Source: an uncultured Actinomycetes bacterium (GTDB taxonomy: Bacteria > Actinomycetota > Actinomycetes > Nanopelagicales > Nanopelagicaceae). Taken from it: a stretch of DNA of 35,728 nucleotides. How positions within the stretch are numbered: position 1 is the first letter of the stretch; each line of letters opens with the position of its first letter. The translations under genes and the position numbers were made by a program. Location of the stretch: the NCBI GenBank assembly GCA_903892335.1, contig CAITID010000163.1:1-35728 (forward strand), read 5' to 3'. This document shows positions 1 through 35,728 of the stretch, piece by piece. Below the pieces are notes generated by a model, which was not told the origin of the DNA, made no database searches, and was given only the letters and a program-made list of their open reading frames with translations.

Positions 1-267
1 AACTACCTTATCCACCTCAGAATCCTTAGCCGTTAACATAATTATTGGAACTTTGGATCTGGTGCGCAGTTGGCGACAAACCTCAGTACCTGATAATCCA
101 GGCAACATTAAATCAAGTAAAACTAAATCAGCGCCTTCTTTGTCAAATGCTTTGATTGCGCCATCACCGGTATCAGCAACAGTTACTTGATACCCCTCTT
201 TAGTTAGTACATAGGAGAGTGCCTCAGAAAATGAGGCCTCATCCTCAACAACTAATATCCTTGTCAT
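1..267 (-). CDS. regX3: OmpR-family response regulator, receiver domain only (RegX3/PhoP-like), cut by the window edge
   Basis: The minus-strand frame from the ATG at 265-267 runs off the left edge, giving 89 residues (MTRILVVEDEASFSEAL...). This is a canonical receiver domain: acidic pair E8/D9, phospho-acceptor D52 in LVLLDLMLPG, and T79 in MLTAKD. The DNA-binding half lies outside the window. Its start overlaps the stop of the kinase gene (ATGA), so the two are translationally coupled and form a cognate pair. Placement beside phoU and near gpm and mshA supports a phosphate-responsive RegX3/PhoP rather than another OmpR regulator. The symbol rests on context; phoP would be the equivalent name in Streptomyces. 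Too short for the ORF track to list. Confidence 0.85.
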   Translation of the reverse strand, partial: MTRILVVEDEASFSEALSYVLTKEGYQVTVADTGDGAIKAFDKEGADLVLLDLMLPGLSGTEVCRQLRTRSKVPIIMLTAKDSEVDKVV

Positions 268-1346
268 TTGCTGCTCTCTGAAAGCTCAGTTGCAATTGGA
301 AACCTGAGAGTGAATGTACTTCCAGCACCTTCAACACTCCAAACCGAAACATCCCCGCCATGATTTAGCGCAATATGTTTAACAATTGATAGACCAAGTC
401 CAGTACCACCTGTTAAACGTGAGCGTGCTGGATCAACTCGATAAAATCTTTCAAAGATTCGCTCAATATCTTTTTCTGGTATTCCAATTCCTTGATCAGA
501 TATTGAAATCTCAGCTATTTGATTGGTAACTTTTAAATCAATAGCAACCCTTGTTGAATCTGGACTGTAATTAATAGCATTCTCAATCAAATTATGAATT
601 CCCATGCTGACTTGGCTGCGATCGCCATTCATCCAAGCATTTACAGTTGGCTCATAAAACAAGGAGATCTTTCTAACTTGAGCACTCAACTTAGATTGAT
701 CGAGTGCGTCATAAATTACCTCAGAGAGGTCAAATCGCTTTCCATTTTTAAGTGGATCATCATCTTGCAAGCGAGATAGATTAATAATTTCTTGTACTAA
801 TTCTGTCAGCCTCTTACTCTCAGTTTGCATCCTAGATGCAAATTTAACTACAGCTTCAGGATCATCACTTGCCTCTAAAACTGCTTCACTTAATATCGAT
901 AAGGCACCGATCGGCGTCTTTAGCTCATGTGAAATATTTGCCACGAAATCCCGACGGATCGAATCTAATCTGCGAATTTCAGAATCATCAAAGATTAAAA
1001 CTGCGATTAAACCATCATCACCAAGTGCTGTTACTCGAACCAATAAATCATGGGTACCGGCGCCAATAGGCCCTCTTGGCAGTTCTAGTGTTGCCTCCTG
1101 CATGACACCTGATCTGCGCACAGCTCGTACTAGATTTAATAGATCAACATTTTGAATTTTTTCATCTTTAATTAAGTTTAAGTTGGTAATTCCATTTGAA
1201 TAATAAATCACAACCTCACCCGGCGCTACAACAACAGATTCGGCATCCATCGCTTGAAGTAAGTCAAAGCCTTGGGTGGATAGATCTACGGAAGTTGTTA
1301 CAGATTTGGTCTTGGCGTTTTCTTTATCTTTAAATAACCACATCAC
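264..1346 (-). CDS. senX3: Sensor histidine kinase, SenX3/PhoR-like, without visible membrane segments
   Basis: 360 aa, GTG start. Residues ~25-125 look like a PAS-type sensor region. The dimerisation/phospho-acceptor helix follows with H140 in SHELKTPIGALS, then the ATPase domain with the N box (NLIENAINYS), G1 (DQGIGIP), F box (ERFYRVD) and G2 (GGTGLGLSI). It phosphorylates the overlapping downstream regulator. Mycobacterial SenX3 and streptomycete PhoR carry N-terminal membrane helices. None is visible here, and the frame upstream of the GTG reaches a TAA about 16 codons back without a hydrophobic stretch, so the kinase is probably cytosolic. It is divergent from phoU, as in Streptomyces phoU/phoRP, which argues for phosphate-starvation signalling. 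Confidence 0.9.
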   Translation of the reverse strand: MMWLFKDKENAKTKSVTTSVDLSTQGFDLLQAMDAESVVVAPGEVVIYYSNGITNLNLIKDEKIQNVDLLNLVRAVRRSGVMQEATLELPRGPIGAGTHDLLVRVTALGDDGLIAVLIFDDSEIRRLDSIRRDFVANISHELKTPIGALSILSEAVLEASDDPEAVVKFASRMQTESKRLTELVQEIINLSRLQDDDPLKNGKRFDLSEVIYDALDQSKLSAQVRKISLFYEPTVNAWMNGDRSQVSMGIHNLIENAINYSPDSTRVAIDLKVTNQIAEISISDQGIGIPEKDIERIFERFYRVDPARSRLTGGTGLGLSIVKHIALNHGGDVSVWSVEGAGSTFTLRFPIATELSESSK

Positions 1347-1487
1347 CGGCCTATCGTATGAGTATTGAAGATTAGTTGGGAATTTATTGAGTTAGTCAGG
1401 CATAAATAACCCATATCTTTACCCTTTATTTAAGACCTGTTCACTTTCTTCCCGCCAGATCAAGGCCCAACCCACTAGCGTTCTCCT
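1347..1487. promoter_or_regulatory. Divergent intergenic region between senX3/regX3 and phoU
   Basis: This 141-bp spacer separates two divergently transcribed Pho-type genes and must hold both promoters. It is AT-rich (cataaataacccatatcttt), with one GTTCAC core near 1439. Actinobacterial PHO boxes are direct repeats of GTTCACC-like units, but only one such unit is convincing here, so no operator is claimed. No Shine-Dalgarno precedes the phoU ATG (ttctcctATG), so phoU may be leaderless or weakly initiated. Confidence 0.4.
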
Positions 1488-2141
1488 ATGCGTAATCAAT
1501 TCCATGAAGAGCTAGATGCTGTTGGCGCCACCTTGGTCCAAATGGCTGGGCTAGTAAAAACTGCCATGGAAAGTGCCACCACTTCTTTACTTACAGCAGA
1601 TTTAGCACTTGCTGAGAAAGTAATTCAAGAAGATTCAATCATTAACGATATGCAACATGAATTAGATGCTCGCACAATCAATTTAATTGCCAGACAACAA
1701 CCAGTAGCTGCTGATTTGCGCACCTTAGTTACTTCACTTCGTATGTCCGCTGATTTAGAGCGCATGGGAGATTTAGCTGATCACGTCGCAAAATCGGCGC
1801 GGATGAGATATCCAAGCACCGCAGTTCCACCTGAACTATCCCTAACAATTGAAGAGATGGGCCGAGTTTGCGGAAAGATTATTGAGAAAATGGCTCTTAT
1901 ATTAGAAACTCGTGATACCGAACTTGCACTTGAACTTGAAAAAGATGATGATGAAATGGATAAGCTACATCGCAGAATTATTTCAACATTACTTGAGCCA
2001 AGCTGGAAACATGGAGTTGAAACTGCGATTGATATGACTTTGCTTGCTCGCTATTACGAGCGCTGCGCAGATCATGCGGTATCTATTGCTCGTCGAGTTT
2101 ACTTTTTAGTTAAAGGCGAGTTCGCCTCCGACGCTAAATAA
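1488..2141 (+). CDS. phoU: Phosphate transport system regulator PhoU
   Basis: 217 aa, close to the usual length for PhoU. It consists of two three-helix-bundle repeats, each with an acidic metal-binding motif: DLERMGDLADHVAKSA (~residues 88-103) and YYERCADHAVSIARRV (~189-204). PhoU links the Pst phosphate transporter to the PhoR/SenX3 kinase and represses the Pho regulon when phosphate is plentiful. Divergence from the kinase/regulator pair fits. No pst genes occur in the window. The stop lies two bases from the convergent gpm stop. Confidence 0.95.
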   Translation: MRNQFHEELDAVGATLVQMAGLVKTAMESATTSLLTADLALAEKVIQEDSIINDMQHELDARTINLIARQQPVAADLRTLVTSLRMSADLERMGDLADHVAKSARMRYPSTAVPPELSLTIEEMGRVCGKIIEKMALILETRDTELALELEKDDDEMDKLHRRIISTLLEPSWKHGVETAIDMTLLARYYERCADHAVSIARRVYFLVKGEFASDAK

Positions 2142-2143
2142 GT

Positions 2144-2884
2144 TTACTTTTTTCCCTGATTTGCAACCGCAGCAATAGCTGTTTGTGCTGCAACCGGATC
2201 TAAGTACTCTCCGCCTTTTTTAATCGCCTTAAAATCCTGATCAAACTCATATAACAACGGAATTCCAGTTGGAATATTCACGCCAGCGATATCTGCATCT
2301 GAAATACCATCAATGTGTTTAACAATTGCCCTAATTGAGTTGCCATGGGCGGTAACTAAAACTACTTTGCCACTTCGCAAATCAGCTGTGATCTCATTGG
2401 TGAAGTAAGGAATCATTCGAGTCACAACATCCTTTAAACACTCACTCTTTGGTAAATCTTTGCCAAGTGTTGCATAGCGCAAATCATTACTTTGCGAGTA
2501 TTGATCATTGTCATCAATAGCCGGTGGTGGCACATCAAATGATCTGCGCCAAAGTTGAAACTGTTCCTCACCGTACTCTTTTAAAGTTGCAGCTTTATCT
2601 TTTCCTTGCAGGGCACCGTAATGTCGCTCATTTAATCGCCAGCTGCGCTTAACAGGAATCCAGTGACGATCACAATTATCTAGCGCTAAGGATGCGGTTG
2701 TTATTGCTCTGCGCAGCAGCGAGGTATGCACAATATCTGGCAGCAGGTTGCGCTCTTTTAAAAGTATGCCACCCCGCTTTGCTTCTTCAACACCTTTAGC
2801 TGACAGTGCAACATCAACCCAACCAGTAAATAGATTTTTTGCGTTCCACTCACTTTCACCGTGGCGAAGCAAAATTAATTTCAT
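2144..2884 (-). CDS. gpmA: 2,3-bisphosphoglycerate-dependent phosphoglycerate mutase
   Basis: 246 aa histidine-phosphatase-fold enzyme interconverting 3- and 2-phosphoglycerate in glycolysis. The N-terminal [10 protein letters not shown] contains the catalytic phospho-histidine H8. The family signatures [14 protein letters not shown] and RRSFDVPPP and the second catalytic histidine in [10 protein letters not shown] are all present. The length matches dPGM. It is an intact cytosolic enzyme. It lies between the YbjN-like gene and the senX3/regX3 side, as mycobacterial gpm1 lies next to senX3. Confidence 0.95.
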
Positions 2885-2902
2885 GTGCCTATCCTGCCAT
2901 AC

Positions 2903-3379
2903 TCAAATTAAGTGCTGGAAAGCTTGCAGATTGGCTAATGATTCACCGCGCGATACTCGCCATGCCCACTCGCGACGAATTGATGAAGAAAAACCAAGCT
3001 CTAGTAATGGATTAAAACAAGAGTCTGAGTATTGAAGGACTGCGCCGAGTATGCGATCAATTTCGCGCTCACTAATAGCCGCAAGTGGCAATCTGCCAAC
3101 TAAGTAAATATCACCAAGCTCATTTAATGCAAAGGCGACTGAATACATCGCTGCATTTTTCTTTAGTAAGTACTCATAAACCCCTGCTTGATTCTCATCT
3201 GGCTTTCTAATAACAAAGGCATTGATACTTAAGGAGTGATCACCGATTACTAGTGCGCAGTGGGTTTGTAATTTCGTCTCACCCGGTAAGGTAATTAAAT
3301 AGGTGTTTTCATCATTTTGGTCATAATCTAAATCATGTGATTGCAAGAAATCATCAATTACTGCGTTGGGATCAAGCAT
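2903..3379 (-). CDS. YbjN-domain protein (type III secretion chaperone-like fold)
   Basis: 158 aa without membrane segments. The central strands and helices (HCALVIGDHSLSINAFVIRKPDE, AFALNELGDIYLVGRLPL) match the YbjN-type family of small alpha/beta proteins. The equivalent mycobacterial gene sits between mshA and gpm1 (Rv0487 position), and the same order is seen here. It overlaps the 3' end of mshA by 8 bp, so the two are probably co-translated. YbjN proteins are described as pleiotropic regulators or chaperone-like; the biochemical role of the actinobacterial form is not established. The ATG start is set by the overlap. Confidence 0.75.
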   Translation of the reverse strand: MLDPNAVIDDFLQSHDLDYDQNDENTYLITLPGETKLQTHCALVIGDHSLSINAFVIRKPDENQAGVYEYLLKKNAAMYSVAFALNELGDIYLVGRLPLAAISEREIDRILGAVLQYSDSCFNPLLELGFSSSIRREWAWRVSRGESLANLQAFQHLI

Positions 3380-4652
3380 CCTTTACTAGCCTGATGTTTC
3401 TCATATCAATTGCTGGTTGTGAGATCGCCCAGTCATAAACACTTAACGTTTTGCGTGCAGTGTTCTCCCAGCCAAAGTGAGATGCATGCTCTACTGCGCC
3501 CATTGATAGCAACAGTCGGCGATGTGGTTCAGAAAGTAACCTTGAAATAACAGCTGACCAAGCACGTGGATCATGGCCATCAACTAGTGAGCCAGAAATT
3601 CCATCAGAGACAGCGGTGCGCAAGCCACCAATAGCTGTTGCAACAACTGGTGTGCCACAAGATTGTGCTTCAAGTGCGACTAATCCAAAACTTTCAGAGT
3701 AGCTTGGCACACAAACTAAATCGGAAGCACGATACCAATCTGGCAACTGATCCCTTGGTACTGGATCAATAAAATGTGTTATATCTTCAATCTTTAAAAA
3801 CTTAGCCAGTGCTTTTAACTTTTCTAACTCATCTAAGCCAGCGCCAGATGGGCCACCCATAATTACCAAAGCTAATTTGCTCTTTAAGTGTGGTGAGTGC
3901 GAGAGCATCTCAGCTACTGATCTAACTAATACATCTGGCCCCTTGTGTGGCTGAATTCTGCCAACGAAGGTAAGCACAAGAGCATCTGGTGCAATATTTA
4001 ATTTCTCTCTAGCAACTGATTTACCAGCACCTGGATGAAATGTTTGTAAATCAACTCCGGGCGCCACCACAAAGACATTATCTGGACAAGCATCATAATA
4101 AGAAACTAGTGAGGCTGCCTCGGCATCAGTGTTAGCAATCAAACCAGTTGCAGCTTTAACAACCTGCATCTCACCGAGGGCTCGAATCTTTGGTTCTGGC
4201 TTTTCACCAACTGCTAGATTTAAATTCTTCACCTTAGCCATTGTGTGCATGGTATGAATTAATGGAATTCCAGTTTGCTCTGAGATCATCCAACCTAATT
4301 GACCAGAGATCCAGTAATGAGAGTGAATGACATCGTAATAATCCTTGGGCAATTGTTTCTGTAACTTCATAAACTCAGAAGTTAGGGCGCTGATCTGGCC
4401 AGGTAATTCCTCTTTTGATAAAGCCTCATTTGGTCCGACCTCTAAATGTTTTACCGTTACGCCATCTGCAATTTCAACCGAGGCGGGCATCCCAGATTTG
4501 CTTGCTCTAGTAAAAATATCAACTTGAACTCCGCTATCAGCCATCTTCTTAGCAGTTTCCACAACATAAATATTCATGCCACCTGCATCCCCAGTACCTG
4601 CTTGATCAAGGGGAGAGGTGTGCACCATCAAGGTTGCTATGCGGGATTTCAC
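3372..4652 (-). CDS. mshA: D-inositol-3-phosphate glycosyltransferase MshA (mycothiol biosynthesis)
   Basis: 426 aa GT4-type GT-B enzyme, GTG start. The N-terminal signature HTSPLDQAGTGDAGGMNIYV is characteristic of MshA. The C-terminal UDP-sugar site has VGRIQPHKGPDVLV and the acidic motif SYSESFGLVALEAQSCGTPVVA. MshA transfers GlcNAc from UDP-GlcNAc to 1L-inositol 1-phosphate, the first step of mycothiol synthesis in the cytosol. The last enzyme of the pathway, mshD, is at 9200, so the cell evidently makes mycothiol. It is followed by an overlapping YbjN-like gene and gpm, a conserved actinobacterial arrangement. Confidence 0.93.
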   Translation of the reverse strand: MKSRIATLMVHTSPLDQAGTGDAGGMNIYVVETAKKMADSGVQVDIFTRASKSGMPASVEIADGVTVKHLEVGPNEALSKEELPGQISALTSEFMKLQKQLPKDYYDVIHSHYWISGQLGWMISEQTGIPLIHTMHTMAKVKNLNLAVGEKPEPKIRALGEMQVVKAATGLIANTDAEAASLVSYYDACPDNVFVVAPGVDLQTFHPGAGKSVAREKLNIAPDALVLTFVGRIQPHKGPDVLVRSVAEMLSHSPHLKSKLALVIMGGPSGAGLDELEKLKALAKFLKIEDITHFIDPVPRDQLPDWYRASDLVCVPSYSESFGLVALEAQSCGTPVVATAIGGLRTAVSDGISGSLVDGHDPRAWSAVISRLLSEPHRRLLLSMGAVEHASHFGWENTARKTLSVYDWAISQPAIDMRNIRLVKDA

Positions 4653-4680
4653 TTGCTAATTCTAACTTAAGAAATACCAA

Positions 4681-5643
4681 CTAAATCTTTGAAATTACCG
4701 TTCCCACAACCCTTGGCCCGCCGTAAATCTTCACCGATTCATCCGGCATCACAACGCTCCACTTATCAAAGATTGATTGAATAATTGTTGAAACTGGTCG
4801 CCAGGAGCCGTCAATGATCTTCATTGCAATTGTCCGGCCATCACTTAATGCACAAACCTCAATTCCTTCAGCACCCTCCTTCATAAACAAACCAGGAACT
4901 GCCTGCATCATTCGAGTCGTTAATCTGCCTTCCCCTGCAATTAACTCTGGATAAGTTGTAGCAGCTTTAACAATTTGTTGGTAAATCGGATCCTTAGAAA
5001 TAACGACTTTTCTTATTGCCTTAGCTAATCCCATAGTTGAAATTGCAAATAACGGGGCGCCGCATCCATCAACACTGACTGTAGAAATTTTCTCCTGCGC
5101 CATCTCTTCAAGCTCTGCGGCGATTGCAAGTTGTAGTGGGTGGTTGATATCTAAATAAGTATTTAAATCCCAGCCATTTAACTGGGCAGTTACCAACATG
5201 CCAGCATGTTTGCCACTGCAGTTTTGCGTAAATTGTGTGCCTGGTGCATCCCCCAACGCAGCTCGCTCTTTTTCACCAAGTGGTTTATCAACTGCATTTT
5301 TCATGGCACTTTCTGCAATACCACCGTTGGCTAATATCTTTTTAGTTAAATCAATATGAATCTGTGCCCCTGAATGGCTGGCACAAATTAAGGCTAACTT
5401 CTGATCATCAACTTTTAATCCAGCACGAAGCATTGCTGCTGCTTGAATTGCTTTAATTGCAGATCTTGGAAATATTGGAAGCTCAGGTGAGCCAGCAGAA
5501 ATAAACACTGAGCCATCAGCATTTAACGCAACCAGATGCCCTAAGTGAACTGATTCAACAACACCATCTCGTGTTACCTCAGCTAAGACTTCACCGATAA
5601 ATTTGTTATTAATTTTTAAGATTGTCTTTCTAGTGATGACCAC
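4681..5643 (-). CDS. L-asparaginase, Rhizobium AnsA-like type (Asparaginase_II family)
   Basis: 320 aa, GTG start. Motifs match the serine-hydrolase-like asparaginases of the Rhizobium etli type, unrelated to E. coli AnsA/AnsB: PRSAIK (S61 and K64, the S-x-x-K pair), CASHSG (87-92), NCSGKHAGML and DGCGAP. It would hydrolyse asparagine to aspartate and ammonia in the cytosol; no signal peptide is visible. The start lies 28 bp inside the 3' end of the upstream nitrobindin-like gene. No ATG, GTG or TTG was found immediately downstream in frame, so the overlap is probably real. Confidence 0.82.
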   Translation of the reverse strand: MVITRKTILKINNKFIGEVLAEVTRDGVVESVHLGHLVALNADGSVFISAGSPELPIFPRSAIKAIQAAAMLRAGLKVDDQKLALICASHSGAQIHIDLTKKILANGGIAESAMKNAVDKPLGEKERAALGDAPGTQFTQNCSGKHAGMLVTAQLNGWDLNTYLDINHPLQLAIAAELEEMAQEKISTVSVDGCGAPLFAISTMGLAKAIRKVVISKDPIYQQIVKAATTYPELIAGEGRLTTRMMQAVPGLFMKEGAEGIEVCALSDGRTIAMKIIDGSWRPVSTIIQSIFDKWSVVMPDESVKIYGGPRVVGTVISKI

Positions 5644-6113
5644 ATATACGCCTGCAGATCATGCCCGTTTTTTTCCACATCAAGTGAAGTAAATAATTGC
5701 CCTTCAACTAATCCATATAAGCGAGAACCGGCGCCAATTGCTTTAGCACTTGGTGATTCATAAGTTTTATCCATTGCTAATTGAATCTTTGGCCCACGAA
5801 TTAAGCCAAGCCAACCCTCATTGGTGCCACTGTTGTGTGAAAGCACTACCTCTAGAACCTCTTTATCGCGCACTCGCCAAAAGCCAACCTCTGAGTCATG
5901 CGGTTTAATAATTTCATTCTCGTCATCAATTTCCCATGTGCGAGAGAAGTAATTTAAATAATTTTGTCCATCATGATTAAAGGTCACCTCTTGCGCATAA
6001 TTTATTGATTTCATATCTGGATACTCAGCCTTACCTTTACCGCGCCAAGTTCCAATTAGCCAAGCAAGTGGCATTAAATCTGGATGCAAGTTCTCTGGAA
6101 TTGTAAAAGCCAT
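5616..6113 (-). CDS. Nitrobindin-like (FABP-like beta-barrel, THAP4/Rv2717c family) protein
   Basis: 165 aa if started at the ATG 6111-6113. The ORF track starts 7 codons earlier at a TTG, but the ATG overlaps the stop of the small upstream ORF (TAATG) and begins the conserved MAFTIPENLHPDLMPLAWL. The family hallmark GTWRGKGKAEYP is present, as are the barrel strands (EVTFNHDGQNYLNYFSRTW, EVGFWRVRDKEVLEVVLSHNSG). Nitrobindins bind heme b and detoxify peroxynitrite or NO. The C-terminal position where the family has the axial heme His (..LQ-x-H..) reads LQAYMWSSLER, with Tyr instead. Heme binding is therefore uncertain. Confidence 0.78.
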   Translation of the reverse strand: MAFTIPENLHPDLMPLAWLIGTWRGKGKAEYPDMKSINYAQEVTFNHDGQNYLNYFSRTWEIDDENEIIKPHDSEVGFWRVRDKEVLEVVLSHNSGTNEGWLGLIRGPKIQLAMDKTYESPSAKAIGAGSRLYGLVEGQLFTSLDVEKNGHDLQAYMWSSLERQS

Positions 6114-6226
6114 TACTTGTTGCTCTCCCGCCAACTCTTTAGTGCACCCGTTGCACCCTTATAAATCAAGAGTACCGATAGGCAAAAGGAGACAATAATT
6201 AACAAAACTGTTGTTAGTCGCTCCAC
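6113..6226 (-). CDS. Small single-pass membrane protein, 37 aa (uncalled by the ORF track)
   Basis: The minus-strand frame GTG GAG CGA CTA ... AAC AAG TAA encodes MERLTTVLLIIVSFCLSVL then LIYKGATGALKSWRESNK. One hydrophobic helix (~residues 5-23) is followed by a short basic tail. It starts 9 nt after the ygfZ stop, and its TAA overlaps the nitrobindin ATG (TAATG), so it fits as the middle member of a coupled operon. It is in the same frame as ygfZ, separated by TAG-GCT-TAC-CAA. No Shine-Dalgarno is visible, so translation may rely on reinitiation. Function unknown. Calling it real rests on the filled gap, the helix and the coupled stop. Confidence 0.6.
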   Translation of the reverse strand: MERLTTVLLIIVSFCLSVLLIYKGATGALKSWRESNK

Positions 6227-6235
6227 TTGGTAAGC

Positions 6236-7147
6236 CTAACGTTTCGTGTGTGAAATTTCCTCTTGCGATGCTGGTACGCCCTCAACATTTAGCACTGCAT
6301 CAATTGGTGTACTTCGCTTAATCACAGCAAGTGCAATTGGTCCTAACTCGTAATGACGAGCCATTGTGCCGATATAGCCAATCTCCTTGCCATCTAATTC
6401 AACCTTTGCGCCATGTCCTGGCATTGCAACCATTGAGCCATCTAAATGTAATAAAACTAATCGCCTTGGTGGTTGCCCTAAATTAAATACTTTTGCCACA
6501 GTCTCCTGGCCACGGTAGCAACCTTTATTCATATGCACTGCTGTATTTAAAAAGCCAAGCTCATTAGGAATCGATTTATGATCTGTTTCAAATAATAATC
6601 TTGCACGTCCGGCCGCAACTCGCTCTGCCTCAAGTGCCCACATGCCAACTTCTGTATGTGATTGTTTGAAGGCTTCAATTGTGTCCGCTAACTCAGTACG
6701 TGGCACAAGTGCGTATGGCCCACCAACTGAATCTGCAATACCAGGTGCTCGCAGTACTGCGTACTCATCACTTACATCTTTAACCTCTACTTGCAACATG
6801 AACTTCATTTTTTCTAAGTAATTAATTAAGCCAGCAGCACGTTCTTTCTCTGTGTGTAGCCACAAGATTGATCCATCATCAACTAAGAAAATCTGCTCTT
6901 CCACATGCCCCTGCGCATCAAGGATCAGCGCCTCTTTCCACTCACCAGCGGGTAATTTTTCTAGATGTTGCGTTGTTAAAGCGTGCATCCAAGTTAATCG
7001 ATCTGGGCCACTTATCGTGATTACCGCTTTATTAATTAATTGCGCCCAAGCATCCCCTGCTACTAAGGATTTTTGTTCTTTATTTGGTTCACCAAAGTGC
7101 CAAATCGCACCTTGATCTGGTCCACTTTCAACTAAGACAGCAGTCAA
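6236..7147 (-). CDS. ygfZ: YgfZ/GcvT-type folate-binding protein (Fe-S cluster/tRNA-modification factor)
   Basis: 303 aa, TTG start directly after the fur stop (TAATTG). The YgfZ signature KGCYRGQE is present in NKGCYRGQETVAKVFNLG. The N-terminal part (ISGPDRLTWMHALTTQHLEKL) resembles the folate-binding fold of GcvT. YgfZ-family proteins support biogenesis or repair of certain Fe-S enzymes in a folate-dependent way, including the MiaB tRNA-modification enzyme in E. coli. The neighbouring Fur-type regulator and barrel protein suggest a metal or redox stress setting (inference). Length is typical. Confidence 0.88.
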   Translation of the reverse strand: MTAVLVESGPDQGAIWHFGEPNKEQKSLVAGDAWAQLINKAVITISGPDRLTWMHALTTQHLEKLPAGEWKEALILDAQGHVEEQIFLVDDGSILWLHTEKERAAGLINYLEKMKFMLQVEVKDVSDEYAVLRAPGIADSVGGPYALVPRTELADTIEAFKQSHTEVGMWALEAERVAAGRARLLFETDHKSIPNELGFLNTAVHMNKGCYRGQETVAKVFNLGQPPRRLVLLHLDGSMVAMPGHGAKVELDGKEIGYIGTMARHYELGPIALAVIKRSTPIDAVLNVEGVPASQEEISHTKR

Positions 7148-7555
7148 TTACTTACTGCACTTCTGGCAGGTGCCATAAATAGCAAAGTGTGTGACATCTG
7201 TTTTAAACCCATAATCATCAGATAATGTATTTACAAAGTTAGCTGCTGCCTCAATTGGCGCGTCCCCAATAGATCCACAAACACTACAAACTAAATGTAG
7301 GTGGGTTAACTCTTCAGCTGCGTGATAGGTAGCACCGCCATGACCTAAGTGGGTGTGTAGAACTAGGCCAACATTTTCTAGAGTTTCTAAGTTGCGATAA
7401 ACCGTAGATAAATTAATTCCAGGGTGAGTAGATCTAACCTTTTCGGCAACCTCTTCAGGTGTGGCATGGCCTAATTCGCGAACAGCTTGTAAGACTAATT
7501 CGCGTTGTGGAGTAAGGCGAAGGCCCTTCTCACGTAACTCATGCTGCTTAGCCAT
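7148..7555 (-). CDS. Fur-family metalloregulator (Zur/FurB or PerR-like)
   Basis: 135 aa. An N-terminal winged helix (GLRLTPQRELVLQAV, then INLSTVYRNLETLENVGLV) is followed by the metal-binding dimerisation domain. That domain has a His-rich stretch (HTHLGHGGATYH, THLHLVC) and two CxxC pairs (CSVC and CQKC) for structural zinc. Fur proteins repress metal-uptake or peroxide genes when metal is bound. Two structural CxxC motifs do not separate Zur from PerR or Fur, and the specificity cannot be read. It heads an operon with ygfZ, the small membrane ORF, the nitrobindin-like gene and possibly the asparaginase. Confidence 0.9.
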   Translation of the reverse strand: MAKQHELREKGLRLTPQRELVLQAVRELGHATPEEVAEKVRSTHPGINLSTVYRNLETLENVGLVLHTHLGHGGATYHAAEELTHLHLVCSVCGSIGDAPIEAAANFVNTLSDDYGFKTDVTHFAIYGTCQKCSK

Positions 7556-7564
7556 GAGGTAAGT

Positions 7565-8008
7565 CTAGGCTCTTTTAAAGATCCTTACCAAAATTAAATA
7601 CATCCGGCAGCCAAGGCAGAATCCAAATGCGCTGTTTAAGAAGGCGGCCACTAGTGCAAAGCTAGTTGCGATTGTGAAAACCGCATTTGCATCACTTAAC
7701 AAGCTGATTACGGCAACTAGTGCAAATAAAAATCCGACTAGTTGTGCAAATCTTGGAGGGCGTTGATCCTCTAGTGGAACTGGCCCACGAAGTTTTGGTT
7801 GCACAAGATTTCGATAAATAATTCCATACGGTGATTTCTTTAAACCGATAAATGCTGCAATACCAAATACAAGTAATTGAAAACCAATTACATAAATTGA
7901 TTGCGTAAGTAGGGCAATTGCTAATACAACTAATGTGATAGTTGCGGTAAATCTTGGGCCGCGAGCATCAATTGTTACTGGCGCTGGGTTATTTGAAGTT
8001 TGAGTCAT
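7565..8008 (-). CDS. DUF4395 integral membrane protein
   Basis: 147 aa with about four hydrophobic segments (ATITLVVLAIALLTQSIYVIG; LVFGIAAFIGL; LVGFLFALVAVISLL; FTIATSFALVAAFLNSAFGFC). The C-terminal FGFCLGCRMY motif, a CxxC at the membrane face, is the DUF4395 hallmark. In actinobacteria this family is commonly encoded next to a thioredoxin-like gene, as here, suggesting membrane thiol-redox work (inference). Function is unproven. Confidence 0.8.
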   Translation of the reverse strand: MTQTSNNPAPVTIDARGPRFTATITLVVLAIALLTQSIYVIGFQLLVFGIAAFIGLKKSPYGIIYRNLVQPKLRGPVPLEDQRPPRFAQLVGFLFALVAVISLLSDANAVFTIATSFALVAAFLNSAFGFCLGCRMYLILVRIFKRA

Positions 8009-8065
8009 GATCGGGATTCTAAACAGAAATTGAGATTAATACCTGCGAACAAATTGCAGAAGCAA

Positions 8066-8467
8066 TTACAGACGATTAATGGCTGCAATCACCTGATCGC
8101 GCTTAGGGGCACCGACCGCTCTGGCAATCTCATAGCCTTTGGCATCAATAAAGATAGTTGTGGGTGTGGATTTAATATTTAATTTGCGAACTAACTGCAG
8201 ATTTGATTCGGCATCAATTTCAACATACTTAACATCATCACGCTTTGCTACAACATCTGCGATTAAAACCTTAGCTGCCCTGCAGGCGGAGCAAAATGTG
8301 GTGGAGAATTGAACGAGTGTGGCTCGCTTACCAAAAGCGGTTCCGATCTCAGATTTAGTCAGTTGTAATCCTGGCCTGACTTTTACTCGCCCCTGCGTGG
8401 CTCTGATTCGAAAGCCAATGCCAGTTGCCAGGGCAAGCAACATAAGGAGTAGCAGCGGGGAATTCAT
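8066..8467 (-). CDS. Membrane-anchored thioredoxin-like protein
   Basis: 133 aa. An N-terminal hydrophobic helix ([19 protein letters not shown]) is followed by a thioredoxin fold with the active site [12 protein letters not shown] (CSAC, where classical thioredoxins have CGPC) and a cis-proline region [10 protein letters not shown]. It is probably a membrane-tethered thiol oxidoreductase. It lies between DUF4395 and the divergent glnR, equivalent to Rv0816c (ThiX) beside glnR in M. tuberculosis. Only 21 bp separate its start from the glnR start. Confidence 0.85.
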
Positions 8468-8488
8468 AGGGGGTATTCTTGCATTCTT
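8468..8488. promoter_or_regulatory. 21-bp divergent start-to-start spacer, thioredoxin/glnR
   Basis: The two divergent start codons are 21 bp apart and no Shine-Dalgarno is visible for either gene. A TATTCT hexamer about 11 nt before the glnR ATG could serve as a -10 for a leaderless transcript. The rest of each promoter would then lie in the opposing coding sequence. Confidence 0.35.
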
Positions 8489-9193
8489 ATGGCGAGAATT
8501 CTTCTTCTAACAAACACGATGGGCGCAAGCGCTGAGGTGTTACCTGCTCTTGCCTTATTGCAACATCAGGTAAAGATCTTGCCGGCCGAAGTATCAGTAT
8601 TGGTGGATGTGCCAGAGGTTGATTGTTTACTTGTAGATGCTCGTCGTGATCTACCAAATGCTAAATCCTTCACGAAATTAATATCAACAACTGGAGTTAG
8701 CTCACCAATTATTGTTATAACAACTGAGGGCGGACTGTCTGCAATTAATGCAGATTGGAATGTAGATGATGTAATTCTAGATACTGCAGGTCCGGCCGAA
8801 GTGGAAGCGCGAATTCGAATTGCACTTGGCAACTCTGCGGCACAACTACTCGCCACAAATCCAAACTCACAAGAGATTAGAAGTGGTGATGTAGTAATTG
8901 ATGAGCGCACCTACACCGCAAAATTAAAGGGCCGAGTATTGGATTTAACCTTTAAAGAGTTTGAATTACTTAAGTACTTAGCCCAGCACCCAGGACGAGT
9001 ATTTACCCGCTCGCAATTGCTGCAAGAGATCTGGGGCTATGACTACTTTGGTGGAACTAGAACGGTAGATGTTCATATTAGAAGGCTGCGCTCAAAGTTA
9101 GGCCCAGAGTTTGAAGCAATTATTGGCACCGTACGAAATGTTGGCTATCGCTTTGCCACATCAGATGACAACTCAACTGCAGATCTAAGTTAA
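8489..9193 (+). CDS. glnR: GlnR, orphan OmpR-type global nitrogen regulator
   Basis: 234 aa. The N-terminal atypical receiver has the GlnR-specific sequences [36 protein letters not shown] and [22 protein letters not shown]. It lacks the usual N-terminal acidic Mg-binding pair (LLLTNT where receivers have VDD). The C-terminal winged helix is classical ([45 protein letters not shown]). Actinobacterial GlnR activates or represses ammonium-assimilation genes without a partner kinase. Neither a histidine kinase nor amt/gln genes lie next to it. The mshD neighbour reproduces the mycobacterial glnR-mshD order. Confidence 0.92.
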
Positions 9194-9199
9194 CAAACT

Positions 9200-10105
9200 T
9201 TGCAACACCTAAACTCATTATCCAAATACCAAATTGATGGCGTAATCGCACTCATTGACATTGCCACCGCCCAAGATGGCACACCACCAATTTCTGAACA
9301 CATAATCTTGCACCTGCGCCATGGTGGGGATAAATCTGATTCACACTTAATCATGGAGCAAGAAAATCAAGTAATTGCTTACGCCCATATTGATGCCACC
9401 GATTTAGTTGCCGGCCCAAGTGTTGAATTAGTAGTTCATCCTGATCATCGCCAGAGCGGTTTGGGTAAGGAGTTGTTAAGTAAATCTAAAGAAATTTGTG
9501 GAGTAAAGATGCGCCTTTGGGCCCATGGTGATTTATCAGCGGCCCAAAAATTGGCGCAAGAAAGTGGCTTTGAACGAATTAGAACGGTAATTCAAATGCG
9601 CAAATCATTGGCTGATCTAGAGCCACTTAAACATGATTTTGCGATTAGAATATTCTTGCCAGGAATTGATGATCAGGAGTGGCTAGTTTTAAATAACCAA
9701 GTATTTAAAGATCATCCAGAACAAGGCGGCTGGAGTATTAAAGATCTGCAAACCAGGTTAGCTGAGTCTTGGTTTGACCCAGCAGGATTCTTTGTGGCTA
9801 CTGAAAAAGAAAAATTAATTGGATTTACTTGGACCAAGATCCACGGTGGTCACTCACATAAACATAAGGATCAAGCAGAACAACATGATCATGACCCAAT
9901 CGGTGAAATCTATATAACCGCAGTTGCCAGATCGGGCACCGGCCTTGGCAAGGTGTTAACACAAACGGCGCTCACTTACTTAAAGCGCAATGGCTTAACT
10001 ACAGCAATGCTTTATGTGGACTCAGATAATGAAGTAGCAGTTAATCTTTATAAATCACTTGGCTTTGCGCAATCTAGCCAAGATGTGATGTATCGAGTTC
10101 GCTAA
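9200..10105 (+). CDS. mshD: Mycothiol synthase MshD (tandem GNAT acetyltransferase)
   Basis: 301 aa, TTG start six bases after the glnR stop. There are two GNAT domains: N-terminal (~1-140, with VELVVHPDHRQSGLGKELL) and C-terminal (~150-301, with GEIYITAVARSGTGLGKVL and the AMLYVDSDNEVAVNLYKSLGF signature). MshD acetylates the cysteinyl amine of Cys-GlcN-Ins to give mycothiol, completing the pathway begun by mshA. The loop before the C-terminal domain is unusually His-rich (HGGHSHKHKDQAEQHDHD). The TAA overlaps the TAG of the convergent downstream gene. Confidence 0.88.
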   Translation: MQHLNSLSKYQIDGVIALIDIATAQDGTPPISEHIILHLRHGGDKSDSHLIMEQENQVIAYAHIDATDLVAGPSVELVVHPDHRQSGLGKELLSKSKEICGVKMRLWAHGDLSAAQKLAQESGFERIRTVIQMRKSLADLEPLKHDFAIRIFLPGIDDQEWLVLNNQVFKDHPEQGGWSIKDLQTRLAESWFDPAGFFVATEKEKLIGFTWTKIHGGHSHKHKDQAEQHDHDPIGEIYITAVARSGTGLGKVLTQTALTYLKRNGLTTAMLYVDSDNEVAVNLYKSLGFAQSSQDVMYRVR

Positions 10106-11013
10106 ATACTTACTGGTTTAACAACAGCGACCAACTCTGAATACGCCAGATCAATCTCTTTTGAAACCTGTGGGGTTAACTTATAGCCAACTGGCCCACG
10201 CTGATTCATATTTGTAAATACACCTTGCTTAAGGAGTAAATACTTCTCAATTGCCACATAGGCATCTAGTGTGGTTTGAAATGAGATCAATTTAGAAAGT
10301 GGTGCGTGGATTGCATGTGCTAGATCAAGATTTTTCTCATTTAATGATTTCCATAGTGCAACTAGCGCCCATGGCACCTCAGCTCCAGGCATTGTTCCAA
10401 CCACACCTAGTGGATGAGTATCAAGTAGATCAATACCACCTTGACCTTCAAATACCTTGGCCCGATTTTGACTTATTTTATTTAGTTCTTGTAGCCGCTC
10501 TTTAACCGGCTTTGCCTCTGGTTTAAATTGCACTCGCTCATTTCCATAAGTATCAATTAATTCAACATAGGTACTGAGCTCTATTGGTTTACCTAAGTAA
10601 TTACTGGCATCTTGCACAATTACTGGAATTGATACCGCCTCAATTATCTTTACATAGTAATTTTTAACCTCATCCGCTGTTGCAGCAAAAGCACTTGGTG
10701 GAGTTGCCATCAGTGCTGATGCACCATCTGATTGCGCATCCTTTGCTAACTTAACTGCAATTGCCGAACTTTCAGCGCCAACACTTACAACAAGTGGCAC
10801 TCTGCAATTTAAAAACTTAACCGCCGCCTTCCACTGCTCACGACGTTCTGCAGCACTAAAGCGCAACACCTCTGAAACCATGGCAAGTACTGCGCCATTG
10901 CTTCCACACTTGAGTAGCCACTCAATCTCTTTCTCAAATACCGCAAAGTCAATCTCATCATTATTATCAATTGGAGTCGATAAAACATTAAATACGCCGC
11001 TAAGTTTTTGCAC
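10102..11013 (-). CDS. DHDPS/N-acetylneuraminate lyase superfamily aldolase, substrate unknown
   Basis: 303 aa TIM-barrel class I aldolase family, GTG start. The fold is recognisable from the N-terminal GVFNVLSTPIDNNDEIDF, GSNGAVLAMVSEVLRFSAAERREQW and the Schiff-base lysine region VQFKPEAKPVKE. Where true DapA and NanA enzymes have YN-x-P, this protein has VQDASNYLGKP, so it is unlikely to be the lysine-pathway DapA. It more likely acts on a sugar acid or other keto acid. The monocistronic position gives no pathway clue, though a sugar kinase/epimerase operon lies upstream on the same strand. Confidence 0.75.
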   Translation of the reverse strand: MQKLSGVFNVLSTPIDNNDEIDFAVFEKEIEWLLKCGSNGAVLAMVSEVLRFSAAERREQWKAAVKFLNCRVPLVVSVGAESSAIAVKLAKDAQSDGASALMATPPSAFAATADEVKNYYVKIIEAVSIPVIVQDASNYLGKPIELSTYVELIDTYGNERVQFKPEAKPVKERLQELNKISQNRAKVFEGQGGIDLLDTHPLGVVGTMPGAEVPWALVALWKSLNEKNLDLAHAIHAPLSKLISFQTTLDAYVAIEKYLLLKQGVFTNMNQRGPVGYKLTPQVSKEIDLAYSELVAVVKPVSI

Positions 11014-11085
11014 AGCCCTAGTCTTTCCACATCAAAGGCAAAATGCAATTTTCAACTCAAACAATGTAAGTATTTTTCGACCGCT

Positions 11086-11126
11086 ACCCATGTAGCTCAA
11101 TGGATAGAGCAATTCCCTAACGAAGA
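11086..11126 (+). pseudogene. Degenerate tRNA remnant (5' half: D-arm and broken anticodon arm)
   Basis: The sequence acccatgTAGCTCAATGGATAGAGCaattccctaacgaagaac carries a canonical positions-8/9 TA and a perfect D-arm (GCTC-AATGGATA-GAGC). A region resembling a tRNA-Arg(ACG)-type anticodon arm follows. The anticodon stem cannot close (ATTCC against AGAAC), and no T-arm (GGTTCGAATCC) or matching acceptor strand follows before the next gene. It is read as a decayed tRNA, not a functional one. The listed ORF 11008..11190 (...HVAQWIEQFPNEE...) is a spurious translation through it. Confidence 0.5.
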
Positions 11127-11163
11127 ACGAGGTAATAATACGCCAATTAGGAATTACTTTAAG

Positions 11164-11931
11164 TTAATAATCCTCTTCAAAGGTGATTAGCATTTCAATG
11201 TAGGTATCTCCAACAATTCCTAGGTTTTGGCAATCAGGTGGCGCCGTTACTGGCTCCACACAAATACCATCCTCGTGCTCGGTGTAAACAGTCCAGTAAG
11301 GTGAATCAGATTCAATTGTTACACGCGCAGCCCCTGGCCAAATTATTTCAGTCAAACCAATTACATCTTTAAATGTGTCATCCCAAGGTTGCCCAGTTGG
11401 CTGAATTAACTCACCGGTTGGCAAATAATCAGCTCCACGTTTAAACATCTTCTGCGCAGCAAATGAAATTTCAGCCGAATCTCCACGACCAATATCGCGA
11501 GCAAACCATGGATGAAAGCCAAGTGAGAATGGAAGATCGCAATCTCCTGCTTCATAATCTAGTGACCAACGAATTGCATCATCTAAAATTTCAATTTGTT
11601 GTGTAACAGAGGCGCCGTCATAAGGTGCTGGAAACTCTAGTAACTGTCGTCCTTCACCTAAATCCTCCCAAGAGGAGAAAAATCCATAACCATGAATTGC
11701 ATGTGGTGGATCAAAAGTGGTTGGTAGTTGAACCTTGTTGCCAGATTTATCTTTAACAATGCCATTTTTAATTCGCCCCGCCCATGGCGCCATCGCATAC
11801 CAACCCCAACCACGAGGATCACCGGCAAAGGGGACTGCAAATTGCATATCTCGCCACTGCACAGATGCCAGGCGTGCACCTTGATCTAAATCAATCCCAA
11901 TTGATATTTGATCGCCATCAATGTTAAGCAT
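11164..11931 (-). CDS. Aldose 1-epimerase (galactose mutarotase-like) family protein
   Basis: 255 aa, mutarotase beta-sandwich. Conserved features are the N-terminal GARLASVQWRDMQFAVPF, the histidines in PPHAIHGYGFFSSW and SLGFHPWF, and the acidic residue in CVEPVTAPPD that serves as catalytic base in the family. Mutarotases interconvert alpha and beta anomers of aldoses; the sugar here is unknown. Its start overlaps the 3' end of the PfkB kinase gene by 8 bp, indicating a sugar-catabolic operon with the kinase and UPF0303 gene. No signal peptide, so cytosolic. Confidence 0.88.
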   Translation of the reverse strand: MLNIDGDQISIGIDLDQGARLASVQWRDMQFAVPFAGDPRGWGWYAMAPWAGRIKNGIVKDKSGNKVQLPTTFDPPHAIHGYGFFSSWEDLGEGRQLLEFPAPYDGASVTQQIEILDDAIRWSLDYEAGDCDLPFSLGFHPWFARDIGRGDSAEISFAAQKMFKRGADYLPTGELIQPTGQPWDDTFKDVIGLTEIIWPGAARVTIESDSPYWTVYTEHEDGICVEPVTAPPDCQNLGIVGDTYIEMLITFEEDY

Positions 11932-12838
11932 TAATCAACTCCAATTTAGATGGTGGCTTGGCGCCGCTGCGCGAGCAGGTAATCGCTGCAGCTTTAGCTG
12001 CGCGATCTAGTGTTGCCTTCAAATTATCACCATTTAAATTTGCTAATCCCTTTTCAATTATTGCCTCAACTAATACTGCACCTACTGTGTCTCCTGCGCC
12101 AACAGTATCGACAACATCAACTTTTACCGCACCAACTTCAACTTTGCCTTCACTAGTAAACCCAGTAATTCCATTTCCACCAAATGTGACGACAACTAGT
12201 GCAACCCCATCTAATAGCCAGCGATTTACAATTGAATCTATTGCCTGATCTGGATACAACCAATTTAAATCATCATCTGAAACCTTAACCGCAGATGAGA
12301 TCGCTACCCATTTTTCAACCGCTGCCACATATAGATCCCGATTATCCATAACCGCTGGCCTGATATTTGGATCAAATACAACTGGTGCAACCTCTGCCAC
12401 CTTTGATGCCCATTCATGCAAAACAGATGCTGCAGGCTCAATTGCAGTTACCAAAGTTCCAATGTGAAGTAGCGCAGGCTTTAACTCAAATGGATCAGGT
12501 AGCCATGAATGCGCGAAATCAAAAGTGGCTGTTTCATCAATTACAAACTCATATGTTGCACCGCCTGCAGGAGATAGTGAAACAATGGCTAAACATGTTG
12601 GCTTGTCAGAAAACTTAACATAATCCAGTAACACACCATCTTGCTGTAATTCTTTAAGTGCCATCTGGCCATATTGATCTGATGAGATGCCATCAATAAA
12701 TTGTGTTGTGATTCCTAATTTAGCTAGCGCCTTTGCTGTATTTGCCGGCCCACCACCAACAATTACTTTGCGCTCGGCGCCCTCTGGAATTAGATCTATT
12801 AATACCTCACCACAAACCCAAACCTGCCCAGTGATCAA
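11924..12838 (-). CDS. PfkB-family carbohydrate kinase (fructokinase-like)
   Basis: 304 aa ribokinase-like fold. The N-terminal substrate region is VWVCGEVLIDLIPEG followed by VGGGPANTAKALAKLG. The C-terminal PfkB signature DTVGAGDTVGAVLVEAI holds the catalytic Asp in GAGD. The VCGEVLIDLIP start is typical of fructokinases, but substrate specificity within PfkB cannot be decided from motifs. It overlaps UPF0303 (4 bp) upstream and the mutarotase (8 bp) downstream, so all three are translated together and probably feed one hexose into central metabolism. Confidence 0.88.
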   Translation of the reverse strand: MITGQVWVCGEVLIDLIPEGAERKVIVGGGPANTAKALAKLGITTQFIDGISSDQYGQMALKELQQDGVLLDYVKFSDKPTCLAIVSLSPAGGATYEFVIDETATFDFAHSWLPDPFELKPALLHIGTLVTAIEPAASVLHEWASKVAEVAPVVFDPNIRPAVMDNRDLYVAAVEKWVAISSAVKVSDDDLNWLYPDQAIDSIVNRWLLDGVALVVVTFGGNGITGFTSEGKVEVGAVKVDVVDTVGAGDTVGAVLVEAIIEKGLANLNGDNLKATLDRAAKAAAITCSRSGAKPPSKLELINA

Positions 12839-13320
12839 AGAACTTCACCCTTGCGTGCTAGAAATTCAGTCAGAATCTCAACACCTAATAAATGATCTTC
12901 CACCTGTGGAAGTCCAGAGACTAAAAGTATTCCCTTAAATCCTTCATCCTTAACAATTAATGGCAAGCCTCCACCATGAATTGCATGAGTCTCATCCTCA
13001 ACATTATTTTCTTTATGCCAGTCAATGCCTTGCTCTTCAGCCAAAACTCTTTCATAAATAGTTGCATGGTGTTTTAAATTAACCACCCTTGCCTTGCGGG
13101 CAATCCACCAATCATGTTCAGTTTTTGCGCCATCTAATGCGGCGTGAAAGATTGTCCAATCACCGATGCGCACCTCAAATGAAACTGGAAGTGCTCGCTC
13201 ACGTCCTATAGAAACAGCAATTAAACCAATCTCAATTGCATCATTATTTGTAAGCGAAGGCAGTACTAACGCCTCTTCCTCTTTTAATAAGCCAAAACTT
13301 GAGAAGCCACCTGTGGTCAT
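12835..13320 (-). CDS. UPF0303 / HbpS-like (DUF336-type) protein
   Basis: 161 aa, no signal peptide. Segments DWTIFHAALDGAKTEHDWWIARKARVV, HAIHGGGLPLIVKDEGFKGILLVSGLPQVEDHLLGVEIL match the small alpha/beta fold shared by UPF0303 proteins and the heme-binding HbpS/GlcG group. The VSGL-x-x-EDH motif near the C-terminus is typical. Its biochemical role is unclear. It is first in a coupled operon (ATGA overlap) with a PfkB kinase and a mutarotase, suggesting an accessory part in sugar use (inference). Confidence 0.78.
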   Translation of the reverse strand: MTTGGFSSFGLLKEEEALVLPSLTNNDAIEIGLIAVSIGRERALPVSFEVRIGDWTIFHAALDGAKTEHDWWIARKARVVNLKHHATIYERVLAEEQGIDWHKENNVEDETHAIHGGGLPLIVKDEGFKGILLVSGLPQVEDHLLGVEILTEFLARKGEVL

Positions 13321-13338
13321 AAGATGAACTTTACTGGC

Positions 13339-14124
13339 TTATAAAGTGAGGGCCGATATCGCAGGTCCAGCAATACTCCAGGAAGTATCGCTGTGGCGAT
13401 CAATTACAAATGCCCAGTAATGCGCAAATTCTTCCTTTTCAAACCAAATAGCACCATCTTTACCCGCCACCACAAGCGCTGTTGCTAGCGCCTCTGCCAT
13501 ACCACCATCTGGGCCAACCACAGTCGCACTAAGTGCACCGATTGCAATTAACCCAGTAAATGGATCTTTAATGTGTGAGCCTTTTTCACTTACTCCACTG
13601 GTTGCAATAGCGCCATCATGAAGCGGCACATCCTTAACCACCTCATCAAATTTTTCTGGATTTCGAATTTGAAGTGGCCATGGCCCGATAGCACCATCAT
13701 GTAATAATCCACCGCGCACTGAAATATCTCCAGCTGCATTTACTAAAGAGTTCTCAACGCCATGCTTTTTAAAAATCTGCCCACACTTATCTGCAGCCCA
13801 ACCCTTCACATATCCCGATGGATCAAAACCGCCTGCAACCTGCCAAGGATCAAATGCACCATCTGTTAAATCACGAGCAAGCAAACAGCTATCCCATACC
13901 TTTTTAACCAACGGATCAGCATCTGTAATTTCTAATCTGCCTGTGCGAAGTGCGCTTACTTGTGAATCATCTCGATAAGTTGAAAACAATCTATCTACCT
14001 GTAGTAAAAAACCTTCCGCATCCTTTGCGGCAAGAATCAATGTTTCTTCACTAACGACTTGTGATGAGAGCTCAATTAAAATTACTGTTCCCCAAGTTTG
14101 AACCTGATAGCTAAGTGAGCTCAA
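13339..14124 (-). CDS. apbE: FAD:protein FMN transferase ApbE
   Basis: 261 aa. Family motifs: LFSTYRDDSQVSALRTG, the binding region GYVKGWAADKCGQIFKKHG, NAAGDISVRGG, ATSGVSEKGSHIKDPFTG and the C-terminal ALATALVVAG. ApbE attaches FMN from FAD covalently to a Thr/Ser of target proteins. The gene directly upstream encodes an FMN_bind protein with a matching acceptor motif, an obvious substrate. No signal peptide or lipobox is present, so this ApbE should be cytosolic. It ends a three-gene operon with 3-bp and 9-bp spacings. Confidence 0.9.
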   Translation of the reverse strand: MSSLSYQVQTWGTVILIELSSQVVSEETLILAAKDAEGFLLQVDRLFSTYRDDSQVSALRTGRLEITDADPLVKKVWDSCLLARDLTDGAFDPWQVAGGFDPSGYVKGWAADKCGQIFKKHGVENSLVNAAGDISVRGGLLHDGAIGPWPLQIRNPEKFDEVVKDVPLHDGAIATSGVSEKGSHIKDPFTGLIAIGALSATVVGPDGGMAEALATALVVAGKDGAIWFEKEEFAHYWAFVIDRHSDTSWSIAGPAISALTL

Positions 14125-14127
14125 TGT

Positions 14128-14664
14128 TTATAAACCAGCTTTAGAAATCGCAGATTTTAATGACTCCCAATAAGCAATTGAGCTATAGGAAACACCTGAA
14201 ACAAATGCGAGTGAATTTGCACTCTTGGATTTAATTCCAGCAACAGTAATTTTCTGGCCTAAGACATAAGGATCTAAACGATCAAAAGCACGTTGGCCCC
14301 GGCTTACTGGTGACTGTTTTCCTTTAACTGCAGTTATAACTCCATCAACAAAAGTAACGCTAACGGTTACATCGCCCCAGTTACGACCACCCTCATTTGC
14401 ACCAAAAGTATCTCCCATGACTGTAACGGTGCCACTTGGCGCTTTAGTAGGCGCCGCAGTGGGCGCTACGGGCGTTGGCATTGGTGAAGTAGGTGTTTGC
14501 CCAGGTGCGGCAGTTTTTGTTGCCACAGGTGCGGCTGTCGGTGTTGGAGTTGTTGCTGCAGTAACACCACCTGAGTTATTGCCAAATTGTGGAGGAGTAA
14601 TCGCAAGGACACTACCTAAAGCGCCAACGGTGCCAGTAACAATTAATAAAGCACGTTTTTTCAT
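14128..14664 (-). CDS. Exported FMN-binding domain protein (covalent flavoprotein)
   Basis: 178 aa. An N-terminal basic/hydrophobic segment (MKKRALLIVTGTVGALGSVLAI) acts as signal peptide or anchor without a twin-arginine or lipobox Cys. A Pro/Thr/Ala-rich linker spans ~33-78, and an FMN_bind domain follows. The domain ends in SGVSYSSIAYWESLKSAISKAGL, corresponding to the SGA-S/T-x-S acceptor motif to which ApbE esterifies FMN (NqrC/RnfG type). It sits between the membrane flavocytochrome and ApbE genes and probably carries electrons on the outer face of the membrane. Its acceptor is unknown. Confidence 0.85.
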   Translation of the reverse strand: MKKRALLIVTGTVGALGSVLAITPPQFGNNSGGVTAATTPTPTAAPVATKTAAPGQTPTSPMPTPVAPTAAPTKAPSGTVTVMGDTFGANEGGRNWGDVTVSVTFVDGVITAVKGKQSPVSRGQRAFDRLDPYVLGQKITVAGIKSKSANSLAFVSGVSYSSIAYWESLKSAISKAGL

Positions 14665-14673
14665 TATCTCCTC

Positions 14674-16065
14674 TTACTCACCATGAAAGGCGAATGCTTC
14701 ATCATGAAACCTATTTTTAGTAACTCCACTTTCTTGTGCTGCGCTCCTGACCGCATTAACTAATGGCGCAGGCCCACAAATAAACACATCACAATCCTTA
14801 AATGCTGGCACTAACTTAGATATGTACTGAGCATCCATTGGATGTTTACTTCTTGGTCCTATTAGGTAGTGAACTCTGGCGCCACGCTTTCTAGCCAGGG
14901 CGTCAAGCTCTCTCCTTAAAACCAAATCCTCATCCCGTGATGCTCGATATAAAATATCAATCTCTTTAGTTGGATCAAACTCATCTAGTAACGCTCTAAT
15001 TGGCGTAATCCCAACACCGCCACCAACTAATAAAATATGTCCACGACTTGCCTTACTTGCCACAAATGTTCCATAAGGTCCCTCAAAAAACACCCGAGTT
15101 CCTGGTTTTAACCTTGCTAGCGCACTTGATGAATCACCAAGATTCTTCACCGTGACCCGCAGGTATTCATTAGTAGGAGCAGCAGATAGTGAGTATGGAT
15201 GGGAGATCCACCATTGCTGCTTAGCTAGAAACCTCCAGCCAAAAAATTGCCCACCTTGCGCCTTTAACTTATCTAGATTTCGCCCCTTCATAATTATTGA
15301 AATTACTCCAGGTCCTTCAATTACAACCTGCTCTACGCGCAGCCCATGACGCAGTGATCTGGCATTTGGAAGGACAAATCGCCACCACACTAAAACAAAT
15401 GCAACTGCCAAATACATCCCCTGCCAAAACAACTTATTTAGTGGATGATCAATAAACATCGAGCCAGTTAATATCTGGTGCATAAATGAGAGTGCCACAC
15501 CCAAATACGTATAAAGGTGAATCGTCCACCAGCTCTCATATGAGATCTTGGCTCTAACTTTTTTATATGAGGAGACTCCCGCTGCAATATAAAATAAAAA
15601 TCCAACTAACGCGGGCAGCATCCACGGAAAGTTAAGTACTAAATTCCACAACTCTTTAGCCATAGGAATCTGATCATTGCCAGCGTAACCAAGAGTCACA
15701 AAGAAAACATGAAAGGTAATTAAAAACAATGAGTAAGGACCTAGCTTTCTATGCCAGGTAACTAGGCGATCATGCCCAACAGATTTTTCAACCCAGGCAA
15801 TACGAGATACCAAAACCAAGCCAACTAAAGCTAGATATGTTCCAACTAGTGCGCATATGCGAGAGATGCTAGTAATGATTGGATAAACACCATCTAGATC
15901 ATTGGCAGTTAATGTCTCAATAAAAACTGCAATAGTTAAACCAAGGCCAACACCTAAAATCAAAGATGCGTAATCTGCTGGCTTTCGTTTTCCGATTATC
16001 ACTACCTGATCAAAGCCTAACTTCCTGAGAACTACTAGGGAATTACTTGTGCGCCCTACCTGCAT
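14674..16065 (-). CDS. Ferric-reductase-like transmembrane flavocytochrome
   Basis: About 463 aa from the ATG at 16065. The track starts 13 codons earlier, deep inside the upstream gene, and a GTG at 16002 is another option. About six membrane helices carry heme-ligand-type histidines (WHRKLGPYSLFLITFHVFF; WWTIHLYTYLGVALSFMHQIL). The cytosolic FNR-like domain has the FAD motif HPYSLSAAP and the NAD(P) motif LLVGGGVGITPIRALL and ends FICGPAPLV. It should pass electrons from NAD(P)H through FAD and heme across the membrane. Co-transcription with the FMN-binding protein and ApbE suggests a flavin-based extracytoplasmic electron route. Confidence 0.85.
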   Translation of the reverse strand: MQVGRTSNSLVVLRKLGFDQVVIIGKRKPADYASLILGVGLGLTIAVFIETLTANDLDGVYPIITSISRICALVGTYLALVGLVLVSRIAWVEKSVGHDRLVTWHRKLGPYSLFLITFHVFFVTLGYAGNDQIPMAKELWNLVLNFPWMLPALVGFLFYIAAGVSSYKKVRAKISYESWWTIHLYTYLGVALSFMHQILTGSMFIDHPLNKLFWQGMYLAVAFVLVWWRFVLPNARSLRHGLRVEQVVIEGPGVISIIMKGRNLDKLKAQGGQFFGWRFLAKQQWWISHPYSLSAAPTNEYLRVTVKNLGDSSSALARLKPGTRVFFEGPYGTFVASKASRGHILLVGGGVGITPIRALLDEFDPTKEIDILYRASRDEDLVLRRELDALARKRGARVHYLIGPRSKHPMDAQYISKLVPAFKDCDVFICGPAPLVNAVRSAAQESGVTKNRFHDEAFAFHGE

Positions 16066-17008
16066 TATGCGCAGCAATATCCTTAATAATCTGCTCAAGC
16101 CCAATCTGTGGCTTCCAGCCCAATACCCGCTCTATCTTTGAGATATCTGGAACTCGCCTTTCCATATCCTCAAAGCCAGCAGGGTAGGCCTTCTCATAAG
16201 AGAGCATCTCAATCGAAGAAGATGAGCCAGTTACTGAAATTACCTTCTTCGCCAAATCCATAATTGAGATCTGTTGATTATTACCAACATTAAACACTTC
16301 ACCTATCGCCTTATCTGAATCCATTACTAAAAGCAGTGCCCGCACCGCATCACTAACATGACAAAAACATCTAATCTGCTCACCACTGCCATAAACACTC
16401 AGTGCATCTCCACTAACTGCAGCACTTACAAACCTTGGAACCACCATTCCGTAATGGCCAACCTGTCTTGGTCCTACCGTGTTAAAGAATCGAACCAACC
16501 TAGTTGGTAGGCCCTTCTCTTGAAAGTAAAAGTAAGCCAAGCTCTCATCCACAGCTTTTGCCTCAGAATAACTCCACCGACTCTTTAGCGGATGTCCAAT
16601 AATTCGATCATCCTCCTCATTTAACGGCACCTTATTGTTCTTGCCATAAATCTCAGAAGTAGATGCAACCAATATTGGTGTATTAAATTTTGCAGCCGCC
16701 TCCAGCACAATCTCAGTACCCTTTAAATTTGTAGTCAAACTTTCCAATGGCTTGTTAACAATGTTAAAGACACCTAAAGCCGCCGCTAAGTGCACCACAA
16801 AATCACACTCACCAACTAACTTGGTGACTAGCGCAGAGTCCAAAATATCCCCAGAAACAACAGAAACAGAATTAACTACGCCACTTAAATTCTCTTTGTT
16901 TCCAGTTGTAAAGTTATCTAAAACAACCACTGAATCACCACGTGCTACCAATGCATCAGATAAATGGGACCCAATAAAGCCAGCACCACCAGTAATTAAA
17001 TACTTCAC
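16043..17008 (-). CDS. NAD-dependent epimerase/dehydratase (extended SDR; UDP-sugar epimerase or UDP-glucuronate decarboxylase-like)
   Basis: 321 aa. The Rossmann motif GGAGFIG is at 7-13, ASTSEIYG at 115-122 and the catalytic YSEAK (Y147, K151). The RWSYSEAKAVDE context and the C-terminal ERRVPDISKIERVLGWKP resemble nucleotide-sugar decarboxylases and epimerases. The gene overlaps an upstream UDP-sugar 6-dehydrogenase by 4 bp, so its substrate is probably the resulting UDP-uronate. Whether it decarboxylates or epimerises it cannot be decided from sequence. It is a surface-polysaccharide precursor enzyme in the cytosol. Confidence 0.82.
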   Translation of the reverse strand: MKYLITGGAGFIGSHLSDALVARGDSVVVLDNFTTGNKENLSGVVNSVSVVSGDILDSALVTKLVGECDFVVHLAAALGVFNIVNKPLESLTTNLKGTEIVLEAAAKFNTPILVASTSEIYGKNNKVPLNEEDDRIIGHPLKSRWSYSEAKAVDESLAYFYFQEKGLPTRLVRFFNTVGPRQVGHYGMVVPRFVSAAVSGDALSVYGSGEQIRCFCHVSDAVRALLLVMDSDKAIGEVFNVGNNQQISIMDLAKKVISVTGSSSSIEMLSYEKAYPAGFEDMERRVPDISKIERVLGWKPQIGLEQIIKDIAAHNAGRAHK

Positions 17009-18207
17009 TTGGAGCCTCTCGTATTCAATACTGGAACGCTGCCCATTAAACTCAAATCCAAATAATCGTGCGGTGTAGCCAAGATAGCTAAGTCAAAACT
17101 TGAACCCAGCGCCACAGAGGCCTGCCCATTCCAACTCTTCACCAAATCATCATGCCAGCTCACAACCGCGCCTGATTTTTTAAGTCCATTAATCAAAGCC
17201 TCAACCGGTGTCTCCCTAACATCTGCCACATTTGGCTTATAAGAAACCCCAATTACCAAAACCTTCTTATCCTTTAGCCCACCTAACATCTCTGATGCTC
17301 TGCCCACAAAGTAAGTTGGCATTGCCAAATTAATTTCATCTGCTAATTCAATAAATCTAGTTGGTGCCCCGACCGCTCTTGCCGCTTGTGCCAAATACAA
17401 CGGATCCACCGGAATACAGTGCCCACCAACACCAACACTTGGATAAAAAGGCATAAAGCCATAAGGCTTTGTAGAAGCAGCTTTAATTACATCATTAACA
17501 TCAATCCCAATTTTCTGACAAAACATCGCTAGCTCATTAATGAATGAAATATTTACCAATCTAAATGAGTTCTCCAGCAGCTTCGCTGTCTCGGCCACTT
17601 CAAGTGAATCACAAACATCCACCTGATCGATAAACTTTGAATAAAACTCTTTAGCCTTTACCGCAGCATCTGGCGTTAATCCAGCCACAAGCTTTGGCGT
17701 ATTTTTAATCGTGAACTTCTTATTCATTGGATCAATCCGCTCAGGAGAGTAAGCCACTAAGAATTGATCGCTGCTTAAGCCTGATTCTTTCTCCAAGATC
17801 GGCACAACAACATCCCTCGTTGTTCCAGGCTGAATAGTTGATTCAATAATTACCAACATGTCTGGTTTTAATTTCTTTCCAACATCCTTTGTCGCTGCCT
17901 TTAGAATTTCTAGATCTGGTTGGTGATCAGATCCCAGCGGTGTTGGCACGCAGATGCAAATAATCTCCGCAGACGGATCGATCAAACTATCAGTCGTTGC
18001 CCTATATTTTCCAGAAACACTTACAGTTTTCAACTCTTCATCGGTAACATCTTCAATTATTGATTGATGTTTATTTAACTGAGAAACTTTCTCTTCATTT
18101 AAATCAATACCTGTTACCTCAAACCCTACTTGAGCACATGAAATAGCCAGTGGCAGCCCTACGTAACCCTGGCCGACAATTACAATCTTTTTTTTAATGA
18201 AACTCAC
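17005..18207 (-). CDS. Nucleotide-sugar 6-dehydrogenase (UDP-GlcNAc/UDP-ManNAc/UDP-Glc dehydrogenase family)
   Basis: 400 aa. The N-terminal NAD motif is VIVGQGYVGLPLA, followed by CVPTPLGSDHQPDL, STIQPGTT, SPERIDP and the catalytic Cys C264 in PSVGVGGHCIPVDPLY. The GYVGLPLA and GGHCIPVDP wording is closer to WbpA/WecC-type HexNAc dehydrogenases than to classical Ugd, so UDP-GlcNAc or UDP-GalNAc is a plausible substrate. It produces a UDP-uronic acid with two NAD+ reductions. It overlaps both neighbours by 4 bp, in an operon running from the polymerase/ligase gene to the SDR gene. Confidence 0.88.
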   Translation of the reverse strand: MSFIKKKIVIVGQGYVGLPLAISCAQVGFEVTGIDLNEEKVSQLNKHQSIIEDVTDEELKTVSVSGKYRATTDSLIDPSAEIICICVPTPLGSDHQPDLEILKAATKDVGKKLKPDMLVIIESTIQPGTTRDVVVPILEKESGLSSDQFLVAYSPERIDPMNKKFTIKNTPKLVAGLTPDAAVKAKEFYSKFIDQVDVCDSLEVAETAKLLENSFRLVNISFINELAMFCQKIGIDVNDVIKAASTKPYGFMPFYPSVGVGGHCIPVDPLYLAQAARAVGAPTRFIELADEINLAMPTYFVGRASEMLGGLKDKKVLVIGVSYKPNVADVRETPVEALINGLKKSGAVVSWHDDLVKSWNGQASVALGSSFDLAILATPHDYLDLSLMGSVPVLNTRGSK

Positions 18208-20033
18208 TCCCGTACTAGCTCAGATTTAGCTGCTTCTGACTCTTTGGAAACTGTGTCGAATTTTGAAATAGCCTCTCTAACTTCTTGCATCTTGTTGAAC
18301 TGGCCAACAAACTGATACTCCCTGCCCAGTTGCAATAGGTTTCTCGAATTCCAGGGATCTAGTGCCCGAATCGCTTCTCTTGCAACTATTGCTTCGGAAA
18401 CTCTGTTCAATCTTTCATTGATCTCAGCTATCGGATTTAAGACATCTAGATTTCTTGGGTCATACGTTAACTGCTTATTCAGCTCAACTAAAGCTCGTTC
18501 GGCAAAGCCGGAGGCTGCAAGATAATTTAAGCTCGCAATTTTATAGGCAGGTTCGATTAAAGGAGTTTCTAGTGATTTGGATGCAAATTCCAAAATAACA
18601 TTATTGTTTGCTTCAACCTGTGGATTGAATCGAATTCTGGTTTGGAAAGCTGCCTCTTCGCCACGATATAAGACAGAGACAAGAATTACGGCACACACAG
18701 ACATAACGCCAGAAATTACAGGCTGTAGCAGCTTAAGTGAATTCACATTCTTTGGTTTTACAGCGCCTTGAACCAATTCAGCTTGGGTGATCTGAGTTGA
18801 TAAACCAATAATGAACCCAGATAACAACCAACCCCAAACTGATATTCCAAGGTTGTCGATTGAGATCAAGGATTGTGCTTGGTATGCAAGCCAGCCTGAG
18901 ATAAGTGTGGCGAGAACTAATCTATTTGTTCCAGAAGATTTTTTTATTCCTCGATAGCCAAAAAAGAGCACTATCGCCATCAATGCAAGGTAAGCACCAC
19001 CAAAAAAAATACCGCCTGTAGAAAACAGTTGGATCGGAACATTATGAGCATTACTACTTGTAATATCAAATCCATAATTTAGTGAGTATTTAGGTTCGCG
19101 ATAAGCTTTGAAGAAAGCCCCGTATCTGTCTTGTCCGATACCGAATAGAAAATTATCACGAAACATTTCAATACCAGCGCGCCAATAATATCCACGCACC
19201 GATACAGAATCTTTATAAAGAAGTGATTGAAGTGGGCCCTTTTGTAACATTCCAAGAATTGAAAATACACCAATTAAAAATGCTGAAAAAGCAAAGAACC
19301 AACCGATTCTTCTATATTTACTATGAACATAAATGATAAAAATTGTTCCTATTCCAACTGCGCCAGACACTAAGCCCTGTCTAGCGTCAGATCTAAAAAT
19401 GGCAAAAAATGAAAGTATGAAAACCAATAAATGCAATAATCGCTGCACTAAATTAAAGCTAGGCATCAACGCAAAACCAAAATTTAATGTTGCGATAATT
19501 GCCATTATTGCAGCTGCGAAGTTTGGATTACCTACGGTTGAAATTACTGCGTTATATGGATTGTTCCATTTCACGAAGTCAACCCCTGATATTTGCATTA
19601 GCCCATAAACTGAAAGAACTAACCCGACTAAAATAACAACAATACTAAACCTGGATATAAAAGAAAACTTTATAGATTGCATAGCTGCTATCAAAATAAT
19701 CGATAAACATAGGTAACTTAGGAATCCATTACGTCTTTGTGTTTCACCAAAGAAGCCCGTATAGATTGGATTGGTCAAAATAAGAGAAATTAAGCCTGAA
19801 AACAGAAAGAGTGAAATTGCGTAGAGAACGCTTTTATTTACAACAAAAGTAGATTTCAAATTCGTGATTACATGACCTAACAGCCATGATGACAATAGAA
19901 CTATTAACCATAATTTCGGAGAGTTAAAGGGATCTTGGATTTTTGAATTAAAATAAAGAGTAGTAAGAGCAACCCCGATTGTTAAGATCCAGAGGTTCGA
20001 GTAATTTACCTTAGTTTGTCTTTGCTTAGCCAC
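18204..20033 (-). CDS. O-antigen ligase/polymerase-like membrane protein (Wzy/WaaL family) with C-terminal repeat domain
   Basis: 609 aa. Roughly a dozen hydrophobic helices span ~12-425, with the large periplasmic-type loop containing GYYWRAGIEMFRDNFLFGIGQDRYGAFF and SSNAHNVPIQLFSTGG, the usual active-site loop region of Wzy_C/WaaL proteins. One more helix (~435-455) precedes an extracytoplasmic helical region (~470-600) with TPR-like units (AERALVELNKQLTYDPRNLDVLNPIAEIN; AIVAREAIRALDPWNSRNLLQLGREY). Such proteins join or polymerise lipid-linked glycans, or transfer them to proteins. The adjacent Thr/Ser-rich surface protein makes O-glycosylation possible (inference). It heads the sugar-nucleotide operon. 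Confidence 0.8.
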   Translation of the reverse strand: MAKQRQTKVNYSNLWILTIGVALTTLYFNSKIQDPFNSPKLWLIVLLSSWLLGHVITNLKSTFVVNKSVLYAISLFLFSGLISLILTNPIYTGFFGETQRRNGFLSYLCLSIILIAAMQSIKFSFISRFSIVVILVGLVLSVYGLMQISGVDFVKWNNPYNAVISTVGNPNFAAAIMAIIATLNFGFALMPSFNLVQRLLHLLVFILSFFAIFRSDARQGLVSGAVGIGTIFIIYVHSKYRRIGWFFAFSAFLIGVFSILGMLQKGPLQSLLYKDSVSVRGYYWRAGIEMFRDNFLFGIGQDRYGAFFKAYREPKYSLNYGFDITSSNAHNVPIQLFSTGGIFFGGAYLALMAIVLFFGYRGIKKSSGTNRLVLATLISGWLAYQAQSLISIDNLGISVWGWLLSGFIIGLSTQITQAELVQGAVKPKNVNSLKLLQPVISGVMSVCAVILVSVLYRGEEAAFQTRIRFNPQVEANNNVILEFASKSLETPLIEPAYKIASLNYLAASGFAERALVELNKQLTYDPRNLDVLNPIAEINERLNRVSEAIVAREAIRALDPWNSRNLLQLGREYQFVGQFNKMQEVREAISKFDTVSKESEAAKSELVRE

Positions 20034-20052
20034 GATTAATCATATCAATGAA

Positions 20053-20090
20053 TATGGGCCCAGTTCCTTTTGCAAGGAACTGGGCCCATA
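20053..20090 (-). terminator. Perfect 17-bp stem, 4-nt loop hairpin: transcription terminator of the surface-protein gene
   Basis: TATGGGCCCAGTTCCTT - loop - AAGGAACTGGGCCCATA is an exact inverted repeat, 24-61 nt past the surface-protein stop and just before the O-antigen ligase gene. No strong U-tract follows on the minus strand (TTCATTGATATG), as is common for actinobacterial terminators. It probably ends or stabilises the abundant surface-protein mRNA and insulates the downstream operon. Confidence 0.85.
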
Positions 20091-20113
20091 CTATTTTCAG
20101 TTCTGGAGGCTAA

Positions 20114-21913
20114 TTACGCCTTTACCTTCTTCTGAATTTTTAGAACCAAGTTTGTTAATGTAACAATCAAAGTTCTTAGTGATGCAACTGTTGTTGCCAA
20201 CGCAGTAACTGCAGCAAGAGCCGCTGATCCTGAATCGGTAACTGTTGCAGACGCTGTAACTGCTGTTCCTTGAATTGCAGCAACAGTAACTAGTGTTCCA
20301 ATAGCAGCATTTGTTGCGCTGCCTGTTGGGTTAGCTAATGTTCCAGTCAAAGTTACAGTGCCTGGTGTTGATGGCATGTAAACAGTGTAGGTAACAAAAC
20401 CAGCAGTTGAAACTCCCGCTGAGGTTGCAGATGCAAAGGTAACTGATGTATCAGTTGCTGCCGCAAATGTTCCTTGTGAGAAGTTCTTATCTGTCGCAAG
20501 TACCTTACCGGTTGCCCACAATTCGTAAGTTGTTGGAACAACTAATAAATTGGTTGCATCGTAAGCAGCTACGGTGATGATTGCTTTCTCACCTGGAGCG
20601 TAATTTGCCTTATCAAAAGCAACCTTTACAGATGAGATTGCAGTTGAACCAACACGTAGTGTTACAGGAGCGGACTTAATTGTTGATGCAGCAAGTGTTG
20701 CAGCATTTCCAATTGTGATTGTTGTTGTACCGGCTTTAACACCAGTTACAGAAACAGTTCCTGAATCTACTTGGTAGTCAAGTGTTCCAACTGTCGCAAC
20801 AGTTGTATCACTTGAATAGGCGTACCAAACTTGCTGAGTTCCACCTGTTGGTGTGAATTCATCATTTAATACGTTTGCAGCTGAGTCAGCAGCTGTGAAG
20901 GTTATAGCCTTTAGGTTTGCTCCTACAGCCAAGATTGCCTTACCGGCAGCGGCTGTGAAGGAAGCAGTTGGGCCAAAGAAAGTAACAGTCTTTGTACCAA
21001 GAGTTACACCAGAGGTTGAACCCTTAATTGTAATTGTTGACTTTCCAGCAACGCCATCTGACCAAATAGTAACTGTGTCACCATTCTTTACAGAAATTGA
21101 GCGACCTGCTGATACAGCTGTGCTTCCTAGTCCAAGAGTTCCTGGGCCAGAGATTTCAGCAGTAATTGATTCAGCAACTGCGCCACCTGCAGCGTTAAGT
21201 GATGAGTAGTAAACATAACCACGAGATGTTGAGGCTACTTCTCTCGAAGCCGCTACTACTGAGTCTGTGGTTGGTGTTGCTGCAGCACCAGCTGCCTGAA
21301 CGAACACCTTTGACTTGGTTGCATCAGGTGTAACGCTTTCAATTGCTGCTGTTGTAACAGTAATTGTCAGTGTTTGGGCTGTTGAACCTTGAAGTGGGCC
21401 AGAGACAGTTCCACCAGATGCTGGTGTGATTTTAACTGAGTATGTACCAGCAACAGTTGGTCCAGCTATGTTTGTTGTTGTTAGATAAACAGCAAACTTG
21501 GCAGTTGTAACTTTAGCAGGGTCTCCAGCTCTTACAAAAGCAGCTGTGTTTGAAGTTTGTGTATCGCCAACCAGAGCAAAAGGTGAAGCGCCGCGAGGTG
21601 CCACCAAAGTATCAATGATTGCTGATGAGGTTTCTACCAAACGCAATGTAGGTAGAGCAGTATTTCCAGCAGGTGCTGCTGTTAATGCAGCAGTAATTGA
21701 CATTGAGTCATTAGCTGGTGCAAAGAATGAAACTGTTACAACAGCTGATGTGGCTGTGTATGTTTCAGCAGTTGTTTGTGCCGCAGTTGGCGATGACAAA
21801 GTCACCGAATCCGCGTTAATTACAGCTTGTGAAGGAACTGAGCTAAGTACTCCCAGACCCAACGCTGCAACAGCTACAAGCGCAATGCGCTTGAAGTTTG
21901 TCGTTGTAGACAT
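20114..21913 (-). CDS. Exported Ig-like (BIG2-type) surface/S-layer-like protein
   Basis: 599 aa from the ATG at 21911-21913, chosen over the track's 22042 start because a good Shine-Dalgarno (AAAGGA, 5-nt spacer) precedes it and the signal peptide follows at once (MSTTTNFKRIALVAVAALGLGVL..., likely cut after SQA30). The mature chain is Thr/Ala/Ser/Val-rich with beta-sandwich repeats, including a BIG2-like unit (DTTVATVGTLDYQVDSGTVSV then GVKAGTTTITIG). It ends in a hydrophobic/basic helix (TVASLRTLIVTLTNLVLKIQKKVKA) with no LPXTG. It is probably an abundant cell-surface protein. It lies directly downstream of a membrane-tethered ECF sigma factor and is followed by a strong hairpin. Binding partner and anchor are unknown. 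Confidence 0.82.
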   Translation of the reverse strand: MSTTTNFKRIALVAVAALGLGVLSSVPSQAVINADSVTLSSPTAAQTTAETYTATSAVVTVSFFAPANDSMSITAALTAAPAGNTALPTLRLVETSSAIIDTLVAPRGASPFALVGDTQTSNTAAFVRAGDPAKVTTAKFAVYLTTTNIAGPTVAGTYSVKITPASGGTVSGPLQGSTAQTLTITVTTAAIESVTPDATKSKVFVQAAGAAATPTTDSVVAASREVASTSRGYVYYSSLNAAGGAVAESITAEISGPGTLGLGSTAVSAGRSISVKNGDTVTIWSDGVAGKSTITIKGSTSGVTLGTKTVTFFGPTASFTAAAGKAILAVGANLKAITFTAADSAANVLNDEFTPTGGTQQVWYAYSSDTTVATVGTLDYQVDSGTVSVTGVKAGTTTITIGNAATLAASTIKSAPVTLRVGSTAISSVKVAFDKANYAPGEKAIITVAAYDATNLLVVPTTYELWATGKVLATDKNFSQGTFAAATDTSVTFASATSAGVSTAGFVTYTVYMPSTPGTVTLTGTLANPTGSATNAAIGTLVTVAAIQGTAVTASATVTDSGSAALAAVTALATTVASLRTLIVTLTNLVLKIQKKVKA

Positions 21914-21918
21914 TTGTT

Positions 21919-21924
21919 TCCTTT
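21919..21924 (-). promoter_or_regulatory. Shine-Dalgarno fixing the surface-protein start
   Basis: The minus strand reads GAAAGGAAACAAATG; AAAGGA lies 5 nt before the ATG at 21913. It is one of few clear ribosome-binding sites in the window and supports the 599-aa product over the 642-aa ORF. Confidence 0.8.
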
Positions 21925-21934
21925 CAATAGTCGT

Positions 21935-22021
21935 CTCTAAGTATTTCTTAGAGGCGGCTTTGAGATGAGTCGCACGTGCTGACGCATCTCTTTCCCCCCG
22001 TGATATCCGGATCACAGGAGA
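21935..22021 (-). promoter_or_regulatory. Structured 5' leader: three consecutive hairpins upstream of the surface-protein gene
   Basis: In transcript order there are three hairpins. (1) CTCCTGTGAT-CCGGAT-ATCACGGGGG (21994-22021), about 11 pairs including several G-U. (2) GAGATG-C-GTC-loop-GAC-T-CATCTC (21962-21990), with the palindrome GCACGTGC in its loop. (3) CTCTAAG-AAATA-CTTAGAG (21935-21953), just before the Shine-Dalgarno. They fill the 126-nt gap between the sigma-factor stop and the corrected start. They may separate expression of the two genes, stabilise the mRNA or regulate translation. No known riboswitch class was recognised. Confidence 0.55.
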
Positions 22022-22042
22022 AACCTGGTTGTTAGAAGTCAT

Positions 22043-23518
22043 TTACTTGACTCCCTTGGCGCTTACATTGATCGCCTGGGCAAGAATTTGGCTCTTGCTA
22101 GAGTCCATAATTATACGGGTAGATATTTCCCCTGGGATCGCATCGACATCCAACCCGGAGGTGGAATCGAAGAACATGCCCGATTCAACAGTGGAATCCA
22201 CGTATAAAGTGGCGGTCAAAAGGTAGTTACCGTTAGGTAGGCGCGAAATCTTGGAATCTGACCCGTTCAAGGTCATTGGGTACCAATTTCCAGCAATTGT
22301 CACAGATGGGCTAGCTGCGTAAGAGGTTCCAGCGCCATCAACTGTGATTGATTGAGAAAGCAAAATATTTATTGAATTAGCACCTGTTGATTGAACATAA
22401 GAGATAAGCACATATCCATCTGGATTGGTTACTGATGATCCAGGAGTTGTGACAATAGATCCAACATTTCCTGATAAGTCAGAGACTGTAAATCCAACCG
22501 GTGTTCCATCTTTAGCTAAACCAGCAAATAAAGTATTTGAAGCTTTAAAGTTAATTGAATTATTCTCAGTTACTACTTTCTGGCTTGATAGTTCCTCATC
22601 CGATGGAGCAACTGATTCTTCAGGAGCAGCCTCAATAGTTGCAGGAGCCTCTTGAGTAAAGTTAGTTACTGAAGGAAGATTATTGAATTCTGCGCCAGTT
22701 ACAGAGTTAAATCCTAAAAACGCAACAATCACGATTAATAATGAAAGTGCAACCTTTGAGGATTTCTTGGCAAGCTCTGCTGCCTTCTTGTAGGTATCAG
22801 ATAAAGCATCTAGCGCAGTAGCGCCAGTCTTTTCATCAATAACCCATTCAGATAAAACTCGAACAAATGAAGCGCGAGCGCGAGTAACAACATGGCGCAC
22901 ATTCGCAGGTGTTGTTCCAATCGCCTTTGCAATCTCTTCGGTTGACCGTCCTTCAACCTCCCACATAACTAATGCAGTGCGTTGTGAAGGTGACAGGCGA
23001 GATAGTGCTTCACGAATAATTGAGGCATCCTCTGCAGCAGCAAGAGTTGCATCCATTGGGATGTGATTTTCTGCTGCGATTTCAGATAAACGCTCTTGGG
23101 TGGTGTCGGCATCAATTGCTACCAAGTTTGGACGTGAACCAGTTGCTCTAATTACGTTTAGGCAAAGGTTGTTCACAGAGGTACGAAGGTAGGCAAGAGC
23201 ACGATCTGCAGTATCTAGTTCAGGTGCTGCCAAGATGAATTTAAGGAAAGCATCTTGTACTACTTCAGCTGCATCTGCATCGCTTCGAAGAATTCGGCGG
23301 GCTTGAGCGATAAGTGATGAGCGGTTTTCAGCGTAGAGTGCGGATAAATCAGAAACAGACCACGCAGCAACAGATGCTGGGGCCTGAGCCTTCTTACGAA
23401 GTGACACTTGATTTCCCGCTTTCAGAGAGACAACGTCTTGCCCTCTACTTAGTAAGACACCTGAAGGGGTCAAATGTTGTCCTCTATTTTGGTAAATCTG
23501 TTGGTCCCTGAGACTCAT
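22043..23518 (-). CDS. Membrane-tethered ECF sigma factor with extracytoplasmic C-terminal domain
   Basis: 491 aa from the ATG at 23518; the track begins 10 codons earlier at a TTG. Track numbering: region sigma2 ~69-135 (LYAENRSSLIAQARRIL, DAAEVVQDAFLKF, AYLRTSVNNLCLNVIR) and sigma4 ~175-235 (LSRLSPSQRTALVMWEVEGRSTEEIAKAIGTTPANVRHVVTRAR). A single transmembrane helix follows at ~266-282 (VALSLLIVIVAFLGF), then about 218 exported residues beginning with an acidic linker (TIEAAPEESVAPSDEE) and a beta-rich domain. No anti-sigma gene is adjacent. The likely target is the surface-protein gene that begins after the leader. Release, for example by proteolysis, would be needed if tethering restrains it (inference). 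Confidence 0.85.
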   Translation of the reverse strand: MSLRDQQIYQNRGQHLTPSGVLLSRGQDVVSLKAGNQVSLRKKAQAPASVAAWSVSDLSALYAENRSSLIAQARRILRSDADAAEVVQDAFLKFILAAPELDTADRALAYLRTSVNNLCLNVIRATGSRPNLVAIDADTTQERLSEIAAENHIPMDATLAAAEDASIIREALSRLSPSQRTALVMWEVEGRSTEEIAKAIGTTPANVRHVVTRARASFVRVLSEWVIDEKTGATALDALSDTYKKAAELAKKSSKVALSLLIVIVAFLGFNSVTGAEFNNLPSVTNFTQEAPATIEAAPEESVAPSDEELSSQKVVTENNSINFKASNTLFAGLAKDGTPVGFTVSDLSGNVGSIVTTPGSSVTNPDGYVLISYVQSTGANSINILLSQSITVDGAGTSYAASPSVTIAGNWYPMTLNGSDSKISRLPNGNYLLTATLYVDSTVESGMFFDSTSGLDVDAIPGEISTRIIMDSSKSQILAQAINVSAKGVK

Positions 23519-23548
23519 TTTTCGGGGTTTTTCTCTCGTACGCCCCAA

Positions 23549-23696
23549 TTTTCACATGCCCCAAAATCCCAAAAAGCGGTTTGGCAACTCAACTGCCCTC
23601 CGGCCAGCGGGCCATCCCCTCCCGAATTCCACCTCAATAGCCCGCTCAAGAGCCGAATTTTCCTTAAATTTTTAAATGTTGCCATGCTGATACTTT
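23549..23696. promoter_or_regulatory. Divergent spacer between the ECF sigma gene and the oxidoreductase cluster
   Basis: 148 bp, noticeably more GC/C-rich in its centre (ctccggccagcgggccatcccctcccg) than the neighbouring genes. AGCGGGC and GCCCGCT form a 7-bp inverted repeat about 38 nt apart, which could fold in the sigma-gene leader. The side next to the oxidoreductase is AT-rich (tccttaaatttttaaatg) and may hold its promoter. No confident -35/-10 pair is assigned. Confidence 0.35.
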
Positions 23697-24707
23697 GTGT
23701 CGGTGAGAAATCTGTTAATTGGTTGTGGGTCTGTTGGCAAAAAACACCTAAGTAAACTAATTGAACTAGGCCAGAAAATTTGGGTGGTTGACCCAAACGA
23801 AGATGCAAGGCAATTTGCCCTTTCCAGAAGCGATTTAATTTCAGGTGTATTCCCTAGTATTGAAAGCTTTCTTAAAGCAGAGGGCGCTCCCTTTATTAAT
23901 TTAGCTGTAATTGCAAACTGGGGCCCAGACCATTTTTATGCTTTTGAAAAAATAAAAGATTTGAGCCCGCATACGATCATCCTTGAAAAACCAGTAACCT
24001 CTAAACTGTCAGATTTGTATTTGATGAAAACGCATCTGGAAAAGTCTAAGGCATCTATTTTTGTCAATTTTCACTTAAGGTTTGACTCTGGATTTAAACA
24101 ATTGTCGGAATTGTGTGATTCAAGCAAATACGGAACTCCTGCGTTGATTAGTATTGTTGCTGGCGCAAAATGCATATCAACTAATGGAATTCATTGGATC
24201 GACTTTAGTAATCAATTAATTGGGTCTGAGTGGGATAAGATTAACTCAAGCATGTCATCTCAATTAATTAACCCAAGATCAAAAGATTTGAACTTTTATG
24301 AAGGATTCACCAATATAACTTACAAAAACAAATCAAGCACGAATGTTAGTTTCACTAATAACTCATTCATGGACATGCAGATCACTATTGTGTGGAAAAA
24401 TGCAAAAGGTGTGATTGCTAATGGGTTTTTAACAGTTTATGAGGCTGAGTCAGAGATTCCTCACGATCAACCAGTAACGCGCAGTGCTCTCTTTGCAAAA
24501 AAAGTATTTGAGACACCTTTTTCTGTGGATGGATTCAACAACCTATACGCCCAAATAGATGATAAAAAAGGGTTTGTTATGGAGAATGCGCTTGAAGCAA
24601 ATGAGTTATTGATTTTATCCCTCATCGCCTCGAAAACATCGTCACAATTGAGCTATGGCGAGTCAATTCAGGAAGACTTAATAAACTTCGATTGGAAAAT
24701 TTCCTAA
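23697..24707 (+). CDS. Gfo/Idh/MocA-family oxidoreductase
   Basis: 336 aa, GTG start; a second GTG two codons on is also possible. The N-terminal Rossmann motif is LLIGCGSVGKKHL, the family EKP motif occurs in TIILEKPVTSKL, and a histidine site occurs in GIHWIDFSNQL. These NAD(P)-dependent enzymes oxidise or reduce sugars and nucleotide sugars. Its stop abuts the ATG of a second family member, so they are co-expressed. The coding sequence is more AT-rich than the core genes, consistent with a variable surface-sugar cluster. Confidence 0.82.
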   Translation: MSVRNLLIGCGSVGKKHLSKLIELGQKIWVVDPNEDARQFALSRSDLISGVFPSIESFLKAEGAPFINLAVIANWGPDHFYAFEKIKDLSPHTIILEKPVTSKLSDLYLMKTHLEKSKASIFVNFHLRFDSGFKQLSELCDSSKYGTPALISIVAGAKCISTNGIHWIDFSNQLIGSEWDKINSSMSSQLINPRSKDLNFYEGFTNITYKNKSSTNVSFTNNSFMDMQITIVWKNAKGVIANGFLTVYEAESEIPHDQPVTRSALFAKKVFETPFSVDGFNNLYAQIDDKKGFVMENALEANELLILSLIASKTSSQLSYGESIQEDLINFDWKIS

Positions 24708-25679
24708 ATGAGATTGGGTGTAATTGGTGCAGGAAGAATAGTACCTTTCCATCTAGCTGCCGCAACACAATTAGGTTTTACGTTTGAAGGTATTGTGGCT
24801 CGAGACCATTCACTGAATGCCGAACAAGTAGCATTAGATTACAATTTTAAAAAGTGTCACTCTACATTTTCTAGTTTTATTGATTCGGCAGAGTCATTCG
24901 ATGCCGTCTTAATCGCGAGTGAAGTGTCCTCTTTGTTTAAAATTTTAAAAGATTTATCCGTGCTCAACATTCCGATATTAGTTGAGAAACCAATATTCAC
25001 TGATGTTTCACAGATTAAAGATTTAGAATCAATAACCAATCAAGATAAAATACTAGTGGGTTACAACCGACGTTACTATAAAACTATTCAGCAGCTAAGG
25101 TGGATTATAAGCCAGAACCCTGGCGCCAAAGTCCATTTCAGAATACCAGAACTTTCAGGTATCGAGAATATTACTGACGATATGATTCGAGAGAAATTTC
25201 TAGGAAATACAGTTCATATGATTGATTTGATTCAATTTTGTTTAGGGCCTGACGCTCTTGATGTTGGTAACTTGCTAACTTTGGTGAAAACTTCAGATTT
25301 TGCCCGGTTTAACATTTCAAAAGATGGTCTAAAAACATGCGAAATTATGTTTGGCTATTCCGAAAATTATTCGATTGAGGTATTGGTCGGTGGAAAAAGA
25401 ATTGTTATCAAACCTTTGGAAACGATTACAACTTACACCAATATGGAAGTCCTTCCCCCAGATGAATTAATTCCCTTCAGAAGGTATATTCCTAAACCTA
25501 GTCCGCAAATTTCTGAAACTTTTCATGAGAAGCCGGATCAAAAGCCTGGATTTATTGGTCAATTAACTGAGCTTTCCAATATGACTCGTGGTGGTAGGGA
25601 TCAGATTGGTGCTAATTTGATTGATGCGGCTAATGTTTCAAAATTTGCACTAAATTTCTTGCATAGATTTTTAAAATAA
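24708..25679 (+). CDS. Second Gfo/Idh/MocA-family oxidoreductase
   Basis: 323 aa. The Rossmann motif is LGVIGAGRIVPFHL at the extreme N-terminus, PILVEKPIF carries the EKP motif, and NTVHMIDLIQFCLG holds the catalytic-type histidine. It begins immediately after the preceding stop (TAAATG), so the pair is translationally coupled. The two proteins are only distantly similar and may form a heteromer or act in sequence, for example oxidising and then reducing a nucleotide sugar. Substrate unknown. It is convergent with the putative glycosyltransferase gene, 15 bp away. Confidence 0.82.
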   Translation: MRLGVIGAGRIVPFHLAAATQLGFTFEGIVARDHSLNAEQVALDYNFKKCHSTFSSFIDSAESFDAVLIASEVSSLFKILKDLSVLNIPILVEKPIFTDVSQIKDLESITNQDKILVGYNRRYYKTIQQLRWIISQNPGAKVHFRIPELSGIENITDDMIREKFLGNTVHMIDLIQFCLGPDALDVGNLLTLVKTSDFARFNISKDGLKTCEIMFGYSENYSIEVLVGGKRIVIKPLETITTYTNMEVLPPDELIPFRRYIPKPSPQISETFHEKPDQKPGFIGQLTELSNMTRGGRDQIGANLIDAANVSKFALNFLHRFLK

Positions 25680-25694
25680 AACAGAACAAAAAGA

Positions 25695-26936
25695 TTAACT
25701 CTTAAAATTTATTATGGAGAAGATATTCTCTTTTAGCTGAGCGGAATTACCTAAAACTTTTATATCGTTGTAATCATTCGGAATCCAAGTTTTATTTAAT
25801 CCTAAGAAAAAGCTAGGTTTCCTCAATTCTTTAGCTATTAAGACGGGCGAAGTGTAAATTATCCCTAACGTTATATCTGCACCCGAAATTAAATCATAAA
25901 TGTTTACCGCTGGATCAGCAATTTCGATTAATTTATTAGAATGTAGTTCTTTCATTAAATTTAAATATTTTTTTGAATGATTCTTATTGTAATTTCTTTT
26001 TGGCTTTACTAACAGATTTATATTCTTACCTATTTTCTTGCTTATCTCATCACAAGCGGAAATCACTTCTAGCAATGTTGAAATACAGAATTCTTCAGTA
26101 TAAGCTGAGTTAGTTATAAAATGTGGAGTTACATCAAAGTACACCACGGTGGGGAAGTTGAGTCTTGTTGGCTTTGTATCCCTAGGGATAAAAACTATCG
26201 ACCCTTTAACCTCTCGATTAGTAATTCCTTTTTTTTCTAATAATTGGCTCTGGAATTCGTCCCACACATAGTGTTTATCTATAAAGTGATTTAATTCGAA
26301 TTTATTTGAATGTACTTTTGCAGAATTTAATGGAGAACCTAGGGGTTCAGTATTTGTTCCATACCAGAACATTATTTTATTAACTCTAGTATTGTTTTCT
26401 GATTTGAAAGCAGGAGGAAGTCTAAATTCGCTGGATTGTGTTGTAATTAAGAATATGTCAGTCAGCGCACGTCCAAGAAATTCTTGCCAGATTTGCGAAT
26501 CTAGAATTAACTTTTTCCATTCAAATAAGCTCAATGAGTTTGTATTTTGAGTCCAAGTTCTCTTCAGGATTCTCGTATAGATTTTTAATAATCTATTTCT
26601 GTCCATACACCTAAGCAGTACGTGAATAGCGGCATCGTAAGTTACTGACATTTTTTTTCCAAAAAAGATGTATTTGTATCTTCTCACTTCAATCAAACAA
26701 TTTTCTTTACAGGCATCAAATCCAAAACGCTCTTCGTTTAAGAATTCGAACAATTTGTCTGTACTCTTGTTTATTATTGCCTGCTCGCCTGTTAGAGAAA
26801 AAATGAAATACTTGGGGGCTTTTCTGCGTTTTAGGAAAAAAGCTGGAATAAAAAGAAGAATTAAAGTAGCCTGGGTAAGGATGAAAAATACAATTTTTTT
26901 GATGATAATTAGGTATTCTTGGGGCCAGGTTAGCAC
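25695..26936 (-). CDS. Unrecognised protein, possibly a GT-B surface-carbohydrate glycosyltransferase
   Basis: 413 aa, GTG start. One N-terminal hydrophobic segment (~12-34, KKIVFFILTQATLILLFIPAFF) is followed by a basic KRRK stop, suggesting a membrane anchor with a cytosolic body. The C-terminal third (NLLVKPKRN, LIEIADPAVNIYDLISGADITLGIIYTSPVLIAKELRKPSFFLGL) resembles the acceptor-half pattern of GT-B enzymes that build capsules or teichoic-type polymers. No firm family was identified. Placement among sugar-oxidoreductase and acyltransferase genes supports a surface-glycan role. Very Asn/Lys/Ile-rich, matching its AT-rich surroundings. Confidence 0.5.
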   Translation of the reverse strand: MLTWPQEYLIIIKKIVFFILTQATLILLFIPAFFLKRRKAPKYFIFSLTGEQAIINKSTDKLFEFLNEERFGFDACKENCLIEVRRYKYIFFGKKMSVTYDAAIHVLLRCMDRNRLLKIYTRILKRTWTQNTNSLSLFEWKKLILDSQIWQEFLGRALTDIFLITTQSSEFRLPPAFKSENNTRVNKIMFWYGTNTEPLGSPLNSAKVHSNKFELNHFIDKHYVWDEFQSQLLEKKGITNREVKGSIVFIPRDTKPTRLNFPTVVYFDVTPHFITNSAYTEEFCISTLLEVISACDEISKKIGKNINLLVKPKRNYNKNHSKKYLNLMKELHSNKLIEIADPAVNIYDLISGADITLGIIYTSPVLIAKELRKPSFFLGLNKTWIPNDYNDIKVLGNSAQLKENIFSIINFKS

Positions 26937-26991
26937 GGTCTATTCTATAAATTTAGTTAAAGTTTCACAAGATTTAAGGTACTTTCTGAAT

Positions 26992-26997
26992 AGGAGA
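26992..26997 (+). promoter_or_regulatory. Shine-Dalgarno deciding the TTG start of the GNAT gene
   Basis: AGGAGA followed by attaaat and then TTG. The 7-nt spacing is ideal and justifies the rare start codon. Confidence 0.7.
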
Positions 26998-27004
26998 ATT
27001 AAAT

Positions 27005-27502
27005 TTGTTTCAAAGTAAAAATCTAGAATTTAGAGAAATAGATCCTGTGACGGATAATTTACAAAATTACTTGGGCTGGATAAAAGATCCTATTTCAAAT
27101 CCTTTTATCCAAGGCGCGAACAGCAATATGACATTGGAGAGATTAGTTGATTATGTCAATAAAAAGAATTCTGCTCAAAATTGTGTTTTGTGGGGAATCT
27201 ATCATCAGCAAAATCATATTGGAAATATAAAGTTTGAACCTATTCGACCTGAATTAGATTTGGCTTGCATTGGAATTCTAATTGGGGAGACGACTTTTCG
27301 CGGACAAGGCTATGGTTCCGAGGCTTTTGGCGCTGCATTGACTTTTTTCAGTGAGAATTATGGCATCACTAACTTTTATTTGGGAGTTGACCCAAATAAC
27401 ATTGCCGCGGTTGAAATGTATAAAAAACAAGGATTCTCTTTCAATCGAGAAATGTCTTTACTTCACGGAAACAATATTATGACTAAATTTAGTAAAAACT
27501 AA
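27005..27502 (+). CDS. GNAT-family N-acetyltransferase (RimJ/RimL-like)
   Basis: 165 aa. The TTG start is supported by AGGAGA 7 nt upstream and by the absence of an in-frame ATG before the domain. The acetyl-CoA motif A is IGETTFRGQGYGSEAFGAALTFF, and the motif B region is NFYLGVDPNNIAAVEMYKKQGF. It may acylate an amino sugar in this surface cluster or the N-terminus of a protein; context favours the first (inference). It is divergent from the putative glycosyltransferase. Confidence 0.82.
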   Translation: MFQSKNLEFREIDPVTDNLQNYLGWIKDPISNPFIQGANSNMTLERLVDYVNKKNSAQNCVLWGIYHQQNHIGNIKFEPIRPELDLACIGILIGETTFRGQGYGSEAFGAALTFFSENYGITNFYLGVDPNNIAAVEMYKKQGFSFNREMSLLHGNNIMTKFSKN

Positions 27503-27566
27503 TTGCTGAAAATTTTAGGTAAAGATCGGGCACCAAGGGCATGTCAATGAGATAATTTGGTTCGAG

Positions 27567-27639
27567 TGGGCCCTGTCGGGATCGAACCGACGACCCACGG
27601 ATTAAAAGTCCGTTGCTCTACCGACTGAGCTAAAGGCCC
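27567..27639 (-). tRNA. tRNA-Lys (UUU)
   Basis: 73 nt. The acceptor GGGCCTT pairs with AGGGCCC (one G-U), A73 follows, and CCA is not encoded. The D-arm is GCTCAGTCGGTAGAGC, the anticodon loop CTTTTAA gives anticodon TTT, and the T-arm is GTCGG-TTCGATC-CCGAC. Intact. Its 3' end faces the AT-rich surface-sugar cluster. Confidence 0.96.
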
Positions 27640-27698
27640 CAAATAGAAATGTTTAGCAGATCAAGATTGCAAAGTGTAATGGTAATTTTATAAATAAT

Positions 27699-28658
27699 TT
27701 ACCGAGTCGCAGCCTTAGTCAATCTATCCCGAATAGCCTCCGCTAGCCCAGTTCCCTCTGGGACAACTACTGCCACTTTTTTTAGCCCTTGTTGATCTGC
27801 AGATCTAAGCGCCACATAAAGATCTCTTGCATACTGTTCTACAGAGATTGGAGAAGCCAATCTAATTGCTCCAACCGGGGTTTGAAATTTTGATAGCGCC
27901 AAGAACCCTTCCCCTGGTTCCGCAAATGAATTTAAAAAAACTTTGGCTTTTGGTGCGTAGTGTGAAGCCATTAACCCGGGAGCCTTAACTGCAGATTTTC
28001 CCTCACTTTTATCTGTGTTTTTCTCAAGATTGAGCTCGATCATTTCTTCAGTTATCGCACCTGGGCGGAGGACCTTTGGTACTAATCCGGTGCAATCAAT
28101 AATGGTTGACTCAATACCAATAAGGCAATTATCGCCATCGAGCACCAAATCAGTTTGATCTAAATATTTACCAATCTCCTCAACTACGGCATCTGCTGTG
28201 GTCGGAGAAACCGCACCAAATCTATTCGCACTAGGAGCTGCAACTCCTTGACCGCCTAATTCTTCAAATTTTTTTAATAAGGCAAACGCGACTGGCTGCG
28301 CAGGAACCCTTAAGCCAACATTGTTCTGTCCGCCCGTAATAAAGTCTTTTGCAAGTTCTTTTCTTGGCAAAATTAAAGTCATTGGTCCTGGCCAGAACTC
28401 CCTAGCTAATTTAATTGCATAATCTGGGATATCAGTCGCCCAGTCCTCTAATTTATTAATTGAAGAGATATGCACTATTAATGGATGATCATTTGGCCTT
28501 GCCTTAACAGAGTAAATCCTTGCAACCGCTTTTTCATTTGTTGCATCAGCACCTAACCCATAAACAGTCTCGGTTGGAAACGCCACCAAGTGCCCATCTT
28601 TTAATGCTTTTGCAGCATTTGAAATGGCATCTGTTGTGCAGTTTGAAATGAATTCCAT
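27699..28658 (-). CDS. sua5: Threonylcarbamoyl-AMP synthase, Sua5 type
   Basis: 319 aa from the ATG at 28656-28658. The longer track ORF would run into the divergent tRNA-Glu and adds a non-conserved basic tail. The YrdC domain has VAFPTETVYGLGADA, KARPNDHPLIVHI, FWPGPMTLIL and SANRFGAVSPT. The C-terminal Sua5 domain begins around APGLMASHYAPKAKVFL. The enzyme makes threonylcarbamoyl-AMP from Thr, bicarbonate and ATP for the universal t6A37 tRNA modification. Location next to wecA is usual in actinobacteria. Confidence 0.92.
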   Translation of the reverse strand: MEFISNCTTDAISNAAKALKDGHLVAFPTETVYGLGADATNEKAVARIYSVKARPNDHPLIVHISSINKLEDWATDIPDYAIKLAREFWPGPMTLILPRKELAKDFITGGQNNVGLRVPAQPVAFALLKKFEELGGQGVAAPSANRFGAVSPTTADAVVEEIGKYLDQTDLVLDGDNCLIGIESTIIDCTGLVPKVLRPGAITEEMIELNLEKNTDKSEGKSAVKAPGLMASHYAPKAKVFLNSFAEPGEGFLALSKFQTPVGAIRLASPISVEQYARDLYVALRSADQQGLKKVAVVVPEGTGLAEAIRDRLTKAATR

Positions 28659-28722
28659 GCGTAAATCATCCCACTTATCTCGTTTTGAGATGATGTAGAT
28701 GACCGATACCCTTCTCCTTCTG

Positions 28723-28795
28723 GTCCCCATCGTCTAGTGGCCTAGGACGTCGCCCTTTCACGGCGTTAACACGGGTTCAAATCCCGTTGGGGACG
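28723..28795 (+). tRNA. tRNA-Glu (UUC)
   Basis: 73 nt. The acceptor GTCCCCA pairs with TGGGGAC, with G73. The anticodon loop CTTTCAC gives TTC. The T-arm is ACGGG-TTCAAAT-CCCGT. First of a Glu-Asp-Phe cluster common in actinobacteria. Confidence 0.96.
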
Positions 28796-28829
28796 CGAGA
28801 GATTGAAAGTGATTTCAATTTCTGCGGTT

Positions 28830-28903
28830 GGCCCAGTAGCGCAGTTGGTTAGCGCGCCGCCCTGTCACGGCGGAGGTCGCGGGTTCAAGTCCCGTCTGGG
28901 TCG
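28830..28903 (+). tRNA. tRNA-Asp (GUC)
   Basis: 74 nt. The acceptor GGCCCAG pairs with CTGGGTC (one G-U), with G73. The anticodon loop CTGTCAC gives GTC. The T-arm is GCGGG-TTCAAGT-CCCGT. It lies 34 nt after tRNA-Glu, probably on one transcript. Confidence 0.96.
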
Positions 28904-28934
28904 CTAGATCGTTAGCGATTGTTGTAAAGAAATT

Positions 28935-29008
28935 GGCTGAGTAGCTCAGTTGGTATGAGCGAACGACTGAAAATCGTTAGGTCGCCGGTTCGATCCCGGC
29001 CTCAGCCA
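28935..29008 (+). tRNA. tRNA-Phe (GAA)
   Basis: 74 nt. The acceptor GGCTGAG pairs with CTCAGCC, with A73. The anticodon loop CTGAAAA gives GAA. The T-arm is GCCGG-TTCGATC-CCGGC. The bases after A73 read CCA (29009-29011), so CCA may be encoded, unlike the other tRNAs here. Confidence 0.96.
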
Positions 29009-29046
29009 CCATTACTTCTATCAAATATTTTTAATTGAGGATGTGG

Positions 29047-29454
29047 ATGAAAGCCAAGATTAAAGATCTGAAGGCCAAGTACTTTGACTGGTCGATGATC
29101 CGATGGGTAATAGTTGGCATAAGCACAACAGCAACTGATTACTTTATTTTCATCTCTCTATACGGCCCAATTGATTCGGTAGTGATAGCGAACTTCATAT
29201 CAGCTTTTGTTGCAACCTCATTAAATTACTATTCACATCATAGGTGGACCTTTAAGAGCGAGCAGGATCATTCAAAATCTGGAGTTAGATACTTTATTAA
29301 TCTAGTTTTTTGGTGGGTAGTAAGCACATTACTAATTAAAGGGTTAATTGAGATTGATTTTGATCCAAAGCTAGCTAAATTAATTCCAATTTTGATAATT
29401 GCACCGATTAATTACTTTGTCTTAAATCACCTGGTATTTAAAAAGAAAAACTAA
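29047..29454 (+). CDS. GtrA-family membrane protein
   Basis: 135 aa from the ATG at 29047, chosen because GAGG lies 6 nt upstream; the track uses a TTG four codons earlier. Four transmembrane segments are visible (MIRWVIVGISTTATDYFIFISLYG; VVIANFISAFVATSLNYY; FINLVFWWVVSTLLIKGLI; LIPILIIAPINYFVLNHLVF), along with the typical HHRWTFKSE motif. GtrA proteins are thought to flip or transfer lipid-linked sugars. The gene follows the tRNA cluster and converges with wecA, sharing a CTAA stop quartet. Confidence 0.85.
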   Translation: MKAKIKDLKAKYFDWSMIRWVIVGISTTATDYFIFISLYGPIDSVVIANFISAFVATSLNYYSHHRWTFKSEQDHSKSGVRYFINLVFWWVVSTLLIKGLIEIDFDPKLAKLIPILIIAPINYFVLNHLVFKKKN

Positions 29455-30488
29455 GCATCTTTACTTCTAAAGAATAATACGAAAAGTAGGATCCAAAGCA
29501 AGGCAGACCCAGTGATTAGCCAAATCTCTACCATTTCTCTTACTTGTGAAATTAGTATTGCAACTGCTGCAAATAAAGCAGATAGGGTCCACAGAGAGAC
29601 AGCAGCTTTTCTGCGAGATAACCCGGCCCTGATTAATCGGTGAGATAAGTGATCTTGACCGCCTTGAAATGGTGAGATATGTCTTTTAATTCTTGAAAGT
29701 ACTGCCACTGTTGTATCAAGGATTGGAACTGCTAATAGAAATACTGGAGTGAAGTAGGAACCGATCTGGGTCTTGGTATCTGGATTTAATCTAATCGTTA
29801 AAGTGGCAAGTAAAACTCCAAGAAATAGAGCGCCAGCATCTCCCATATAAATTCGTGCAGGGCTTTTGTTCCAAATTAAAAAGCCTAAAGTCGCACCTGC
29901 GGTTACGGTTGAAAGGGCTGCGATTAAAAATTGATCTCCACTTAAAGCAAGAATTGCAAGGGCTATGGAGGAAACAGCAACTGTTCCTGCTGCACCACCA
30001 TCTAGGTTGTCAAAGAAGTTAATTGAGTTACAAATACCGACAACCCAAACAATAGTTATGATGGTGTCAAAGATCTCTGATCCCGTCGGATTACCAACAT
30101 TTTCAGTGGCAACAAGAAGGACTGCGGTAAATACACCAGCAATAGTTTGGGCAACAAAGCGCGGAAGTGGTGGCAGATTTTTCATGTCATCCCAAAGGCC
30201 AATTAATCCAAGCACTAGCGCGGGGGCAAGAACTGAGGTTGCTAGCCAAAAGGTATCGACGGTGAAGTTTGAGACCAGTGAGGTGGAGTAAGAGATAAGG
30301 ATAATTCCAATGATTATTGCGACCCCACCCAAGTATGGAACAGGTTGTTTATGAGATTTATGTGCAGTATTTGGCTTATCAACTACATCGGTTGCAATAG
30401 CAATTCTTCGCATTAAAGGGGTTAACAAACCAACTAACAGATAAGAGCTTAGAAAAAGTAGAAAGTACTCCTGGTTTGTAATTCCCAT
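29451..30488 (-). CDS. wecA: Polyprenyl-phosphate N-acetylhexosamine-1-phosphate transferase (WecA/MraY family)
   Basis: 345 aa with about ten membrane helices. Catalytic motifs are GLWDDMKNLPP (DD pair), NSINFFDNLDGGAAG (N-x-x-N-x-x-DGLDG-like), IYMGDAGALFLG, and the cytosolic loop SPFQGGQDHLSHRL, which resembles the HHHxE region. It transfers GlcNAc-1-P or a similar sugar-phosphate to decaprenyl/undecaprenyl phosphate, starting a lipid-linked cell-wall glycan such as arabinogalactan linker, teichoic polymer or capsule. It probably starts the glycans used by the surface operon at 16-20 kb (inference). Confidence 0.9.
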   Translation of the reverse strand: MGITNQEYFLLFLSSYLLVGLLTPLMRRIAIATDVVDKPNTAHKSHKQPVPYLGGVAIIIGIILISYSTSLVSNFTVDTFWLATSVLAPALVLGLIGLWDDMKNLPPLPRFVAQTIAGVFTAVLLVATENVGNPTGSEIFDTIITIVWVVGICNSINFFDNLDGGAAGTVAVSSIALAILALSGDQFLIAALSTVTAGATLGFLIWNKSPARIYMGDAGALFLGVLLATLTIRLNPDTKTQIGSYFTPVFLLAVPILDTTVAVLSRIKRHISPFQGGQDHLSHRLIRAGLSRRKAAVSLWTLSALFAAVAILISQVREMVEIWLITGSALLWILLFVLFFRSKDA

Positions 30489-30502
30489 AATTTATTGATT
30501 AA

Positions 30503-30685
30503 TCAGGCAGATCCAGATTTGCGACGATGCATCTTTGGCGCAGCCCCGCCTGTTTGTCCAGAGCCGACCTTTGAACCCGATGTTGGTCCAGCAGTTTTAC
30601 CAGTTGTGTTTCCTTTTTGTTTTTTAGCTAGCGCCTCAAGCATCTTGGCTTTTGGATCAATTGCTGGCTTTTTCTCTTCACTCAT
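30503..30685 (-). CDS. DUF5302-family small basic protein
   Basis: 60 aa. The N-terminal charged helix (DPKAKMLEALAKKQKG), Gly/Thr-rich low-complexity middle and C-terminal PKMHRRKSGSA match actinobacterial DUF5302, which typically ends in an FRRKSG-like motif. The ATG follows the bldC TAA directly, so it is coupled to bldC. Function unknown. The basic tail suggests nucleic-acid or membrane contact (inference only). Confidence 0.75.
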   Translation of the reverse strand: MSEEKKPAIDPKAKMLEALAKKQKGNTTGKTAGPTSGSKVGSGQTGGAAPKMHRRKSGSA

Positions 30686-30910
30686 TTAAACTCCACCATT
30701 CATAGTTTTATCACCTGAAATATTATTGAGTAGCGCCTTTACCTCTGAATCTTTATATCTTCGGTGTCCGCCCAAAGTTCTAATTGAGGTCAGCTTTCCT
30801 GCCTTTGCCCATCTTGTTACTGTCTTTGGGTCAACCCTAAACAGTGAGGCAACCTCGGCAGGGGTCAGCAAAACCTCTTGCTCCGAAGGCAAATGTCCAT
30901 TTCGCACCAT
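30686..30910 (-). CDS. bldC: BldC-family MerR-like DNA-binding protein
   Basis: 74 aa. A single winged-helix domain, LLTPAEVASLFRVDPKTVTRWAKAGKLTSIRTLGGHRRYKDSEV, is nearly all of the protein, with no effector domain, as in Streptomyces BldC. BldC oligomerises head to tail on direct repeats and controls developmental timing in Streptomyces. In a streamlined unicellular actinobacterium the role must differ and is unknown. It is coupled to DUF5302 downstream (TAAATG). Other MerR-like excisionases share the fold, but the sequence and neighbourhood favour BldC. Confidence 0.9.
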   Translation of the reverse strand: MVRNGHLPSEQEVLLTPAEVASLFRVDPKTVTRWAKAGKLTSIRTLGGHRRYKDSEVKALLNNISGDKTMNGGV

Positions 30911-30922
30911 ATGACCGAAGTA

Positions 30923-31738
30923 TTACATCGCTTGTTCATAAGCACCAACCCTGCGCCAGCGACGCACCAATCTTTCATACCCCTGACCAGCGAGGGCGCC
31001 ATCGCCAACAGCCAAGCCAGCAAGTGAGCGATTAACATCTTCGATAGACGTATCAGCCTCGAGCCCCGGTTCACCATTTTCAATCAGTGATTTATTTAGA
31101 TAGGTAGCAAGACCGCCGTAATCACATTCAACTATTGAATTTGAATCAAAGAGCTCTAGCCAATCAAGTAGATCTGCTATCTCACCTTCGATCGGGCCAA
31201 TCCCAAAAGCATTTTTTACTGCTTCATGAGCGAATGTGCAACGTTGCTTGGCATTTGAAATAGAGGTTCTAAGTATTGTGAATACACCATTCTGGTCTTG
31301 CCCACGAATTCGATCACTCGGCTCAAAAAGTGCAAACCATCTTGGCGGAATATTCCAAGTTTGGCTAATAATGTGTGAGACCTTATCTTCTACAACTTCA
31401 GAGGATTGTTGAATTAAATCCTCTAGGGTTTGTGGAAGAAAGTATTTAATTATTGGTTGCGGCAATGAAGATTTGAAATCCTCTAGTGCGAACCAGCATC
31501 TGGCTGTAGTTGACCAAGGCGCGATATATTTTTTCCCATCAACTTCCAAAATATGGGCGCCATCTGGTTTTAATGCTGGTGATTCAGAAAGAATTGTTCG
31601 CTTAAGCGCTCTGCTTTGTTCATCCCAACCAGTTGGTGATGTAACCAAAATTTGATTCCAGCGAATTTGATCAGCAGCTTGAAAAGATTGAATTGGTTCA
31701 TAAACCCGAAGAGAAGCAACGTATGGAGTTGGGCGCAC
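30923..31738 (-). CDS. Conserved actinobacterial protein of unknown function beside bldC
   Basis: 271 aa, GTG start 12 nt after the DUF3073 stop. It has no signal peptide or membrane helix. The N-terminus MRPTPYVASLRVYEPIQSF and the C-terminus (LAVGDGALAGQGYERLVRRWRRVGAYEQAM) appear well formed. The middle has the Trp-rich segments IAPWSTTARCWFALEDF and IPPRWFALFEPSDR. I recall similar proteins encoded next to bldC in other actinobacteria but know no function. Its gene order (DUF3073, this gene, bldC, DUF5302) suggests one conserved unit. Confidence 0.65.
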   Translation of the reverse strand: MRPTPYVASLRVYEPIQSFQAADQIRWNQILVTSPTGWDEQSRALKRTILSESPALKPDGAHILEVDGKKYIAPWSTTARCWFALEDFKSSLPQPIIKYFLPQTLEDLIQQSSEVVEDKVSHIISQTWNIPPRWFALFEPSDRIRGQDQNGVFTILRTSISNAKQRCTFAHEAVKNAFGIGPIEGEIADLLDWLELFDSNSIVECDYGGLATYLNKSLIENGEPGLEADTSIEDVNRSLAGLAVGDGALAGQGYERLVRRWRRVGAYEQAM

Positions 31739-31750
31739 AATTAATCTAAC

Positions 31751-31927
31751 TTATGAACGCGGTTTGTAAGTATCCTCTGCGTAAGGATCCTGTTCATCAA
31801 AACCTTTATTGGGTTCAACTTCTCCATGTAACTCTTTAGCCAATCTCTCTAGATCCATATCTTGGCTTGAGTACTTAAGATCTCTTGCAACTTTTGCTTG
31901 CTTAGCTTTTGAACGGCCGCGCCCCAT
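31751..31927 (-). CDS. DUF3073 small protein, 58 aa (below the ORF-track length limit)
   Basis: The minus frame encodes MGRGRSKAKQAKVARDLKYS then SQDMDLERLAKELHGEVEPN and a short acidic C-terminus ending YKPRS. The MGRGR-x-KAKQ-KVAR-LKY opening is the hallmark of actinobacterial DUF3073. A strong Shine-Dalgarno (AGGAGG, 7-nt spacer) precedes the ATG, the clearest in this part of the window, suggesting high expression. The basic N-terminal helix suggests RNA or ribosome contact (inference). Function unknown. Confidence 0.9.
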   Translation of the reverse strand: MGRGRSKAKQAKVARDLKYSSQDMDLERLAKELHGEVEPNKGFDEQDPYAEDTYKPRS

Positions 31928-31934
31928 AGCGTGA

Positions 31935-31940
31935 CCTCCT
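31935..31940 (-). promoter_or_regulatory. Consensus Shine-Dalgarno of the DUF3073 gene
   Basis: The minus strand reads AAAGGAGGTCACGCTATG, a perfect AGGAGG with a 7-nt spacer. It confirms a gene missed by the ORF track. Confidence 0.85.
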
Positions 31941-31971
31941 TTAAATCTCTAGATTCTGTCAGACGGGTAGA

Positions 31972-33312
31972 TTAGCGCAACGCTGGGCCATCGACCATTG
32001 GAGGCTTTCCGCCCTTGAACAGGGTTCGGATGCCCACCGCCTGCAGAAATAGGCTCATACCCAAAATTGGTAGCCTAAATCGATGATCTCCGATTGTGAC
32101 TAGGGATATCAACCAGGAGGTAGAAATTGCAATCATGGCAATTGATCCAATCAACCTTTCGAGCTGCCTAGCCCGCCACAAAATAATGAAGCCATAGAAC
32201 AAAAATCCAAGTCCTCCTAAAAACCATGACCATGAAACAAGTGAACCAATAGGGCCACGAACCAGTTTGTCACCATCTGGATTTTGCTGCATGTCCCTTA
32301 CTGGATGAATCTTTAGCCATGGGTTTCTTGCCATAGTTCCATTTGCTAATTGCCCTTCCCACGGAGACCAAAAGAATTTAGTTTTATTGTAGAAAAGTTT
32401 TGCAGCTTTTGTTGGATTATTTAAATACCATTTCAAAACACATGCCACTTGCTGGCTATCTTTTTCAGCATCCGTTCCAGATGTGGTGCAGGGAACACCA
32501 ACATCTTTACTTGCATATCCACCCTCTGCCTTATCACCTGCGCCAATATTCATTGTGCCGCCAAGGTTTGTGGAAATACTATTTAAACCTACCGCTTGAT
32601 TATTTCTAAATATTAGCGTTGCCGGGAAGAAGAGGGTTACCGCCAATGACACTGCAACTAACAATGCAGCAGATCTCCATGGCTTGCGAATTAATATCCA
32701 AAGTAAAGTAACTAATATGCCAGAAACAATTAAGCGTGGCTGGATGAATGACATAAAGCCAAAGATTGCTGAAGAGATTGCAATATAAGGAAGTAATTTC
32801 TTGTCATCTTTTTGAACAAAATCCTTAATTAGCAAACCAGCAACAATTAAATATCCAGCAGCAGCTGGTGATTCATAGCCAACCGCAATAGAGCTAAGTG
32901 AAAGAGTTGGATTAAGTAGAATCATAAAAAAGGCCAGGTATGCAAAGTTTTTTAATCTAGTTTTTACAAGCTGGGCTGCAAAAAAGTAGGCACTAAATGA
33001 GTAAATCGCAGATTGCACAACTGCTAAAGTGGTTAATACAAAACTCTTACCAATGACCGATAAAAACAAAATAAACAATGGATAACCTGCTGGCCAATAA
33101 GTAAGTTTTGTTTCAGTCGAGAAGATTCCATCTTTGAGCATTGCGTCATAACCGGTCAAATAGTTTTCACCATCCGCACCAAGCCAGGCACCGCCTTGCA
33201 CATTACTAATAATGATTAACTTGATAACAAATATGGCTATTGCCCAATACACAAATTCTTTAGCTAAATTGCGTTGCTTAACACTTCTAGCACGCTTTGA
33301 TTTACTTGCCAT
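31972..33312 (-). CDS. Polytopic GT-C-like glycosyltransferase (GT39/PMT-like)
   Basis: 446 aa with about ten hydrophobic helices after a basic N-terminus (MASKSKRARSVKQRN). The first extracytoplasmic loop has QGGAWLGADGENYLTGYDAML, an acidic D-x-E site in the place typical of GT-C enzymes. TYWPAGYPLFILFLSVIG then resembles the membrane glycosyltransferase family that uses polyprenyl-phosphate sugars. A long outer loop lies around residues 235-345 (GTTSGTDAEKDSQQVACVL). It probably adds sugars to lipid, wall polymer or protein on the outer face. Donor and acceptor unknown. Monocistronic by spacing. Confidence 0.7.
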   Translation of the reverse strand: MASKSKRARSVKQRNLAKEFVYWAIAIFVIKLIIISNVQGGAWLGADGENYLTGYDAMLKDGIFSTETKLTYWPAGYPLFILFLSVIGKSFVLTTLAVVQSAIYSFSAYFFAAQLVKTRLKNFAYLAFFMILLNPTLSLSSIAVGYESPAAAGYLIVAGLLIKDFVQKDDKKLLPYIAISSAIFGFMSFIQPRLIVSGILVTLLWILIRKPWRSAALLVAVSLAVTLFFPATLIFRNNQAVGLNSISTNLGGTMNIGAGDKAEGGYASKDVGVPCTTSGTDAEKDSQQVACVLKWYLNNPTKAAKLFYNKTKFFWSPWEGQLANGTMARNPWLKIHPVRDMQQNPDGDKLVRGPIGSLVSWSWFLGGLGFLFYGFIILWRARQLERLIGSIAMIAISTSWLISLVTIGDHRFRLPILGMSLFLQAVGIRTLFKGGKPPMVDGPALR

Positions 33313-33363
33313 CAGATCTCCTTGGGTTAATGCAGGTGAATTCTAAGGTACTTAAGTCTTTAT

Positions 33364-35728
<2,365 letters not shown>

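Follow-up and report, generated by a model that had tools for sequence, protein, structure and literature searches.

The closest described systems are ECF sigma factors fused in one polypeptide to a membrane part. In Actinobacteria these form the groups ECF52, ECF53 and ECF48, with SCO4117 of Streptomyces coelicolor as an example, in which sigma2 and sigma4 are joined to one or two C-terminal transmembrane (TM) helices and an outer region, with a zinc-finger anti-sigma domain between sigma4 and the membrane, and proteolytic activation is expected for them (PMC8999054). A further example is IutY of Pseudomonas putida (ECF243), which has a FecR-type anti-sigma part, takes part in iron signalling and is released by Prc and RseP (PMC8999054).

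The locus considered here lies on a 35,728-nucleotide stretch of DNA from an uncultured member of the Nanopelagicaceae, which we refer to as the window. Its sigma factor shares with ECF52, ECF53 and ECF48 the fusion of sigma2–sigma4 to a C-terminal TM part and an outer region, and with IutY the presence of sigma and membrane/outer parts in a single protein. It differs from the former in carrying no zinc-finger part, for which reason we have not filed it in those groups, and in a regulon that seemingly consists of one operon with a surface-protein gene and a leader RNA; neither the FecR-type domain nor the iron signalling of IutY is seen. A preliminary description had suspected that this was no known class of fused ECF protein, and this agrees with the comparison, made with the groups as described in PMC8999054, since all of those have a zinc-finger or FecR-type anti-sigma part. 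The same description overlooked the structured RNA, the promoter and a switching cassette in relatives, all presented below. The features of the locus are as follows.

23455–23478, minus strand: ECF-type promoter AACATTT-N11-GTGTCT upstream of the sigma gene (spacing kept in relatives; genome scan; helix association).
22043–23407, minus strand: membrane-tethered ECF sigma factor, 454 aa (Pfam; start by comparison; TM helix and cysteine count; AlphaFold).
21911–22025, minus strand: structured leader RNA of the surface gene, with hairpins P1, P2 and P4, the ribosome site and the ATG (covariation; G-U excess; no Rfam match).
20114–21913, minus strand: exported surface protein, 599 aa, with signal peptide, tandem Ig-like domains and a C-terminal helix (translation; AlphaFold; Foldseek).
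20053–20090, no strand assigned: terminator-like strong palindromic hairpin past the surface gene, with a 17-bp stem.

The anchored sigma factor

A single open reading frame contains Sigma70_r2 (E 4e-11) and Sigma70_r4_2 (E 1e-11), both above the Pfam cut-off, and lacks sigma3, the arrangement that defines ECF sigma factors. Among the NCBIfam matches listed only the superfamily lies above its cut-off, and the best Foldseek matches of the whole model are ECF sigmas. The domains are followed by a single hydrophobic helix, beginning at residue 219 (454-residue form) and preceded by KKSSK, which by the positive-inside rule places the N-terminus inside and the C-terminus outside. About 215 residues lie beyond the helix, and residues ~291–452 are modelled by AlphaFold as a confident beta-sandwich, with the linker, TM and stalk region at low confidence. 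This sandwich is without a match among the Foldseek matches listed for the whole model, which are of sigma type only, and profile comparison gave no relation between it and the domains of the surface protein. The TM helix is retained in 32/32 aligned relatives together with the juxtamembrane KKSSK, and the cytoplasmic linker from sigma4 to the helix is short and conserved. There is no anti-sigma gene adjoining the sigma gene and no zinc-finger anti-sigma domain in the protein, as its entire length holds one cysteine.

The domain plan, the missing anti-sigma gene and the beta-rich outer part stand as first proposed, and the helix persists in relatives. The start codon does not: it had been placed at ATG 23518, and is almost certainly GTG 23407, because relatives begin at this position, because L033 and L034 (73–76% identical) have no in-frame start more than nine codons further upstream, and because the promoter would otherwise sit inside the supposed N-terminal extension.

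The outer sandwich is not universal. In two complete genomes (G001 and G156) the sigma factor ends ~80 residues past the TM helix and the sandwich is absent. Short forms that keep the helix and end ~80 residues later without a sandwich are encoded at the loci L055, L056 and L138, and in L055 and L056 the leader is also a variant.

We consider that the sigma domains would probably be freed by stepwise proteolysis, the last step falling to the site-2 protease of the genome; an M50 site-2 protease gene is present there, as such genes are in 14/14 control genomes. It is unlikely, but deserves mention, that the sigma factor acts while in the membrane by a one-component logic like that of ToxR or CadC and is never released. 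The protein has no anti-sigma domain that would require removal, its linker is conserved, and forms without the sandwich persist, all of which would suit such a mode, but a holoenzyme operating from the membrane would be unusual. Moreover, for every fused membrane ECF group with data, proteolysis is believed to be the activating step (PMC8999054).

Gene order, promoter and leader RNA

Across 85,462 species genomes the scan detected 79 sigma loci, of which 14 end inside or right after the sigma gene; in the 65 with sequence beyond it the order sigma–leader–surface gene is kept without exception (65/65), which bears out the proposed link of sigma factor to surface-protein gene. All 65 homologues are apparently Nanopelagicales. 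The named carriers among the 79 loci include Candidatus Planktophila versatilis, P. lacus, IMCC26103, IMCC25003, IMCC19121 and IMCC26077, and metagenome-assembled genomes titled Bifidobacterium, Streptomyces or Oligoflexia among the loci are probably mislabelled. All of the family's single-contig genomes that were searched have a homologue, and absences fall mainly in fragmented assemblies. Variants of the layout include a tandem duplication of the entire sigma–leader–surface unit (L132, 6241–12828) and an extra leader-plus-surface gene upstream of sigma (L133, 6212–9970). A different family of the same class holds a distant sigma homologue (L064, 8629–10012, genome G103), which has an exported-protein gene ~110 bp downstream, no TM part and no leader match.

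Relatives carry an ECF-type promoter ahead of the sigma gene at constant spacing, in two sequence classes. Sigma factors with an NVRH-type recognition helix have AACATTT-N11-GTGTC in 26/27 loci and those with an AVRH/TVRH-type helix have ACA-N15-CGTAG in 36/36, so that promoter class matches recognition helix in 62/63 loci with no crossed combinations; shuffled sequences match at 0.1% (AACATTT class) and 1% (ACA class). This association may reflect one ancestral split, and we therefore regard it as support rather than proof. The window promoter is the sole exact match in its own genome. For the AACATTT class, a search of eight genomes gave one exact match each in six, two in G043 and none in G001 (a reversed control pattern matched once, in G011), and a longer form of the ACA-class pattern gave one exact match in each of 8/8 genomes with no control matches. 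In all 15 genomes having an exact match, it is located at the sigma gene. Because the promoter is usually unique per genome and its class tracks the recognition helix, the sigma factor is probably dedicated to its own operon and predicted to drive only itself and the surface gene; exact-match scans overlook degenerate promoters, so the regulon may be wider.

The surface gene might instead have its own housekeeping promoter, with the sigma factor merely co-travelling and controlling other genes. Third-position conservation was examined group by group for a second promoter in the 3' end of the sigma gene and gave no consistent signal: it is raised near that end (columns 521–560) in group B, which consists of three close sequences, but the other groups lack it. 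A second surface gene can also occur elsewhere without a sigma gene. The invariable gene order, the duplication of the whole unit in L132 and the near-restriction of the sigma promoter to the sigma gene all speak against this arrangement, which we regard as distinctly improbable, and the self-type promoter supports the surface gene as a target of its sigma factor, as the preliminary description had supposed.

In one clade (L045, L051, L052 and relatives) a conserved direct-repeat-like motif, TGTCCGTTTTGTCC, lies upstream of the promoter, and a conserved AACCGGTT adjoins the sigma ribosome site; both are possible further control elements.

The gap of ~115 nt between the sigma and surface genes is the leader. 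Its elements in the window are:

21993–22022, minus strand: hairpin P1, loop UCCGGAUA; two-sided changes in 9/11 pairs.
21962–21990, minus strand: hairpin P2, loop region AGCACGUGCG; two-sided changes in 7/12 pairs.
21932–21956, minus strand: hairpin P4; two-sided changes in 6/10 pairs.
21919–21925, minus strand: ribosome-binding site GAAAGGA, nearly invariant.

To obtain the three hairpins, the intergenic sequences of 18 relatives were aligned without regard to structure and the alignment was then folded. In that alignment 96.8% of cells are paired, as against 75.6 ± 1.2% in shuffles and 32–53% with slid partners, and two-sided changes occur in 22/33 pairs, amounting to 136 cells as against 45.8, where cells are not independent events. 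When 67 leaders were aligned to the resulting model, 96.6% were paired and two-sided cells numbered 475 as against 138, although this alignment, being made with the model, leans towards the structure. The leader gave no match to the Rfam 15 covariance models and is, as judged from its sequences, a previously undescribed RNA. Its model matches in 82/201 genomes of the order and, among the matches listed, all are of one family.

It is highly improbable that the hairpins are instead DNA sites, such as protein-binding or recombination palindromes. The loops are indeed palindromic, and a further palindrome in relatives behaves like a recombination site, but in the structure-free alignment G-U cells outnumber A-C cells by 59 to 4, so it is the mRNA strand that folds.

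An upstream extension of the surface reading frame (MTSNNQVSPV..., start 22042) seemed to be conserved at the protein level but was rejected as protein in favour of the leader RNA, because leader lengths differ by non-multiples of three and because some relatives have no open frame there. Copies 2 and 3 of the leader in the window's own genome (G000 contigs C152 and C190; L099 and L100) each begin where a contig ends and adjoin surface genes that differ. We read them as versions of the same locus rather than as paralogues, probably due to strain variation or contamination, in which the sigma factor is shared and the surface genes vary.

We propose that the leader RNA determines how much surface protein is made in relation to sigma, because a single transcript must give few sigma and many surface molecules, and that it is most likely an element of mRNA processing, stability or translation. 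It might alternatively be a riboswitch-like RNA that binds a ligand or protein and switches the surface gene rather than acting constitutively, which we think somewhat unlikely. The UCCGGA loop of P1 and the ACGU core of P2 are almost invariant and the stems vary freely, which suggests recognition of the loops, but the hairpins stand in a row with no junction or pseudoknot seen, no alternative terminator was found in the leader, and the ribosome site is not consistently masked or exposed (mean exposure 0.56 as against 0.55 in the shuffled control). Both loops (window 21962–22022) are self-complementary, which makes it conceivable that transcripts kiss or dimerise through them.

The surface protein and a cassette in relatives

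The surface gene starts at ATG 21913 and, as first described, encodes an exported Ig-like protein and is followed by a strong terminator. The AlphaFold model (mean pLDDT 69) consists of tandem Ig-like domains and a C-terminal helix, and Foldseek matches it to S-layer proteins and invasins, amid many other Ig-like proteins. Relatives' surface proteins are 29–52% identical to that of the window, with start, signal peptide and end nevertheless conserved, and Big_1 was detected in two of them. In its row of exported Ig-like domains the protein resembles S-layer and related Ig-like proteins (SbsB, SbsC and archaeal 7ptp, which are among the Foldseek matches, and PS2 for function), and sequence and models agree in giving it the export signal and repetitive beta domains by which S-layer proteins are recognised; unlike these, it has no S-layer family or anchor domain by sequence, and Ig proteins of other kinds match as well. 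Downstream in the window are genes for an O-antigen ligase, a UDP-sugar dehydrogenase and an epimerase, a surface-glycan neighbourhood. Literature searches brought up no publication dealing with a Nanopelagicales S-layer or with how one is controlled; one acI paper mentions S-layers.

In some relatives the leader has an additional hairpin, P3, carrying the palindrome CTCAT-N5-ATGAG. Six genomes (G044, G088, IMCC26077 (G032), G019, G236 and G167) have a second surface gene, convergent to the first, ahead of which only P3 and P4 are found, without sigma or promoter, and a PF00589 tyrosine recombinase lies between or beside the two. The cassettes are located at:

L042, 5061–10002
L038, 2912–8240
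L057, 9345–16260
L104, 6512–15292
L130, 6374–12629
L131

The two copies within a genome are nearly identical over ~160–165 bp in L042, L038 and L104, and less alike in L057, L130 and L131; in L042, L038, L057 and L104 the repeat match starts at the palindrome or a few bases from it. A recombinase and/or second gene accompanies 6/16 site-bearing and 0/25 siteless sigma-linked loci (Fisher p about 0.002, with L054, of the same genome as L104, counted once and the false second copy L145 left out). The cassette is likely an invertible surface-protein switch. Many contigs end at the leader, as a variable or repeated junction would cause them to. The locus also supplies an explanation for the breaks in metagenome assemblies here.

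The nearest parallel is CwpV of Clostridioides difficile, where invertible DNA lies in the untranslated leader between the promoter and a cell-wall protein gene (PMC2784873). The relatives' cassette shares with it a tyrosine recombinase and apparently invertible DNA in the leader. CwpV goes on or off, whereas in the relatives two convergent surface genes, with the recombinase beside them, seem to trade places behind a single sigma factor and promoter. The window locus lacks the palindromic site and has no inverted site pair, recombinase or alternative surface gene.

A proposed self-regulated coat operon

We favour, with reasonable though not strong confidence, a self-regulated surface-coat operon under a membrane-anchored ECF sigma factor with a leader RNA. 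What the analysis establishes is the protein architecture, the gene order, the RNA structure and its strand, the promoter/helix association and the rarity of the promoter; autoregulation, a read-through transcript, proteolysis, the signal and the role of the RNA are inferred. The TM-anchored sigma factor would recognise essentially one promoter per genome, that of its own gene, and transcription would continue from the sigma gene across the leader into the surface-protein gene and end at the terminator. In most members the outer beta-sandwich may read a cue at the cell surface, the simplest being whether the surface protein is there or has assembled, and that reading would control whether the sigma domains act. 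The retention of the circuit without a beta-sandwich in G001 and G156 counts against this scheme, and qualifies the earlier suggestion that the outer domain could sense surface-layer integrity and govern release of the sigma domains.

Members of the Nanopelagicales (acI) rank among the most abundant freshwater bacteria. Somewhat tentatively, the locus can be seen as a lineage-wide coat module of this order, combining a one-protein membrane sigma switch with no regulon beyond its own operon, a novel type of leader RNA governing surface-protein output and, in some members, a recombination site inside the leader through which coat proteins are exchanged behind a single sigma-driven promoter. The preliminary description is right in its observation and partly supported in its interpretation; the stronger findings are the undescribed RNA together with the promoter logic seen in the window, and the relatives' cassette. 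The locus provides a minimal, testable control circuit, its leader represents a class of RNA not described before whose covariation is very strong, and the cassette is a candidate mechanism of coat variation that would bear on phage and grazer resistance. If the module is as proposed, it would let these bacteria vary their surface heritably in defence against phages or grazers, and the arrangement suggests how acI cells keep their outer coat under control and perhaps switch it.
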